From: an uncultured Nitrospirota bacterium
GTDB lineage: Bacteria; Nitrospirota; Nitrospiria; Nitrospirales; UBA8639
NCBI GenBank assembly: GCA_937139405.1
Contig: CAKZPV010000003.1
Span: forward strand, 1 to 64,000
Length of the DNA: 64,000 nucleotides
Reading direction: 5' to 3'
The notes beneath the pieces are model-generated. The model was not told the origin of the DNA, made no database searches, and saw only the letters and a program-made list of their open reading frames with translations. Shown here piece after piece: positions 1 to 64,000 of the stretch (its first letter is position 1; the number at the start of each line of letters is the position of its first letter). The position numbers and the translations under genes were made by a program.

Positions 1-75
1 GATTCGAACTCATGGTAGGTGTGACCCTACGTCGGTTTAGCAAACCGATGCCTTCGGCCACTCGGCCACCTCTCC
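1..75 (-). tRNA. tRNA-Ser (anticodon GCU), 3' end cut off by the window edge
   Basis: Read on the minus strand from position 75, the sequence begins GGAGAGGTGGCCGAG, the usual 5' end of a class II tRNA-Ser. The D-arm follows, then an anticodon stem-loop with loop TTGCTAA, so the anticodon is GCU, reading AGC and AGU codons. A long variable arm (GTAGGGT pairing with ACCTAC) and the T-loop motif GTTCGAATC come next and run into position 1. The 3' half of the T-stem and the acceptor end lie outside the window. Confidence 0.93.
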
Positions 76-429
76 GCGCAAGATTTATTGTTTTATTTCA
101 ATTGGTTTATGGAACTGTAAGACACCTGGCTCTCAGCATAAATTTTGATACAAACACAAGATAGATCATATTTTAACCAAAAAGGTGGCCAAAAGATACA
201 AGTCTCGTTGATTCTCTTCCCCAATATGTTGCATCGCGCTTCAGCTCATTGAGGGTACGACGGACGGCTGGGTTCATGACTTTTATAATAATTTTGGTGC
301 CATTCTTTTGCGCATTGCAAGATTTTACCAATCATCGATTGGAACAACGTAGAGCTTTCTGTGACAAGATGATGAAATGTAATAAAGGAGAGAGAGTAAA
401 TTGTGAAAAACAACGCATACTCTGACGTA
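76..429. other. Intergenic stretch between tRNA-Ser and a small unknown gene
   Basis: I see no convincing gene here. An 85-codon minus-strand frame overlaps the end of the next gene and has neither a ribosome binding site nor a recognisable product. A short inverted repeat (GGAGAAA, loop CCGA, TTTCTCC) at 434-451 lies inside the last codons of the neighbouring gene, without a T-tract. Confidence 0.4.
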
Positions 430-759
430 TTAGGGAGAAACCGATTTCTCCATTTCGGTTTTGACAAATGCGCTAATCTTTTCTGAATCTTCCACGATGC
501 CATCTGTGACGTTGAGGCCTAACGCTTTATCTTCATCATCTAGTGTGTCGACCAAACCGCGTTCTTGGAGAAGATTGAGATCCCAAAATACGATTCCATG
601 GCTGACCCGTTGCCCATTGATATCGGCCATCACATTAATATTGTCTCCGTGTTCGGTGGGGGTACTCAAAAAAGACAGTTTGACCTTGTCTTGTTTAGCT
701 TGTTGGATAAATTCGATAAAGGTCTTAATTCTTTCTAGGCTATTCGGGTCGATTTCCAT
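430..759 (-). CDS. Small acidic protein of unknown function (109 aa)
   Basis: I do not recognise this protein. It is acidic and soluble, with no signal peptide or membrane segment. The N-terminal third is predicted helical (LERIKTFIEFIQQAKQDKV), followed by a strand-like centre and a charged C-terminus. The start is the ATG at 759; the upstream AGAAAGATA is only a weak ribosome binding site. It is followed on the same strand by tRNA-Ser and preceded, 73 bases upstream, by another small unknown gene. Coherent amino-acid composition and frame length support it as real. Confidence 0.65.
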   Translation of the reverse strand: MEIDPNSLERIKTFIEFIQQAKQDKVKLSFLSTPTEHGDNINVMADINGQRVSHGIVFWDLNLLQERGLVDTLDDEDKALGLNVTDGIVEDSEKISAFVKTEMEKSVSP

Positions 760-832
760 GAAATAGATATCTTTCTATTGTGAGAGATCCAAATACAACA
801 TAACCTCGTAAGGGCAGCAATTGGCAGAAAAG

Positions 833-1048
833 CTAGGCTGTTCCTTGAGGTCCAGATTCTGGAAGGTTTCCTTGGTTCTGTTTCTGTGCGCGCTCAGCAA
901 TGTTTTCCATTAGGCCTGCAAATTTTTTGTATTGCGGATGGTCTGGTGACAAGGGGTTACCATCTTCATCGCACATAAGTTCTTGCATGCCTTCTAAAAT
1001 TTCGCTCATTTCAGGGAAAAATTCACCATCAGATTTTTTACGTCCCAT
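833..1048 (-). CDS. Small charged cytoplasmic protein of unknown function (71 aa)
   Basis: This short hydrophilic protein has a central CDEDGNP segment and a glutamine- and glycine-rich tail, and no signal peptide. The ATG at 1048 is preceded by a strong AAAGGAG ribosome binding site at the right distance, which is the main argument that it is translated. It lies 50 bases downstream of the DsbA-like gene on the same strand, so it may share its transcript. The family is unknown to me. Confidence 0.7.
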   Translation of the reverse strand: MGRKKSDGEFFPEMSEILEGMQELMCDEDGNPLSPDHPQYKKFAGLMENIAERAQKQNQGNLPESGPQGTA

Positions 1049-1098
1049 GTCGTGGCTCCTTTACTATTTATATCAATGAATAAGAAACAATAAAGACA

Positions 1099-1734
1099 TT
1101 ATGATTTCTTGTCTTGGTCGAGAATGCTTTGAATCACGATTTTCAGATTATCAAAGTTGAGGTTTTTGATTCGAATATTACCATCTAAAACCACCGTTGG
1201 TGTGTGAGTCACCTTGATTCGCTCACCCCATTCTTTTCCCTTCCCTAGCGTTTGAAACGGCTTCCCACTGGCCAGGCCCGATTCAAATTCTGTGGTGTCT
1301 AATCCAACCTCTTTGATGATCAGCGACCGCATGGTCTTATCAAACATCTGAATGTCTTTATCGTGAATAGATTGAAAGAGAACTTCCTTCATTCGTTGGC
1401 CTTTGCCCATGGTTACTGCCTGATTATACATTTCAAAGACCGTGGGTAATTTGCCGGGCATAACAGGAAATCCAATCATGCGTGATTCAAATTTTTCGCC
1501 AAATTCTTTTTGGAGCTTCGTCACCACTACTCGTTCAAACATGTGGCAATGAGGACAGTAGAAATCTGCAAATTCCAATAAAATAACCTTTCCTGGTTCA
1601 TGCAGGGAGGGTTCCCCTTCCATTATTTCATATTCACCTTGGAGGGCACTGAAAGCGACAGTGGACCACCCTAAGAGGACAAACAGGAAGGTAAGACTTA
1701 GTGCAAGCTTTGACGGCATATTCTGTGCGTTCAT
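1099..1734 (-). CDS. Exported DsbA/DsbG-type thiol:disulfide oxidoreductase
   Basis: The 211-aa protein starts with a cleavable-looking signal peptide (positively charged start, hydrophobic run, VAFSA near residue 30), so it should act outside the inner membrane. The thioredoxin-fold active site CPHC lies at about residue 60 in the context FADFYCPHCHMFE, typical of DsbA. A cis-Pro loop (HTPTVVLDG) near residue 180 completes the fold. The expected role is oxidation or isomerisation of disulfides in exported proteins such as cytochromes. The ATG at 1734 is preceded by AAAGGA. The start codon overlaps the stop of a decayed ankyrin-like frame (ATGA). No DsbB partner is seen nearby. Confidence 0.85.
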   Translation of the reverse strand: MNAQNMPSKLALSLTFLFVLLGWSTVAFSALQGEYEIMEGEPSLHEPGKVILLEFADFYCPHCHMFERVVVTKLQKEFGEKFESRMIGFPVMPGKLPTVFEMYNQAVTMGKGQRMKEVLFQSIHDKDIQMFDKTMRSLIIKEVGLDTTEFESGLASGKPFQTLGKGKEWGERIKVTHTPTVVLDGNIRIKNLNFDNLKIVIQSILDQDKKS

Positions 1735-1937
1735 ACTGATCCTTTCAGGAAGTTGAGTATCTTATGGTCTTTTGCCTTGTTGGTCATATCATCTGGAGTG
1801 GCCAGTGAGGTTTTCTTTTGAATATTTACTTCGATGCCAGCATGAGATAGTAATGTTAAAGCCGATAGATGGTTTTTGAGCAAGCAAGATACGAGGCGGT
1901 AATTTTTCCAACATCCTGGTTCAAGGTCTAATCTGTC
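1731..1937 (-). pseudogene. Probable ankyrin-repeat gene remnant ending on the dsbA-like start codon
   Basis: A 68-codon open frame without a start codon reads, near its end, ALTLLSHAGIEVNI followed by TPDDMTNKAKDHKILNFLK. This matches the ankyrin pattern (LLxxGAxVN..., TPLDxAxxxGHxxIVxLL) at reduced fidelity. Its TGA shares bases with the ATG of the downstream oxidoreductase gene, as in coupled operons. An in-frame TGA lies just upstream at 1938-1940 and I found no start, so it looks like the 3' stump of a lost gene. The ankyrin assignment is by eye only. Confidence 0.35.
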
Positions 1938-2011
1938 TCATGCGCCTAGCGCGGCCACTGATTCAAGTCCAGCCCAATTTGCAACGGCTTCGTTGACGAA
2001 CTCTGCGTCTC

Positions 2012-2221
2012 TTATCTCTCGCAAATACCTGCATTGACGTATATGTAGAAATCTTCATATGAGTAAGTTTTATCACTGCACACATCAAATTTATCATTTA
2101 CCTCATCTTTAATTTTCTTCTGTATTTCCTTGTCCTATGCCAAAGAAATCGCAAATCCATCAATGAATCCTTGCAATGTTATTGGTTGACGAGTATTACA
2201 TGTGAATGTGCCTATTTTCAT
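2012..2221 (-). pseudogene. Possible small gene broken by an in-frame stop
   Basis: From the ATG at 2221 the frame encodes 28 residues (MKIGTFTCNTRQPITLQGF...), meets TAG at 2135-2137, then continues in the same frame for 40 more codons rich in Lys, Asp and Tyr (EDFYIYVNAGICER) before TAA at 2012. The composition on both sides of the stop looks protein-like, so this may be a decayed gene. No family is recognised. No ribosome binding site is evident, and chance cannot be excluded. Confidence 0.25.
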
Positions 2222-2504
2222 TGTAGAGGTTAACTCAAATAATTTGGTGCTGTTGAGCCGTGAATGATTAAATAGCGTCTATGTTGATTGCAGTTGTCTG
2301 AAAGATTGGCTCTCGAATCAAGGACACTTGTTACGGTAACATCGCACATGCTTTTTGGCCTCTAGCAATCCTTCATCATATCAGACTAGACCTAGGCAGC
2401 TTCAAGGTTAAATCTGATAGGAAAGTGAGTTGTGAGGAATTTTCTCCCTATTTTTAAAGCTTTTGGAATAATGACAGATTCATGAAATTTAAGGAGGGGC
2501 TTTG

Positions 2505-2825
2505 ATGAAAATCGTTCAATTGAAGGATTACCAGGGGTTTGCAGAAGAAAAGATGAAGAAATTGAATGTGTTTGAAACATCAAGATTTTTTTGTGATGTG
2601 TATTGCTTTGAACCCGGGCAAGCTCAAAAGGCGCATGCCCATGAAGATCAGGATAAATTGTATTTTGTGTTAGAAGGGCAGGGGACTTTTCAGGTCGGGT
2701 CGGAGAGTCAAATATTGGAAGAAAGCCAGGGGACTATGGCCCCTGCCGGTGAGGAGCATGGTGTTGTCAATCATACAAAAGAGCGACTTCGGGTATTGGT
2801 GTTTATGGCACCTAATCCTGGGTGA
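2505..2825 (+). CDS. Single-domain cupin protein
   Basis: The 106-aa protein is one small cupin beta-barrel. Motif 1 reads PGQAQKAHAHEDQDKLYFVLEG, with metal-ligand candidates in HAHEDQ, and motif 2 is PAGEEHGVVN. Such stand-alone cupins bind a metal and often a small ligand; the substrate cannot be told from sequence. I chose the ATG at 2505 rather than the overlapping TTG at 2502 because AAGGAGG ends seven bases before it. It is convergent with nirK, and a strong terminator hairpin separates the two genes. Confidence 0.85.
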   Translation: MKIVQLKDYQGFAEEKMKKLNVFETSRFFCDVYCFEPGQAQKAHAHEDQDKLYFVLEGQGTFQVGSESQILEESQGTMAPAGEEHGVVNHTKERLRVLVFMAPNPG

Positions 2826-2865
2826 AGTCGCATTCAAGCAGCCATAGAAAAATTTTGGAGGAAAA

Positions 2866-2908
2866 ATCACGCGAGGGGTGAGATCAAAAGCCTCACCCCT
2901 CGCGTGGT
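2866..2908 (-). terminator. Strong hairpin terminator behind nirK
   Basis: A perfect 15-base-pair stem (CACGCGAGGGGTGAG against its complement) with a nine-base loop lies between the convergent cupin and nirK genes. Read in the nirK direction it is followed by a T-run (GATTTTTCC), so it is a good Rho-independent terminator for nirK. In the other direction it lacks a T-tract. Confidence 0.85.
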
Positions 2909-2922
2909 GACAGGAGTAGAAA

Positions 2923-3951
2923 TTATTGAGGGCTCATCTCATTGAAAGTCGAGGGATCGTTATCTCCCGATACGGTAAGAATGCCTATCGCTCCTTTTGC
3001 TACTCGGAAAATGCTATGGTCGACTAACAGATAGGCGCCTGGCACATCAACTTTGAATTCCACAATTGCGGCACCAGCTGAAGGAATTAAGGTCGTTTGC
3101 ACGTTTTGGTTGACGGTTCCGCCTATCGCACCTTCCACGTAGACTTTGTCGAAAATTTCACCGATGATATGAAATGATGATGTGCCATTTGGGCCAATAT
3201 TGCCCATAAATAGTCTGACCGTCTCTCCAGTTTTCGCTGTCAATTCTTCTCCCATGAGCGCGCCGGCTTTGCCATTAAAGACCACATGGTCTGGATGCTC
3301 ACTCAAGCCTTTTTCCATGGATAATTCCATGACGCCCTTGTCCTTGCTGGGCATCGTATAGAATTCGCTCTCCATAATCGCATATTCATGATCCACCGCA
3401 GGGAGGCCTTCTTTTGGATCGACAAGAATCAATCCATACATGCCATTAGCGATATGAGCCGGAATATTCGGTACAGGTGAGGCACAGTGATAGATAAATA
3501 AGCCGGGGGCTAAGGCATGAAAGGAAAAGACGCCTTCTTGTCCAGGAGCCGCTAAATTGGCACCAGCACCTCCACCCGGGCCATTCACCGCATGCAAATC
3601 CATGTTGTGCGGGAATTTATTATCTTTGTGATTTTTCAAATGCAGTTCGACTGTATCGCCCACACGGACGCGAATCATTGGCCCAGGCACAGTCCCATTG
3701 AAACTCCAAAATTTATATTGTACTCCATCAGCTAAGGTCCCCACATATTCCTTGGCTTCCACATTGACGACGACTTTGGCCGGTCCTTTTCTGGTAACGG
3801 GTGAAGGAACTTTCGGCAAGGTTGTGAGTGTTGCCTGTACCGTGGGCATGTCCATCGCCCATATTGTGGAAGTCATACTCGCTAGAGTGAGGGCTATTAC
3901 CGTGCCGGCAACGATGAGTCGGGTTGCTGGGAATTGAAGATTCCTGGTCAT
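2923..3951 (-). CDS. nirK: Copper-containing nitrite reductase, AniA-like (NO-forming)
   Basis: This protein reduces nitrite to nitric oxide in the periplasm. The 342-aa sequence has a signal peptide (cleavage near WAMD, residue 33) and two cupredoxin domains. Type 1 copper ligands are His115, Cys156, His166 and Met171 (HC... and AHIANGM). Type 2 ligands are His120, His155 and, in the second domain, His312 (VDHSIF). The catalytic Asp is Asp118 (NMDLH) and the catalytic His is His261 in SSFHIIGEIFDKV. This wording matches the class II enzymes typified by Neisseria AniA. The ATG at 3951 has AAGGAGA upstream. An Fnr-like palindrome lies about 90 bases upstream of the start, and the regulator gene is next door. 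In Nitrospira-type nitrite oxidisers NirK is common, but its physiological role is unsettled. Confidence 0.95.
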   Translation of the reverse strand: MTRNLQFPATRLIVAGTVIALTLASMTSTIWAMDMPTVQATLTTLPKVPSPVTRKGPAKVVVNVEAKEYVGTLADGVQYKFWSFNGTVPGPMIRVRVGDTVELHLKNHKDNKFPHNMDLHAVNGPGGGAGANLAAPGQEGVFSFHALAPGLFIYHCASPVPNIPAHIANGMYGLILVDPKEGLPAVDHEYAIMESEFYTMPSKDKGVMELSMEKGLSEHPDHVVFNGKAGALMGEELTAKTGETVRLFMGNIGPNGTSSFHIIGEIFDKVYVEGAIGGTVNQNVQTTLIPSAGAAIVEFKVDVPGAYLLVDHSIFRVAKGAIGILTVSGDNDPSTFNEMSPQ

Positions 3952-4040
3952 GAATAGTGTTCTCCTTCTTTATGATGGCGACTGTGATAAAACCTTTTGT
4001 GCTTCTCTAGGAGTATCATAGGGAAATCCTTTGAAGAAAC

Positions 4041-4056
4041 AATGATATAGATCATT
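4041..4056. promoter_or_regulatory. Fnr/Nnr-like operator upstream of nirK
   Basis: AATGAT-ATAG-ATCATT is a perfect 16-base palindrome with the Fnr architecture (TTGAT-N4-ATCAA), one base off in each half. It lies between the regulator gene and nirK, about 90 bases from the nirK start codon, a position suited to activation from around -41. The adjacent regulator carries the matching E-x-x-S-R recognition helix. That this regulator binds here is inference. Confidence 0.7.
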
Positions 4057-4126
4057 AATTTGAGGAAATATGCAGATAGTGGTGTCTGAAAGAAAAGGAG
4101 AGCAGCGGGGAATGAACAAGGCGCGG

Positions 4127-4822
4127 TTACGGTAGCGCGTGAGGGGCCATTTCTTGAAGATGCGGGAGATTGAGGATATGAAGTTGTTTCCCATGTCCTG
4201 CAATGAGTTGTTCTTTTTTGAATCGACTGAGGATGCGGCTAGTGGTTTCTTTGGTCAGCCCGGCCATATCGGCTAAGTCTTGATGGGTCAGACGAACGGA
4301 AATGCGAAGGCCTCTTGTTTCCTGAATGCCAGAGCGTTCGGCTAAATTCACCAGAATGGCCGCCACGCGTTGCTCGGCGCGGTCTAAGGCAAAGGCTTTG
4401 GCATTGTCTTGGGATTCTCGAAGTCGATGGCTTAAATAATTAATGATGCTGACGGCCGCTTCAGGATTACGTTGGATGACTTCGAGCATGGCCGTGCGGT
4501 GAATTTTGATCACGGTTCCATCTCCCATGGATTGCGCACATCCTGGATGTGAGTCTCCAGAAAAGGCTGAGGCTTCACAGCAGAAGAGATCGCCAGGCAT
4601 GAGGACTTTGAGCGTGACTTCACGCCCTTCCGGCGTAGACTTCACGCATTTCACATTGCCATGTTGCACAATGTGGAACCAGTCAGCAGGATCACCTTCT
4701 CGAAAGATGAATTGTCCTTTTTGAATAGGAACTTCTACGGCGTGCTTGGCCAATTCCTGCCGATCGGTTTCGGAAAGGCAAGCAAACAATGGGAGCGAAT
4801 CAATGCTGGATTGTGAAGCCAT
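4127..4822 (-). CDS. Crp/Fnr-family transcriptional regulator
   Basis: The 231-aa protein has an N-terminal cyclic-nucleotide-binding-type beta-roll (about residues 10-125), a dimerisation helix (125-155) and a winged helix-turn-helix (about 165-220). The recognition helix reads LTKETTSRIL, with the E-x-x-S-R arrangement that contacts TGA/TCA half-sites in Fnr. Cysteines at 15, 59, 81, 82 and 95 do not form the classic Fnr N-terminal cluster motif, so oxygen sensing by an iron-sulfur centre is not assured; an NO- or heme-sensing NnrR/DNR role is possible. It starts nine bases after transketolase and precedes nirK on the same strand, so nirK and possibly itself are likely targets. Confidence 0.9.
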   Translation of the reverse strand: MASQSSIDSLPLFACLSETDRQELAKHAVEVPIQKGQFIFREGDPADWFHIVQHGNVKCVKSTPEGREVTLKVLMPGDLFCCEASAFSGDSHPGCAQSMGDGTVIKIHRTAMLEVIQRNPEAAVSIINYLSHRLRESQDNAKAFALDRAEQRVAAILVNLAERSGIQETRGLRISVRLTHQDLADMAGLTKETTSRILSRFKKEQLIAGHGKQLHILNLPHLQEMAPHALP

Positions 4823-4831
4823 TGAAGAACA

Positions 4832-6691
4832 TCATGCTACCAGTTGTTTCACTTTTTCAATAATGGCACGTGCGCTAAGACCATAATGGTCAAGAAGTTG
4901 CGCAGGTTTTCCGCTATGGGCAATTTCCTGGATACCCATTTTATGGAGGCGTACGCCTTCCGTGGAGAGGGCACTCATCACCGCATCACCCAGTCCACCA
5001 TGGAGATAGTGATCTTCAACCGTCAAGACGAGATTGTTGGTGGCTTTGGCGGCTTCTCGCAACGTGCCGGCATCTATTGGGGCAATGCTATAGAGATCAA
5101 TGATGCGAACGGTGATACCAGACTTTTGTAATTCATCATAGGCCTTCAGGGCTTCAAAGAGCGTGACACCGGCGGCCACAATCGTGAGCTGGTCGTTGTT
5201 GCTTTGTCGCAGGACTTTAGATCCGCCGATTGTGAACGTCTCATCTTGGCCGTACAGGATGGGAGTCTTTGGTCGTCCGGTTCGCATGTAGACCATGCCT
5301 TTATGGTTTGCCATGGATTCCACGAGTCGATAGGCACACATGCCATCTGACGGATACAAAACCACCATTCCAGGCTGCGCGGCCATCATGGCTAAATCTT
5401 CCAGTCCCATTTGTGAGGGGCCATCTTCGCCGATACTGACGCCGACATGAGATCCCATGAGTTTGATATTGGATTGGCTGATGGCTGCCATGCGAATGAA
5501 GTCATAAGCGCGTGTAAAAAAGGCGGCGAATGTCGCGGCAAATGGAATCTTCCCACAGGCCGCAAGCCCAGCGGCGGCACCCACCATATTTTGTTCGGCA
5601 ATGAAATTTTCAAAGAATCGTTCAGGGAAACGTTTGCCAAATTTATCTGTATAGGTCGAATTTTTGACGTCAGCATCTAATCCCACCACTAACGGATTGA
5701 CTTCACCCAGCTGAGCTAATGCTTCGCCGAAAGCTTCCCGGGTCGCTACGGAATCCGTTGGTCCATACGATGGGGCTGGAAGTGGTTTGGCGGAACTCTT
5801 AGCGCGTTGAACGGTTGTCGGTGGTGCAATGGAGAGGGCCGGAGCTGGCGAGGTTAGTGATTGATTCAATAAAGCAACCACTTCGTCCGCCTGTTGTGTG
5901 TTCAACGGTTTGCCGTGCCAAGTTGGATGGTCTTCGGCAAATGGAATACCTTTCCCTTTAAACGTTTTCGCGAGAATCATGGATGGGCGCCCTGTCGTTT
6001 GGCTCGCTTCAGAAAAAGCTTTCAGTAATTCGGCATGGTCATGTCCATTAACACAGATGGTATGCCAGCCAAAGCCTTCCCAACGTGCCTTATATGCATC
6101 CAGATTATGCTCCAACATCGTGGGGTCTGATTGCCCAAGTCGATTAATATCGATAATGGCGCAAAGGTTATCCAGTTGCCCTTGGCGAGCCACATCGGCG
6201 GCTTCCCAGACAGAGCCTTCCACCGATTCTCCATCGCCAAGCACGACATACGTTCGAGCTGAGGTTTTATCTAAATACTTATTATTCAGCGCGATGCCGA
6301 TGCCAACGGAGAGGCCTTGACCAAGGGAGCCAGTTGCCATGTCGACGAATGAGAGGCGAGGCGTGGGATGTCCTTCCAGATCGGATTCTAACGTACGAAG
6401 TTCAAGTAATTCTTGAGGTTTAAGTAACCCAACTTCAGCCCATGCTGCGTACAGCAGTGGAGCGGCATGCCCTTTTGAGAGGACAAACCGATCATTGTCC
6501 GGGTTACGAGGATTCTTGGGATCGTACCGCATGACGGAAAAGAAGAGAGTCGCGACAATATCTGCCGCCGAGCAACAACTGGTTGGATGGCCGTTCCCGG
6601 CCTGAGTGGTAGCACGAATGCTGTGAATGCGAAGTTGATCGGCCTTTTGACGAAGCTGTTCTGGTAATTGGGCGGCACCAATAGTGGTCAC
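4832..6691 (-). CDS. tkt: Transketolase
   Basis: A thiamine-diphosphate enzyme that transfers two-carbon units between sugar phosphates in the pentose phosphate pathway and in CO2-fixing or gluconeogenic metabolism. At 619 aa it is single-chain, like the shorter animal-type family. The cofactor motif GDGES at 152-156 ends in a conserved Asn at about 183 (DINRLGQ). Substrate His residues lie in GNGHP and SKGHAAP. A proline-rich linker near 280-310 joins the pyrimidine-binding domain, which carries the catalytic Glu in FIAEQNMVGAAAG. The start is a GTG at 6691 preceded by AAGGAG at good spacing. The gene is followed after nine bases by the Crp/Fnr regulator. Confidence 0.95.
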   Translation of the reverse strand: MTTIGAAQLPEQLRQKADQLRIHSIRATTQAGNGHPTSCCSAADIVATLFFSVMRYDPKNPRNPDNDRFVLSKGHAAPLLYAAWAEVGLLKPQELLELRTLESDLEGHPTPRLSFVDMATGSLGQGLSVGIGIALNNKYLDKTSARTYVVLGDGESVEGSVWEAADVARQGQLDNLCAIIDINRLGQSDPTMLEHNLDAYKARWEGFGWHTICVNGHDHAELLKAFSEASQTTGRPSMILAKTFKGKGIPFAEDHPTWHGKPLNTQQADEVVALLNQSLTSPAPALSIAPPTTVQRAKSSAKPLPAPSYGPTDSVATREAFGEALAQLGEVNPLVVGLDADVKNSTYTDKFGKRFPERFFENFIAEQNMVGAAAGLAACGKIPFAATFAAFFTRAYDFIRMAAISQSNIKLMGSHVGVSIGEDGPSQMGLEDLAMMAAQPGMVVLYPSDGMCAYRLVESMANHKGMVYMRTGRPKTPILYGQDETFTIGGSKVLRQSNNDQLTIVAAGVTLFEALKAYDELQKSGITVRIIDLYSIAPIDAGTLREAAKATNNLVLTVEDHYLHGGLGDAVMSALSTEGVRLHKMGIQEIAHSGKPAQLLDHYGLSARAIIEKVKQLVA

Positions 6692-7155
6692 AAACGACTC
6701 CTTCTTTTCTGAAATTGGGGAAATAATAGAGGTTGAATGAAAAGGTAACAGACCCCCATATCTCAGTCAATTTCAATCGGGATTGTAGAGGTTTTTCAAG
6801 GATTCAGGTACCGAGCGAGGGATATGATTTGGTGATGCCGGATTTCGTCGTGGCAGCCGAGTACTTCCTTATCTTTCTCGGAGGGCGCAACCCTTGTTGT
6901 GGAGGTTAAAGTAACTAAAATCATTGACGTCGAGGCTGGCTGTGTTACATGGGATGGACGCAAAACAGTGGAGAGTAGGCCAACTCGCTGTGCTAAACAA
7001 GGTCTGCTAGATGATAAGAATTTTCATCCGGGGGGCCCTGACATGGTGGGAAATTGAAAAGTATCCTGAGAGTCAGTTAAGCGTCGAGGTAGGGTATCAT
7101 GAAGGCTGAGCTATTTATATTATTAGGTGGGAACAAAATGAAGAGGAGGATGCTA
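6692..7155. other. Low-coding stretch upstream of transketolase
   Basis: The stretch between transketolase and the first small plus-strand ORF carries the leader of the transketolase gene and a copy of a dispersed intergenic repeat (6851-7012). No open frame of convincing length is present on either strand, and I could not assign a promoter with confidence. Confidence 0.5.
6851..7012 (+). repeat. Dispersed intergenic repeat, family B, copy 1
   Basis: One of four related copies in this window. It begins with a GCAGCCGAG segment and ends with the core GGCCAACTCGCTGTGCTAAA followed by CAAGGTCTGCTAG. The same order appears near 29229-29400 and 42797-42962, and inverted near 7617-7733. The core is bounded by imperfectly complementary ends (GGCC/GGTC). 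It is non-coding. Confidence 0.6.
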
Positions 7156-7251
7156 ATGAGCACGATCAAAAAATGGGCGAAGCAAGATGCTGAACAGTTT
7201 TTTAATAGTATGTGGCAAGAAGAGATGGCTCCATTTCCTGCTCAAAAATAA
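7156..7251 (+). CDS. Very small ORF (31 aa), possibly translated
   Basis: ATG at 7156 follows GAGGAGGA at five to six bases, an excellent ribosome binding site. The peptide begins MSTIKKWAKQDAEQFF and ends EEMAPFPAQK: amphipathic, Trp-containing and soluble. An upstream in-frame ATG at 7138 would add six residues. It lies between a repeat and another short gene with a strong ribosome binding site, so both may be small expressed genes. No family is known to me. Confidence 0.4.
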   Translation: MSTIKKWAKQDAEQFFNSMWQEEMAPFPAQK

Positions 7252-7367
7252 GGATTCTTTAATGTGATAACTCTGTTGTGGTTTTGCCGTAGTTGTTGAT
7301 TTAGCAGAACCATGGAGGCCTTGAATAGGAAATAAGAAATAAAACATGATTTTTAGGAGGGAAGCGT

Positions 7368-7601
7368 ATGACTTTAGGAAGAAATCTATTGGTGGGATTT
7401 TTTTTGTTTGTAAGTATTTTGGTAGTAAATTTAGTTTTTTCAGGGCCAGTTGCTTCTGTCATGCAGGATCTTAACCCGGGTCGCTACCAAGGAGTTAGAA
7501 TTCAGGGAGTTCAGGGAGGTATGTTTGTTGTAGATACGGCGTCAGCTAAAGTAAAGTTTTGTGGGGTTACTCCTGTTGCCTGCTCTCCCTGGAAGGATTG
7601 A
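7368..7601 (+). CDS. Small membrane-anchored or exported protein (77 aa)
   Basis: The ATG at 7368 is preceded by AGGAGGG at ideal spacing. Residues 5-30 are a hydrophobic segment ending near GPVASV, so the protein is a signal-anchored or secreted peptide with a short external part rich in Gly, Val and Gln and two cysteines (FCGVTPVAC) that could pair. The function is unknown. It stands alone, followed by an inverted copy of repeat family B. Confidence 0.6.
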   Translation: MTLGRNLLVGFFLFVSILVVNLVFSGPVASVMQDLNPGRYQGVRIQGVQGGMFVVDTASAKVKFCGVTPVACSPWKD

Positions 7602-7616
7602 GAAAGTCGTTCATTC

Positions 7617-7733
7617 ATCGTTGAGCGAATTTGATAGAGTCCAAGGCTATTGCACCATCTGCAAGTCGGCCAACTGAGCTGACGCTCAAATAAAAGGTGG
7701 GCCTTGTTCGAGCCATGCAAGTTGGTCTGCCCC
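7617..7733 (-). repeat. Dispersed intergenic repeat, family B, copy 2 (inverted, partial)
   Basis: Read on the minus strand it gives GACCAACTTGCATGGCTCGA then ACAAGGCCC, followed by TTTGAGCGTCAGCTCAG. This parallels the copy at 29229-29400 (GACCAACTCGCTGCGCTCAA, ACAAGGTCC, TTTGAGCGTCAGCC). It lies just after the stop of the preceding small gene. Confidence 0.55.
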
Positions 7734-7748
7734 TCCATTATTTCAGTG

Positions 7749-8110
7749 CTATAGGTCAGCTGTGACGCCTAGCAGCTTGCGCTGATACTCAAATTGGTCT
7801 TTTTTGAATGGCCCATGTACTTGTTGCACGGACGTGTCGATAATCCAGTAGTAGGTTTGTCCTGTTTTTTTACTTGTCATGTAGTCTTTTTCCCGCCAAC
7901 ATTCTTTTACAGCGATCTTTCGAGCAATGATAAAGCGGTTGTCACAATCATAATCAAGGATTTTACAAGGCATGTACTTCATCTCTGGTTTCCAAGATTT
8001 CGGTCCAATAGCAGTGTATGTCATACTTTGCCTACATAAACATATCTTCCTGACAGATCACCCATATAATCATTACTGCAGGCGGACATGAATAAGAGGG
8101 CAAAAAACAC
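7749..8110 (-). pseudogene. Frameshifted lipoprotein gene, DUF3997-like
   Basis: Two overlapping frames seem to be halves of one gene. The first, from a GTG at 8110, gives a lipoprotein signal with a lipobox-like FMSAC and then GDLSGRYVYVGKV before TGA at 8021. The second starts at the overlapping ATG at 8024 and runs 91 residues to 7749, with DNRFIIARK and YYWIIDTSVQQVHGP. The order 'lipobox, G-D-Y-like strand, DxxFIIA, YWIID, GP' is that of small DUF3997-type lipoproteins. A one-base shift at about 8021 separates the parts; translational coupling over ATGA is the alternative. Family assignment is from memory of the motifs. Confidence 0.5.
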
Positions 8111-8320
8111 GTAAATATTCTCATCTTTTTTGACTGTTTAAAAATTTTTCAAATGAAACCATATATCTTACCGTTGGTAGTGATACTCCATTAATTATGA
8201 GGCCAGGGAAAATTCAGTTTTGCGTATTCATACTGGAAGTAGGGTCTGTTCATTCTGGTGATGCAGACCGGGATTTTCTTCCTGGGGTTACCAATAGTTA
8301 CCGTTTCGGACTTTATTTAA

Positions 8321-9679
8321 CTATTGAGTGAGTTTAGCCTGGGTGGGGATTTGATCCAGGATTGTTGAGCGCACTTGATAGATTCCTTGGTGTCCGGCTC
8401 CTTTAGCATACACCAGCCCTTTTTCTCGTTTTCCTAATATTAATTGTCCGCTCTCTTGCCCTTGGTGATTTCGACCTTGAATGGTGACTGTTGGAGAGCC
8501 TAATCCCGTTTGAATGGATGTGGTGGATCCCTCAGGGTGGGTAATTTCTGTGGGAAGATCGACAACGCGACTGACAAACAGATTGATTGCTTTTTGGTTT
8601 AATGCGGAATTGGGGTCGCCATCAAGAAACCAGTCGTCATGTTGTTTGACGAGTACATAGTGGTCCTTTGGTGTTGTGACTTCCAGCATGACGACATCGT
8701 TGATTTCCATGCCAAATAATCGTTTATCTTGGAAATAGAAGGCTCCGCGAGTGATCGGCTTTAGGATATTGGGAGAGATTTCATAGAGTGGACTGGTATT
8801 AGATGTCATGGCATAGGCTTTTTCTGCATCTTGAAATTTATACAGGCTGACGTAATGGGTTCGGGGTCCTTCCAAGAGTGTGACTCCCACATGGGTGCGA
8901 TTGGGTTGTCCTAGAATCCGTTGTTTTTCTTCTTCTGAATCCACGAAACCCGTGGCCTTGAGTCCGCTCAAATCCATGAGGAGTGTCCCCATGATAATTT
9001 TATCGGCAGGGGCTTTCATCGGACTGGTGAACATCCAATTGGGTGAAAGGCTATGGACTCCGGCAGTCCGCGCCATGATCATTGTTGAGTCAGCTTGTTG
9101 AATGTGCACTTCTTGGACTCGCTCGCGTTCAAAAAAGAGTAAGTCTTTCAAACGAAAGTCGGGTAAGGTTTTTTGTGCAAAGGTCGTCACATCTAGGGTG
9201 GTCAGTACGACTTGATTGTCAACTTTGGTCTGGACGTATAACGACGGCGCAAAGGGTCCGCGATCACCCAATGCGAATTCCTGTGTCGTGCTTGGCGTTT
9301 GGAGTGTGAGTGTGAGGTAAGGTGGCCCCAAGCCATACTTATCTAATGTGGAAGGTCCATCTTCAATCGTCCGTTTGATCTTTCCGATGGTGAGGGCACG
9401 TAATATTCGTCGGACTTCCTGATTGTCGGCGGGAGTCCGCATAGGCTTGGTAATGGTCCATCGAAATTGCTTGTCACGCTCCAGTTGAATCGTTTCATCA
9501 GCGGTAGCCCAAATGATGGTAGTAATTTCTCGATCATCAAAGGGAAGCAGTTGTCGTTCTTGTGTTTCCTTTTTAGTGAATTGACGAGTTTGCGGAATGT
9601 CGATAAAAAGAATATAGCCCCCGAGCCCAAGGACAAGAAGAGCTAAGACGATAGTGATCCGGATCGGATTATTCAGCAT
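8321..9679 (-). CDS. DUF4340-containing membrane-anchored protein of an ABC-exporter operon
   Basis: The 452-aa protein has one N-terminal membrane anchor (residues 8-27) and then repeated beta-rich DUF4340 units outside the cytoplasm, for example PADNQEVRRILRALTIGKIKR and the ALGDRGPFAPSLYVQ region. DUF4340 proteins usually follow GldG-like subunits of this ABC system, exactly as here. The biochemical role is unknown. The ATG at 9679 has only a poor ribosome binding site. A REP-like repeat of about 130 bases lies between it and the upstream gldG-like gene, so the operon may be partly uncoupled. Confidence 0.8.
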   Translation of the reverse strand: MLNNPIRITIVLALLVLGLGGYILFIDIPQTRQFTKKETQERQLLPFDDREITTIIWATADETIQLERDKQFRWTITKPMRTPADNQEVRRILRALTIGKIKRTIEDGPSTLDKYGLGPPYLTLTLQTPSTTQEFALGDRGPFAPSLYVQTKVDNQVVLTTLDVTTFAQKTLPDFRLKDLLFFERERVQEVHIQQADSTMIMARTAGVHSLSPNWMFTSPMKAPADKIIMGTLLMDLSGLKATGFVDSEEEKQRILGQPNRTHVGVTLLEGPRTHYVSLYKFQDAEKAYAMTSNTSPLYEISPNILKPITRGAFYFQDKRLFGMEINDVVMLEVTTPKDHYVLVKQHDDWFLDGDPNSALNQKAINLFVSRVVDLPTEITHPEGSTTSIQTGLGSPTVTIQGRNHQGQESGQLILGKREKGLVYAKGAGHQGIYQVRSTILDQIPTQAKLTQ

Positions 9680-9745
9680 GGGTCTGTTAATACTTCATTG
9701 CAATAGTGCCGGGATTTGCAAAGTGAGATGGACATCATACGCTGG

Positions 9746-9878
9746 AGGGAATGGTCAAAAAATCCTGTCCAGCAAAGCCTCAGCCATTTTGGTACGCGGA
9801 GCGTACATTGAGTACGTGAGCACGGCACAACAGCGAGAACGCCGCTGGCGGCTTTTTTCAACATTCTCAGCATGTTAG
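9746..9878. repeat. Dispersed REP/MITE-like repeat, family A, copy 1
   Basis: This shares a clear backbone with 22894-23021: GGAATGGT(C/T)AAAAA, TCCAGCAA, GCGGAGCGTACA, ACGTGAGCACGGCA, GCGAGAACGCCG(C/T)TGG and TTTTT(C/G)AACATT. Its ends are imperfect inverted repeats (TCCAGCAAAGCC against the complement of GCCGCTGGCGG). The right end supplies the stop codon of the upstream gldG-like gene (TTA on the plus strand at 9875). Confidence 0.75.
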
Positions 9879-11398
9879 AGGCTTCGTCGTCTTTTCCATA
9901 CGGAGAGGCCTAAGAATAAGAGGAGTAGTGGAAGGAAGAGCACTTGAAAAAAGACGAGCGATTGTTCCTGTGAAGGATTGGGCACAAATGGGTGAAACGC
10001 GGGTTCTTTGGGCGTGAGAGACACGAGGGCCTCTTCTTTAGCTAACCATGCCATGGTTTTCAGAAAAAAATCTATATTGCCAGGATACGTGAGCCACCCA
10101 TTCGTGGCAAATGCGGCGTTGCCGACAATGATAATGGCTGACTCCGGTTTCAGATCTTGTCCTACCCGTTTTGATGTCAAGACTCCCGCGACGGCAAAGG
10201 GGCCTTTGGGGTCAAGGCCTTCATCAAAGACAGGCTCTGTCTTGGTGAGTGTCATTTCTTCCCAACTTTTTGCAGACGTGTGTGCTAATGGCTCATAGTC
10301 CCACTGCTTTCCTTGGGCGACATCAAAGGTGACTGAACGCGCAACCGGAAAAATAATAGGAGTCGTGAAATTTTCCGTAATATCGTGCGTGGTGAAGGTC
10401 CGCACCATCAATGCTGTGGGGCTCCCTCGGCCTAAGCGGTCTTGCTCATCGGCGAGAATTCCGACCCCCAAATGAATTCCCCATTGGGAGAGGAGAGGCT
10501 CCAAAGAATTTTGGCTGCTCGGATCATTCAGTATCAGGAGTCGTCCACCATTTCTGAGGAATTGTGTAATCTGATTGACGTCCTCAGGTAGAAGAGATTC
10601 CGTCGGTGATGGGATTATTAGCGCTGCAGCCTGACTAGAATGGATATTTTTCCAATTGACGGTATTGACTTCATAGCCTTGCTTATTTAGCGCATCAGCT
10701 GCCCGTGATAACCCAGGCGTTTCCTTGTTCGATATGCTTTTTTCCGAATGACCCGTAGTAAAGGCAATGCCTTTTTTGATGTCTCTGGTGACTCGAAGTA
10801 GGGCATTGGTCATATCTGCTTCTGAGGCACGTTGCAGATAAATCTGTTGTGGCCCACTTTCAATGACGGCCGTATCAATGCGAGTGACTTGATAGGCTTT
10901 GGCTTTATCGGGGTGTCGTTCGGGGTCAATGAACTCCACTGTGAGAAGAGGACTTTCTTTATCATAGGTGGTGAGTAGGTCTTGGTAGGCCCCATAGCCT
11001 GGACTGCCGTCTCGTGTAAAGACATGAATGTTGACTTCTCGTGGTAAGGCACGGAGGACCTGATAGGTCTGTCGGCTTAATGTGAAATTTTTGGTTTCCG
11101 AAAAATCCCATTCTGGTCCATGTTTGTCGGCGAGAAAATTGGTTAACCCCACCGCAAGGGCTGCCAAGAAAATGGCCAGAATGCTGTGCAAGCCAAGTCG
11201 TGCTGAGCGTTTCCGTGATCCCTTTACCAATCCTTGAAAATGAATGCCGACGTAGCCCAATAAACACAGGGTGCCAATCCCGAGAATGATGGAGGCCATG
11301 TTCTCTGCTTCGAGAGCTAAGAGCGGAAGACTGAAACCTCCGATTGTGAGTAAGAGCCCTACTGCTCCGAGTGAGGTGGCGAGACGTGTCACTTCCAT
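9875..11398 (-). CDS. GldG-like auxiliary subunit of an ABC exporter
   Basis: The 507-aa protein has two to three N-terminal membrane segments (10-60 and 72-92), a large external domain and a C-terminal anchor with a basic tail (VWKRRRSL). The external part carries the ABC_transp_aux pattern: FTLSRQTYQVLRALP, VEFIDPERHPDKA and TTGHSEKS. In the family these proteins assemble with GldA/GldF-type ABC subunits; the substrate is unknown outside gliding bacteria. The start ATG at 11398 overlaps the end of the permease gene by ten bases. Its last codon and stop lie in a dispersed repeat. Confidence 0.85.
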   Translation of the reverse strand: MEVTRLATSLGAVGLLLTIGGFSLPLLALEAENMASIILGIGTLCLLGYVGIHFQGLVKGSRKRSARLGLHSILAIFLAALAVGLTNFLADKHGPEWDFSETKNFTLSRQTYQVLRALPREVNIHVFTRDGSPGYGAYQDLLTTYDKESPLLTVEFIDPERHPDKAKAYQVTRIDTAVIESGPQQIYLQRASEADMTNALLRVTRDIKKGIAFTTGHSEKSISNKETPGLSRAADALNKQGYEVNTVNWKNIHSSQAAALIIPSPTESLLPEDVNQITQFLRNGGRLLILNDPSSQNSLEPLLSQWGIHLGVGILADEQDRLGRGSPTALMVRTFTTHDITENFTTPIIFPVARSVTFDVAQGKQWDYEPLAHTSAKSWEEMTLTKTEPVFDEGLDPKGPFAVAGVLTSKRVGQDLKPESAIIIVGNAAFATNGWLTYPGNIDFFLKTMAWLAKEEALVSLTPKEPAFHPFVPNPSQEQSLVFFQVLFLPLLLLFLGLSVWKRRRSL

Positions 11399-12159
11399 CG
11401 GTAGGCGTCAATGGCTTGGTGGGCGGCAAACCACATAAAGGCCATCCCCGATATATAGTACACAAGGTCTTTGACATTCAGAAGCCCACGAATCAATCGT
11501 TCATAATGTTCAGTGAAAGACAGATAAGACAGGATATGGCCGAGGGTTGAATCTCCAAAAGCGGTACTTAATGCACCGAACACCCATAGCCCAAGGATGA
11601 GTCCAAAGCTCAAAAATGCCGCAATGATTTGGTTTTCCGTCAGGGCCGATGCAAATAGGCCTATGGATAACATGAGCGCTCCCTGGAGCAGAAGCGCCAG
11701 ATAGCCCAGAATAATTGGGTTCCAGTCAAAGGTGGCGTAGGCGGCTAATGTTATGGGGATGAGTGCTGTCAGTGACAAGAGCCCCGCATAGATGATGACG
11801 ACGCTGAGAAATTTTCCAGAAACAATTTCATTGACCCCGATTGGGGAAGTGAGAAGTAATTCGAATGTTCGCAGCTTTCGTTCTTCGGCAAAAAGTCGCA
11901 TCGTCAATAAAGGCAGAATGATCATGAGGATAAGGTTCATACTTTGAAATAATGGACGAAAAATCATTTCATTCAGGTTAAGTTGAGCATTGGTATTTTG
12001 TAATTGCATGAGCCGAATGGCTTGGTTGCTGGCATTGGCGACGGCTTGATAGCTCAAGAGTCCGACGACGGCCAAAAAAATTGCACCAATAACGTAGACA
12101 ACGGGAGAGACAAAAAAACTGCGTAACTCTTTCGCAATAATGGTGTGAGTGAGATTCAT
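11389..12159 (-). CDS. ABC-2 type exporter permease (GldF-like)
   Basis: The 256-aa protein has six predicted membrane helices and the cytoplasmic loop typical of ABC-2 permeases (RLFAEERKLRTFELLLTSP near residue 88-106). It forms the transport channel with the adjacent ATPase. It overlaps the gldG-like gene and follows the ATPase gene by 56 bases. The ribosome binding site before the ATG at 12159 is weak, which suggests translational linkage with upstream reading. Confidence 0.88.
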   Translation of the reverse strand: MNLTHTIIAKELRSFFVSPVVYVIGAIFLAVVGLLSYQAVANASNQAIRLMQLQNTNAQLNLNEMIFRPLFQSMNLILMIILPLLTMRLFAEERKLRTFELLLTSPIGVNEIVSGKFLSVVIIYAGLLSLTALIPITLAAYATFDWNPIILGYLALLLQGALMLSIGLFASALTENQIIAAFLSFGLILGLWVFGALSTAFGDSTLGHILSYLSFTEHYERLIRGLLNVKDLVYYISGMAFMWFAAHQAIDAYRWK

Positions 12160-12215
12160 GTTGAGACGATCTTATTTAGATTTTTCTGTGATTGCGCTAA
12201 TAGTACTTTTCTTCA

Positions 12216-13151
12216 TTACTCAGTAGGCTTGTTTGATCGAGTGAGCATCTTAAAGACATCTTCAAGGCTCACGGCTTGTGTGGAGAGCTCTAAGAGCCCA
12301 GCCCCTTGGGTGACGACCAAATTTATCAATTCTTCACGGACATCTTTCCCAATATGCGTTTCAATAATATAGGTATTGGCTGTGAGCCCTTGGGAGACGT
12401 CGATCACGCCAGAAATTTTGCCAAGTGCGTCTAATAGTCCTGGATCAGCTTGTTTGACTGTAAGGTTCAAGATGGCGGATTGACGGAGTTTTGTTCCGAG
12501 TTGTTCTGGTGTATCGATGGCAACAATGTGGCCTTTGTGAATAATGATGACTTTTTGACAGATGGCGGTGGCTTCTGCCAAGAGATGTGTGCTCAAGATG
12601 ATCGTATGGGAGCCCGCCAAACTTTTAATCAGGTCGCGAATTTCAATGATCTGGTTCGGATCCAAGCCGGTTGTGGGTTCATCCAAAATTAATACTGGCG
12701 GATTATGGATGAGCGCCTGTGCTAACCCCACCCGTTGGCGATAGCCTCGTGACAAATGGCCAATCACTCGGCTTTGCACCTCGGTTAATCCTGTTTGATT
12801 GATAATGAGCTTCATTCTTTCGTGTAGTTGCTCGGGTCCAAGACGTTTGATTCGACCGACAAAGGTCAGATATTCCGTCACGGTTAATTCCAAATAGAGT
12901 GGAGGCGTTTCTGGAAGATAGCCAATATGCTTTTTGACTTCCCATGGTTCTTCTAAACAGTCAAAACCCGCTATATGCACAGAACCGGACGTTGGCGGCA
13001 TGAAGCCCGTTAAAAGGCGCATGGTCGTCGTTTTCCCAGCACCATTTGGACCAAGAAATGCAACGATTTCTCCTTTTTGGATGGAAAAAGAGATATCATT
13101 GAGTGCCGCGACTTGGCCATAGTGTTTGGTGAGATGCTGAACGTCAATCAT
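12216..13151 (-). CDS. ABC transporter ATP-binding protein (GldA-like)
   Basis: The 311-aa ATPase has Walker A GPNGAGKTT (about 35-43), Q-loop (GYLPETPPLY), signature LSRGYRQRVG, Walker B VLILDEP and the switch His in STHLLAEA. The C-terminal extension (about 225-305) is the regulatory domain seen in GldA-type ATPases. It is the first gene of a four-gene exporter operon, with permease, GldG-like and DUF4340 proteins following, and diverges from the Pal-like gene. Confidence 0.92.
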   Translation of the reverse strand: MIDVQHLTKHYGQVAALNDISFSIQKGEIVAFLGPNGAGKTTTMRLLTGFMPPTSGSVHIAGFDCLEEPWEVKKHIGYLPETPPLYLELTVTEYLTFVGRIKRLGPEQLHERMKLIINQTGLTEVQSRVIGHLSRGYRQRVGLAQALIHNPPVLILDEPTTGLDPNQIIEIRDLIKSLAGSHTIILSTHLLAEATAICQKVIIIHKGHIVAIDTPEQLGTKLRQSAILNLTVKQADPGLLDALGKISGVIDVSQGLTANTYIIETHIGKDVREELINLVVTQGAGLLELSTQAVSLEDVFKMLTRSNKPTE

Positions 13152-13283
13152 CGCGGTTTTGACAGATGAAGTGGTTAGGTGGAAAGAGGTTAAATATTCA
13201 GAGCAATTTGTTGAGTAGGGATGAAATCATACCTATGTAAAAAAAAAACCGTCAAGGTCCGATTGAACGAAGTAGGCTTGACA

Positions 13284-13311
13284 TTGACTCTTGTCGACAA
13301 AGTTGTATGAT
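13284..13311 (+). promoter_or_regulatory. Sigma70-type promoter of the Pal-like gene
   Basis: TTGACT at 13284-13289 and TATGAT at 13306-13311 are separated by 16 bases; a second TTGACA sits immediately before, at 13278. Transcription would begin near 13318, about 75 bases before the chosen start codon. This is the clearest vegetative promoter I see in the window. Confidence 0.65.
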
Positions 13312-13394
13312 GAAACAATTCTTCCGAATTTGTGAGTTTTCTGCCAAAATCTGCCAGATGTCCCTCTTTTTCAAAACATTCAGGAATGCCCAAA

Positions 13395-14045
13395 ATGAAG
13401 CGAAATAGACAATTGATCTACATGGGAATTTTCTGTCTTTCCTTGTTGTTGACGGTGGGATGTAGTGCTACTCGTGAAGTGGCGGTTGTAAGCCACGGTG
13501 AAGGGGTGGCTCTGGTAGAGGAGCCAATTTCAGACAATGTTAATGTAGCGACCTTGCCTCCCTCGGTTGTTGTCCCGGAACGTCCTCCATTAAAACAAGA
13601 GAAAGAAGTGACGACACCTCTTGTCACCACGCCACAAGCGTCTCCTTTAGCCAAGAGGGGTTTAGTTGAGAAAGAAATTTTTGCTCAATCTGCTGCAGAT
13701 ACAACGCTTCCATGGACCTTGCAAGATATCTTGTTTGATTATGATCAAATGGCCATTCGGCGAGATGCGGTTCCCCTTTTAGAGCAAAACGCCAAGGTGC
13801 TCTTAAAGCGGTATCCCAATCGAGAAGTGTTGATTCAGGGACATTGCGATGAGCGTGGAACGGAGGCATATAATCTTATTTTAGGAGAACGCCGAGCTTC
13901 GTCCGTCAAGAATTATTTGGTCAATTTAGGCGTAGAAGCCTCTCGGTTACGAGTCTTAAGTCTCGGGAAAAGTCAGCCGTTTTGTTTGGAGCGGACTATT
14001 CCGTGCTTTCGACAAAATCGTCGGGCCCATTTTGTTCTCAAATAA
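13395..14045 (+). CDS. Peptidoglycan-associated (Pal/OmpA-C type) outer-membrane lipoprotein
   Basis: The protein has a lipoprotein signal with lipobox LTVGC (Cys23), a Pro/Val-rich linker of about 85 residues and a C-terminal OmpA-like peptidoglycan-binding domain (about 105-216). That domain begins DILFDYDQ and contains GHCDERGTEAYNLILGERRA, with the Asp and Arg that bind diaminopimelate. It tethers the outer membrane to the wall. I chose the ATG at 13395 (216 aa) because AGGA lies nine bases upstream; an ATG at 13386 is possible and the frame is open further upstream. No tol genes are adjacent. Confidence 0.88.
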   Translation: MKRNRQLIYMGIFCLSLLLTVGCSATREVAVVSHGEGVALVEEPISDNVNVATLPPSVVVPERPPLKQEKEVTTPLVTTPQASPLAKRGLVEKEIFAQSAADTTLPWTLQDILFDYDQMAIRRDAVPLLEQNAKVLLKRYPNREVLIQGHCDERGTEAYNLILGERRASSVKNYLVNLGVEASRLRVLSLGKSQPFCLERTIPCFRQNRRAHFVLK

Positions 14046-14241
14046 CTGATATGTTCTGCACCTGGTCGATGTCTCTGAGAGGGGACAAAATTTCATACCC
14101 ACTTCTATAATCTCCTGTCCTGTATTTCCCATTCTTTTGAGTTATTGTTGAAGATAGAGCCTAGGGGTAGGTTAAGAATGAGCGTGCTGTCAAATATTCA
14201 TAATTTTCTGGCCTCATTTTTCTTCCTGAAGAGGGTTCGAC

Positions 14242-14613
14242 GTGCGGGTTTGGATTCTTACCATTGGTTTTGTGGCATTGCTAACATCCTTTGGATGGGC
14301 CGAAGTCTGGGATTTTTCTTGTACAGAGGCGGTTTCCTTACTAAAGGCTGCGCAGGATCGTGTTGTGCAAAAGCATGATCAATTGCAGGAAGCCAAATTT
14401 AGTCTCAGGCATGCTCCTGAAGAGTTTGATGGATGTCGAAGAAGTCGTCGAGGGTTCAGTGGCGGTAAGATTTATTGTGTGAAGCATCAATCACGACAAC
14501 GAAATCTTTTGAGAGATATTCTTGTGGCTCAACGAAGCCTTGATTCGGCGAATCAGGAATTTGACCGACATATTCAAAGTGTTTTGCGATCTTGTCCAGT
14601 CTCACAACATTGA
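14242..14613 (+). CDS. Secreted protein of unknown function (123 aa)
   Basis: The start is a GTG at 14242 preceded by GAAGAGGG. A signal peptide covers about residues 1-20 (ending FGWAEVW). The mature part is helical and polar, with four cysteines (FSCTEA, DGCRR, IYCVK, RSCPVS) that could form two disulfides. Much of the centre is predicted alpha-helical (LLKAAQDRVVQKHDQLQEAK). I recognise no family. It lies between the Pal-like and ElyC-like envelope genes on the same strand. Confidence 0.65.
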   Translation: MRVWILTIGFVALLTSFGWAEVWDFSCTEAVSLLKAAQDRVVQKHDQLQEAKFSLRHAPEEFDGCRRSRRGFSGGKIYCVKHQSRQRNLLRDILVAQRSLDSANQEFDRHIQSVLRSCPVSQH

Positions 14614-14916
14614 GATACCATATTCTCCTGCGAGTGGACGATTCTTGCCTTCTTCAGTTCTACTTAAAAAGCTGCTGTAAAGATTAATAGCTCTTCATGC
14701 TAGATAATAGGGGCTTGTTCTTTTCTTTGCTTTAATCAACGAAGATTTGAATTTTTTTTCTTTCGAATCTACCTTCATTTCAATTTTGTTATCTATTCAA
14801 CATCTTTTTTCTAATTATTTAGACAAAAGAAAATTCTTGTGGAAAACTCAATAATCCTGTAAATTACCTACGGGTTATTGGGATAGCTTGTGCCAAGATG
14901 GGTGTTGAAATTTTGC
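14614..14916. other. AT-rich intergenic stretch
   Basis: No gene is visible. The segment is notably T- and A-rich around 14740-14830 and presumably carries the promoter of the ElyC-like gene, but I could not assign one with confidence. Confidence 0.4.
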
Positions 14917-15708
14917 ATGCTTAATTTGAAGAAATTTTTGGCTGCTCTATTTTCTCCGCTTTCGATTTGTGTCGAGCTTCTTATTTTTGGCTTGCTATTA
15001 TTGATTGTTTTTCAGAAGAAAAAAGCTGGAAAATTTTTTATTACTCTTGGAACCGCGGTCCTTTTGGTCTGTAGTTACGAAGGATTCTCGGGGCGACTCT
15101 TACAAACTCTTGAGTCACAATATCCTCCGTTCAATTTAGCTGAGGTGAGTTTTGAGGAAAATGGTGAGCGTGGTGCTCATTCTATAAAGTGGATTGTAGT
15201 ATTGGCAGCAGGTGTTGCTGGAGATCAGACGTTGCCCATTCAATTGCAAATTTCTCATTATTCACGGGTTCGGCTTTTGGAAGGGATCCGGCTACATCGT
15301 CTTTTTCCGGGAAGTAAAATCATTCTAACAGGAGGAATTGGTTTTGATGGTTCTCCTACGGCCACGACATTGAGTCGCGTGGCGGAAGAGTTAGGGGTAG
15401 CTAAATCAGATATGGTTTTAGAGGTTGAGTCTCGTGATACCAAAGATCATCCATTATATATTCGACATCTTGTGAAGGAAGAACTGTTTATTTTAGTGAC
15501 CAGTGCGTTTCATATGCCACGGGCAATGAAATTATTTGTGAAACAGGGGCTAATCCCAATTCCTGCCCCGGCTGGACCCTGGAAGCCTGCAAAAGACTTT
15601 TTTTCTCCAGCGAATCTCTTTCCTAGTGCCTCAGGACTTCGGTTGGCGGAACTCGCTTACCATGAATATATGGGACTCACTTGGGCCTGGGTTCGTGGTC
15701 AAATCTAG
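14917..15708 (+). CDS. ElyC/YdcF-family membrane protein (DUF218)
   Basis: The N-terminus MLNLKKFLAALFSPL resembles that of ElyC, an envelope-biogenesis factor, and two membrane helices follow (about 8-30 and 38-55). The DUF218 domain starts at IVVLAAGV and contains SRVRLLEGIRLHRLFP, ILTGG and LVTSAFHMPRAMKLF. ElyC is linked to undecaprenyl-phosphate use in peptidoglycan and glycan assembly. The ATG at 14917 was chosen because it matches the family start; a GTG at 14890 would add nine residues. The length, 263 aa, fits the family. Confidence 0.85.
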   Translation: MLNLKKFLAALFSPLSICVELLIFGLLLLIVFQKKKAGKFFITLGTAVLLVCSYEGFSGRLLQTLESQYPPFNLAEVSFEENGERGAHSIKWIVVLAAGVAGDQTLPIQLQISHYSRVRLLEGIRLHRLFPGSKIILTGGIGFDGSPTATTLSRVAEELGVAKSDMVLEVESRDTKDHPLYIRHLVKEELFILVTSAFHMPRAMKLFVKQGLIPIPAPAGPWKPAKDFFSPANLFPSASGLRLAELAYHEYMGLTWAWVRGQI

Positions 15709-15841
15709 GTGATTAAGCTGGAAGGTAACCTAGAATTTACCCTGCTTATTGTATTCCTCTCTCCCCTTTTTTCTAGGCTCTATCTGTCCGATATAGAAAA
15801 GGTGCTCTTCACATGTTGGAAGTATTCTAGAGGAAACCCTT

Positions 15842-16189
15842 ATGAAACAACTACATGAGATGCAGTCTAGCAATCCTGCGAATATGAGACAGTCGCTATT
15901 CATTTTATTGGTGTTTTTTTTGTCAGGTGGGTGCAGTATCTGGAATGCGGCCCTCGACCCTGATTACAAATCAAGCCGAGCGGATCGACTGTGTCATCCA
16001 TATGGAGAATGTTCTCAAGGGACTTGGGTGGCGGATGATGGCATGGTTCAAGATTCAAATATTGCCGAGCGAGAATGTTATGAAGCCGTCGACCGAGGTG
16101 AGAAAGATGAATGGTGGACTGACTCGGTAGCACGAGGCCTAGAAATCAGAAGATGTATGGAAAAAAAAGGGTTTACCTTGCAACAATAA
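15842..16189 (+). CDS. Small lipoprotein of unknown function (115 aa)
   Basis: A lipoprotein signal with the lipobox LSGGC (Cys near residue 31) follows a short polar start. The mature part is small and Cys-rich (LCHPYGEC, ERECYEAV, RRCMEKKG) and ends with a helix, so it is probably a disulfide-stabilised outer-membrane or periplasmic lipoprotein. The ATG at 15842 is preceded by GAGG at about nine bases; an internal ATG fifteen residues in would also leave a complete signal. No family is recognised. Confidence 0.7.
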   Translation: MKQLHEMQSSNPANMRQSLFILLVFFLSGGCSIWNAALDPDYKSSRADRLCHPYGECSQGTWVADDGMVQDSNIAERECYEAVDRGEKDEWWTDSVARGLEIRRCMEKKGFTLQQ

Positions 16190-16487
16190 TTACTAAACCT
16201 TCTTGTTTGACATTGTCTACAAAGAGTCTTCTTGTCCTTCTTGACCATTAAAGTTGATTGCTGTAATGACTGGTTGTTATCTGAATGTTTATCCCTTCAC
16301 TGATGGTCAATAAAGGTTTTCCTTGAATCGTTCCTCGACTTTACAGATTCGCTGTGAGACCATCTTTATATTTCCCCAATCCGTTTCCCCAGTCATGATA
16401 AATCGTCGTTTTAGGTAAGTTTGTTAAGGCTTGTCTCTATTGTGCAGAGTATGTCCGGAAGAAAATTATGAAGGGGTCTATTCATTC
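16190..16487. other. Intergenic stretch before kdsC
   Basis: About 300 bases without a credible gene. A frame open toward kdsC begins with TTG at 16431 but has no ribosome binding site. A TTGACA at 16207 lacks a partner -10 box. Confidence 0.35.
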
Positions 16488-17066
16488 ATGAAGAAAGAGA
16501 AACCAACGAGTTCAACAACAAAGGTGCTACGGAATGTGAAGTCGTTTCAGAAGGCGACGCATTTGCGGATTGTCAAAAGTCCCAGGAAAGTATTTAAAGA
16601 TTTGAAGTTATTTGCTACGGATGTTGATGGGGTGTTGACCGATGCAGGAATGTATTACAGCGAGTCAGGAGAAGAATTAAAAAAATTCAATACTCGAGAT
16701 GGGATGGGAATCAAGTTGTTACAAGCTGACGGAGTAAGGGTTGCCATTATCACGGCAGAGCAAACAAAGATTGTCGCACGGCGTGCGAAGAAATTAGGGA
16801 TTTCGGAAGTCTTTCAAGGAGCGAAGGACAAGGTGTCTATTTTGACTTATCTTTCAGATAAATTGAGTATTCCGTTTGATCAAATGGCTTATATAGGAGA
16901 CGATGTTAATGATGTGGGCGCGTTACAGGCGGTGGGATATGCCTCGGCTCCCGCAGATTGTGTCGATCAAGTTCGGCAGGTGGTCCATTATATTTGTCAA
17001 AAAAATGGAGGTGAAGGGGCTGTTCGAGAAGTCATTGATATGATTTTAGCAGCAAGACAGCGATAG
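16488..17066 (+). CDS. kdsC: KdsC-type HAD phosphatase (3-deoxy-D-manno-octulosonate 8-phosphate phosphatase)
   Basis: A haloacid-dehalogenase phosphatase without a cap domain, expected to dephosphorylate Kdo-8-phosphate for LPS core synthesis. Motif I is DVDGVLTD (nucleophile Asp45, acid/base Asp47). It is followed by the signature KKFNTRDGMGIKLL, a motif II Thr in IITAEQ and motif III GDDVND. I chose the ATG at 16488, giving 192 aa with about 40 residues before motif I, somewhat longer than usual; AAGGGG lies upstream. The adjacent mannose genes fit a polysaccharide or LPS role. A related nonulosonate phosphatase cannot be excluded. Confidence 0.85.
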   Translation: MKKEKPTSSTTKVLRNVKSFQKATHLRIVKSPRKVFKDLKLFATDVDGVLTDAGMYYSESGEELKKFNTRDGMGIKLLQADGVRVAIITAEQTKIVARRAKKLGISEVFQGAKDKVSILTYLSDKLSIPFDQMAYIGDDVNDVGALQAVGYASAPADCVDQVRQVVHYICQKNGGEGAVREVIDMILAARQR

Positions 17067-17097
17067 AGAAATTTGCCACGATGAATTGCGATTTGAA

Positions 17098-17131
17098 TAA
17101 AAGAATTCTATGTAATTGCATAGAGCTTTTA
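17098..17131 (+). terminator. Possible terminator hairpin after kdsC
   Basis: An imperfect hairpin (TAAAAG...CTATG, loop TAATTG, CATAG...CTTTTA) lies 31 bases after the kdsC stop. The following sequence has only a weak T-run, so termination is uncertain. Confidence 0.3.
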
Positions 17132-17197
17132 TCGTTTGTTAGGTGATCGAGCCCAGAGGTTCGATGTTCAAGGTATGGTAACAACAAGGACACAATC

Positions 17198-18646
17198 ATG
17201 AACAAACATGTGTACGGCGTTATCTTAGCCGGCGGGAGCGGAACTCGCTTTTGGCCATTGAGTCGTGAACGGTTTCCAAAGCAATTATTGCGCATCATCG
17301 GGGAAGGGACTTTGTTACAACAGACGTTCGAACGGCTGCGTCAAGAAATTCCTCCCAAACACATAACGGTTGTGACAAATGATGTTCAAGCTGATTCTAT
17401 TAAGCTTCAATTGAGTGAATGGAAAGATGATCTAACAGACAACATCATTCTTGAACCGGAAGGCCGAAACACCGCACCCGCCATAGCCCTAGCAGCCTTA
17501 CAACTCCTTCATCGAGATCCTGAAGCTGTGATGGTCGTGGTCCCTGCCGATCATGTCGTCAAAGCAGCTAAAAAATTTATGAAAGCTGTGCAATTTGCCA
17601 CGAAATTAGCAATGCAAGGTCATTTAGTGACATTTGGTATTCATCCCTCACGACCAGAAACCGGCTATGGATATATTCAGCCGAATAAACGTAAGCGATT
17701 AGGTGCTCAAGGCGAGTTTACTGGGTATTCAGTTGCAAGATTTGTAGAAAAGCCCAACTTATCCACTGCCCAGCGCTATTGTCGATCAAAGAATTATTGT
17801 TGGAACAGCGGAATATTTGTTTGGAAAGCGTCGACCATTCTTGAGGAATTAGCTCTGCAGCAACCAAAATTGTCAAAAATATTGAAAGGCCTTGCTCAAC
17901 CTATCGGGACATCAGCGTTTCCTGAGTCCCTTCGAAAGGCGTATGCCAAAATGCCTTCATTGTCTATTGATCATGCCGTGATGGAGCATTCTGCTCATAG
18001 CGTGGTCGTCCCAATAGATTTTGGGTGGTCAGATGTCGGGAGTTGGGGAAGCTTAGAGGAAGTCTCTCCGCTTGATAAGTCTGGTAATGTGCGGAATGGA
18101 AATATCATTGATATGGGTAGTCAGAATTCAGTTTTGTTTGCTGATCGCCGCGTGGTCGCAACGATTGGGCTGGACAATATGGTGGTCGTTGATACACCTG
18201 ATGCGACACTCGTTTGCCCGAAAGATCGTGCGCAAGATGTAAAAGCCGTCGTCAGCCTTCTTAAACAGCAACAGGCTCCTGAGCATTTGGAGCATCGAAC
18301 GGTTCAGCGACCTTGGGGAGCATATACCGTCTTAGAAGAAGGCCACGGATATAAAGTGAAGCGGATTGAAGTTGCGCCAGGAAAACGTCTGTCGTTGCAA
18401 CTGCATCATCAACGAAGTGAGCATTGGGTCGTGATTTCAGGAACTGCGCGAGTCACTCGCGGTGAAGAAGTCTATGATTTGCAATCCGGCATGAGTACTG
18501 GGATTCCTCAAGAAACGCCTCACCGATTAGAAAATCCTGGACACGGTTTACTCGAAATTATTGAAATTCAAAATGGGCCCTATTTAGGCGAAGACGATAT
18601 TCTCCGATTAAAAGACGATTTTGGTCGATTACAATCCATCAACTAA
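17198..18646 (+). CDS. manC: Bifunctional mannose-1-phosphate guanylyltransferase / mannose-6-phosphate isomerase
   Basis: The 482-aa enzyme makes GDP-mannose from GTP and mannose-1-phosphate and also isomerises fructose-6-phosphate. The N-terminal nucleotidyltransferase (about 1-340) has the pyrophosphorylase signature GVILAGGSGTRFWPLS with RFPKQ, and FVEKP further on. The C-terminal cupin (about 350-480) has the type II isomerase motifs RPWGAYTVL, KRLSLQLHHQRSEHW and TPHRLENPG. AAGGA precedes the ATG. Only 36 bases separate it from the phosphomannomutase, so they probably form one operon. Confidence 0.94.
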   Translation: MNKHVYGVILAGGSGTRFWPLSRERFPKQLLRIIGEGTLLQQTFERLRQEIPPKHITVVTNDVQADSIKLQLSEWKDDLTDNIILEPEGRNTAPAIALAALQLLHRDPEAVMVVVPADHVVKAAKKFMKAVQFATKLAMQGHLVTFGIHPSRPETGYGYIQPNKRKRLGAQGEFTGYSVARFVEKPNLSTAQRYCRSKNYCWNSGIFVWKASTILEELALQQPKLSKILKGLAQPIGTSAFPESLRKAYAKMPSLSIDHAVMEHSAHSVVVPIDFGWSDVGSWGSLEEVSPLDKSGNVRNGNIIDMGSQNSVLFADRRVVATIGLDNMVVVDTPDATLVCPKDRAQDVKAVVSLLKQQQAPEHLEHRTVQRPWGAYTVLEEGHGYKVKRIEVAPGKRLSLQLHHQRSEHWVVISGTARVTRGEEVYDLQSGMSTGIPQETPHRLENPGHGLLEIIEIQNGPYLGEDDILRLKDDFGRLQSIN

Positions 18647-18682
18647 GCCTGTGGTGGATCAGATCATTTGAAAGGATGCTGA

Positions 18683-20065
18683 ATGGGTATTTTCCGAGAA
18701 TATGATATTCGAGGGATTGTCGAACATGATCTGACGCCTGATGTCGTGAAAAAAATTGGGCAGGCATATGCCACATTAGCGAGAAAGCGAGGAGTGCAGT
18801 CAGTGACTGTTGGGCGTGACGGGCGCTTGACCTCACCAGTTCTTCGTAATCAACTGATTGCTGGACTGACGAGTGCTGGTGTCGATGTGGTTGATTTAGG
18901 ATTGTGTGCGACTCCATTGTTATATTTTTCGCTGTTTCATTGTGATGTAGATGGAGGCATTATGATTACAGGGAGTCATAATGCCGCAGAATATAATGGC
19001 TTCAAGATGTGTGTGGGAAAAGAAGCCCTGTATGGAGCTGATATTCAGAACTTACGAAAAATATTTGATAATGAGGAATTCGCATCTGGCAGCGGAACAA
19101 TTATTGAACGGCTGATTATTCCTGAGTATCTGGCCTTTCTGAATGAGCAATTTTCTTCTATACGGGCCAACGACCTTCGAGTGGTGATCGATTGTGGAAA
19201 TGGCGCGGCTTCTCTTGTGGCCAAGGAAGCGCTTGAGCAATTAGGTTGTCAAGTCACGTGTTTATATTGTGATTTGAATGGCAATTTTCCCAACCACCAT
19301 CCTGATCCGACGGTTGTTGAAAATCTGGTGGATTTAGTCAGCAAAGTGAATGAGGTAAACGCGCATGTTGGCATTGGGTATGATGGTGATGCGGACAGAA
19401 TCGGTGTGATCGATGAGCAGGGTGGCATCCTGTGGGGAGATCGCTTGTTGCTGTTGTTTGCGCGAGATGTGTTAGAAACGCACCCTGGGAGTACATTTAT
19501 CTCTGAAGTCAAGGCCTCACAGGTTTTCTATGATGATATTCCTCAACGGGGTGGCCGTGCCATCATGTGGAAAACTGGGCATTCCATTATTAAAGCCAAA
19601 ATGAAAGAAGAGAAAGCTGTCTTGGCGGGAGAAATGTCGGGACATGTGTTTTTTGCTGATCGGTACTATGGCTATGATGATGCCATTTATGCGTCATGCC
19701 GGCTCATTGAAATACTGGTCAAGCAACAGAAGCCGCTTTCGAGCCTTCTGGCTGATGTTCCTCAAACTGTTGTGACTCCGGAAATTCGTGTGGATTGTTC
19801 AGATGATCAGAAGTTTCAGCTTGTTGCAGCCGTGACCCAACGCCTTCAGGAAATTGAGGAAACGCAAGATCTCCAGACTGCTGATTTGCCGATTCGAGAA
19901 TTGATTACGATTGATGGGATTCGTGTACGCTTTGATCAAGGGTGGGGACTCATTCGAGCGTCAAACACTCAACCTGCGCTGGTTTTGCGTTTCGAAGCCA
20001 CTTCTCAGAAAGAGTTATTTCAGATTCGTCAGTATTTGGAATCGCAGCTCGCCGAGGTGAGTTAG
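18683..20065 (+). CDS. manB: Phosphomannomutase / phosphoglucomutase
   Basis: The 460-aa alpha-D-phosphohexomutase interconverts the 6- and 1-phosphates of mannose (and often glucose), feeding ManC. It shows the active-site serine loop TGSHN (Ser98), the Mg-binding loop DGDADR (234-239), the sugar-specificity loop GEMSGH (near 324) and the phosphate-binding loop RASNTQP (near 430). It follows manC closely on the same strand. Whether it prefers mannose or glucose cannot be told; the AlgC-type dual activity is possible, which would link to the glgC gene 15 kb away. Confidence 0.92.
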   Translation: MGIFREYDIRGIVEHDLTPDVVKKIGQAYATLARKRGVQSVTVGRDGRLTSPVLRNQLIAGLTSAGVDVVDLGLCATPLLYFSLFHCDVDGGIMITGSHNAAEYNGFKMCVGKEALYGADIQNLRKIFDNEEFASGSGTIIERLIIPEYLAFLNEQFSSIRANDLRVVIDCGNGAASLVAKEALEQLGCQVTCLYCDLNGNFPNHHPDPTVVENLVDLVSKVNEVNAHVGIGYDGDADRIGVIDEQGGILWGDRLLLLFARDVLETHPGSTFISEVKASQVFYDDIPQRGGRAIMWKTGHSIIKAKMKEEKAVLAGEMSGHVFFADRYYGYDDAIYASCRLIEILVKQQKPLSSLLADVPQTVVTPEIRVDCSDDQKFQLVAAVTQRLQEIEETQDLQTADLPIRELITIDGIRVRFDQGWGLIRASNTQPALVLRFEATSQKELFQIRQYLESQLAEVS

Positions 20066-20212
20066 GCCGTCTTCACATCAACTTTCTTGCCAATTTCTAT
20101 TTTTCTCGTTAGGTTCTTATTTAGCTTTTTTGTGTTTATGAAAAATCATGGGTATGATTGGCCGAACGATGTTGTGTGCCATATTTTGAATTGCGGCTGG
20201 CGTGAATCCTCG

Positions 20213-20410
20213 CTACAAAACCAATTCTTTCTCTGTTTCTTTTTTTACATCAAACAATTTTTTCTTAATGCATGATTGCTCCTTTCCATGGAAAGGCCTA
20301 TAATAAGCATTCCTGCCATTCTTAAAGAATGCTCTATCGGATGCTTTCACCTCTTTCTCAATTTCCCCAAGGATATTCTGAGCAAATTCTTCATTTGCTA
20401 AAGATCTCAA
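20213..20410 (-). CDS. Doubtful small Lys/Glu-rich ORF (65 aa)
   Basis: The frame from a TTG at 20410 has protein-like composition (FAQNILGEIEKEVKASDRAF, YYRPFHGKEQSC). A short ATG-started frame (MKEFEIFSK) overlaps it one register away, as if a single-base shift had split a slightly longer gene. There is no good ribosome binding site or known family. It could be a decayed gene or chance. Confidence 0.22.
   Translation of the reverse strand: MRSLANEEFAQNILGEIEKEVKASDRAFFKNGRNAYYRPFHGKEQSCIKKKLFDVKKETEKELVL
20275..20304 (+). promoter_or_regulatory. Candidate promoter with a perfect palindrome in the spacer
   Basis: TATAAT at 20299-20304 is preceded, 17 bases earlier, by TTGCTC. The spacer holds the perfect 16-base palindrome CCTTTCCATGGAAAGG (20281-20296), placed where a repressor would block RNA polymerase. 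The first gene downstream starts 260 bases later, leaving a long leader or a separate small RNA. This is inference from sequence only. Confidence 0.35.
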
Positions 20411-20566
20411 ATTCTTTCATTTTATGATGACAGAAATGAGCTATTTTTTGCGTATGGAAATTGAAGTTATTCACGATTTGTGTAATATTTATCATTGCCG
20501 TGAGGTATTTAAGGCAGAAGATGGTCTTCTGTCTGACTTACAAACCTAAGAGAAGGAGAATCTCGT

Positions 20567-21592
20567 ATGGTGCTACGAGTCATGTTCCTTGTCGTCGGGA
20601 TGATGCTAGGCATGTCCTTGGGATGGAGTCTCTCTGATGGGCAAACCGAAGTTCTTGGAATCGGTGCTGTTATTGGAGTCGTCGTCGGGGCCTGTATTCT
20701 TGTTGTTGAGCAGCGATTGCAGGCTATTCCGTTCCCGGTGGCGTTATGGGGTGGAGTCGGTTTAGCCTTCAGTCTGCTCATTGCTGGATTGATTAGCCTC
20801 TCTACTGGCTTAATAGGAAGCTCGGGGCATTCCGTTTTTTCTTTATTGGCTATCTTAGTCCTCTTCTTAGGTCTGCCTTATTGGGGACTTAGCATGGGAA
20901 CACGATTTGGCAAAGAAGGGTGGGCGGATGCTGAGCCGGTGAATGGAAATGCTGATCCAGCCTTAAAGACGAAGTTGTTGGATACCAGTGTGATTATTGA
21001 TGGTCGAATTGCAGATTTATGTGAAACCGGTTTTATTGAGGGAACATTGATTGTCCCACATTTCATCCTTCAAGAATTACAGCATATTTCAGATTCTTCT
21101 GACGGATTAAAGCGTGCAAGAGGTCGACGAGGGTTAGATATTCTGAATGTGCTTCAAAAGATGAACAATATTCAAGTGAAATTGGTAGAGGATGATTTTC
21201 CCCATGTAAAAGAAGTTGATACCAAATTGATCGAATTGGGTAAACAAATGGATGGAAAAGTTCTGACGAATGATTTTAATTTAAATAAAGTAGCTGGTAT
21301 TCAGGGGGTGGAAGTCTTGAATATCAACGACTTATGTAATGCCTTGAAACCGGTGGTATTGCCTGGAGAAACCATCCGTGTATTTGTCCTGAAGGAAGGA
21401 AAAGAGTCTGGGCAGGGTGTGGCTTATTTAGATGATGGTACGATGGTGGTCGTGGACCATGCCAGAACATCGATAGGAAAAACAGTGGATGTGATAGTAA
21501 CGAGTGTGTTGCAAACTAGTGCCGGTCGGATGATCTTTACGCGCCTCAAAGAAGAAACCGAACGCGAGGAGTTGAGTTTGGCGCGTGTCTAA
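20567..21592 (+). CDS. Membrane-anchored PIN-TRAM domain protein (YacL-like)
   Basis: The 341-aa protein has four hydrophobic segments in residues 1-110. A PIN nuclease domain begins at LLDTSVIIDGRI (Asp139 as first acidic residue, then the LTNDFNLN acidic motif), and a C-terminal TRAM domain covers about 280-335. YacL-type proteins are membrane-tethered putative RNases. AAGGAG precedes the ATG. As in many bacteria it is followed directly by ispD; the coding regions overlap by eight bases, so the two are translationally linked. Confidence 0.9.
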   Translation: MVLRVMFLVVGMMLGMSLGWSLSDGQTEVLGIGAVIGVVVGACILVVEQRLQAIPFPVALWGGVGLAFSLLIAGLISLSTGLIGSSGHSVFSLLAILVLFLGLPYWGLSMGTRFGKEGWADAEPVNGNADPALKTKLLDTSVIIDGRIADLCETGFIEGTLIVPHFILQELQHISDSSDGLKRARGRRGLDILNVLQKMNNIQVKLVEDDFPHVKEVDTKLIELGKQMDGKVLTNDFNLNKVAGIQGVEVLNINDLCNALKPVVLPGETIRVFVLKEGKESGQGVAYLDDGTMVVVDHARTSIGKTVDVIVTSVLQTSAGRMIFTRLKEETEREELSLARV

Positions 21593-22289
21593 GTCTGTGG
21601 TGGCGATTGTCCCTGCTGCCGGCCAGGGGACTCGCATGGGCGGAACAGGTCGTAAGCAATATCTGACCCTGGGTGGTGTCCCTCTTCTCGTTCTCTCCCT
21701 CAAGGTTCTTCAGCGGATCGAATCCATCCGTGAAATCATTCTCTCTGTTCCCGACAATGATAGAGATTATTGTTGGCGTGACATTGTCAGGCCATTTGGG
21801 TTGGAGAAAGTCACTCAAATTGTTGCAGGTGGGCAACGTCGCCAAGATTCGGTGCGTCATGCGCTCTACGCGATTTCCAACCCGCCAGATCTCGTCATGG
21901 TTCATGATGGGGTTCGTCCATTTATTGATGATGATATAGTTAAGAAGAATATATCTTGCGCGGAACAAACTGGAGCAGCAGTTGTCGCGATGCCAATTCA
22001 TGACACAGTGAAGCGAGTTGATGCACAACAGGTGATTCAAGAAACGTTAAATCGAGAAGAGTTATGGCATATTCAAACTCCACAAACTTTTCGGTATGAT
22101 TGGTTGCTTGAAGCTCATCAGCAGGGGCTACAAGAGAATTGGGATGTCACAGATGATGCAGCTTTGATCGAGAAAAAAGGCTATCCAGTTTCCGTTGTAG
22201 AGGGAAGTTGTTTTAATATAAAGATTACCAAGCCAGATGACCTGATTTTTGGAGAAGCCATTTTGAATAGGGAAATACCTAATCCGTGA
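21585..22289 (+). CDS. ispD: 2-C-methyl-D-erythritol 4-phosphate cytidylyltransferase
   Basis: Third enzyme of the MEP isoprenoid pathway, coupling CTP to methylerythritol phosphate. The 234-aa protein shows the nucleotide-binding signature VPAAGQGTRMGG with RKQYL, the VHDGVRPF motif and DDAALIEKKGYPV. The start is a GTG at 21585 inside the end of the PIN-TRAM gene. ispF follows after 48 bases, giving the usual ispD-ispF pair. Confidence 0.95.
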   Translation: MSKSVVAIVPAAGQGTRMGGTGRKQYLTLGGVPLLVLSLKVLQRIESIREIILSVPDNDRDYCWRDIVRPFGLEKVTQIVAGGQRRQDSVRHALYAISNPPDLVMVHDGVRPFIDDDIVKKNISCAEQTGAAVVAMPIHDTVKRVDAQQVIQETLNREELWHIQTPQTFRYDWLLEAHQQGLQENWDVTDDAALIEKKGYPVSVVEGSCFNIKITKPDDLIFGEAILNREIPNP

Positions 22290-22337
22290 TCTATCGATTG
22301 CTATCAAAGGCTATGACGCAGGTCTAGAGAGAAGAGT

Positions 22338-22826
22338 ATGAGTCAGATGAGAATTGGGCAAGGGTACGATATTCACCCTTTTCAAGAAAACCGTGTCTTA
22401 ATTCTAGGCGGTGTCACGATCCCACACACACAGGGACTAGAGGGCCATTCCGATGCAGATGCGTTAACTCATGCAGTTTGTGATGCACTCTTGGGGGCCA
22501 TGGCAGAAGGCGATCTTGGTACACGCTATCCTGCCAGCAATCCGGCCTTTAAAAACCTCTCGAGTTTGCTCATGTTGGAAAATGTGGTGCAGACTTTGAC
22601 GGAAAGACAGTATACTCTCGTCAATCTGGATACCGTTATCTGTGCGCAGGCTCCAAAACTTGCACCCTATATAAAAGCCATGCAGGAAAGTCTCGCTCAC
22701 GTCCTTCAGGTAAATGGCGATCAGGTGAATATTAAAGTGAAAAGTGGAGAAGGAATTGGAATGATTGGTAGGGAAGAAGGAATCGCGGTTTTGGCTGTGT
22801 GCTTGATCCAGTCTTTGAAGACCTGA
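22338..22826 (+). CDS. ispF: 2-C-methyl-D-erythritol 2,4-cyclodiphosphate synthase
   Basis: Fifth MEP-pathway enzyme, a zinc-dependent trimer that cyclises CDP-methylerythritol phosphate with loss of CMP. The metal ligands lie in GYDIHPF (Asp11, His13) and in the LEGHSDADALTHA loop. The family motif DLGTRYPASNPAFKN is intact, as is KVKSGEGIGMIGREEGI at the C-terminus. At 162 aa it is of normal length. It forms an operon with ispD. Confidence 0.96.
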   Translation: MSQMRIGQGYDIHPFQENRVLILGGVTIPHTQGLEGHSDADALTHAVCDALLGAMAEGDLGTRYPASNPAFKNLSSLLMLENVVQTLTERQYTLVNLDTVICAQAPKLAPYIKAMQESLAHVLQVNGDQVNIKVKSGEGIGMIGREEGIAVLAVCLIQSLKT

Positions 22827-22893
22827 GAAGACGTAGACCTATTAAGTACAAATGGGCTAAAAAGCTTAGGTTGCAATCGAACCCATGAGTTAA

Positions 22894-23021
22894 GAGGAAT
22901 GGTTAAAAAGTCCATCCAGCAAGGCCGCAGTCATTTCGACGCGCGGAGCGTACAGGCTCCACGTGAGCACGGCAAAATGGCGAGAACGCCGTTGGTGGAT
23001 TTTTGAACATTTCCAAGGTGG
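22894..23021. repeat. Dispersed REP/MITE-like repeat, family A, copy 2
   Basis: This is the second copy of the element at 9746-9878, with roughly three quarters of positions alike by eye. It fills most of the gap between ispF and cysE and stops five bases before the cysE start codon, so the cysE ribosome binding site (AAGGTGG) is formed at its right border. Confidence 0.75.
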
Positions 23022-23025
23022 ATGA

Positions 23026-23670
23026 ATGCCAAAGGTCACGCAAATTGCTCAAGATCTTCAGGCGGTATTTGAGCGAGATCCCGCTGCCACAAGCCGGCTG
23101 GAGGTGTTTCTCACCTATTCGGGCTTTCATGCTCTCTTGGCCTATAGGATCTCGCATTGGCTATTGAAACGTCATATTCCGTTTTTCCCTCGCCTGATCT
23201 CTCAACTAGCGCGATGGTTAACTGGAGTAGAAATACATCCGGGTGCGACGATTGGAGCTGGATTTTTCATTGATCATGGGATGGGGGTGGTGATTGGTGA
23301 AACGGCCGAAATTGGAAATGATGTGACATTGTTTCAGGGAGTCACGTTGGGAGGAACTGGGAAAGAACGTGGTAAGCGTCATCCGACTTTGGGAAGCCAT
23401 GTTGTCGTGGGTGCCGGAGCGAAAGTCTTGGGCGGCATTCGTATTGGTGATAACGTAAAAGTTGGGGCGAATGCAGTGGTTCTTCGTTCTGTTCCAGCGA
23501 ATTCTACGGTAGTTGGGAATCCCGGACGTATCGTCAAGTATGATGGGGAACGTCTTCCGGAAGCCACGATGGACCATACGAACATTCCGGACCCTATTGC
23601 TGAACGTTTTGAAGCGATGGAACAAGAGTTAATTGCTCTTCGAAAAAAGGTTGAGCAAGGTGAACAATAA
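23026..23670 (+). CDS. cysE: Serine O-acetyltransferase
   Basis: It acetylates L-serine with acetyl-CoA, the first step of cysteine synthesis. The 214-aa protein has a short helical N-terminal domain and a left-handed beta-helix of hexapeptide repeats from about residue 65. The active-site sequence is [12 protein letters not shown] and the cofactor-binding turn is [17 protein letters not shown]-terminal helix ([15 protein letters not shown]) follows. It is of the short SAT class found in many bacteria. A dispersed repeat directly precedes it and forms its ribosome binding site region. Confidence 0.94.
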
Positions 23671-23803
23671 ATAAAATTTTGACGTTGGATGCTTCTGGAT
23701 ATTGTCTTAGCTCTTGGGCTCTTTTACACTATAGACAGATCAATCAATGAGTATATTTTCTTGTAAAAATTTGATGCAGGCATTGTGGAAGGAGTAGTTT
23801 GAG

Positions 23804-24727
23804 ATGACACCACGCGTGAAGGAAATATTGCGAAATTATGATGGGAATTCTCCTGGCGTATTAACAAATCTTGCGCGATTGCTGATGAATGGAGCCTTAG
23901 GGGGAACGGGACGCTTAGTCATCCTCCCCGTAGATCAGGGGTTTGAACATGGCCCGGCAAGATCCTTTGCGATTAATCCATCTGGATATGACCCACATTC
24001 CCATTTCCAATTGGGTATTGAAGCTGGTTGTAATGCCTATACGGCTCCTCTTGGATTTCTTGAAGCAGGAGCCGCAGCGTTTGCTGGGCAAATTCCTCTT
24101 ATTCTGAAGCTGAATAATAATGATTCTTTACTAGAGACCAAAGATCCCAATTCTGCAATCACGGGAAGCGTGAGAGATGCTCTGCGGCTAGGGTGTTGTG
24201 CAGTGGGCTATACTGTCTATCCTGGGTCTGTCCATAGCCAAGAAATGTATCAACGCTTAAGGGAGATTTCAGAAGAAGCAAAGGCTTATGGTCTTGCTGT
24301 TGTCGTGTGGTCTTATCCCCGAGGTTCGGGGTTAAGTAAAGAAGGGGAAACGGCAATAGATGTGGTGGCGTACGCGGCGCAAATCGCGGCACAACTTGGA
24401 GCGCATATTATTAAGGTGAAAGTCCCAAGCGCTCACTTGGAGCAAGCCGCAGCGAAAAAAGTGTATGAAGCCGAGAAAATCCCCATTAGCACTGCAGCCG
24501 ACCGTATTCGCCATGTAGTGCAAAGTACATTTGATGGTCGACGAATTGTAATTTTTTCAGGTGGTGCGAAGGGCGAGGATCAAAAAATCTTTGATGAGGC
24601 GCGAGCAATCCGGGATGGGGGTGGTTCTGGTTCGATTATAGGACGAAATTCCTTTCAACGACAAAAACCACAAGCGTTACAATTTCTCTCAACTGTGATG
24701 AAGATTTATTCAGGAGAACTACCATGA
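23804..24727 (+). CDS. Class I fructose-bisphosphate aldolase (FbaB/DhnA type)
   Basis: The 307-aa (beta/alpha)8 enzyme cleaves or forms fructose-1,6-bisphosphate through a Schiff base. The DhnA-type features are VDQGFEHGP near residue 43-51, the candidate lysine in IIKVKVP (Lys204 or Lys206) and the phosphate-binding glycines in FSGGAKGE and GGGSGSIIGRN. Together with transketolase in this window it serves the pentose phosphate and gluconeogenic route toward stored glucan. The ATG at 23804 follows AAGGAG. It is monocistronic by position. Confidence 0.9.
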   Translation: MTPRVKEILRNYDGNSPGVLTNLARLLMNGALGGTGRLVILPVDQGFEHGPARSFAINPSGYDPHSHFQLGIEAGCNAYTAPLGFLEAGAAAFAGQIPLILKLNNNDSLLETKDPNSAITGSVRDALRLGCCAVGYTVYPGSVHSQEMYQRLREISEEAKAYGLAVVVWSYPRGSGLSKEGETAIDVVAYAAQIAAQLGAHIIKVKVPSAHLEQAAAKKVYEAEKIPISTAADRIRHVVQSTFDGRRIVIFSGGAKGEDQKIFDEARAIRDGGGSGSIIGRNSFQRQKPQALQFLSTVMKIYSGELP

Positions 24728-24845
24728 AGTCTCTTGCCGATAATAAATGGCGAGTCGTTTGGGAATAGATGAAAGCTAGAGAAGAGCAAGTATCAGGTGT
24801 GGCATTTTATTCGAGTCTGACCCTTTAAAGATTATATTCAATCCT

Positions 24846-25580
24846 TCAGTATAGAACTTTGGTTAAGTACAAGCCATGAGAGGGTGCGGTGCGGCCAGCC
24901 GATTGACGGTCATTGGCTTGAAGAATATGTCGCATAGTATTGGGATGTCGTTTATGTTGGCCCACTTCAACTAAAGTGCCAACAAGGGCTCGCACCATTT
25001 GTTTGAGAAAACGATCTCCCTCTATGCGGATTGTTAATTCTGTTGATTCTGAACAAAGAGAAAAATGTGAAATAGTACATCGGGGATTTATTGTTTGCGA
25101 TCGCTGCCCACGAAACGACGTGAAATTATGGGTGCCAATAAATTCTCGCATGGCCTGACTCATTGTATTCGTATCCAATGCATACGGGAAATGCCAGGCG
25201 CGATAGCGGTCTAAGGCTGGTCGAGAAGATTGTAACGTGATTCGATACTCATAAATTTTTCCTTTGGCACTAAAGCGTGCATGAAACCCATCGAGAGCCT
25301 GTTGACTTGAGAGCACAGAAATATCTTTGGGGAGATACGCATTAAGCGCCGAAGCCCATTGAGTGGCGGCCAGCGACCTTCCTGATTGAAAGCTAACGAC
25401 TTGCCCTAAGGCATGGACCCCTGAATCGGTCCGCCCAGCTCCCACCATTGGAATATGTTGCTGCGTAATCTTGAAGAGCGCTTCTTCTAGAGCCGCTTGA
25501 ATTGTTGAGTGATAAGGTTGTCGTTGCCATCCTGCATAGGCCGTTCCCTCGTATTCAATGATCAGTTTGATAGTAGTCAC
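24846..25580 (-). CDS. truA: tRNA pseudouridine(38-40) synthase
   Basis: It isomerises uridines 38-40 in tRNA anticodon stems. The 244-aa protein starts with the family opening YEGTAYAGWQRQP. The catalytic aspartate is Asp52 in the motif GAGRTDSGVHA, and RCTISHF plus FLKQMVRALVGTLVEVG lie in the C-terminal half. The length is standard. It lies alone on the minus strand between aldolase and amidase genes. Confidence 0.95.
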   Translation of the reverse strand: MTTIKLIIEYEGTAYAGWQRQPYHSTIQAALEEALFKITQQHIPMVGAGRTDSGVHALGQVVSFQSGRSLAATQWASALNAYLPKDISVLSSQQALDGFHARFSAKGKIYEYRITLQSSRPALDRYRAWHFPYALDTNTMSQAMREFIGTHNFTSFRGQRSQTINPRCTISHFSLCSESTELTIRIEGDRFLKQMVRALVGTLVEVGQHKRHPNTMRHILQANDRQSAGRTAPSHGLYLTKVLY

Positions 25581-25717
25581 GTTGATTATGAGGAAGATTG
25601 TGAGGCAATTAATGTTCCTTGCTAGAAAATGAACATATGGTTAGATGTTAACGGACATAATCCTGGAATGGAAGGTCGTGAATGAGGCAGAGAGAAGAAG
25701 GAGTTGAAACAGAGAAC

Positions 25718-26995
25718 TTATCGAGCAGCCGTTTGTAATGGTTTGCTATATGATTTGATCCCCTCAAATATTCCTTGGGCCATGCGTTTTTGGTAGGTCG
25801 AACTTTTGAGAAGTTTTTCTTCTGTTGGGTTGGAGATGAAGGCAATTTCCGCCAAAATTGCCGGCATCGTCGTCATGCGTAGGACAAAGAATGGAGCAGT
25901 TTTTACTCCATGATCTTTGATCTTGTAAAAAGGTTTGAGGTATTTCACCATGGATTTTTTCGTGGTCCAAGCAAATTCTTGTGAATCCTCGATTTTTTTG
26001 TCGTGGAGTTTATCGGCCAAGATGAATTGCCAAGCTGGGCCATTATCTTCAAGAGGTGTGCCGTTCTCTCGGGCAGCGACTTCAAGCGCCCTTGGGTCAC
26101 TGGCTTCTCCGAAATGATAGAGTTCTAAGCCCTTAATGGATTTTTTCGGATGGGAATTGATATGAATGGATACGAAAAGGTCAGCTTTATGCTCATTTGC
26201 AAAGCTGGCTCGATCTTTTAACTCGATAAAGACGTCGGACTTACGGGTCATGAAAACCTTGGTGTTGGTTTCTTTGGCCAAGAGATCTCGAAGATGGTTA
26301 GAGATTTTCAACACGATGTCTTTTTCTCTTGTCCCTTTTCGACCCAAGGCTCCAGGGTCTTTCCCTCCATGTCCCGGGTCAAGGACAATCACCATGTTCT
26401 TTTTTGTCACCGCAATGGCTGGAGGAACAGTCACTACTGGAGGAGGTGCCTGTATAACCTTAGGAGCCTTCGGTGGTGGTGTTTTTGATGGTGTAGGTGT
26501 CTTGGTGTTTCTTGTTTTTGCAGAAAGATCAGGGTAGAGGTCTAAGACGATGCGCGTAGGTTTCTTGAGAACATACCATTTGTAACGTTTCCATGGTTTT
26601 GTTGTGAGGGAAAGTATGAGTGTCCCTTTTTCTGTTCTGGAAATAGCCAGATTGACAGGAAATGATGTGTTTGTGGCTTTCGACATGGCTTTTTTAAGAA
26701 TACGAGTGTTGGGAAGCTCGAGTTGAAATGTTGTCTTGGTTCGTCGATCAGAGGGAAGTTGTTGAATCTCTCGATCCAGGTCAAGGACAAGCCGAGTATA
26801 TTTTTTATGCTGATGGGCTCGGATGTTTTTGATGGTAGCAGAGGCAGAGCGTTTCGCAACGAAGGAAAGATGAGGAGAGGTTTCCCACACGAAGGGAAGT
26901 CGAGGCCCTGACTCTCCTCCCAAAATGGTGAGCGGAGGAGTCAGGATTAACAGAATAATGAAGAATGAAAGAAAAACGTTTCGAATGGCTGGCAT
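25718..26995 (-). CDS. AMIN-domain N-acetylmuramoyl-L-alanine amidase (AmiC type)
   Basis: A periplasmic zinc amidase that cleaves septal peptidoglycan crosslinks from glycan strands. The order is signal peptide (1-27), AMIN targeting domain (about 52-155), a Thr/Pro-rich linker (160-200) and the Amidase_3 domain (201-415). Zinc ligands are His209 (DPGHGG), Glu224 and His278 (SIHINSH); the catalytic Glu is Glu383 (LAEIAFISN). Such enzymes normally need an EnvC/NlpD activator, which is not in this window. The ATG at 26995 gives 425 aa. Confidence 0.93.
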   Translation of the reverse strand: MPAIRNVFLSFFIILLILTPPLTILGGESGPRLPFVWETSPHLSFVAKRSASATIKNIRAHQHKKYTRLVLDLDREIQQLPSDRRTKTTFQLELPNTRILKKAMSKATNTSFPVNLAISRTEKGTLILSLTTKPWKRYKWYVLKKPTRIVLDLYPDLSAKTRNTKTPTPSKTPPPKAPKVIQAPPPVVTVPPAIAVTKKNMVIVLDPGHGGKDPGALGRKGTREKDIVLKISNHLRDLLAKETNTKVFMTRKSDVFIELKDRASFANEHKADLFVSIHINSHPKKSIKGLELYHFGEASDPRALEVAARENGTPLEDNGPAWQFILADKLHDKKIEDSQEFAWTTKKSMVKYLKPFYKIKDHGVKTAPFFVLRMTTMPAILAEIAFISNPTEEKLLKSSTYQKRMAQGIFEGIKSYSKPLQTAAR

Positions 26996-27131
26996 AGAGA
27001 ATAAAGTTGTTTCTATATTTTTTCGCAGATGATATCGCTCTTGTCAAGCCATACTATCTTGGAATTTTTCGAATTGAGGGGTAAACTGAACCTCAATTTC
27101 GGATTCTCATGTTGATCGAAAGCCATAACTT

Positions 27132-27680
27132 ATGACGCCTAAATATCTTATCATAGATGGCTACAATGTCTTGGGGGCCATGGGCCTTCCTCCACAAAAA
27201 GTCATTGGTCAAGGGGAAGTGCATCGTGACCAATTTGTCGCGCGTTTGGGTATCTATGCTCAAGCGATTAACTGTTCAGTGACAGTTGTGTTTGATGCGT
27301 GGCGACAATCAGGGAATCTGAGACATTCTAGCCATCAGACCGGAGTGACTGTGATGTATACGGCAGAAGGAGAGCGAGCAGATCAGGTCATTCAACAATT
27401 GATTCGACAGCATGGAAATGAAACGGCTGTGGTGACATCTGATCTTGAAGTGACCAATGTCGCGCGAGCTTTTGGTGCCTTCGTGATTCGTTCACAAGAA
27501 TTTCTGACTCGACTGCAAAAGGGGAGTCAGCAACGAACAGCGGCTCGTTCTCCTAGAGGGAATCACAATGAAAAAGATGAGAGTGGGGATTTAACGATTG
27601 GGCGAAAAGATAAAAAAGGCAACCCAAGAAAGTTACCTAAAAAACTTCGGCAACGAAATCGTATTATGAAGAGATTTTAA
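27132..27680 (+). CDS. YacP-like NYN-domain protein (putative RNase)
   Basis: The 182-aa protein has the NYN/YacP fold related to PIN nucleases: LIIDGYNVLG (Asp9), VVFDAWRQ, GERADQVIQQLI and VVTSDLEVTNVAR supply the acidic cluster. The last 50 residues are a basic, disordered tail ending RQRNRIMKRF, suited to RNA binding. In Bacillus YacP/Rae1 acts on ribosome-associated mRNA; here the role is inferred. Its 3' end overlaps the convergent tatD gene by 17 bases. Confidence 0.85.
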   Translation: MTPKYLIIDGYNVLGAMGLPPQKVIGQGEVHRDQFVARLGIYAQAINCSVTVVFDAWRQSGNLRHSSHQTGVTVMYTAEGERADQVIQQLIRQHGNETAVVTSDLEVTNVARAFGAFVIRSQEFLTRLQKGSQQRTAARSPRGNHNEKDESGDLTIGRKDKKGNPRKLPKKLRQRNRIMKRF

Positions 27681-28446
27681 AGAGTCGCTTTGCGTTATTC
27701 GTGGTCAATTCAGCAACTTGAGAGAGGGCTGTTGTTGCATCTTCATATTTCAATTCGGCTATTTGTTCCGCTACGTATTTCACGTATGCCGATTCGTTGC
27801 GTTTGCCTCGAAAGGGAATAGGTGTCAGATAAGGTGCATCCGTTTCGATCAGGATACGATCATCCGGGACTGTACGAATGACGTCTCGGAGAAGCGAGGC
27901 GTTGCGAAACGTAATGATTCCTGAAAAGGAGAGATAGAAGCCTAAGTCTAAGGCTTCCTTGGCCAGCCAAGAGTCACCTGAAAAACAATGCAAGACGCCT
28001 CCAACCGATTCGGCATGTTCTTCTCGAAGAATGGTCATCGTATCTTCTTGCGCTTCGCGTGTGTGAATCACGAGGGGGAGATTCAGAGATTTCGCTAAAG
28101 TAATTTGTTCTCGAAATTGTTGACGTTGAATTTCGCGTGGGGAATGATCGTAATGGTAGTCCAACCCAATTTCTCCAAATGCCACGACCTTGGGCTGTTG
28201 AGCTAATTGACGGAGTTCTTCATACCAATGAGGTTCGATTCGTTTCACTTCATGGGGATGGACGCCAACGGTGGCATACACGTTTGGACGTTGAGTGGCT
28301 AATTGTACAGCCGAAGTGCTGGTAGCCACGTCACAGCCAATTGTAATAAAAGCCTCAACTCCGGCTTCTTCTGCTCGCTGAAAAACGGCATCCCGATCAG
28401 TGTCATAACGAGGATCGTCTAAATGCACATGGGTATCGATTAACAT
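27664..28446 (-). CDS. TatD-family metal-dependent deoxyribonuclease
   Basis: The 260-aa TIM-barrel hydrolase carries the metal-binding set HVHLDD (His6, His8), GEIGLDYHYD (Glu), VIHTREA (His), LHCFSG (His) and ETDAPYL (Asp). The family comprises 3'-5' DNases and related hydrolases. I chose the inner ATG at 28446 because AAAGGAG precedes it; an upstream in-frame ATG at 28476 would add ten residues without a ribosome binding site. It overlaps the convergent YacP-like gene. Confidence 0.9.
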   Translation of the reverse strand: MLIDTHVHLDDPRYDTDRDAVFQRAEEAGVEAFITIGCDVATSTSAVQLATQRPNVYATVGVHPHEVKRIEPHWYEELRQLAQQPKVVAFGEIGLDYHYDHSPREIQRQQFREQITLAKSLNLPLVIHTREAQEDTMTILREEHAESVGGVLHCFSGDSWLAKEALDLGFYLSFSGIITFRNASLLRDVIRTVPDDRILIETDAPYLTPIPFRGKRNESAYVKYVAEQIAELKYEDATTALSQVAELTTNNAKRLFKISS

Positions 28447-28564
28447 GAAAGAGCTCCTTTGTTCATCGATCAGCATGATAGCATATCAAATGTATAGGTT
28501 GAAGATGTGAGTGGTTCCTTCGCTAAGACTTGATCCTTTAACGATGTGAATAGAGAGTTTCTCA

Positions 28565-29104
28565 ATGTCTTTTGATGAAGAATGGTTTTGGTTGATCAAT
28601 GGGTGGGCTGGTCAATCGTCCGTGTTGGATTGGTTGATGTTTCAATGTTCCCAAGAAAGCAATTTACTTATTCCTGGAATATTAGCCATTGCCTATTGGG
28701 GGTGGACGAAGTGGGGCGAAGCTAAAATTGCTGCGCCTTCCTTTGGATTATTGATTGGACTGAGTGACTTGATTGGTGGGCAATTGAAAAACCTGATCGC
28801 TCGTCCGCGGCCTTGCCAAATTTTTTCCCAGGTTCATGAGATGGTAGGTTGTGGGGGAAGTTTTAGTATGCCGTCGAATCATGCGGTGAATTCCAGTACC
28901 GCCATTGCATTTTTAGTGACTTTGTATCCTTCGTTGGGGTGGGTAGGCTTTCCTCTTATGGTACTTATTGGGACTTCACGTGTGTATTTGGGTGCCCATT
29001 TTGTGACAGATGTGTTGGTGGGGTGGGGGATTGGGTTGCTGTTAGGTTGTGGTGCAGCCTATTTTCTAAAAACCAAAGTTTTTTATCAAAAGAAAGAAAG
29101 CTAG
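28565..29104 (+). CDS. PAP2-family membrane phosphatase
   Basis: The 179-aa integral membrane phosphatase has the three-part PAP2 signature: KNLIARPRP, PSNHAVNS and SRVYLGAHFVTDV, the last with the catalytic histidine. About five membrane helices are present. Substrates are lipid diphosphates such as undecaprenyl pyrophosphate or phosphatidate; the sequence does not distinguish them. The ATG at 28565 has a weak purine-rich upstream site. It is bounded by repeat family B downstream. Confidence 0.88.
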   Translation: MSFDEEWFWLINGWAGQSSVLDWLMFQCSQESNLLIPGILAIAYWGWTKWGEAKIAAPSFGLLIGLSDLIGGQLKNLIARPRPCQIFSQVHEMVGCGGSFSMPSNHAVNSSTAIAFLVTLYPSLGWVGFPLMVLIGTSRVYLGAHFVTDVLVGWGIGLLLGCGAAYFLKTKVFYQKKES

Positions 29105-29228
29105 GAAACGACTCGTACGTCAAAGTCAGAAATTCTGATATTCCCCTATTTACTCCTTCCATTCATCTTTTGGCAGCTTCCTCTCATTCGACCTCCAAAT
29201 TTTCACAATATTGAATTGGCGAGTTTCA

Positions 29229-29400
29229 GCCCGTCAGCCGAGGTCCTTTCTCTCGGGAAAAGGAGCCAAAACCATTTTCACTCAACTCGGCATTATATAA
29301 ACGTACCGACGTACGCGATGGGGTGGTGGACCAACTCGCTGCGCTCAAACAAGGTCCAGTAGATTTTTTGAGCGTCAGCCCTTTTGACCGAGCTGAAGGT
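29229..29400 (+). repeat. Dispersed intergenic repeat, family B, copy 3
   Basis: The fullest copy in the window: CCGTCAGCCGAGGTC, then TCAACTCGG, then the core GGACCAACTCGCTGCGCTCA with AACAAGGTCCAGTAGA and TTTTTTGAGCGTCAGCC. The core ends form GGACC/GGTCC complementary arms, so the transcript could fold. It sits between the PAP2 and CDF genes, which converge here. Confidence 0.6.
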
Positions 29401-29447
29401 GTTGGATGAGAGAAAGAAAATATTTTCGGAAGAAACAATCGACACTT

Positions 29448-30404
29448 TTAGTGGTGATGGGCGTGGGGGAGGGCGGGTTCTTCAGATGAATCTTTTGTGA
29501 GATGGTTGAGGTTGCAGTGGAGGTCGCCTGTTTCTGGGCATTCGGTTTCTAGTTGGATGGTTTGATGATGAATGCCAAACTGTGATGAAAGAAGTGTTTG
29601 AATAGGTTGAAGGAGCTGGTCTTTGTCTGGAACAGTTTCTGTATCGGCGAGAACATGGCAGGTGAGCATGATGATGCGGGGTTCTACCGACCAGATATGT
29701 AGGTCATGAACTTTTTTGACGCCAGTAATAGATTCAAGGCTTGTGACAATGGTTGACGTGTTGAGATGTGGTGGTGTGGATTCTAAAAGTATATCCAGCG
29801 ATTCTCGAAAGAGAGGGACACTGCTTTTGATGATGACCACGACAAGTACTAAACTGATGAGGGGGTCGAGAATGGTGAATTGAGTAAGAGCAATTCCCAG
29901 TCCACAGAGAATGACACCTACTGACATCCAGGCGTCCATCATCATGTGAAGAAACGCGCCACGAATATTTAAATCGTTTTGGGCCCCTTGACGTAATAAC
30001 CATGCCACCCCAAAATTTGCCACCATACTAATTCCCGCAATCCCCATGACCCAAAGACCTGGAATGTGTTCCAGTGGTGTCATGAGCCGGTATAGAGCAA
30101 AGCCTGCAATCAGGATCCCTGTGATGAGCAATGTGAGGCTGTTGAGAAATGCGGCAATAGTCCCGGCACGGTGGTAGCCAAAGGTGCGTTCTTCTGTTGC
30201 CGGTCTACTTGCTAAAATATGGGCGTATAACGCGAGAAACAGGGCTCCTTGGTCGATGAGGTTATGACTGGCATCGCTAATGAGTCCAAGGCTATTGGTC
30301 CAATAGCCGCCAATAAACTCGGCCAGGATAATGATGCCATTTAATGTTAGTCCTAATTTCAGTCGCCTGGTAAGAGGAGAGGGTTCACCATGTGAATGAG
30401 ACAT
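29448..30404 (-). CDS. Cation diffusion facilitator metal exporter (CzcD/ZitB type)
   Basis: The 318-aa transporter has six membrane helices with the CDF metal sites SDASHNLID (helix II) and HMMMDAWMS (helix V), then a cytoplasmic domain (about 205-300) with KVHDLHIWSVEP. His-rich ends (MSHSHG at the start, PHAHHH at the end) fit Zn/Cd/Co export by proton antiport. An Asn replaces the more usual Met after the helix II His, so metal preference may differ. It is monocistronic. Confidence 0.9.
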   Translation of the reverse strand: MSHSHGEPSPLTRRLKLGLTLNGIIILAEFIGGYWTNSLGLISDASHNLIDQGALFLALYAHILASRPATEERTFGYHRAGTIAAFLNSLTLLITGILIAGFALYRLMTPLEHIPGLWVMGIAGISMVANFGVAWLLRQGAQNDLNIRGAFLHMMMDAWMSVGVILCGLGIALTQFTILDPLISLVLVVVIIKSSVPLFRESLDILLESTPPHLNTSTIVTSLESITGVKKVHDLHIWSVEPRIIMLTCHVLADTETVPDKDQLLQPIQTLLSSQFGIHHQTIQLETECPETGDLHCNLNHLTKDSSEEPALPHAHHH

Positions 30405-30597
30405 AAGCTATAGTGTCCCATGATTTACAAGAAGGGACAAGCAGGGAAAGGAGTGAATGAAAAGAATGAGTGAAAAGGAATGTTTGACAGACGAGAAGGA
30501 GAATACTCGCTAACGAGTGTTAAATAAGAAAATCACTCCGAGCGAGGGCTGGAAGCAGCTCTTTAGTTTGTTGAAGGCAACTAAGTAAGAGTTTACA

Positions 30598-30918
30598 TTA
30601 GTCGTCGAAAGAATCATGTGGAGAGGATTTGACCGCTTGTTTAGTGGTATCGACGGCAGAATTGACGCGGGTTGCCGCATGTTTCATTGTTTCTTTGGCT
30701 TCTTCGGACCATGTTTGCATGGCTTCTTTTGTTTGGGCTGCCATTTCAGAAAACTCGTCTTGAGCGGTTCTTGCACCTCTAACTATTCGACCGCGTAGTT
30801 GTGTGCCTGATTCAGGGGTCAGCATGATGGCTGTTCCTGCACCTAATAAAAATCCAGCAATAAATACAAATCCGTTGACCCAGCTTGAATCTCCCTGTCC
30901 ATTATAATCGCTCATCAT
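30598..30918 (-). CDS. YtxH-domain small membrane protein (106 aa)
   Basis: It has one N-terminal membrane helix (about 14-33, GFLLGAGTAIMLTPESG, the hallmark of YtxH) followed by a long amphipathic, Ala/Thr/Lys/Glu-rich helix (residues 40-100). Such proteins are general-stress or envelope-stress factors of unknown mechanism. The gene closes the operon lapA-glgC-treY-(86 aa)-ytxH. A second YtxH protein lies on the far side of the carbohydrate block (43086-43322). Confidence 0.8.
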   Translation of the reverse strand: MMSDYNGQGDSSWVNGFVFIAGFLLGAGTAIMLTPESGTQLRGRIVRGARTAQDEFSEMAAQTKEAMQTWSEEAKETMKHAATRVNSAVDTTKQAVKSSPHDSFDD

Positions 30919-30944
30919 CCTACCCCTTCCTGATCGTCTGGTCG

Positions 30945-31205
30945 TTATGAATGTCGTTGATTATTCTTCGAAGTGGATACCATGGCCATGATGGCTCCGC
31001 CTAAGCATACGCCTGAGGCAAAGATTAAACTATAAGAGAGTCCTGTTCGCAGTTCGGGCCACGTATCCAAAATCCGTTTCCATAGAGGGAGTTCATCCGT
31101 TACATGGACATGCCCTTCCCAACCCAATTCTCCTTGTGGCATGGAGTGATCGGCCATGGGTTCATCATCAGCTTCACGGACAGTGTTCAGATTGGTCACA
31201 GTCAT
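30945..31205 (-). CDS. Small single-pass membrane protein of unknown function (86 aa)
   Basis: An acidic, His/Met-containing N-terminal half (about 1-50) precedes one membrane helix (56-78, LSYSLIFASGVCLGGAIMAMV). The start ATG overlaps the treY stop as ATGA, so translation is coupled to treY. With the following YtxH gene it forms a small membrane pair at the end of the operon. No family is recognised. Confidence 0.65.
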   Translation of the reverse strand: MTVTNLNTVREADDEPMADHSMPQGELGWEGHVHVTDELPLWKRILDTWPELRTGLSYSLIFASGVCLGGAIMAMVSTSKNNQRHS

Positions 31206-34111
31206 GAAAGAGGCTCCAATAACGCAAAAGGATAATGTGAAAACAAGGTAGCTATAGGTAATTCTAACATGTCTGATTCATTTTGTGGAGCCACTATTTC
31301 TTGTGTGAAGACATTTCGAAAAGACTGAGTTCCCAAGCTTGGAGGAAGAGAAATCCGGGTTTTCCCCCAGACGGTCTCTCCCACGGGAAGTGTTGTAGGG
31401 TCAGGAATGATTTGCGTCAAAAGCCGTGGGAAAATGGCCAGACATGCCTTGTGGTCGTCTTGTCGAAGGAATCCACAGATATGCTCCGCTCGTTCTCCAT
31501 GTACTTCTAATGGGCAATAAGTTCCGTGCAAAAAGAGAGAAGAGTGGTATTTTCGGTACTGAAGAGTGGTTTGAGTCATATGCATTTTAATAAGACCATT
31601 GTCGGCATGTTTAAAGAGAAACTGGATAAGTTCAACAGGGTTGAGCTGCTGCTGAAGATCCTGCAACTCCGCCAAACGGTTCTTGTAAAAAGCAAAATCT
31701 ACGAGACCTCGGTTATCCGGGTCGACTAAGGTAAGATCCCAAAGCTCCGTGCCTTGATAAAAATCTGGGACTCCAGGCGCCAATGTTTTGATCAACACTT
31801 GAGACAAAGAATTGTAGATGCCATAGCTAGCGACGCGGCTCTGAAAGGGAAGGAAATCTTCTAAAAAAGCATTCTTTTCTTTCGGCGATAGAATGCGAGC
31901 GAGAAATTTCAAGACCGCGTGTTCATAGGCTTCATCGGGATTGAGCCAACTGCTCGTCACTTTGGCTTCTCGTAAGGCTTTGATCATGTAGGTTTGCAAT
32001 CGCTCTAAAAGTTGTACGCGACCTGCATCTGAGATTGACCCGAATGGCCAGACTCCAAGCAAGGTCTGGTACATGAGATATTCTTCATTGCGGCTGGGGA
32101 CCAATTGTTCTTCAAGGCGATGTGCAGCTTTTTTGTTAAGACGATTCCACGTTCGTAACCGGTTGCGCCATTCAGTAGGAATTTCAGAGAGCACATTGAT
32201 GCGCGCACGGATGTCTTCACTGCGTTTTGTATCATGAGTCGAAGTGGAAGAAAGGCTCCAGGGCCAATGCTCAGCTCGTTCTTGCATAGAGTGATGGAAC
32301 GTTGAAACAGTCAGGCCAAAATGCTGAGGCTCACCACCGACTTCATTTAGTGAGGTCAGGCGGTTGTATTGGTAGAACGCGGTGTCTTCGACGCCTTTAG
32401 CTGTAACTGGACTCGTGGTTTGTTGAAATTTCATGACAAAGGGACGGATGATGTCCCAATCCAAAGGGGCAGAATTTTGTGGAGTTGTATTCATGAGCAC
32501 GTCACGAATGAAATCAAAGACCAAATTACTCAGAGCCGGATTTCTGCGTTTGGCTCGTGCCACAGCCAGTCGAATATAGGCACGGTCACGGTCGGTGATC
32601 GCTTCATTAGAGTTGGGCCGAATATAGGTTCGATATACGGAGAAGCAGGCAATGATCTCTCGTATGGCGTAAATTAAACTGTTGAGAGTAAAGTCGCGGG
32701 AGCGACGATTTTGTTCAGAAAGGACATTGAGTTCATGTCCCAAGGCATTGATTTCTCCAGCCATGGAACTCGTCATAATCAATTTTTTACAGTGATAGAT
32801 AAGATCTTCATAGTGGAACGGTTGTTTGGTGAATCGGGTATAGATTTGTTCAAGTTGTCGCTGATGCGAAGGATGAACGAATAAATGATTGACGAGAGAA
32901 AGAAAGCCATACCCAGTTGTGCCATGAACGGGCCATTCGGGATTCAGCTGTTCTCCTGTCCCCAGAATTTTTTCGACCAACAAATAGAAGACTCGCCCTT
33001 GGGTGTCGGGTAATGTGTGAAATTGTTGGGCAGCCCAAGTTTGCCATTGAGCCAAATAACCTTGAGGATCGTAGAGACCATCCACATGATCAATGCGCAA
33101 GCCGTTGACAGCACCAGACGAGACGAGATCAAAGATTTTTTGTTGAGCTTCCTGGAAGACCGCTGGTTGCTCCATACGAATGGCGGCCAATTGATTAATA
33201 TCAAAAAATCTTCGGTAATTAATCTCTTCACCAGCCACTCGCCAAAAGGCTAATCGGTAAGCTTGATTAGAGACCAATTCATCCAATAAATCGAAACTGC
33301 TGGGGGAGTTTTTAGAACCGTTGAGGACATGAAGAATTTCTGTAAGAAAAAATTTGAGGGGTTCATGTTCTGAGACGACGGAAGACAGACGTCGACGAAT
33401 TACTTCTTTTTCGCGATATCGTTCAGCGATCCGTTCAGGGTCGGTTTCTGTTCGTCCTGGTAAATGAGAGAGGGCGGTAATGATGCTTTGGTATTCTTGC
33501 AGGTGAGGTGACGATTCCCCAAGAATATGAATGAGGTCGTCTTGACGAAGGCTGAGTATGTTGGTCCATGTCGAAGGATCTAACGGCAGGCGATGTTCAT
33601 AATAACGAAGAAAGAATTGGCCATCATCATAATGGAGGACAATTTCTTGATTTTCTAGGATGATGCCATATTGATCGCCCAGTATCGGTAACAATACTCT
33701 ATTTTCTAATTCGGGTTTGACTGGAGTCCAATCAATATCAAAGAATGTGGCGTAATGAGATGAGGGTCCATTTTCCAAGACATCTTGCCACCAAGTATTG
33801 GTCGAGGCAGCGATGCCCATGTGATTCGGAACCACATCCAACAGTTGCCCCATTTCATGATCATGAAGAGTAGTAATAAAGACTTGATAGTCAGTTTCCG
33901 TCCCAATTTCAGGATTCAGAACAGTAGGATCGACCACGTCATAGCCATGAGGGCTCCCCGGCGTGGCTTTGAGGTAAGGTGAGGCATAACAATCGGTAAT
34001 ACCGAGTTGATGGAGATACGGAATGAGTTGAGCGGCGTCTAAAAAAGTAAAGGAGTTGTTGAATTGCAAACGATAGGTCGAAATCGGAATGCGGAGTGAA
34101 TGAGCGGACAT
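31202..34111 (-). CDS. treY: Maltooligosyl trehalose synthase
   Basis: It converts the reducing-end glucose of maltodextrins into a terminal trehalose unit by intramolecular transglycosylation. The 969-aa GH13 protein starts with the TreY opening RIPISTYRLQFN and AAQLIPYLHQLGI. It shows SPYLKATPGSPHGYDV, LDVVPNHMG, the nucleophile region GLRIDHVDGLYDP, and LLVEKIL with the acid/base Glu. SSTSTHDTKRSEDIRARI lies in the C-terminal half, as is typical. TreZ, at 38377-40272, then releases trehalose. The gene lies ten bases after glgC in an operon with lapA. Confidence 0.95.
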   Translation of the reverse strand: MSAHSLRIPISTYRLQFNNSFTFLDAAQLIPYLHQLGITDCYASPYLKATPGSPHGYDVVDPTVLNPEIGTETDYQVFITTLHDHEMGQLLDVVPNHMGIAASTNTWWQDVLENGPSSHYATFFDIDWTPVKPELENRVLLPILGDQYGIILENQEIVLHYDDGQFFLRYYEHRLPLDPSTWTNILSLRQDDLIHILGESSPHLQEYQSIITALSHLPGRTETDPERIAERYREKEVIRRRLSSVVSEHEPLKFFLTEILHVLNGSKNSPSSFDLLDELVSNQAYRLAFWRVAGEEINYRRFFDINQLAAIRMEQPAVFQEAQQKIFDLVSSGAVNGLRIDHVDGLYDPQGYLAQWQTWAAQQFHTLPDTQGRVFYLLVEKILGTGEQLNPEWPVHGTTGYGFLSLVNHLFVHPSHQRQLEQIYTRFTKQPFHYEDLIYHCKKLIMTSSMAGEINALGHELNVLSEQNRRSRDFTLNSLIYAIREIIACFSVYRTYIRPNSNEAITDRDRAYIRLAVARAKRRNPALSNLVFDFIRDVLMNTTPQNSAPLDWDIIRPFVMKFQQTTSPVTAKGVEDTAFYQYNRLTSLNEVGGEPQHFGLTVSTFHHSMQERAEHWPWSLSSTSTHDTKRSEDIRARINVLSEIPTEWRNRLRTWNRLNKKAAHRLEEQLVPSRNEEYLMYQTLLGVWPFGSISDAGRVQLLERLQTYMIKALREAKVTSSWLNPDEAYEHAVLKFLARILSPKEKNAFLEDFLPFQSRVASYGIYNSLSQVLIKTLAPGVPDFYQGTELWDLTLVDPDNRGLVDFAFYKNRLAELQDLQQQLNPVELIQFLFKHADNGLIKMHMTQTTLQYRKYHSSLFLHGTYCPLEVHGERAEHICGFLRQDDHKACLAIFPRLLTQIIPDPTTLPVGETVWGKTRISLPPSLGTQSFRNVFTQEIVAPQNESDMLELPIATLFSHYPFALLEPLS

Positions 34112-34121
34112 GATCGATGGA

Positions 34122-35411
34122 TCACGTGAGAGAGGAAGAGGATGAGATCGCTCGACCTCCGTACGATTGTCCGCGGGGGAGAATGGTGAGGCCTAATTTT
34201 CCTGAAGTGCGCTTCCCTGCACGGCTTTTCTCTCCACCTAAGTTGGTCCCAGATTCAATCACATTGAAGCGATCAACGATACAGCGTTGGAGGTGGCACT
34301 TCGGCCCAATGACCGTTCCATCCAATATGATAGATTCCTCAATCGTACTCCCTTCCCCAATGCGGACGTTGCGGCCAATGATCGAGCGTGTAATAGTGCT
34401 GTCGATTACTAAACTTCCTTGTCCAACCATCGCGTCATTCATTTGAGAGCGAACCATGCTCGCGACTGGATCAGTCAAGGCATCTGTCGTAATGGGCCAT
34501 TTTACATTGCGTAAATCAAAGATTGGGTTTTCTCCCAACACGTCCATGTTCGCTTGCCAATAGGCTCCCATGGTTCCCACATCACGCCAATAGCCCCATT
34601 CTTCATAGGGGTGAATGCCAGGTACAGCATTTTCCATAAAGTCGTAAGCCAACACCCGATGAGATCGAATAAGGGAAGGAATAATATCACGCCCAAAGTC
34701 ATGTGTGCCGGCATGGCTGGCGTCCTTCTCTAAGATTCGGACTAACGTCTCGGCATTGAAGATATAATTACCCATGGAGCTGTAGGACATTTCCGAATTG
34801 CCAGGCATGGGTTTAGGCTGAGCGGGTTTTTCTTCAAATCCAATAATCTGATGATCGGAACTGGCTTCAATGATCCCGAAGCCTTTGGCCGCATGTATCG
34901 GGACTGGGAGCGCAGCGACAGTTACTTCGGCTTGCTGATCCAGATGAAACTGAATCATTTGTCGGAGATCCATACGATAAATATGATCCGCACCGAAAAC
35001 CGCAACGAGACCTGGAGCAAAATCACGAATAAGATTAATATTCTGATAGACGGCATCAGCCGTTCCTTCGTACCATTTTCCTCGTCCCTTCATTTGTGGA
35101 GGAACGACAGTAATAAAAGCCTGTCGGTTGGGGCCGCTAAATCGCCAGGCTCGTCGAAGATGTTCAATGAGGGATTGCGAGCGATATTGTACGAGCACAT
35201 ACATCGCTTGAATGCCGGAATTGATGAAATTGCTCAGGACAAAATCGGCAATTCGATAGTTGCCGGCAAATGGAACTGAAGGCTTGCTACGCTGTTCAGT
35301 CAAAGGCATCAATCGCTCACCTTTGCCTCCAGCCATAATCATGGCCAAGACCTTCTGTGGCGATCGTTCGGTAGGAGCTCGGTGACGGTTTGTTGGTTGA
35401 TTTTTTTTCAT
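34122..35411 (-). CDS. glgC: Glucose-1-phosphate adenylyltransferase (ADP-glucose pyrophosphorylase)
   Basis: It makes ADP-glucose, the committed precursor of bacterial glycogen. The 429-aa protein has the pyrophosphorylase loop AMIMAGGKGERLMPLT with RSKPSVPF, the catalytic region FGADHIYRMD, the substrate-binding GFEEKP, and a C-terminal left-handed beta-helix domain. A basic N-terminal extension (MKKNQPTNRHRAPTE) resembles allosteric-site contexts in other GlgC. Its start overlaps the lapA stop (ATGA), and treY follows after ten bases, tying ADP-glucose synthesis to trehalose formation. Confidence 0.95.
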   Translation of the reverse strand: MKKNQPTNRHRAPTERSPQKVLAMIMAGGKGERLMPLTEQRSKPSVPFAGNYRIADFVLSNFINSGIQAMYVLVQYRSQSLIEHLRRAWRFSGPNRQAFITVVPPQMKGRGKWYEGTADAVYQNINLIRDFAPGLVAVFGADHIYRMDLRQMIQFHLDQQAEVTVAALPVPIHAAKGFGIIEASSDHQIIGFEEKPAQPKPMPGNSEMSYSSMGNYIFNAETLVRILEKDASHAGTHDFGRDIIPSLIRSHRVLAYDFMENAVPGIHPYEEWGYWRDVGTMGAYWQANMDVLGENPIFDLRNVKWPITTDALTDPVASMVRSQMNDAMVGQGSLVIDSTITRSIIGRNVRIGEGSTIEESIILDGTVIGPKCHLQRCIVDRFNVIESGTNLGGEKSRAGKRTSGKLGLTILPRGQSYGGRAISSSSSLT

Positions 35412-35716
35412 AGAACAGGGGTGTGAACCACGATGTCTTCAGTGTCTGGTTGGGGTGTTTGAGTCTCGAACGTTCGCTCCAATTCGGCTATGGTCTTTTG
35501 TTGTTGAGCAATGAGCCGTCTTTTCTTAAGAAACGACGGTAGGAAGGCAATGACACTCAGTAGGATGCCACAGGCCAAGGCTGTGAGAAGCACAACCACT
35601 AAGGAGCCCTGAAATCGCCACGAGAAAAAATTAATGATTATCGGCTCAGAATTCTGTAATGAAAAGGCAACGGCAAAAAACAAGACGAATAAGAATGTGA
35701 GGAGTACAGAATACAT
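35408..35716 (-). CDS. LapA-domain (DUF1049) membrane protein
   Basis: The 102-aa protein has two membrane helices (about 3-22 and 38-58) around the family motif QNSEPIIINFFSW, and a cytoplasmic coiled-coil tail (KRRLIAQQQKTIAELERTFE). LapA-type proteins are linked to LPS assembly regulation in enterobacteria; the role here is unknown. It is the first gene of the minus-strand glgC-treY operon and diverges from glgB with only about 57 bases between them. Confidence 0.8.
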   Translation of the reverse strand: MYSVLLTFLFVLFFAVAFSLQNSEPIIINFFSWRFQGSLVVVLLTALACGILLSVIAFLPSFLKKRRLIAQQQKTIAELERTFETQTPQPDTEDIVVHTPVL

Positions 35717-35773
35717 AGGGGTGAGAGTTTGGTATACTTCTTATCTAGTTAACATAGAACCTTTTGGTTGGCA

Positions 35774-37978
35774 ATGCCTGTAACTCCTGAACAACTTCAG
35801 AGAATTCTGACCGCCCAAGAAAGGGATCCCTTTTCTGTCTTGGGACCGCATCCAGAAAAGCATGGGAAGGCTGAGCATATTCGGATCAGAGCTTTTCTTC
35901 CTGACGCTGCTGAAGTCGCGTGTCTTCATCCTCAACAGGATGGCAATCCCTTGCCGATGACGCTTGTGGCCCCTGGCGGGATGTTCGAAGCCGTCTTTCC
36001 AGGCAAAGTATTAGATCCGACCTACCTCTTACGTGTCACCACGACTCAAGGTGATACGTTTCAACAATATGACCCCTACGCGTTTTCCCCAGTCTTGTCG
36101 GAATTTGATTTGCATCTGTTTGGCGAAGGAAAGCTCTATAAATCCTATGAAAAATTAGGAGCGCACAGGTGCACACACGAAGGTGTAGAAGGAGTCAATT
36201 TTGCGGTATGGGCTCCCAATGCCAAGCGGGTGAGTGTCGTCGGAACATTCAATGGTTGGGATGGTAGGCGGCACCCTATGCGTGCTCGAGGAGGAGTGGG
36301 TATTTGGGAATTATTTATTCCTGGCATTGCAGAAGGTGAAATCTATAAATACGAAATATTACCTCAGGAGGGAGTGTTGCCTTTTACAAAAGCAGACCCT
36401 TATGCGACAGCTGCTGAGTATCGTCCAAAAACCGCCTCTCTGGTCTGTGATGTGTCCCAGCATCAGTGGAATGATTCGAATTGGATGGAAGCCCGAAAAG
36501 CTGGCGACCCGCTGAAAAACCCAGTTTCCATCTATGAAGTGCATCTTGGGTCATGGAAACGGGTTGTGGAGGAGGGAAATCGGTGGATGACGTATCAGGA
36601 GTTAGGCGAAAATCTGATTCCGTACGTGAAGGAGATGGGATTTACGCATATCGAACTCATGCCCATAGTCGAACATCCCTTCGATGGATCATGGGGCTAT
36701 CAGGCAACGGGGTATTTTGCGCCCACCAGTCGATTTGGGACCCCGGAAGATTTTATGAACTTTGTCGAGGCCTGCCATCAATCAGGTATTGGCGTGATTA
36801 TGGATTGGGCACCGGCCCATTTTCCTGACGATCCACATGGACTCGCCTTTTTTGATGGGACGCATCTCTACGATCATGCTGACCCCCGAAAAGGCTGGCA
36901 CCCGGAATGGAAGAGCCGTATCTTCAATTATGGTCGGACGGAAGTCAAAAACTTTCTCATCAATAGTGCCTTAAGTTGGTTTGATCGCTATCACATTGAC
37001 GGCATACGTGTGGATGCAGTGGCATCGATGCTGTATTTAGACTATGCCAGGAAAGACGGCGAGTGGGTCCCGAATCAACATGGGGGAAACGAAAATTTAG
37101 AAGCAGTGGAATTTATCAAAGAATTAAATGTCATCGCGCATCAAGAACATCCAGGCATTATGACCATTGCGGAAGAATCCACGGCTTGGTCTGGTGTGTC
37201 TCGGCCGATCTACGTCGGTGGGTTAGGATTTTCCTTTAAATGGAACATGGGTTGGATGCACGATACGTTAGAATATTTCCAACTCGATCCCGTGTACAGA
37301 AAATTTCATCAAGACAAGGTTACATTTGGGCTCATGTATGCCTTTACAGAAAATTTCGTATTAGTGCTCTCGCATGATGAAGTGGTACATGGGAAAAAGG
37401 CGCTGCTGGACAAAATGCCAGGGGACGACTGGCAACGGTTTGCCAATCTTCGTGCGCTCTTTGGCCATATGTGGGGGCATCCAGGAAAAAAAATGCTCTT
37501 TATGGGTGGTGAAATTGGGCAATGGTGGGAATGGAATCATGACGACAGTCTGCAATGGCATTTGCTCGACAATGCCTCGCACAGAGGGTTCCAGCACTAT
37601 ATTGCCGATTTGAATCGACTGTATCAGTCAGAGCCGGCGTTACATCAAGTTGATTTTGATTGGCAAGGATTTCAATGGATTGATTTGCATGATAGTGATA
37701 ATTCGACGCTCACCTACATTCGTTACGCTCAAGATCAGGCCGAATGTATCGTCTGTGCTTGCAATTTTACGCCGATGCCGCGGGAGCAATACCGGATGGG
37801 CGTGCCTAGCGGCGGCCTTTACAAAGAATTGCTCAATAGTGATTCAGAGGTCTATGGAGGCAGCAATATGGGCAATGGCGGAAACGTGCAGGCCGATCCC
37901 ATCCCCTGGCACAACCAACCCTTCTCTTTACTGGTCACCCTCCCGCCCCTAAGCGTCGTTTTTTTTAAGCCTAGTTGA
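35774..37978 (+). CDS. glgB: 1,4-alpha-glucan branching enzyme
   Basis: It introduces alpha-1,6 branches into glycogen. The 734-aa protein has a full-length N-terminus with two CBM48-like domains (the second from [23 protein letters not shown]) and then the GH13 barrel. The nucleophile Asp is in [15 protein letters not shown], the acid/base Glu in TIAEESTAW, and the transition-state Asp in [12 protein letters not shown] chose the ATG at 35774 over the TTG two codons earlier. It is divergent from lapA-glgC-treY. Confidence 0.95.
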
Positions 37979-38004
37979 AGCAATGCAGCTCTTTAGGTAA
38001 ATTT

Positions 38005-38337
38005 TTAGTACTTCCCCGAAGCACGAAATTTTCTTTTTCCTATATTTTCCGGCATACGACGAATATTTTTCCAGTATTCCTCTAGAGCATTTTCATCAAT
38101 TTCCACATTGGTATTGTATAGGGCATCTCGCCCATCTTTTCTGCAGCCAGAGATCCAGTACTCTTTTCTAGATTTCATATCAAAATAGTTTGCTTTGTAA
38201 CCTTGTCCACATAAAGATCGAAATGCCCGATTTTGATACTCAAGGCGTTTTCCTTTTTCCTTGACTTCAACCCACCCAATTCGTGCTGGGCCAGCTAGAC
38301 CTTCTGATTTATTTTCAATCCACATGACCCGCTTCAT
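38005..38337 (-). CDS. Conserved small protein of unknown function (110 aa)
   Basis: The protein opens MKRVMWIENKSEGLAGPARIG and continues with KANYFDMKSRKEYWISGCRKDGRDALY and EYWKNIRRMPEN. This pattern recurs in a widespread family of about 100-aa proteins, sometimes misnamed as deoxyxylulose-phosphate synthase in databases although far too short. The sequence is basic, soluble and Trp/Tyr-rich. It lies 39 bases after treZ on the same strand and may be co-transcribed. The function is unknown. Confidence 0.8.
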   Translation of the reverse strand: MKRVMWIENKSEGLAGPARIGWVEVKEKGKRLEYQNRAFRSLCGQGYKANYFDMKSRKEYWISGCRKDGRDALYNTNVEIDENALEEYWKNIRRMPENIGKRKFRASGKY

Positions 38338-38376
38338 GCAGTGACTCTCACTAGTGAGGAGTCTTCGTTTAAGACT

Positions 38377-40272
38377 TCATGATTGTTTGTAGATCCAAGC
38401 TGGAAAGGCGGGGAGGGAAAGGATTTGTTTAGTTGAAGTGAGGTCTAGTGCGGGCAGAGCTTGTGTAACAGAGAGGTTGCTTGGTTCAACATATTCGGGT
38501 CGGGAGTTGTCCAGCAGTCGATTCCAAAGGCCTTTGGGTTGGTGCAGCGTGAGTGTGGTTGGTTGGTCGTTGAACCCTAATATGAGCAACATGGGGTCAG
38601 AGTTGGGGCTTTTGCGATAGATTGTTAAGACCGTCTTTTCGGGGTTGACCCACACGCGTAGTTGGTGCCCTTTGGCTCCAGTTCCCAATGACGCATGTTG
38701 TTTTCGCAATGTGATGAGTTGTTTGGTCCAGGCTGCCATCTGGTGTTGAGCCTCATCGCGAGCCTCGGGCGGCGTCAATTTTGAATGTTCAAACGTTGTA
38801 GTGGCATAAGGATCAGGAATGTTTTTCCAGCCAAAGGGTTTGAACTCTGCCAGCCGGCCTTTGCGAACAGCTTCAATCAGTCCCTGGTCTCCATGGTCGA
38901 TGAAATATTGAAAAGGCGAACGTTCTCCGTATTCTTCCCCCATGAAGAGCAGCGGGAGGAAAGGTGAAAGCAAAACAGATGCAGCAATGACTTGCTGGGC
39001 TCTAAACGGAGTGAGAGTGGAAAGACGGTCGCCCTGAGCGCGATTGCCGATTTGATCATGGTTTTGAGCAAAGACTACAAATTGTGAAGGTGGGATGTGC
39101 GCGGCTGAATTGCCGTGTCGTCGGTGCCGATGTTGTGAATATTGGCCAGAGAGCACGAAATGTTTTCGAAAGGCCGTGGCGACATGGTCGAGCGAACCAA
39201 AGTCGGAGTAGTACCCCTGTCGTTCATCAGTCACCAGCGCATGGAGGGCATGATGGAAATCATCATTCCATTGAGCATCCAGTCCATATCCTCCCTTTGA
39301 GGTAGGCGAAAGAAGCTTCACGTCATTAAAATCGCTTTCGGCGATAACGGCGACCAATCGATCTTCTTGTTTGGCGGCTTTCTGAACAGCATCTTGGATA
39401 TCTTTTAGGATGTGGGTCACGCTGGAGTCAAAAATTCCGTGAACGGCATCCAAGCGCAATGCATCAATATGAAAGTCTCGCGTCCAATACACGGCATTGG
39501 AGATGATGAGATCTCGCACAGCATCGCTATGCGGGCCATCGTAGTTGATGGCACTTCCCCATGGCGTGCGGTAGTGGTCGGTAAAGAAGGGTCCAAACTC
39601 TCCCCAGTAATTGCCTTCGGGTCCCAGGTGGTTATAGACCACATCCAATACCACAGCAAGGCCAGTTGCATGACAGGCATCGATAAGGCGGTGTAGTGCC
39701 TGGGGTCCCCCATAGGAATTGTGGGGAGCAAAGAGATAGGTCCCGTCATATCCCCAATTTCTGGCTCCAGGAAATTGTGTAATCGGTAGTAATTCTATAG
39801 CGGTGATCCCGACGTCATCATGTAGATACTGGAGAAAGGGAATGATGGCGTCGAATGTTCCCTCTGTCGTAAATGTCCCTGGATGGAGCTCATAGATAAT
39901 GTAGTCTAGAAGAGGTATGCCCTTCCATTGTTGGTCAGTCCACACGAAAGAAGATGGGTCAATGACTTCTGAGGCTCCATGTACGCCTTCCGGTTGAAAG
40001 CGGGAAGCCGGGTCTGGTCGTGTGAGTTTTTCATGCAGAATATATTGGTAGCGTGTCCCAATCCCAACGTTGGAGACCGTCGTTTCCCAATAGCCAAAGG
40101 GTTGAGGATTCATGGGAATGGTTTCTGTTTGGCTGCCAAGAATTTCCACAGCGAGCGTTTTAACCCATGGGGCCCAGGCTCGAAAAGTGACTTGTGACGG
40201 ACCAGTTACGAAAGCACCAATTGGCTGAACGCTCGAAGTCTGAGTTGTGTGTGTAGATGCTCGACGTGGCAT
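38377..40272 (-). CDS. treZ: Malto-oligosyltrehalose trehalohydrolase
   Basis: It hydrolyses the bond next to the terminal trehalosyl unit made by TreY, releasing free trehalose. The 631-aa GH13 enzyme has an N-terminal beta-sandwich (VTFRAWAPWVKTLAVEI), YELHPGTFT, LDVVYNHLGPEGNYWGEFGP, the nucleophile Asp in ALRLDAVHGI, the acid/base Glu in AVIAESDFND, and VVFAQNHDQIGNRAQGDR. It is transcribed away from glgX and towards glgB. With treY it gives the complete TreYZ pathway in this region. Confidence 0.95.
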   Translation of the reverse strand: MPRRASTHTTQTSSVQPIGAFVTGPSQVTFRAWAPWVKTLAVEILGSQTETIPMNPQPFGYWETTVSNVGIGTRYQYILHEKLTRPDPASRFQPEGVHGASEVIDPSSFVWTDQQWKGIPLLDYIIYELHPGTFTTEGTFDAIIPFLQYLHDDVGITAIELLPITQFPGARNWGYDGTYLFAPHNSYGGPQALHRLIDACHATGLAVVLDVVYNHLGPEGNYWGEFGPFFTDHYRTPWGSAINYDGPHSDAVRDLIISNAVYWTRDFHIDALRLDAVHGIFDSSVTHILKDIQDAVQKAAKQEDRLVAVIAESDFNDVKLLSPTSKGGYGLDAQWNDDFHHALHALVTDERQGYYSDFGSLDHVATAFRKHFVLSGQYSQHRHRRHGNSAAHIPPSQFVVFAQNHDQIGNRAQGDRLSTLTPFRAQQVIAASVLLSPFLPLLFMGEEYGERSPFQYFIDHGDQGLIEAVRKGRLAEFKPFGWKNIPDPYATTTFEHSKLTPPEARDEAQHQMAAWTKQLITLRKQHASLGTGAKGHQLRVWVNPEKTVLTIYRKSPNSDPMLLILGFNDQPTTLTLHQPKGLWNRLLDNSRPEYVEPSNLSVTQALPALDLTSTKQILSLPAFPAWIYKQS

Positions 40273-40519
40273 GGTTCAACAATAAGAACGGGTTCTTTAA
40301 TTTATGAGAGAAAGAGGCCCTTGAGAGAACTATTTTAGCATGGATGTTCTCTGTGTCACGATGTTTATACTGTTTATGCAAATGTTGGGAGGGGAGACGT
40401 GAGGGACTTCCCAGGTCTATGGTAGCCTGTTACGGTATTGTTGCCGGTGATGGCCATGAATTGGTATTTCAGTCAGAATCGTTGGTACGTGGATTATTGA
40501 TCAAGATGGAGTTAGACAT

Positions 40520-42670
40520 ATGAGACAACGACCTGGGCGCCCTTATCCTCTCGGGGCTACGTGGGATGGTGAAGGAGTTAATTTTGCACTGTTTTCTGAA
40601 AATGCGACTGGCGTGGATTTATGTTTATTCGATTCAGAGTACCAAGAGCGTGAAACGGTTTCCTTATCTCTAGAAGAATGTACGGATTTGGTCTGGCATG
40701 TGTATCTTCCTGAGGTGCGTCCAGGGCAAATGTATGGCTATCGTGTGCACGGACCGTATGATCCGTCTGCCGGACATCGGTTTAATCCATCAAAACTTTT
40801 AATTGATCCGTATGCCAAAGCCATCACCGGTATCGTGAAGTGGGCGGATGTTATGTTTGGATATCGAATTGGACAGGGTAAAGAAGATCTGATGAGGGAT
40901 GAACGGAACAATGCGGGTCATGTGCCGAAATGTATGGTCGTAGATCAAGCCTTTTCGTGGGGTCATGATCGGTTGTTGCAAATTCCGTGGGCGCAGACAG
41001 TGATTTATGAAGTGCATGTTAAAGGGTTTACCATGAATCATCCAGATGTCCCCGAACATCTTCGAGGTACGTATGAAGGGTTGGCTTCGCCACCCATGAT
41101 CGCTTATCTGAAGTCTTTGGGTGTGACAGCGGTCGAGCTTCTTCCGGTTCATCATTTTGTGAACGATCAATTCCTCCTCGATAAAGGGTTAAGCAATTAT
41201 TGGGGCTACAATTCCATCGGATATTTTGCGCCGGACATTCGATATTCGGCGTATCCTCAAGAAGGCCGAAAAGTCTATGAGTTTAAGACGATGGTCAAAA
41301 CGCTGCATAGTGCGGGTATCGAAGTCATTTTGGACGTCGTCTATAACCACACAGGAGAAGGGAACCATCTGGGTCCAACCTTATCTTTCCGGGGGATTGA
41401 TAATGCCGCGTATTATCGACTGTCACCTGACAATCCTCGGTATTATATGGATTACACGGGATGTGGCAATACGTTGAATGTTCGGCATCCACGGACTTTG
41501 CAAATGATTATGGATAGCTTGCGGTACTGGGTGTGCGACATGCATGTGGATGGCTTTCGTTTTGATCTCGCCTCGGCCTTGGCAAGGGAGCTTCATGATG
41601 TGGATCGACTGAGTGCATTTTTCGATATCATTCATCAAGACCCAATTTTGTCTCAGGTGAAATTGATTGCGGAACCATGGGATTTGGGAGAGGGTGGGTA
41701 TCAAGTGGGAAATTTTCCTCCGGGCTGGGCGGAATGGAATGGGAAATATCGAGATGTCGTACGGCGGTTTTGGACGGGTGACAATGGCCTGTTGGGAGAA
41801 TTCGCGTCTCGATTGACCGGGAGTAGCGATCTCTATGGGTTAAGCGGACGTCAGCCATATGCCAGTATCAATTTTGTCACGGCGCATGATGGATTTACTC
41901 TCAATGATTTGGTGTCGTATGACCAGAAGCACAATGAAGCCAACTTAGAAGACAGTCGGGATGGGACTGATGACAACGAGAGCTGGAATTGTGGTGTAGA
42001 AGGTTTGACAGACGATCCCGCAATTCAACAGCTTCGTGAGCGACAAAAACGAAACTTTTTTGCGACGTTATTGCTTTCTCAGGGCGTTCCTATGATTGCC
42101 GGGGGAGATGAGATTGGTCGAACGCAAGGGGGAAACAATAATGCCTATTGTCAGGACAACTCCATCAGTTGGTTTGATTGGAATGTGACGAAGGTTCAAG
42201 CTGAACTGCTGGATTTTGTCAAACACCTCATTGCGATCAAAAAGGATCATCCAGTTTTTCATCGCCGACGTTTTTTTCAGGGCAAACAGATCAAGGACTC
42301 TGAGGTGAAAGATATTGCTTGGTTTGCCAGCGACGGAAAGGAAATGAATGATGAAGATTGGGATAAAGGGCTGTTAACGCTGGGGATTCGGTTGGCTGGA
42401 GACGCCATTGAGGAAATGGACGATTTAGGTAATCCTATTATTGATGACTCATTTTTGCTGCTTTTAAATGCTTATCATGAAGCTGTGCATTTCACCTTGC
42501 CGGCCCATAAAAAAGGTGTAGCCTGGGAATGGGTCTTTGATACGGCGAAGACTGATTCTAAAGACATTCCTAGAACGTGGCGAGGAGGAAAGGTGTATGA
42601 ATTGGAAAGTCGGGCGATGGCACTCATGCGTTTACGAGATTTGAAACAGGCGAACAAAAATTCCAACTAA
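40520..42670 (+). CDS. glgX: Glycogen debranching enzyme (isoamylase type)
   Basis: It removes short alpha-1,6 branches from glycogen limit dextrin, providing linear maltodextrins for TreY and MalQ. The 716-aa protein begins with the typical [24 protein letters not shown]48 opening. The barrel carries [12 protein letters not shown], the nucleophile in [12 protein letters not shown], the acid/base Glu in [15 protein letters not shown] and [17 protein letters not shown]. It is divergent from treZ over about 250 bases that must contain both promoters. Confidence 0.95.
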
Positions 42671-42796
42671 CCTACAATGCATATTCCTCCTCATTTTAGG
42701 AAAAGGGTAAAGGTGAGGTAGAGATCTACCAACAGGGATGAAATCCAATTCCAATAATACGTTCATCTTTTCTATTCCCTCGTATTGTCGGGTTTC

Positions 42797-42962
42797 GGCT
42801 CAGCAGCCGATGCACTTTTGTTCTGACAACAGTGAGTAAAATCATTGCTGCCCAGTCAAGCCAGATATGCTGGGATGAACGGGAGAGAGAAAACGAGCCA
42901 ACTCGCCCGACTCAGACAGAGCCTGCTAAATACACAGACCGTTCGGCTCAAGGGTCGGACAA
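42797..42962 (+). repeat. Dispersed intergenic repeat, family B, copy 4 (diverged)
   Basis: It starts CAGCAGCCGATGCACTTTTG and ends with GAGCCAACTCGCCCGACTCA, GACAGAGCCTGCTAAATA and CGTTCGGCTCAAGGGTCGG. It matches the other copies in order but with more substitutions. It lies in the 415-base gap between glgX and the YtxH gene, which otherwise holds only a nine-base-pair inverted repeat at 43025-43058 (AGAGAGCAA) and no gene. Confidence 0.5.
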
Positions 42963-43085
42963 CAGGCACTGAACATTAGAAAGATTGTAGAATTGGCTGC
43001 GAGTTATATTGTGGCCATTGATGCAGAGAGCAACCTATTTGGGAGTGCATTGCTCTCTACATAAAAATGGTGGAGATCTTTTGAA

Positions 43086-43322
43086 TTAAATTCGGTCTTC
43101 GACAAACCGTTTGCCTTTGTCCATAAAATCTGACATGCGGTCTCTCGTGTCATCTTTAAGATCGTTCATGCGGTCTGTCGTGTCGTGTAAATAGTTTTTA
43201 ATTTGCCGTCGTGTTCGCCTGCCTGTTTGTGGTGCCATCAAGAGTCCTAGGCCTGTACCGAGTAAAATTCCGGTGACCAGTGCCAATCCTCCACAGAGAA
43301 TTACTCGTGTATCTGAGTCCAT
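43086..43322 (-). CDS. YtxH-domain small membrane protein (78 aa)
   Basis: A short membrane helix (about 7-28, GLALVTGILLGTGLGLLMAP) ends in the YtxH signature MAPQTGRRTRRQIK, followed by a charged amphipathic helix with repeats of DxxDRMxD. I chose the ATG at 43322, preceded by a perfect AAAGGAGG; a longer frame from 43427 lacks such a site. It is the second YtxH protein bordering the carbohydrate block. Confidence 0.8.
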   Translation of the reverse strand: MDSDTRVILCGGLALVTGILLGTGLGLLMAPQTGRRTRRQIKNYLHDTTDRMNDLKDDTRDRMSDFMDKGKRFVEDRI

Positions 43323-43733
43323 GATGATGCCTCCTTTTTTATGAATAAATGAGCCGGAATTTTTTTGGAATTTTACCTTTGGTTTGATTCCATGTTGGAT
43401 CGTTTCTTTCTTTGTCTTCCTTATCATTGTAAAACGAAAATAAAAATTTTACCAATGACCAATTGTGACTAATTCATCCATTCCGGTAGTTGGAATAGGG
43501 TTAGACCTTCTCGATGAGGAGTCGTAAGTATGATTTCTTTTTCAGACGATAACGACGAAAAGCGTACCATGGAAAATGTGTAAGGGTTTATTCTTGCACT
43601 ATGGTTTCGTTTATGCTATCTGAAAAGAGAGTAAACGTTCGAAAATTCAATAGTTTCACCCTCATTCGAGAGAATGTCTCGTTCTCGGTTGAACCCATAA
43701 TTAACGAATAAGATAACAATCAACTTAGCAGAG
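43323..43733. other. Intergenic region upstream of malQ
   Basis: The 411 bases hold the divergent leaders of the YtxH gene and malQ. A 17-codon frame at 43530-43583 has a passable ribosome binding site but no other support. I could not assign a definite promoter. Confidence 0.35.
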
Positions 43734-45983
43734 ATGCAATCAATCGATTCCAATCCTACAGTGGGCGATGGCAGGGTTATTTCAGCCCATAATTTACGTG
43801 AATTAGCAGAATTTGTAGGAGTGGAATGTGAGTATGTGGATGGGCGAGGGCATGTACATCATGCAACAGATGACGTTCTTCGAACCACTCTTCGAGCTAT
43901 GGGTCTTCATATTCAATCAGACTTTGATGTTCAACGAGAATGGAATCGAATCCAAGAAGAGAAATGGGCCAATATTGTGGAACCTGTTCTGTTGCATTAT
44001 CCGGAAGCCAAGATTCCTCTGAGTTTTTCGATAGCGCTACCAATAGCCGATTGTTTGTTAGAGACCATTATCCTTGAATGTCAGTGGAAAGATGAGCAAG
44101 GAAAGATTCGATTATCCAAGCTTAAAGGATCTTCTTGTCCTCTTCTTGAAGAAACGACCTTGCAAGGAACTCGTTATGCGCGCATTCAAGTGAGTCTCCC
44201 AGGCCGTTTTTATTTGGGGTATTACACACTGAAGCTCACTATTAAACTAGGGTCTCGTGTATTGGAGGCACACAGTTTCCTTATTGTTGCTCCGAAACGC
44301 TGTTATCTTCCATCTGGCTCAAGAAGAGAGTGGGGGATAGGTGTGCAATTGTATGGTATTCGATCCCAGGACAACTGGGGGATCGGTGATTTTCGTGATT
44401 TAGAACGAATCATGAAAACGGCAGGACAAACGTGGAAGGCCGCAACTATTGGTCTTCAACCATTGCATAGTTTGACATCTGGTCTTCGTAGCCCCTACTC
44501 ACCATCTAGTCGATTGTGTTGGAACCCGTTGTATTTGAATTTAGAACAGGTCGCTGAATTTCGTGTGTCGTCAAAGCTGCAGGCAAAATTTCGTACAAAA
44601 AAATTCCAAGCGGTTTTACAGGCTTTACGATCCAGCCAATTCGTAGATTATGACGCGGTTGAATCTCTCAAGATGTCTGTTCTTGAAGATTTATATCGGG
44701 TCTTTAATCGAAAGCATCTTCTGCCGCGTACAACGCGCGGACGTATGTTTCTTCGGTTTGTGCAGCAGAGTCCTGATTACTTCAAGAGATTTTGTCTGTT
44801 TCAAGCCTTGAGTGAACAGTTTCAAGGAAAGGTCTGGCGAGAATGGCCTGCTGATTATCATGACTCACGGTCTTTGGCCGTTGAGCGATTTCAGAAAGCC
44901 CATGCTGACCGTTTGAACTTCTTTTATTATGTCCAGTGGCTTTGTGAGTTGCAGCTGATGAAATTGGATCGGGTGGGAGAGACGGCGTCATTGCGCTTAG
45001 GTCTGTACCATGATTTGCCAGTGGGTATTCATCCTGATGGAGCTGATGCATGGGCGTTTCAAGAGCAATTAGCCACGGATGTCACGATTGGTGCTCCACC
45101 AGACACATTTAATTTAAATGGGCAAAATTGGGGTTTGTTAACTCCTAATCCCCGTGTATTGCGACAGCGTCAGTATGAATTCTTTCGTCAAACTATCAGT
45201 CAAAATATGAAACATGGTGGTGTCCTTCGTATCGACCATGCGCTGGGTTTATTTCGAATGTTTTGGGTGCCGTTCGAGAAAAATGGTCAAGATGGGTTAT
45301 ATGTCAAAACCTATGTGGACGAAATATTAGCTGTGCTTGCCTTAGAAAGCGTTCGACACAGGGTGATCGTCGTTGGTGAAGATTTAGGGACCGTGACGCC
45401 TTCCATTCAACGGAAACTTGCGGACGCCGGCCTTCTCTCGTATCGGTTGTTATTTTTTGAACGGGAAAGCGGAGGGTCGTTTCATTTGCCGCATCAATTC
45501 CCAGGCCAAGCGCTGGTTTCTGCTACGACGCATGATCTTCCAACTTTAAAAGGCTACTGGGAAGGTCGCGATATTCAGGTGAAACAGGTTGCGAACCTCT
45601 ATCCATTGTCTGAGGATAAGACTCGCGATGAAGAAACGCGCACAGAAGACCGCCGCCAATTATGGGAGGCTTTGCGTCAAGCTGGCTTTGTCGTGCCTGA
45701 GTTGATGCCAGCAAGGCTTTCCCTTGAATTAATAGAGAAGATTTATCAATTTTTAGCGCGGACCCCCTCACGGTTGCTTATGGTGCAGCTGGAAGATTTA
45801 TTAGGTGAATTAAATACACCAAATTTACCGGGTGCTTCAGATTCGGCGTACCCTTCTTGGCGCATGAAGTTGAGTCGGCCACTTTCCTTATGGTTGAAAG
45901 AGCCTGCTCATCGAGGTTTTTCTCGAAAGATCTCTCAGGAGCGTCGGGCTCGATGTGATCCTGCTTTCACTTGTGTTCGGTAA
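43734..45983 (+). CDS. malQ: 4-alpha-glucanotransferase (amylomaltase)
   Basis: It transfers maltodextrin segments between chains, recycling the short chains left by GlgX and TreY. The 749-aa protein is of the long, enterobacterial-like type, with about 190 extra N-terminal residues before the GH77 core (GIGVQLYGIRSQDNWGIGDF). Catalytic motifs are VLRIDHALGLFRMFW (nucleophile Asp), VIVVGEDLGTV (acid/base Glu) and SATTHDLPTLKGYW. It stands alone downstream of the YtxH gene. Confidence 0.93.
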   Translation: MQSIDSNPTVGDGRVISAHNLRELAEFVGVECEYVDGRGHVHHATDDVLRTTLRAMGLHIQSDFDVQREWNRIQEEKWANIVEPVLLHYPEAKIPLSFSIALPIADCLLETIILECQWKDEQGKIRLSKLKGSSCPLLEETTLQGTRYARIQVSLPGRFYLGYYTLKLTIKLGSRVLEAHSFLIVAPKRCYLPSGSRREWGIGVQLYGIRSQDNWGIGDFRDLERIMKTAGQTWKAATIGLQPLHSLTSGLRSPYSPSSRLCWNPLYLNLEQVAEFRVSSKLQAKFRTKKFQAVLQALRSSQFVDYDAVESLKMSVLEDLYRVFNRKHLLPRTTRGRMFLRFVQQSPDYFKRFCLFQALSEQFQGKVWREWPADYHDSRSLAVERFQKAHADRLNFFYYVQWLCELQLMKLDRVGETASLRLGLYHDLPVGIHPDGADAWAFQEQLATDVTIGAPPDTFNLNGQNWGLLTPNPRVLRQRQYEFFRQTISQNMKHGGVLRIDHALGLFRMFWVPFEKNGQDGLYVKTYVDEILAVLALESVRHRVIVVGEDLGTVTPSIQRKLADAGLLSYRLLFFERESGGSFHLPHQFPGQALVSATTHDLPTLKGYWEGRDIQVKQVANLYPLSEDKTRDEETRTEDRRQLWEALRQAGFVVPELMPARLSLELIEKIYQFLARTPSRLLMVQLEDLLGELNTPNLPGASDSAYPSWRMKLSRPLSLWLKEPAHRGFSRKISQERRARCDPAFTCVR

Positions 45984-46119
45984 CATTCTGCACTGAATGC
46001 AAAATGAGTTGCAGCTTGATTGATGGAGACGTATGATGAGCCTTGGATTTTAGCGGTCGCAGACAGAATATCCTCCTGGTTTTTGGCAAAATTGCTTAAG
46101 AATAAGGTGTTCATAAGAA

Positions 46120-46971
46120 ATGGAAGTGAAAAATTTAACTATCTCCGGATGGTGGGAAGGCTTGGCTGAGGCGGTCACAACGAGTCTCAGTCAGATTTTA
46201 GCCTTTTTGCCCACCATAATTTTAGCCATCATGCTCTTGGGGTTAGGCTATCTTCTGGCCAGAGTGGTATCGATCGCCACAGTACGTTTTCTACAGTTTG
46301 TAGGATTCGACCGGATGCTCAGCCGTACGGCTGTGCAAACGTTGCTCGAACGTGCAGGCACGAAGCAAAAAATTTCTGAAATCTTGGGCATGATTGGCTT
46401 CTGGATTATCTTTTTAGTGTTTCTGATAAAAGCCTCAGATACCCTGGGCTTAACGATGGCTTCTGATGCCCTGACTGGCCTTGCTCATTATATTCCTAAA
46501 GTTGGAATTGCTGTCATGATCTTAATTCTAGGCTTGGTTGCGGCCAATTTTGTTCGGGAGCTAATCACGATGACATGTAGCTCTGCGGGGATTACGCATG
46601 GCACGATGGTGGCTCAAGCAGTCTATGTGGCGGTAGTTTTATTGATTGTTGTGACGGCGATTGATGTGTTGGGAATTGATACAGAATTGCTCAATAACAC
46701 GATCGTAATTCTATTGGCCGGGTTAATAGGTGGAGCTGCCCTGTCTTTTGGCTTAGGTTCTCGCAATGCCGTTGCGAATTTGATTGCTGCGCATTATCTG
46801 AGTCCAGTAGTGCGAATTGGTATGACCGTGAAGATCGGAGAAACGCAGGGGACGGTTGTCGCCGTGACGCCTATATCTGTGGTGGTAGAAACCAGAGAAG
46901 GTCGAGTGATTATCCCTGCTTCTCAGTTTTCCGAATCAACGGCGGTGATTTCGCATCCTGAGCAGTCGTGA
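46120..46971 (+). CDS. Mechanosensitive-channel-like protein with conserved TM-helix repeats
   Basis: The 283-aa protein has about five membrane segments, including two copies of the conserved TM-helix motif (FLPTIILAIMLLGLGYLLAR at 30-50 and YIPKVGIAVMILILGLVAANF at 124-145). It ends with an MscS-like beta segment (GMTVKIGETQGTVVAVTPISVVVETREGR). It lacks the large MscS C-terminal cage. It is the first gene of an operon with two MgtE-type genes; stops and starts overlap (TGATG), so it may modulate or accompany Mg2+ transport. Confidence 0.82.
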   Translation: MEVKNLTISGWWEGLAEAVTTSLSQILAFLPTIILAIMLLGLGYLLARVVSIATVRFLQFVGFDRMLSRTAVQTLLERAGTKQKISEILGMIGFWIIFLVFLIKASDTLGLTMASDALTGLAHYIPKVGIAVMILILGLVAANFVRELITMTCSSAGITHGTMVAQAVYVAVVLLIVVTAIDVLGIDTELLNNTIVILLAGLIGGAALSFGLGSRNAVANLIAAHYLSPVVRIGMTVKIGETQGTVVAVTPISVVVETREGRVIIPASQFSESTAVISHPEQS

Positions 46972-47807
46972 TGGAAATTGAACGTCACATCACGCTGGGA
47001 TATTTTCAAGCCCATCCGGTGGAAGCCGCACGACATCTGGAATCACTTGGGCCTCAGGAGGCTGGGCTTTTATTGGAAGCCTTACCGGGGGAAGAAATTG
47101 CCAATGTTCTTGAGCATTGTTTGCCTGTGTCGACAGCGAAAATTCTTGGAGAACTCTCTAAAGAGCTGTGTGCCGAGGTTTTTAGTACCATGAATGCGAC
47201 TTCTGCTATTGGTGTGCTTAGACAATTTGAAGAGAACACGCGTTATGACATTTTGGAACGGTTGGATAATACGATGGGTGCTACTCTTCGTCGAGCATTG
47301 CGGTATTCGCCTAATACCGCAGGCAGCTTAGCTGATCCTCAGGTGTTCACCTTGCCTCCTGACATTCTCGTGGAAGAAGCCATTTCCCGTATTCGAACCT
47401 ATGGGCAAAAAGCCATGTACTATATTTATATAATTGATCGAGATGGAAAATTAGAAGGTGTCGTGACTTTGAGACAATTGTTGGTTGATACCTCCGACCA
47501 CCTCGTTGGAACGTTAATGGAAAATCAGATTACGACGTTGTCAGCTGAAGCCAATCTCGAAGAGATTTTGAAACATCCTGAATGGAGTCGGTTCCATACC
47601 TTACCAGTTGTGGATCGGTGGGGAACATTTTTTGGAGCCCTACGGTATCGCATGTTACGTCGTATTGAGAAAGATGTGGAAGGCAAAGCACCTTTAGGAA
47701 CGGTGAGTGATTCGCTAATGCAATTGTGGGAAGCCTATTCCATCACAGGGATTCGCTTAATGACGGATGTGGCTCAGACAGTCACTGAACGGAAAAATAT
47801 TTCATGA
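46971..47807 (+). CDS. Soluble MgtE-N plus CBS-pair protein (lacks the MgtE channel domain)
   Basis: The 278-aa protein has the MgtE N-terminal superhelix (about 10-125, with AARHLESLGPQEAGLLLEALP and RRALRYSPNTAGSLAD) followed by a CBS pair (about 130-250, VTLRQLLVD, PVVDRWGTFFGALRY). No membrane segments follow, so the ion channel of MgtE is absent. The start ATG at 46971 overlaps the previous stop; a GTG one codon earlier is possible. It overlaps the full-length mgtE downstream by four bases. A regulatory partner of MgtE is the likely role, by inference. Confidence 0.85.
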   Translation: MEIERHITLGYFQAHPVEAARHLESLGPQEAGLLLEALPGEEIANVLEHCLPVSTAKILGELSKELCAEVFSTMNATSAIGVLRQFEENTRYDILERLDNTMGATLRRALRYSPNTAGSLADPQVFTLPPDILVEEAISRIRTYGQKAMYYIYIIDRDGKLEGVVTLRQLLVDTSDHLVGTLMENQITTLSAEANLEEILKHPEWSRFHTLPVVDRWGTFFGALRYRMLRRIEKDVEGKAPLGTVSDSLMQLWEAYSITGIRLMTDVAQTVTERKNIS

Positions 47808-49138
47808 GTGAACTATCTGCTGGATCCGTCGTGCCTCGACGAGGTGGGACTCACATTTTAAACGAAGCATTTTTCTTGAAGCATCATCAAGAAGCGGCTC
47901 GAATTTTGGAAGAATATCCGGCCTCAGATATCCTTCGCGTCTTACAGGGGACCAGTGCTAAAAATTCAGCGAATCTCCTATCGAGTATTACCCCTCCTAT
48001 TGCTGCCGAAACGATCACATTGATGCCTACCGATTTATTAAAGCAGGTCATTCCGCATATGTCTCCTTCTCTGGCTGGGGTGTTGTTTAAGCGGCTCGAT
48101 GAGGATTTGCAACGGGCTATTTTATTTCGTGTCCCAGAACGTTATGCAGAGGAAATTCAGTCATATATGACCTATCCCACCGAATCGGTGGGTAGCATTA
48201 TGGATCCGAAATTCTTTGTCTTACAAGAAGAAGTGACCATTCGAGATGCCATGTTGCATGTAAGATCTCGTGCCCAAAAAGATGTTCATGATGTCTATGT
48301 GGTTGATCGCAATCAAAAACTTGTTGGAAAGTTTTCCATTCGGGATTTATTGCTCGTTGACCCAGAAGAAAAATTACAAGCAGTCATGATTCGAGATTTG
48401 CCAACCATTCATCCTTTAGAGTCCCGAGAAGAAATTGTTGAGTTATTTAGCGAACGACATTTTTTCACGATCCCCGTGGTGGATTTGGATCACAGACTTG
48501 TCGGTGTCGTGCGCAATGAAGATATTATTAAGGCGAGCCAGGAAGATGCCACAGCCGACCTTCAGACAATGGTTGGCGCCAATAAAGATGAACGTGCGCT
48601 TTCGCCGGTATGGTTTTCCGTACGGAAACGATTGCCCTGGCTTCAATTGAATTTAGTTACGGCCTTTTTTGCCGCATTCGTTGTCGGGATGTTTGAAGGA
48701 ACGATTGCTAAATTTACCGCATTGGCTGTCTTGCTCCCTGTTGTGGCTGGTCAATCTGGAAATACGGGTGCGCAATCCCTTGCGGTCGTCATTCGAGGGC
48801 TGGCTTTGCGTGATATTCGCCCCACTCAATGGTTGCGTGTGAGTGGCAAAGAAGTGTACGTGGCCTTTTTGAATGGTTTGGCTGTTTCGGCCACCGCTTG
48901 TCTTGCGGTGGCTCTCTGGAGTCAGTCTTTAGGATTAACCGTCATTATTGGGCTGTCTATGGTGATCTCTATGGTGATCGCTGGATTATCAGGAGCTATT
49001 ATTCCTATCGCCCTGAAAGCCATGAAACAGGATCCGGCTCAATCTTCTTCTATTGTTTTGACAACGGTTACTGATGTTGTGGGATTTTTTAGTTTCTTAG
49101 GTCTCGCTACTCTTCTCTCCGGTCTGTTAGAAACGTAA
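47804..49138 (+). CDS. mgtE: MgtE-family magnesium transporter
   Basis: The 444-aa Mg2+ channel has the N-terminal superhelix (15-125), the CBS pair (about 130-255), the plug helix and five membrane helices (from about 280). The family signature PVVAGQSGNTGAQSLAVVIRG (about 309-329) forms the pore, and SGAIIPIALKAMKQDPAQSSS follows. The gene overlaps the soluble MgtE-N/CBS paralogue by four bases, so the two are made together. Mg2+ sensing by the superhelix and CBS domains is known for this family. Confidence 0.93.
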   Translation: MSELSAGSVVPRRGGTHILNEAFFLKHHQEAARILEEYPASDILRVLQGTSAKNSANLLSSITPPIAAETITLMPTDLLKQVIPHMSPSLAGVLFKRLDEDLQRAILFRVPERYAEEIQSYMTYPTESVGSIMDPKFFVLQEEVTIRDAMLHVRSRAQKDVHDVYVVDRNQKLVGKFSIRDLLLVDPEEKLQAVMIRDLPTIHPLESREEIVELFSERHFFTIPVVDLDHRLVGVVRNEDIIKASQEDATADLQTMVGANKDERALSPVWFSVRKRLPWLQLNLVTAFFAAFVVGMFEGTIAKFTALAVLLPVVAGQSGNTGAQSLAVVIRGLALRDIRPTQWLRVSGKEVYVAFLNGLAVSATACLAVALWSQSLGLTVIIGLSMVISMVIAGLSGAIIPIALKAMKQDPAQSSSIVLTTVTDVVGFFSFLGLATLLSGLLET

Positions 49139-49274
49139 CGATTTGCCTCCTGCCTTACATTTCTCAATTTTTTAGTTCCACAATTTCTCTCCATTTTACT
49201 TATTCCAGTTGCCTATTCTTAACATGTCGGGTAGGATCGACATCGTTTTTATTTCTCATCCTTGAGGAGGCTTT

Positions 49275-50042
49275 ATGAAATCCAAAACAGAAACCAAACC
49301 AGATCGGGCTCAGTCGTTAGATCAGGATATTTCCAGACTGCGGAAGCAGTTGGATGCTTTAAAGAAACACTTAATGAATGAACCCGCTCCTGAAACTTTA
49401 GTTGAATTTGATTCAATGACTGAAGACATTTTAGCTGATGTGTTTGGCAGCTCGTCCTCTCTATTGGATATTTATGAATATGCACAAGTTGGTGAGGCGG
49501 CTGGGTTACTCAATCTCACAGATGAAGCCCCGGAAGGCGCCAACTCTCAATCTCAGCGAGAAACAATTCGGCAACGACATCGTGCGCTCGAAAGTGCCAT
49601 TGCTGATTTGGAATCTCGGCGGGCCTCTTTAGCTAAAGAAAATCAAAAGCGACAGACTGCAGGACCATGCGTCTCTGATTTTATGGCGACCACAGTTCGG
49701 GCGATTTCGTTGGATGCGACGCTCCGTGAGGCTGGGCAATCCTTACAGAAATGGAAGATTGGATCCTTATTAGTCCAAAGCGGAGATGAATACATTGGCT
49801 CAATTTCCGAAACAGAACTGACCAGTGAGGTGGTGGCCTCCGGAACTGATGCCACGACGACGACTGTCAGAACTTGTATGCGAGAACCTCTTGTGACCAT
49901 TGAGACCAGCGATTCAATCGTTGAAGCTGTTCGTCTCATGAAGGAAAAAGGGACACGACATTTAGCTGTGACCGAAAGTAGACGAATCGTTGGCGTGGTC
50001 TCGGTTTCCGATGTTATTCGGTACTATTCCGGCGTGGTGTAA
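49275..50042 (+). CDS. Coiled-coil plus CBS-pair protein
   Basis: The 255-aa protein has N-terminal helical, coiled-coil-like segments (about 12-38 and 92-125) around an acidic stretch. A tandem CBS domain follows (about 133-250) with TVRAISLDATLREAG and CMREPLVTIETSDSIVEAVRLM. It should bind an adenine nucleotide and act as a soluble energy- or ion-responsive regulator; the partner is unknown. GAGGAGG precedes the ATG. It follows the mgtE operon by 136 bases and is closed by a terminator-like hairpin. Confidence 0.82.
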   Translation: MKSKTETKPDRAQSLDQDISRLRKQLDALKKHLMNEPAPETLVEFDSMTEDILADVFGSSSSLLDIYEYAQVGEAAGLLNLTDEAPEGANSQSQRETIRQRHRALESAIADLESRRASLAKENQKRQTAGPCVSDFMATTVRAISLDATLREAGQSLQKWKIGSLLVQSGDEYIGSISETELTSEVVASGTDATTTTVRTCMREPLVTIETSDSIVEAVRLMKEKGTRHLAVTESRRIVGVVSVSDVIRYYSGVV

Positions 50043-50060
50043 AGAAGAATAAAAAAACAG

Positions 50061-50095
50061 GCCATCAGGAAATACTCAGTGTGTTTTCTGGTGGC
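50061..50095 (+). terminator. Terminator-like hairpin after the CBS gene
   Basis: GCCATCAGGAAA and TTTTCTGGTGGC pair over 12 positions, with two G-U pairs and an 11-base loop. A moderately T-rich sequence (TACATTTCTTTCC) follows. It lies 19 bases after the stop codon. Confidence 0.55.
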
Positions 50096-50304
50096 TACAT
50101 TTCTTTCCAGTAGCCGCAATAGATTTCTCTAATTGCGAATACAACCATTTCTCTGCCTTTTTCTCTCTTCTCCACTCTGTCTAATCTTGCCGGAATCTTA
50201 AAAAATTCTAATCTGTATTTAATCTTCATATTAAAGAGAAGATGTATGCTTCCTGTATGAAAATGGTGTGATGTCGGATTGTATTTCATTAAGGAGGAAG
50301 GACT

Positions 50305-51822
50305 ATGGAAAAGAAGAAAAATGTGACTGTGTCTCAATGGGTTTGGATCCTAGCATGGCGAAAAAGTCTTGGATTGGCGGGAATGGGCATTCTTGTTGGT
50401 GCTTTGTTGTTTGGGGCGTGGAATAATCCCGCGCAGACTTTTGCTCATAAATCTGAATCAGATAATAGTCTGCAAACAACTGATCCACCTCATTTTCAGA
50501 AAGGAGGATTTGCCGATATTGCGAAACGAGTGACGCCTGCTGTCGTCAACATTACCGTAAGCAAGCAAGCGGCAGTGCCCATGTCTGGAATGCCGCTTGA
50601 TCCCATGAAAGAATTCTTTGGCTTACCTGGCACTCCTGGATTTTCGCCTCGTCATAAGGAAGCTCCTATGCCCAATCTCCAGGGCGCTGGTTCTGGCGTC
50701 ATTGTCTCATCCGATGGTTATGTCTTGACCAATAATCATGTCGTAGAGGGTGCCAAAGAAATTACTGTGACGTTGCCTGATAAACGAGACTTTACAGGAA
50801 CCGTAGTTGGGCTTGATCCTAAAACCGACTTGGCCGTACTTAAAGTGGAGGCCACTGAATTGCCATTTGTGCAATGGGGCGATTCTTCTCGCCTGCAAGT
50901 GGGTGAGTATGTGTTAGCGGTGGGGAATCCTTTTGGGTTGAATTCCACAGTGACCCTGGGGATTATAAGTGCCTTAGGACGTGGCGGGATGGGCATTACC
51001 CAATACGAGGACTTCATTCAAACTGATGCGGCCATCAATCCTGGAAATTCCGGTGGTGCGTTGGTTAATACTCGGGGCGAGTTGATTGGCATCAACACGG
51101 CTATTTTTTCTCGAACCGGTGGATATCAAGGCGTTGGATTTGCGGTACCTACGAAGTTAGCCAAACCCATTTATTCCAGTTTGGTCAGTACTGGTTCAGT
51201 GGTGCGAGGGTTTTTAGGCGTGGGAATCCAAGTGGTGACATCTGAATTAGCCGATTCTTTTCAATTAGAGAAAGCACAGGGAGCCTTAGTGACCAATGTT
51301 ATGTCAGGGAGCCCTGCCGACCAAGCCGGCATTCAACGTGGAGATGTGATTGTGGAATATGAAGGACAGGTCATAATTGATCCGCGTACGTTGCAAGGAC
51401 AGGTTGTCGGTACGACTGTAGGAAATGAGGTTTCTCTTGTTGTCGTACGAGAAGGTCAAAAGGTCACTCTCCGGCCGGTTATTCGTGAACAGCTCGAGCC
51501 CACGAAAGTTGCTCGTGTCAATATGATGAAACAAGACGGGCCATTTGCGGGGGTAGCTGTTCAAGATTTAGATAGTCGGATAGCGCAACAATTAGGAATT
51601 GCTGAAGAAGTAAGTGGCGTTGCGGTAATGGAGGTGACGCCAGGTAGTCATGCAGAACGAGCTGGATTGGTTCAGGGAGACGTCATTTCGGAGATCAACA
51701 GGAAACCGGTTCGCTCAGAACAAGACTTTGTTCAGGTGGTATCTCACCTAGAAAAACAAGAAGATGCATTGATTTTTATTCATCGCGGAAAAGGAGCCTT
51801 ATATTTGACCGTGAAGATTTAG
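50305..51822 (+). CDS. Do-family periplasmic serine protease (DegP/HtrA type)
   Basis: A periplasmic quality-control protease and chaperone. The 505-aa protein has an N-terminal signal or anchor (about 22-38), a trypsin-like domain with the triad His145 (LTNNHVVEG), Asp175 (KTDLAVLK) and Ser249 (NPGNSGGAL), and two PDZ domains (about 300-390 and 410-500). Signal cleavage is uncertain; a membrane-anchored DegS/DegQ-like form is possible. AAGGAGG precedes the ATG at 50305. A strong terminator follows immediately. Confidence 0.93.
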   Translation: MEKKKNVTVSQWVWILAWRKSLGLAGMGILVGALLFGAWNNPAQTFAHKSESDNSLQTTDPPHFQKGGFADIAKRVTPAVVNITVSKQAAVPMSGMPLDPMKEFFGLPGTPGFSPRHKEAPMPNLQGAGSGVIVSSDGYVLTNNHVVEGAKEITVTLPDKRDFTGTVVGLDPKTDLAVLKVEATELPFVQWGDSSRLQVGEYVLAVGNPFGLNSTVTLGIISALGRGGMGITQYEDFIQTDAAINPGNSGGALVNTRGELIGINTAIFSRTGGYQGVGFAVPTKLAKPIYSSLVSTGSVVRGFLGVGIQVVTSELADSFQLEKAQGALVTNVMSGSPADQAGIQRGDVIVEYEGQVIIDPRTLQGQVVGTTVGNEVSLVVVREGQKVTLRPVIREQLEPTKVARVNMMKQDGPFAGVAVQDLDSRIAQQLGIAEEVSGVAVMEVTPGSHAERAGLVQGDVISEINRKPVRSEQDFVQVVSHLEKQEDALIFIHRGKGALYLTVKI

Positions 51823-51835
51823 TTCTGATTTAGAT

Positions 51836-51879
51836 AAAAAATGGGCTATCTCTTTTTAAAAGAGATAGCCCATTTTTTT
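51836..51879 (+). terminator. Strong Rho-independent terminator after the Do protease gene
   Basis: A near-perfect inverted repeat, AATGGGCTATCTCTTTT against AAAAGAGATAGCCCATT, with a very short loop is followed by a run of seven Ts. It ends the protease transcript 14 bases after its stop codon. Confidence 0.9.
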
Positions 51880-52767
51880 AGAGAAAGATGAAGGAAAAAT
51901 CTAGATAAACTTGTCTGATAAGTTAAAACCAAATATCTTCCAAGAATTTGTCTCTCATCTGTTGCCTTCGTTATGTGATCGTCGTGCGCACTCCCTTCGG
52001 TTTTCCAGTTGTGCGGATGCACACAGTGAGTGAAGAGTGAATCTGAACGGATTCGTGCACGAGTGCGTATGTCATATTTTTAACCGGCGTGACATATACA
52101 TATCATTCATAATGGTTAGCGGAATTTTAACGCGAACACGTTGGAATTCTGCGTAGAAGCGTTGTTTGCTCTCTAAAAGTACATAATATGAAATGCTACG
52201 AAACACATAGCGATGTGGTTTCAAGAGCTTGTTGAAGGTAGTACAAACCTAATGAGAGGTGATGTCATGGAGTCAATGCACGAATTGAGGTTCATCACAA
52301 GTGTTACGGTTGTTGCGTGGATACTGATTAATATTTTTGCATAAGGGACATACCTATTCGAATATCTTAATGCCCACTCCTGTCCACCTCTGCCTCGAAA
52401 TAATTAAGAAGTTTAAAGCAACGCTGCGATAATTTTAATGGTGCCGCTAGGCCATGAATAATCCCATCCAAGAATGACATTGCTGTCCCTTTTTTTCAAG
52501 TTCCCTTTTTCAATTTTCTTCCTTGAGTGATTGTGCAAGTTCAATCCATCGTACAGAGAAAAAGAGAGGGCCTGCATCGACATATTGGACCTTAAAATTT
52601 TTCTGAATATTTTCTGGAGTATGCTTAGCTTCAGTATGGCAAGAATCTGATTTTGCACTAATTCTGGGAAGCCTGACACTGGTTCTTAAAAGCACTATCA
52701 GAGGGATCGGTTACCTGAAGTTTTCCTCACCCCCCGCCGAAAAGGGCGGGGGGTACTTATACGAAAG
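51880..52767. other. Long low-coding stretch with one tiny candidate gene
   Basis: Nearly 900 bases hold only one good candidate, the 25-aa membrane peptide ORF at 52267-52344. Minus-strand frames at 52413-52695 overlap each other, have no ribosome binding site and match nothing I know; they may be decay products. A GC-rich hairpin (ACCCCCCGCC...GGCGGGGGGT, 52729-52754) closes the stretch, without a T-tract on either side. Confidence 0.4.
52267..52344 (+). CDS. Tiny single-pass membrane peptide ORF (25 aa)
   Basis: ATG at 52267 follows AGAGGTGA at suitable spacing. The peptide has a short polar start (MESMHELRF) and one hydrophobic helix (SVTVVAWILINIFA). Its size and layout resemble small accessory subunits of membrane complexes such as CydX-type peptides, but no oxidase gene is adjacent. 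Translation is plausible but unproven. Confidence 0.35.
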   Translation: MESMHELRFITSVTVVAWILINIFA

Positions 52768-53337
52768 CTACGAATGTTGTTGAAGGTGGGATTCGGAACT
52801 CATAATCGTTTGGGCTTGTGACCGATGCCAGGCAGTTTTTTGCCTGGCCTCACGCAGTTCTTGAGTCAGGTTGCCTTTTAAAATTTTGAAACCGGAACGT
52901 TTGAATCCTTTCGTATCTAAATAAGGCTTTTGAGCAAATCGATCTATACGGCTCTGTAATTTTTGTAGACTCTTTTCCAAAGTCGTAGCCTCTTGTTGGC
53001 TGGTATGGGCTTCACGCAAATGGTCAGTCGATGACCAGTCCTGCATCGCTTCGACTACACTGGAATCATAGGGTATATTTTCCGAACCCACTCCTTGTCC
53101 TTCGAGAGATGAATTTGGAAGTAACTGTTTCATTTGAGCTTCCAATTCCTGAAGCTTTGACTGAAGAATCTCTATTGTTTCTTGTTGTATTTTTCCATCT
53201 AACTTCTTAGCTGACGAATCTGGAAACGTGACCGCTCTTAGAGATCCGTTCTGACTAGTGGGGGAGATTTCAGCCAGTACCCCTGAACTCCCGAAAACCA
53301 GAAATGCCGCGGCTAATACGAGTGGTGATATCAACAT
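52768..53337 (-). CDS. Exported coiled-coil protein under a sigma54-like promoter (189 aa)
   Basis: A signal peptide (about 1-22, ending GVLAEIS) is followed by a Ser/Gln-rich helical protein with coiled-coil stretches (KIQQETIEILQSKLQELEAQM and TTLEKSLQKLQSRIDRF). It is likely periplasmic. AAAGGAG precedes the ATG at 53337. A -24/-12-like element lies about 90 bases upstream, and the adjacent upstream gene encodes a sigma54 activator, which suggests local regulation. No family is recognised. Confidence 0.75.
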   Translation of the reverse strand: MLISPLVLAAAFLVFGSSGVLAEISPTSQNGSLRAVTFPDSSAKKLDGKIQQETIEILQSKLQELEAQMKQLLPNSSLEGQGVGSENIPYDSSVVEAMQDWSSTDHLREAHTSQQEATTLEKSLQKLQSRIDRFAQKPYLDTKGFKRSGFKILKGNLTQELREARQKTAWHRSQAQTIMSSESHLQQHS

Positions 53338-53424
53338 ATTTCTTCTCCTTTCACTTGGCTCAAGTCCCGATTTTGAGTAGTTAGGAAATTCAACTTCTTA
53401 TCAATTTCACATAACCTTATATAA

Positions 53425-53439
53425 TCAACAATTGTGCCA
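53425..53439 (-). promoter_or_regulatory. Sigma54 (-24/-12)-like promoter
   Basis: On the minus strand the sequence reads TGGCAC-AATTG-TTGA, with the correct spacing for the consensus TGGCAC-N5-TTGC; the last C of the -12 element is A. It lies between the sigma54 activator gene and the exported coiled-coil gene and points toward the latter. Confidence 0.5.
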
Positions 53440-53598
53440 GATGATGTTTTAAAAAAATCCAAAACTTACAATGTGTTAGATGAAAAATAACTTAAAATGT
53501 GTAAATACTGTAAATGCAACTTGAAACACTTTTGTAAATAATTTGTAACAAGTGTTACGTGAAACAATGTAGAAATTTTTAAGGAGAGATTAAGGAAC

Positions 53599-55914
53599 TT
53601 ATTGAATTCCAAGGCGGTGTAAGCGGCGATATAAAGTTACGCGGCTAATACCAAGAAGTTTTGCCGCAGCAGATCGATTTCCACCTGTTTTTTCCAAAAC
53701 ATCAAGGATTTGGTTCTCATGCTGGAGAATCGGTGCGTTTTTTCCTTTTGTATGAAGGGTGATGTCTTTTTGCTCTAAAATTTCCGGCGGAAAATCGTAT
53801 GCTTGCAACGTATTATCACGACAACGAATGACTGCAAATTCAATGGCATGCTGTAACTCACGAACATTGCCAGGCCAAGGATATCCCATGAGCAGTCGGA
53901 TGGCTTGATGGCTGATCATGTCAACGGGGCGGCCAGTCGACGCCCGACATTGTCCCAGAAAGGCACTCGAGAGAAGTGGGATATCTTCCCGTCGTTCCCG
54001 CAGTGGTGGAAGAAGAACTCGACCCACCCGAATCCGATATAATAAATCCGCGCGAAACTGCTCCGTGCGGACATCTTTCGCCAAATCATGGTGAGTGGCG
54101 GCAATCACCCGCACATTGATTTTTCGAAGTTTTGATTCTCCCAATCGTGTTACTTCGCGCTCCTGAAGGACCCGAAGCAGACTCGTTTGTATAGCAAGAG
54201 GAATATCACCGATTTCGTCTAAAAACAGGGTACCTCCTTCTGCTGCTTCGAAGAACCCTTGCTGGTCGGTGACTGCTCCTGTAAATGCCCCACGCTTGTG
54301 CCCAAATAGTTGGCTTCCAACAAGGGATTCGGTCAACCCAGCACAATTCACCCCAATAAATGGCCCATCCTGACGATGGCTGGAGCGATGAATGGCCCGC
54401 GCGACCAATTCCTTTCCCGTTCCAGTTTCCCCTTCGATTAACACGGTGGAATCGACTCGAGCTAATTCCTGTATTTGTTGAAACACGACTTGCATTTCTG
54501 GACTTTTTCCGATTATGTCTTGGAATTTTTCCCCTTCACCAAGTAAACGTCGAAGATCCTCTACTTCTGACGTGTCATACAAATACAAGATCTTTTGATA
54601 TGGGTCTCTTGGATCTTCCCTAACGTCGACTTTGACCCAACAAATCCGCCCACCTGAAACGGGTGGCATCTGGACTTTTATGGTTTCGCGTGTATCTAGT
54701 GAACGATCGATCATGTTTTTCAAAAGATTGATGTTTTCCGGGTCTTCAAATAGCTGTTGCCAGTGGTGTCCCAGAAAACGTTCCTGAGCTCTCGGGGAGA
54801 TCTGTTCCATGCCTTGGCTTAGGAAAATAATGTTTCCATCACGATTGATCAGGGCCATGCCAATATTGAGTTGATTCATGATAGCCTGGAGATCGTCATG
54901 ACTTCGTTGAAGTTCTTGGAGTACCTTTTCCAGTCGCTGTTCAGTTTCTTTTCGCTGGCCAATTTCTTGGTGTAACGTCTGATTGGCATTCGAGAGTTCA
55001 GCTGTTCGCAATTGAACTCGCTTCTCCAAGTCATCGTGGGTCTTTTGCAGTGCAGCTTCCGCTTGTTTTAATTCCGAAATATCTTTAGTAAAACTTGCGA
55101 GACCTGTTGGTTGATCTGTTTCTCCGGTCAAAAGAGAGAGGGAAACCAATACGGGCGTCATCACCCCAGATTTCGATTGCCGATATGCGGAAACATTGCG
55201 AACTAATTGACCCTGTTGGCATTGTGTTCTGAGTTCTTGAGCGAGAGTCTGCCATTCGGGTGGAATCAACTTCAGCGTGGATTGCCCAATTAACTCGTTC
55301 GCGTTCCATTCATAAGCCCGTTCAGCTTCTGGGTTAACCGCCATAATGATTCCCTGGAGATCTTCGATGATAATGGGATCTGTGGCATCTCTATATACTT
55401 TGGATAGTTTTCGAAGTTCTTCATGAGACCGCTTTCCGTCTAAATGAATTCTGAGCATTTCAGCTAGAGAGTGAATGAGATGACCCTCTTCAGTAAGAAA
55501 TGGCCCATCCATGGCCTGTGGCTTTTCTTCCAAGTACACGACCTCAATAATTCCAGGCACTTCTCCTTGGCACATGAATTCTGCGCTTTGGACCCAAGGA
55601 GTCATCTGAAAATTTGATGTGGTAACTGTGAACTGCTCAAACCGTATTCGCGCAGCCGTTATATCTGGGTATTGCCAGGATGGAGGGAGCAACGCGACAA
55701 TTTTCTCTAGTAATTGCTCGACAGACCACTCTTCTTGAAAAAGTCTGGCGGTGGCATGGAGGGCTGTCAGCTCTTTGACTCGTTCACCGAGATGGTGGAG
55801 GGCCTGCTTGAGCTGCTCACGCGTCTCTAAGGGTGTATCCGTATCCGACTCCTCGGTACGGATTCGACTGTGATCGGGAAGAGGGGAATCGTCAGAAATT
55901 GATGAATGAGTCAT
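53599..55914 (-). CDS. Sigma54-dependent transcriptional activator with GAF-like and PAS sensor domains
   Basis: The 771-aa protein begins with an acidic leader and helix, then a GAF-like region (about 50-170), PAS 1 (about 180-285), a coiled coil (285-340) and PAS 2 (340-450). The AAA+ sigma54-interaction domain (about 465-690) has Walker A GETGTGKE, the sigma54-contacting loop GAFTGA, and Walker B GGTLFLDEIGD. A Fis-type helix-turn-helix ends the protein (NRSAAAKLLGISRVTLYRRL). There is no receiver domain, so it should sense its signal directly. Its nearest downstream gene has a sigma54-like promoter. The signal is unknown. Confidence 0.93.
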   Translation of the reverse strand: MTHSSISDDSPLPDHSRIRTEESDTDTPLETREQLKQALHHLGERVKELTALHATARLFQEEWSVEQLLEKIVALLPPSWQYPDITAARIRFEQFTVTTSNFQMTPWVQSAEFMCQGEVPGIIEVVYLEEKPQAMDGPFLTEEGHLIHSLAEMLRIHLDGKRSHEELRKLSKVYRDATDPIIIEDLQGIIMAVNPEAERAYEWNANELIGQSTLKLIPPEWQTLAQELRTQCQQGQLVRNVSAYRQSKSGVMTPVLVSLSLLTGETDQPTGLASFTKDISELKQAEAALQKTHDDLEKRVQLRTAELSNANQTLHQEIGQRKETEQRLEKVLQELQRSHDDLQAIMNQLNIGMALINRDGNIIFLSQGMEQISPRAQERFLGHHWQQLFEDPENINLLKNMIDRSLDTRETIKVQMPPVSGGRICWVKVDVREDPRDPYQKILYLYDTSEVEDLRRLLGEGEKFQDIIGKSPEMQVVFQQIQELARVDSTVLIEGETGTGKELVARAIHRSSHRQDGPFIGVNCAGLTESLVGSQLFGHKRGAFTGAVTDQQGFFEAAEGGTLFLDEIGDIPLAIQTSLLRVLQEREVTRLGESKLRKINVRVIAATHHDLAKDVRTEQFRADLLYRIRVGRVLLPPLRERREDIPLLSSAFLGQCRASTGRPVDMISHQAIRLLMGYPWPGNVRELQHAIEFAVIRCRDNTLQAYDFPPEILEQKDITLHTKGKNAPILQHENQILDVLEKTGGNRSAAAKLLGISRVTLYRRLHRLGIQ

Positions 55915-56513
55915 GAGGTCTTGTTAATTTAACAGTTATTGGGCACCACAGCTTCGACTGTGCAGCATACCGTATCCACACGCCGTGTCCTTCAAAATCT
56001 GAAATCATTGCATACGGAGAAGCTGATTGTTGATTCTTTGTATCATAGGATGCCCCAATTGAAGCGATGGCGTTTGTAGCTGGACATGTGTGTATTCATG
56101 CCACGGAGTTTGCCAAAGGGAGTGACATTAATAATACCAGTCTTCCGGCCTCTCACAAAACTGTCAAGAAGACAATGTTTTATTGAAGGTAAAAAGTGGG
56201 TTCTGTCGAAAATAGCTTGAGGTGCATGCGTCCTAGGAAAGGGAGACTCGAATGACAGCCATACTTCACAGGTTGCTATTTTCAATACGACATGATTCTC
56301 CGTATTCGTTGGTCTCTTGCCTACTCCTTCAGTTCCTGAGACATAGAAGAATTGATTGGAGACCGGGGTGTTTTCGTGGATCACAGCATCATCAACTTCT
56401 GGATTCTCCATTCTTCACAGCAATTGGAAGCCGCATTCAGATCAAAGCAGAAACGGATTAGGATCTGCCAATGTAAATACCTGAACACGATCATGGAATA
56501 AGTCATCAATGTA
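55915..56513. other. Low-coding stretch between the sigma54 activator and the glgE remnant
   Basis: Frames on both strands (for example minus 56043-56411) are open but lack ribosome binding sites and protein-like order. Part of it may be further decay of the glgE remnant that precedes it, but I could not align any segment with confidence. Confidence 0.35.
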
Positions 56514-56850
56514 TCAAGAGGCTGACACGACCAATACAGGAATTTGTAAATTTCCATGCGTCTGAACGAATGTTAAGGGGTGTAAAAGTGAGGGCGATGC
56601 TAGAGAACGGAAAGAACCAGCGCACTGATCATTGTCCACATGATGCATGGGCGTTTCATGCCAATGTTTCTTGCAGTGAGTGTTATAACGAAAGATTCCT
56701 ACAATGGTGTCATGGCCTTCTTTGAAAATATCGGCAGTGACTTCAAATGTTTCTTCAACAATACGTTTGAGCGAATAACGTACGACCATCGAGTTCCGGT
56801 TCTATCTGTTCAATGGCAATCGTCAAGAGAGTCTTGGGCATTGTCGTCAT
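56514..56850 (-). pseudogene. glgE remnant (N-terminal part of maltosyltransferase, frameshifted)
   Basis: From an ATG at 56850 the frame reads LTIAIEQIEPELDGR, the GlgE opening. After a one-base shift at about 56781 the next frame continues YSLKRIVEETFEVTADIFKE, GHDTIVGIFRY and HETPMHHVDNDQCAGSF. This is the N-terminal domain pattern of alpha-1,4-glucan:maltose-1-phosphate maltosyltransferase (DGRxxVKRxVGExxEVxADIFxDGHD, MxxxxNDRWxGSF). The invariant Trp of the last motif is Cys here, and the homology stops there. No catalytic GH13 domain follows. It is a stump of about 110 codons. Confidence 0.7.
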
Positions 56851-56948
56851 AAAAGAATACGTATATTACTTCTGGAACAATTGAAAATCGTATTCAGTAT
56901 GTTGAGACGTTATGTTTGCAGATAATTGAGTGGGGTTCTTTTGACAAA

Positions 56949-57902
56949 TTATAGATTGCCGATTGGAGCAAAATGTTGCTTGGCAAAGGTGATGCGATCC
57001 TCTACTGATTTTAGGTTTGAGGCATGGTGTTCAATTAATTGGAGACGGGTTAATAATCCGGCACGGTTGGCAATTTGAATATTAAGGCCGGGGCGAGCAT
57101 TCAATTCAAGAATGAGTGGTCCTTTATCCCTATCCAAGACGAGATCGACGCCTTGATAGCCCAATCCTGTTAACTCATACGAGCGAGCGGCTAAGTCTAA
57201 CAAGGTGTCCCATCCCGGAATCTGCACGTTGGTAATCGATTTTTCCGTGTCGGGATGCTCGGTGATAATTTCATTCTTCCACACACCGCTCAAAGTTTTC
57301 CCGGTGCGGAGATTAATGCCGGCGCCAATGGCTCCCTGGTGTAAATTGGCTTTTCCATCAGACATTCGAGTAGGAAGTCTTACCATGGCCATCGCAGGGA
57401 CACCCAAAAACACAATGATTCTCACATCTGGTACGCCTTGAAAGCTGATGGCTTCGAATACTGGATCAAATAGCACGCGGTATTCAATGAGGACCTTATC
57501 AGGATGTCCACCTAAACTATAGAGTCCACTTAGGGCATTAGAAGCATGGTGATCCAGGTCCTCTTGGGTGATAAATTGACCATTCGCTTTGCGGTATCGT
57601 TCACCTCGACGACCTGTGATGACCACGATGCCATCTCCTCCGCTTCCCTGTGCGGGTTTTACGACAAAATCTTCATAGGGTTTCAGAAGAGCGGACAGTC
57701 CTCGTACCTGATGCTCAATTTCAATCACGCCGTATAGCGGTGGGACGGCCATACCGGCTTTCTCCGCTAATAATTTCGTCGTTAATTTGTCGTCAACCAA
57801 CGGATATAAATGGCGGGAGTTATGCCATAAGGTATATTCTGCGTTTCGGCAGTTCAAACTGAGGACGCCAGCCTTGGCGAGTTTTTTCGCGATTGCAAAC
57901 AT
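56949..57902 (-). CDS. RimK-related ATP-grasp ligase of the retropepsin/7TM triad
   Basis: The 317-aa ATP-grasp enzyme belongs to the alpha-L-glutamate ligase-related group. The ATP-binding lysines and glycine loop are in FVVKPAQGSGGDGIVVI (about 79-96), and the Mg-binding residues are in LILELNARPGLNIQIANRAG (about 265-284). Members ligate an amino acid or amine to a carboxylate; the substrate here is unknown. It is the last gene of a three-gene operon, 18 bases after the 7TM gene, with a weak ribosome binding site that suggests coupled translation. Confidence 0.88.
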   Translation of the reverse strand: MFAIAKKLAKAGVLSLNCRNAEYTLWHNSRHLYPLVDDKLTTKLLAEKAGMAVPPLYGVIEIEHQVRGLSALLKPYEDFVVKPAQGSGGDGIVVITGRRGERYRKANGQFITQEDLDHHASNALSGLYSLGGHPDKVLIEYRVLFDPVFEAISFQGVPDVRIIVFLGVPAMAMVRLPTRMSDGKANLHQGAIGAGINLRTGKTLSGVWKNEIITEHPDTEKSITNVQIPGWDTLLDLAARSYELTGLGYQGVDLVLDRDKGPLILELNARPGLNIQIANRAGLLTRLQLIEHHASNLKSVEDRITFAKQHFAPIGNL

Positions 57903-57920
57903 GAAGGGGGGCCAATTGTT

Positions 57921-59447
57921 TTACGATGGTGCCAAAGCTTTAAACCTACGCAATTCCAAGAGTCGAAAGCCTGAATAGCGACCCATAAGCAAGGTGCCGG
58001 CTAACAAAACCAATAAAAGTTCCGGGAATACAAAAAGAAGGTGTTCGACATAAGGAATAGACATCGTCAAATACGTCAGCACCGCAACCACAAGGCTTCC
58101 AATGCCTTGCTGCAGAGATTCACTGGCTCCTCGCTCATCCCAAACAATGCACATACGTTCTATTGTCATGGTAATAATCACCATGGGGAATAAGGCCACA
58201 GACAATCCGCGTTCAAAGCCTAATTGAAAACTGAGAATACTGAGGAACGCCATTAAAAGGACCACAACAATAAGGAGGGATGCCAAACGAGGAACGAGTA
58301 AAAGCTTCAGTTGCTCCAAGTAAAAACGAACGCCCAGGCCAAGACTGACGACTAGGCTAAATAAGATGATGCCCCATAGAAGTTGGGTTTCTCGGAAGGC
58401 TAGGGCCATGAGAATAGGCATAAATGTCCCGAAGGTTTTAATGCCAATAATGTTTCGAAGGATAAGCAATAACAATGCACCAAGTGGGACCATGAGCAAA
58501 ATTCGATAGACGGCTTGAGTTTGTAAGGGTAAGTTAAATAGAGAGAAATCTAAAAGCTTGGGAATGGCTAACTTGGTTGAAAGGAGTGCCGCTTGAATGG
58601 CTTCCTCCTGATTAGGTGCGACTGAAACCGTATATTCGAATTTTTTGATACCGTTGACTTTAAAAAATGGTTTGGTTCCATGCCACCATTCAACATAGTC
58701 TCCTGAAATTTCTGGTGTACCCGTAAGGGGATCAAATGAACGCCATGAATTGTTCTCATAGATTTGAAACCACATTTCCCACTGGACGGAACGCGGTTCC
58801 GTAGGAATGCGAATCCCATGGATCACCCGTGCTGGAAGTCTCGATGCTTTAAGGACTTCGACGACGGTGTTGAGCTTGGTTTCTAGGGAAGGGTTGTTTC
58901 CTATGAGAACGGATATGGTTTCAGACGGGCTAGGGTCGTGAATTCGTTTAATGAGAGCCTGAACAAAAGTTTCGGTATCGGCAGATTTTGAGAGGAGGTC
59001 TTCAGCAAGGGCCTGTGCGGCTTCCAGTAGGGGGCTTTCAAGTGTGGGTTTGGTGAGTGGCGCATTTTTGGGTTTGCCTGGGACATGGTCCGTGGGCATG
59101 CGACGAATGATTGCTCGGTAGTAGAGAGATTGCTTCCCATTGGCTTTTCGGATTGACCAGATCGCTCGTCGGTTTCCTTCATCCGGTGTTGTGGTTGCGA
59201 GCCCAAACCCCTGAGAAATAAAATTTTCATCTAAAATTGCATATTCAGGGGTGTTTCGAGGGATATAGATTCCTACCTTAATAGGTTTGTCCTTGGCCTT
59301 AAACGTGGCATGTACTTCGAGGTTCCAAATCAGAGCAGAGGTGTCTTCAACGAGAGGAAATTTGAGGACGAAGGCTTTATAAGCAAACAGCCCCAATCCA
59401 AGCAAGGTGAGGCTTAAGGCGAGGATATAGAGATGACGTTTTTTCAT
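57921..59447 (-). CDS. Inactive-transglutaminase-like domain fused to seven membrane helices
   Basis: The 508-aa protein has an N-terminal anchor (6-26), a periplasmic region (about 40-300) that resembles transglutaminase-like folds (for example VEVLKASRLPARVIHGI and the FQIYENNSWRSFDPLTG segment), and a C-terminal bundle of seven membrane helices (about 310-495). The transglutaminase catalytic Cys is not evident, consistent with the inactive class. It overlaps the retropepsin-like gene by four bases. It probably provides a membrane platform or sensor for the ligase and protease. Confidence 0.87.
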   Translation of the reverse strand: MKKRHLYILALSLTLLGLGLFAYKAFVLKFPLVEDTSALIWNLEVHATFKAKDKPIKVGIYIPRNTPEYAILDENFISQGFGLATTTPDEGNRRAIWSIRKANGKQSLYYRAIIRRMPTDHVPGKPKNAPLTKPTLESPLLEAAQALAEDLLSKSADTETFVQALIKRIHDPSPSETISVLIGNNPSLETKLNTVVEVLKASRLPARVIHGIRIPTEPRSVQWEMWFQIYENNSWRSFDPLTGTPEISGDYVEWWHGTKPFFKVNGIKKFEYTVSVAPNQEEAIQAALLSTKLAIPKLLDFSLFNLPLQTQAVYRILLMVPLGALLLLILRNIIGIKTFGTFMPILMALAFRETQLLWGIILFSLVVSLGLGVRFYLEQLKLLLVPRLASLLIVVVLLMAFLSILSFQLGFERGLSVALFPMVIITMTIERMCIVWDERGASESLQQGIGSLVVAVLTYLTMSIPYVEHLLFVFPELLLVLLAGTLLMGRYSGFRLLELRRFKALAPS

Positions 59448-59986
59448 TCCGGTGCTGCTTCACAGATTGACGATTGGGTCAGGGTGAGATCTGAATCGAC
59501 AATGGCTGAACCTTTCAAGAAACTACGACCAATCAGCATGGGAAATTTAAATCCTGTGCGGTCTGCCAAATTGACCGGCACATCTTCTTTGAACAAGGTG
59601 CCTACGCACAAGTCCATGAGAACAATAGTTCTTTTAAGGCTCGCTGCACCTTTCCGCTTGATTCGAGTATAGCGTTTAATAGGTCTTTCCAATGTAATAG
59701 CTTGCTCTTCTCCTAGTGGAATTGTAAAACGAATCCAGGATTGCTCTTCCTTTTGAAACTCAGTTGGGTTGGTGATGCTGAGAGATGAATTGTCTGCTCC
59801 AGTATCAATTTTTGCAGCAAGTTGAAAATTTTCTGGAACAATCTGTACCGTTTCAAGCCATCCAATAGTTATTTTTTCAGGCGAGTCGGCGGAGGCAATA
59901 CTGCTAGCTAATCCCCAACTGAGAACCCAAACAGCAAAAAAAATTGTCAATAGCCTTGTTAAGGAACTTTGTAAATGTTTATCCAT
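59444..59986 (-). CDS. Exported RimB-like retropepsin (putative aspartic peptidase)
   Basis: The 180-aa protein has a signal peptide (about 12-33, ending SIASA), then a retropepsin-like domain with the active-site motif KIDTGADNSSL (about 59-69) and a second conserved stretch FPMLIGRSFLKGSAIVD near the end. Databases often call this family an ATP-dependent zinc protease, but the DTGA motif indicates the aspartic-peptidase fold. It leads the triad operon. By analogy with RimB it may undo modifications added by the ATP-grasp ligase, though it is predicted to lie outside the cytoplasm. Confidence 0.88.
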   Translation of the reverse strand: MDKHLQSSLTRLLTIFFAVWVLSWGLASSIASADSPEKITIGWLETVQIVPENFQLAAKIDTGADNSSLSITNPTEFQKEEQSWIRFTIPLGEEQAITLERPIKRYTRIKRKGAASLKRTIVLMDLCVGTLFKEDVPVNLADRTGFKFPMLIGRSFLKGSAIVDSDLTLTQSSICEAAPE

Positions 59987-60349
59987 TTTCCTATCCGGAG
60001 ATGAAATTGACTAGAGGATTGGGCCGATTAGTATAACCTAAAATTTAGTGGATGTCTTCTGATTAATATTTACGGATATGTTCACCCTGCTTCTTTCTTT
60101 GATTGAGAGGGAAAAGTAGGGTTGCTGACAGGAGAGGCTTGGGGAAAAGCCTGGGGTGTTGTCAAAACATACAGCGGCGCAAACTAAAAATGGGTAGGTA
60201 ATTTTTTGAGAATGGCTTGTCCACGCGCGAAGGAAACTGCGCGGGCAGGGGTATGCGAAGCAAAAGATCAATTCGGTCTGTTTCAGGGAGTTGATCTGTG
60301 ACACGCGGTTCTACGGTTGTGGCATTCAACTAAGCTTTCCTTCTAGTTA

Positions 60350-61061
60350 TTATAGGTAAATAGGGGCTTCTGCAATGTATAGTGTGACTTCTTCACTCTC
60401 GGCGTCTGCTAGTAATTGTGCTGCGAGTTTCCAATTGTCGTCTATGCTGAATGGAACCATGATGATGTGAACATGGAATTTTTTGGTGAAGGTCTCCTTG
60501 CTTATTGTATGTTGTGGAAGACTCAGCGGAGTTGGCGCGATCATCGCATGCCGGGGGTATTGATGTAATGCTTGGCCTGGTCCAATTTCTAAAATAGTGG
60601 TTGCCAATGCATTGTGGACGAGCATATTTTCTCGAATGCCTCGGACTTCAACGCGGTCACCGAAGCTATAGGCTTGGGTGGGCATCCGCAATGGAGTTGC
60701 TAATACAGGTTTTGATTTTTTTTGGCCAACACTAAGGCTAGGGTGACCGCCAATATCGAAACGGCAAATGGTTCGATTTTGGAGCCGGAATGAAGCGAAT
60801 TCCAAGAATGAAAATGACGAGCAAAATATTTCGCATGGTAACGCCCTATCATCGCGGACTTTCCGCAGGAAGGTCGGTGTTCTGAAGAAGGCTGTAATAA
60901 ATTTCAATTCGTATGATGATCGTAATCAGAATGAGCAAAAGCATGCTGAGTTCGTATCGATTAACCAACTCTGATGTGTTATTCAGTATCTCTTCTATTA
61001 CCCACTCCCATGCGACATGTGGTATGACACTTATTAGACTGTATGACATGATTTTGGTCAA
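60350..61061 (-). pseudogene. Decayed MscS-like mechanosensitive channel gene
   Basis: Three frames together reconstruct one small MscS-family channel. From 61061: a membrane helix (ELSMLLLILITIIIRIEIY) and LPAESPR, then tandem stops TGA TAG, continuing in the same frame with MRNILLVIFILGI. After one frameshift comes KIEPFAVSILAVTLALVLA (pore-lining helix region). After another, from about 60700, come AYSFGDRVEVRGIRENMLVH, ALATTILEIGPG, IAPTPLSLPQHTISKETFT and FHVHIIMVPF (the beta domain). Homologous proteins have these segments in this order. A shorter expressed product from a late start is possible but would lack the pore. Confidence 0.7.
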
Positions 61062-61226
61062 TGCACAATAATAGTGAAAAATTTTACCAACTGAAGAGCT
61101 GAAATCTAGAATTGAGAAGCCATGGATTTTTTAAATTTCGCATCCGTCTTGGAGTTGAATTGCAGGGGAAATTAGTGACACTCAAATATGCAAAATATTT
61201 CTTTAATCCTTGGTTGAATATTTCTT

Positions 61227-62327
61227 ATGCTTGATGGATTCTTATTGTTTTGCGTGCTGGATGTTTGGCGGCTACTTTTGCCCTTAGGATTATCGATCCT
61301 TTGTTTGGGAACCTTCTTCTTTCAACGCTTGGTGGGTGAAACACAGGATCATGGGCTGAGTCAGTTTCTTTGTTTACTAGCCTATCGATTGACGGCGGCG
61401 CTGACGGTCATCTCGATTGTCGTGGGTATCGTCGTTCCTTGGGTATTGGGCTTTACTCTTCCCGAGAAACATCTCGCTGATGGACCATGGAGTTATGAGG
61501 AAATATGTGGCTATTTGATAGGGTTGGTCATCCTTTGGCGCCTTCAGCAGCAAGTCCGCCAACGATGGATCCCGAGTGGCATGCTTATGGTTGGTGTGGT
61601 GATTTTCTTCTTAGGGGTGGCCTTTTTCTGGATTCTGCGATGGGATCTGATGGCGAATATGGCGCAGGTATCTGGTGGATGGATGCTCGGAGGTTACGTA
61701 CCATGGGAATGGTCGCGACTCATTCCAAAGAGTTTTCATCTTCTTTTTTCAGCCATGGTGACCGGAGGGATGGTCGTTGCGGGATTGGGGATACTTGGCA
61801 CGCTCACACCAGGGTCCAGTCAAGGTCCAAATCCCCCTGAATTAAGGAGAAGCTCTCCAACTCTTATTCGATATGGGATGGGCTGGATATTATCTGGATT
61901 GGTTCCTCAAATGCTGATTGGGCCTTGGTTATTTCTTCTATTACAGAGTCGACCTCAAACGGCTCTGATTGAGGGAACCAGTTTGACCTCCCTCATTTTT
62001 TTTGTGAGTCTAACTGCGGCTTTATTCGCTTTGGTCTTATTAAATGCTTCGTTCATGGCTCCGTACGTAAAAGGGTTGGTATGGGGTGGACTTGGGAATG
62101 TGGCTATTACACTTGTTATGATGGGTATTGTTCGGTATGAAGCATTTGGAGCCACTCTGTTTTCTCAAAATATTCCGTTTGCCATGGCGGAGTTATCAGG
62201 ATGGCATGTCTTGTCGGTGTTCATGTTGCTGACTTTGCTTGGAGCTATACTTGTCCGTTGGTGTGTGTGGCCTGCAACCTTGATTTTTCATGCGACATTG
62301 CCGACTTCACAACTAGACAAACCGTGA
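61227..62327 (+). CDS. Multipass membrane protein of unknown function (366 aa)
   Basis: About nine membrane helices are predicted. The order of segments and conserved-looking His/Arg residues between helices (AYRLTAAL, RLIPKSFHLLFSAMVTGG near residue 165-180) recall subunit I of cytochrome bd-type oxidases or related membrane cytochromes, but the protein is shorter than CydA and lacks its quinol loop, so I do not assign it. It is followed by metF after 15 bases and is probably co-transcribed with it. The ATG at 61227 has a weak ribosome binding site. Confidence 0.75.
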   Translation: MLDGFLLFCVLDVWRLLLPLGLSILCLGTFFFQRLVGETQDHGLSQFLCLLAYRLTAALTVISIVVGIVVPWVLGFTLPEKHLADGPWSYEEICGYLIGLVILWRLQQQVRQRWIPSGMLMVGVVIFFLGVAFFWILRWDLMANMAQVSGGWMLGGYVPWEWSRLIPKSFHLLFSAMVTGGMVVAGLGILGTLTPGSSQGPNPPELRRSSPTLIRYGMGWILSGLVPQMLIGPWLFLLLQSRPQTALIEGTSLTSLIFFVSLTAALFALVLLNASFMAPYVKGLVWGGLGNVAITLVMMGIVRYEAFGATLFSQNIPFAMAELSGWHVLSVFMLLTLLGAILVRWCVWPATLIFHATLPTSQLDKP

Positions 62328-62342
62328 GGAGACCACTAAGGT

Positions 62343-63248
62343 ATGGATATGCATATATCAGAAGTCTTGAGGCATCATAACCCCGTTATTAGCTTTGAAT
62401 TTTTCCCTCCTAAAACCGAGCGAGCCTCCGAGGAACTCTTCGAGTCTATTTCTGCGTTGATGCCATTAAAACCGGCCTATGTGAGCGTGACATATGGAGC
62501 GGGGGGAACGACTCGCGAACGCACGCATGATTTAGTGGTGAAACTCCAACGGGAAACCGATTTGACCATTGTGTCTCATTTGACCTGTGTGGGGTCCGTG
62601 CGAGAAGAGATTCACCAAATATTAACGAAGTATCAGGAGAATGGTATTCATAATATTATGGCCTTGCGTGGAGACCCACCTCAGGGTTCCACAAATGTCG
62701 AGATCCCCAAGGAGGGCTTCCCATTTGCCTCTGACTTAGTGCTGTTTATCAAACAAAAATTTCCCACAATGGGTGTTGGGGTTGCTGGGTTTCCCGAGGG
62801 GCATCCTGGAACACCGAATCGCTTGGTTGAAATGGATCACTTGAAACGTAAGGTCGATGCAGGGGCCGATTATATTTGTACGCAGCTGTTTTTTGATAAT
62901 CGGGACTATTTTGATTTTTGCGAGCGTTGTGAAGTTGCGGGTATCAAGGTTCCGATTATTGCGGGAATTATGCCCATTGCTTCACGAAAAGGCATGGCGC
63001 GTATGTCGGAATTGGCCTTGGGAGCTCGATTCCCAGCCAAGCTTTTGCGTGCGATGGACCGAGCGGAAAATGATAAGGCTGCTGAACATGTGGGTATTCA
63101 TTGGGCTACGGAACAGGTAAGAGATCTGATCGATAATAAGGTGAAAGGCATCCATTTTTATACTCTGAATAAATCCAAAGCGACACTCAAGATTTATGAA
63201 GCATTGGGTGTGCAAAGTTCAGAAGGTTTGCAGCAAATTGTTGGTTGA
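62343..63248 (+). CDS. metF: 5,10-methylenetetrahydrofolate reductase
   Basis: A flavoenzyme that makes 5-methyltetrahydrofolate for methionine synthesis. The 301-aa TIM barrel opens with the family motif SFEFFPPKT (catalytic Glu19), followed by VSVTYGAGGTTRERT, the FAD-binding NIMALRGDPPQ, VGVAGFPEGHP and TQLFFDNRDYFDF. Length and motifs are standard. GAGGAG lies upstream of the ATG. It shares an operon with the preceding membrane protein. Confidence 0.95.
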   Translation: MDMHISEVLRHHNPVISFEFFPPKTERASEELFESISALMPLKPAYVSVTYGAGGTTRERTHDLVVKLQRETDLTIVSHLTCVGSVREEIHQILTKYQENGIHNIMALRGDPPQGSTNVEIPKEGFPFASDLVLFIKQKFPTMGVGVAGFPEGHPGTPNRLVEMDHLKRKVDAGADYICTQLFFDNRDYFDFCERCEVAGIKVPIIAGIMPIASRKGMARMSELALGARFPAKLLRAMDRAENDKAAEHVGIHWATEQVRDLIDNKVKGIHFYTLNKSKATLKIYEALGVQSSEGLQQIVG

Positions 63249-63447
63249 TTGCCGATTGTTCGTTCGATCTTCCTTCCTCTAACATTTCGACCCTTTTCAG
63301 CAAATTTTCCTATTTTGGTCCTGTCTTAGGATTTGTGTGAATTTTACCGTTGTCATTTTTAGAGAAACCACGAGAAAGGAAGAATTTTATATTTTCTTCT
63401 CGACTACGTCTTGGGTATGATACTTGGTTTGTGAAGGAGGATTTTTT

Positions 63448-64000
63448 ATGAATCACAATGCGGGTTTTCAAGCGACCTTAGATATAGATGGTCGTCAATG
63501 TTTGGTGATAGGAGGGGATGAGGAAGCGGTTGAGAAAATTACTCGTCTGTTAGAGGCTGGGGCGAAAATTACGGTGGTGCATCCGACCTTGCATGTGGAT
63601 TTGCGAAAACTCACAGCCTCAGGGAAAATTATTCACCGTGGACGTAATTTTCGTTCGACAGATGCTCAGGATTGCGTGTTAGTTCTAAATGTCTTAAAGG
63701 ATGATTTGGCGTTGGCCAAATCCTTGTATGAATTGGCTAAAACTGAACGCTTTTTAGTTTGGTCGATGGACCAAACCGAGTATTCTACCCTTCTCATGCC
63801 TGCGTTGGTTAAACGTGGTCCTTTACGCATGGCGATTGGTACTAGTGGGACCGCTCCAGTCTTAGCTCGGGTTCTTCGTGAAAACCTTGAGTCGGTTTTT
63901 GATGAAGAGTTTGATCAATTTTTGGATTGGTTGGGGGCCTTGCGTGACGAATTGAAAAAGACCGAGGTCAGTGCTCGCCGTCGTCGTGAACGATTACTTG
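63448..64000 (+). CDS. Siroheme synthase N-terminal domain (precorrin-2 dehydrogenase/ferrochelatase), cut by the window edge
   Basis: From the ATG at 63448, preceded by GAAGGAGG, the frame runs open to the end of the window for 184 codons. It starts with a Rossmann motif (CLVIGGDEEAVEKITRLLEAG). It contains VWSMDQTEYSTLLMPALVKRG and the family signature IGTSGTAPVLARVLRENLE. This is the Met8/CysG-B-type enzyme that oxidises precorrin-2 and inserts iron to make siroheme for sulfite and assimilatory nitrite reductases. Whether a CysG-A methyltransferase domain follows cannot be seen. Confidence 0.9.
   Translation, partial: MNHNAGFQATLDIDGRQCLVIGGDEEAVEKITRLLEAGAKITVVHPTLHVDLRKLTASGKIIHRGRNFRSTDAQDCVLVLNVLKDDLALAKSLYELAKTERFLVWSMDQTEYSTLLMPALVKRGPLRMAIGTSGTAPVLARVLRENLESVFDEEFDQFLDWLGALRDELKKTEVSARRRRERLL

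Follow-up and report, generated by a model that had tools for sequence, protein, structure and literature searches.

The rloABC operon of Pseudomonas aeruginosa, characterised in 2025, encodes a retropepsin with a basic channel (RloA), for which D48, R114 and R137 are required and which in vitro cuts polyglutamate runs of at least eight glutamates and leaves runs of six uncut (PMC12239564). Three RloA paralogues are redundantly required at low osmolarity in this organism, and growth of the rloA1-3 triple mutant under this condition is restored by deletion of rloB or rloC (PMC12239564). The operon PA1768-PA1767-PA1766 has also been recovered in an exopolysaccharide-overproduction suppressor screen (PMC7314104), and disruption of a gene annotated as an inactive transglutaminase in another bacterium increased membrane-vesicle production (PMC12096838). 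The Rlo proteases of P. aeruginosa control biofilm formation, sensitivity to beta-lactams and osmotic survival. In a published survey 96% of RloB matches fell in Proteobacteria (PMC12239564), and a literature search recovered no papers mentioning the Rlo family identifiers. Among related enzymes, RimK together with RimB has been found to make free poly-alpha-glutamate in vitro (PMC11957791).

Here, an operon located in a 64,000-nucleotide stretch of a contig from an uncultured Nitrospirota bacterium (the window) is identified as rloABC, the system known from P. aeruginosa, in a distant bacterial group. The preliminary description of this locus had read it as a ligase and a hydrolase of opposite action joined by a membrane component. 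That first reading was largely right, and the pairing of a predicted ligase (RloC) with a retropepsin (RloA) is borne out, but the functional link between the products had, without its knowledge, already been published (PMC12239564), the system itself having been named and partly explained in 2025. It also overlooked a second rlo copy in the same genome, relatives that lack RloA and carry a live transglutaminase, and a fusion of the membrane domain to the ligase. What is added here is the occurrence of the system, in two copies, in Nitrospirota, along with a variant that lacks RloA but has a live transglutaminase and a fusion from an archaeon; together these favour a role in polyglutamate synthesis and export.

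Organization of the operon

Inspection of the open reading frames of the window recovered the three genes exactly where they had first been placed (Table 1), with a 4-base overlap (ATGA) between rloA and rloB and an 18-base gap between the rloB stop and the rloC start. An RloA-type retropepsin gene comes first (signal peptide recognised by eye), followed by an RloB with a dead transglutaminase domain and a 7TM region and, directly 3', by a TIGR02291-type RloC, the set of features that defines rloABC. The other RloA-bearing loci fetched, some of which are duplicates of one another, repeat the A-B-C order and likewise have short gaps or overlaps between the genes, indicating that the arrangement in the window is not due to chance. 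In the region upstream of rloA, promoter-like matches did not exceed the shuffled expectation and none was convincing; a terminator scan at the operon gave nothing exceeding chance.

Table 1. Coordinates of the rlo genes and upstream region within the window.
Feature	Position	Strand	Description
rloA	59444..59986	-	180 aa; exported retropepsin-like aspartic peptidase; DTGA active site, D61; PF05618, RloA NCBIfam models
rloB	57921..59447	-	508 aa; TM helix, periplasmic transglutaminase-like domain without Cys-His-Asp triad, then 7TM_transglut; PF14400, PF14402, NF052267
rloC	56949..57902	-	317 aa; cytoplasmic ATP-grasp ligase, TIGR02291 / ATPgrasp_ST; PF14397
Intergenic, 5' of rloA	59987..60350	-	presumed promoter region

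Downstream of the operon and on the same strand, the window encodes a PAS-containing sigma-54-dependent activator (53599-55914, minus strand). A DegP/HtrA-like trypsin-fold protease with PDZ domains is encoded about 5 kb from the operon (50305-51819, plus strand), and relatives of this protease directly adjoin the rlo operons of two other loci (L043 and L050).

Family assignment and conserved residues

All three family assignments and the topology first proposed are upheld by Pfam and NCBIfam matches, together with the signal peptide seen by eye. RloA matches the Pfam family Zn_protease (PF05618, 3e-27) and the NCBIfam models of RloA-type retropepsins (best 5e-28), and carries an apparent Sec signal peptide ending in ASA and the motif AKIDTGA, both recognised by eye from the sequence. 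It can be aligned to the crystal chains 9g58 and 2pma. Residues K59, D61, R119 and R143 are invariant across ten aligned relatives, one of them RimB, and align with K46, D48, R114 and R137 of P. aeruginosa RloA; K59, R119 and R143 are the basic substrate-channel residues. Since the residues that contact polyglutamate are kept in the window copy, we infer that its substrate, too, may be a chain of glutamates or some comparable polyanion.

Alternatively, RloA might act on RloB itself or on another protein glutamylated by RloB and RloC, in which case the operon would be a self-limiting regulator of peptidoglycan and not a polymer pathway. That losing RloB or RloC relieves the rloA1-3 defect is in keeping with such a circuit; a published search of P. 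aeruginosa, however, turned up no exported protein encoded in the genome that contains the glutamate run needed, and this explanation is considered very improbable.

RloB matches Transglut_i_TM (PF14400, 8e-43) and 7TM_transglut (PF14402, 2e-101), as well as NCBIfam NF052267 (8e-140), covering profile positions 6-505 of 508. In the alignment, the positions occupied by Cys-His-Asp in active transglutaminases and cysteine peptidases hold L-E-D in the window protein and Q-K-D in the second copy; the active triad is thus absent from both, and the transglutaminase domain of the window RloB is dead, as had been claimed from the first. In an AlphaFold model of RloB (mean pLDDT 73.7), 229 residues of the periplasmic part match 3isr_A, a putative cysteine protease, with Z 15.4, and the comparison with the periplasmic domain of TgpA gives Z 8.3. 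RloC belongs to ATPgrasp_ST (PF14397, 4e-92) and scores 468 bits with TIGR02291 (alpha-L-glutamate ligase-like), well above the cut-off of 314 bits. Its ATP-grasp residues K82, D253, E266 and N268 are invariant in 29 relatives, and its kinship with RimK is confined to the C-terminal ATP-grasp part.

The window proteins fall under the NCBIfam equivalog/exception cut-offs set for P. aeruginosa RloA (97.7 versus 210 bits) and RloB (466.9 versus 900 bits), placing them in the same family and architecture but outside the narrow set of Pseudomonas orthologues.

Host and distribution of rlo loci

The best named relatives are Nitrospirales metagenome-assembled genomes (RloB identity 86%). The window genome itself holds two rlo operons, on contigs C3 and C17, whose products are 48% (RloB) and 63% (RloC) identical to each other. 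It also encodes RimB-RimK separately, on contig C1. Occurrence in the phylum is patchy, with RloB found in 16 of the 296 genomes sampled. Further rlo loci were recovered from Desulfobacterales, Syntrophales, a gammaproteobacterium, Legionella and Aeromonas, so that the rlo system appears as an old feature of several phyla and not of Gammaproteobacteria alone. Relatives among plasmids came only from Legionella, Aeromonas and Halobacterium, and the viral contigs searched yielded none.

Several loci presented particular arrangements. In two of them (L024, G000:C1:21000-36500, about 7764-10228; L027, 11109-14519) RimB-RimK is followed by an aspartoacylase/succinylglutamate-desuccinylase-like gene, its family assigned by sequence inspection, and in genome G137 about 1.6 kb separates such a cluster of RimB, RimK and an aspartoacylase-like gene from the rlo operon. 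In one Nitrospirae metagenome-assembled genome RloB is split into two overlapping frames (L049, 7698-9175), reflecting either a frameshift or a sequencing error. An unusually long RloA frame of 303-309 aa, in which the peptidase domain is preceded by about 150 residues, occurs in genome G251 (L029, 9293-10219), where a wrong start or an additional N-terminal part is possible.

Loci without RloA and a predicted archaeal fusion

In five genomes (G001, G020, G029, G041 and G139) RloB retains Cys-His-Asp, in the motifs EASCNGK, HQWVE and FDT, and the one such protein compared with Pfam (from L036) matches the ordinary Transglut_core family. Secreted RloA is absent from all five: three have no PF05618 protein of any kind, and in the remaining two the single PF05618 member adjoins RimK and, judged by eye, lacks a signal sequence. 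Conversely, the triad is gone from every RloB whose locus includes RloA and whose triad region can be read. The distribution looks as if the live transglutaminase of RloB were the source of cutting activity where RloA is missing. The live-triad genomes form one clade (four of the five are in the tree, support 0.996-1.0), and the association between triad and RloA therefore represents one evolutionary switch and not five.

The order in the four complete RloA-less loci (G029 ends ahead of the downstream genes) is RloB, RloC, a TPR protein and a protein of 390 to 430 aa. The TPR protein has an N-terminal membrane anchor holding it at the inner membrane; the 390 to 430 aa protein has a signal sequence and is by eye a probable outer-membrane barrel, although no Pfam model matched it. 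A TPR protein accompanied by a probable outer-membrane barrel is the layout of polymer exporters.

A plasmid of Halobacterium sp. DL1 carries a 589-codon open frame in which 7TM_transglut (56-248) leads straight into ATPgrasp_ST (291-562) and a transglutaminase domain is missing; the gene table of the record shows no gene at this predicted frame. No RloA was found within the 12.6 kb fetched around it. This predicted fusion makes it probable that RloC and the membrane domain function as a pair and, together with the RloA-less variant, identifies membrane domain plus ligase as the conserved unit, the external hydrolases being interchangeable. As far as could be found, neither the live-triad RloA-less variant nor the Halobacterium fusion has been reported.

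The fusion also bears on the idea that RloB is a receptor which reads RloA products or the state of the envelope and regulates RloC on an unrelated cytoplasmic substrate, with nothing crossing the membrane. An inactive enzyme domain on the periplasmic side does resemble a binding sensor, RimK is under allosteric regulation by Rim proteins, and the published epistasis is equally compatible with regulation and with transport. Yet the fusion consists of membrane domain and RloC only and has no periplasmic sensor domain, and the polyglutamate preference of the secreted protease is not easily explained by a regulatory role. A sensor function is accordingly judged improbable.

Relationship of the RloB membrane domain to PgsC/CapC

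The first 35 or so residues of the RloB membrane domain resemble PgsC/CapC, which partners the poly-gamma-glutamate ligase PgsB in the membrane, in profile alignment (29.6 versus 17.0 +/- 2.6 for block-shuffled profiles, with none of 800 reaching the observed value), while in an earlier run one of 60 shuffles, at 30.8, lay above the observed score. When 71 membrane proteins were compared with CapC, RloB proteins held 15 of the 17 top places, CapC having been picked for comparison after the motif was spotted by eye. The relation is unsupported by hhalign (probability 0.7%), and CapC (PF14102) gave no RloB match at E up to 10, a search in which the HMMER filters discard most weak matches. As hhalign and Pfam are unsupportive and CapC was chosen post hoc, the similarity is suggestive only, a lead and not a result.

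Two further comparisons were set aside. A semi-global alignment of RloB and CapC beat block shuffles but only equalled the best circular shift and failed to place both motifs in register, and fold matches in the 7TM region of the full RloB model (e.g. AcrB helices, Z about 6) were taken as common helix packing. A model of the transmembrane part alone was too poor for structure search (pLDDT 51.7). A sequence search of the PDB recovered no CapC relative, and the absence of a PgsC-type fold match is therefore uninformative. Separately, a 1086 aa open frame with two tandem CapC domains and further sequence (L053, G178:C23) represents a duplicated PgsC-like protein.

Proposed function

The favoured reading, to which we give about an even chance, is that the operon encodes a PgsB-PgsC-like unit for polyglutamate synthesis and export, combined with a periplasmic trimming enzyme. 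RloC would build an oligo- or poly-alpha-glutamate chain with ATP at the cytoplasmic face, free or on an acceptor, a chemistry made plausible by the in vitro synthesis of poly-alpha-glutamate by RimK and RimB. The membrane domain of RloB would hold RloC at the membrane and deliver the chain to the periplasmic side, there to be bound by the dead transglutaminase-like domain and then cleaved by a secreted RloA dimer. In cells lacking RloA the anionic product would build up and cause harm at low osmolarity; on removal of RloB or RloC it would no longer be made. The chemistry of RloC, transport by RloB, the identity of the natural product and the carry-over to Nitrospirales are the inferred parts of this model. 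The comparative pattern narrows the question of the substrate, in that the core of membrane domain and ligase is constant and the outside cutting activity comes in two alternative forms, which makes the synthesis and export hypothesis directly testable.

Glutamylation of a specific acceptor has to be weighed against a free polymer. RloC could modify a lipoprotein, a lipid-linked precursor or a peptidoglycan stem peptide, which RloB would present or flip and from which RloA would remove the glutamate tail in the periplasm, so that a free polymer would never arise. The cell-shape and beta-lactam phenotypes of P. aeruginosa rlo mutants agree with this, as does the action of RimK, a relative of RloC, on a protein C-terminus, and the P. 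aeruginosa authors favour, as the substrate, either peptides of polyglutamate or proteins that are polyglutamylated post-translationally. Against it, the compared loci have no conserved acceptor gene next to the operon, though one could be encoded elsewhere, and an obvious acceptor is likewise missing with the Halobacterium fusion and in the RloA-less clade. On balance, tail modification seems unlikely.

Returning to polyglutamate synthesis and export, a broader version is put forward tentatively, as possible but somewhat doubtful: RloB-RloC may constitute a previously unrecognised class of polyglutamate synthase/exporter, made up of an ATP-grasp ligase and a PgsC-like membrane domain, with archaeal fusions and an interchangeable hydrolase. 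The ancestral hydrolase would have been the transglutaminase-like domain of RloB, working in a system with the TPR protein and outer-membrane barrel; RloA would later have replaced it, and the triad would then have been lost.

Comparison with known systems

On paper, the Rlo system and PgsB-PgsC (CapB-CapC) are alike in having a cytoplasmic ligase, a small polytopic membrane partner and an external hydrolase, and there is weak motif similarity between the membrane partners. However, PgsB is Mur-ligase-like and not an ATP-grasp enzyme as RloC is, PgsC has no periplasmic domain, the linkage is gamma and not alpha, and Pfam does not link the membrane proteins.

With RimB-RimK, a cytoplasmic system of ribosomal S6 glutamylation and poly-alpha-glutamate synthesis, the operon shares the pairing of a retropepsin with an ATP-grasp enzyme. 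RimB, in contrast, has no signal peptide, the system has no membrane component, and RloC belongs to another ATP-grasp family (ATPgrasp_ST / TIGR02291). The window operon is not itself a cytoplasmic RimB-RimK, as its RloA carries an apparent signal peptide and RimB-RimK is encoded separately in this genome.

The RloA-less Nitrospirota operon (L035-L038) has the RloB membrane domain and RloC in common with the window and differs from it by its intact triad, the lack of RloA and the added TPR protein and probable barrel. The closest match is to rloABC of P. aeruginosa, with the same three families, A-B-C order and tight spacing, a secreted retropepsin with the same basic substrate-channel residues, a dead transglutaminase and a cytoplasmic ATP-grasp enzyme; the window operon is set apart by its Nitrospirales host and by the presence of two rlo operons in one genome.
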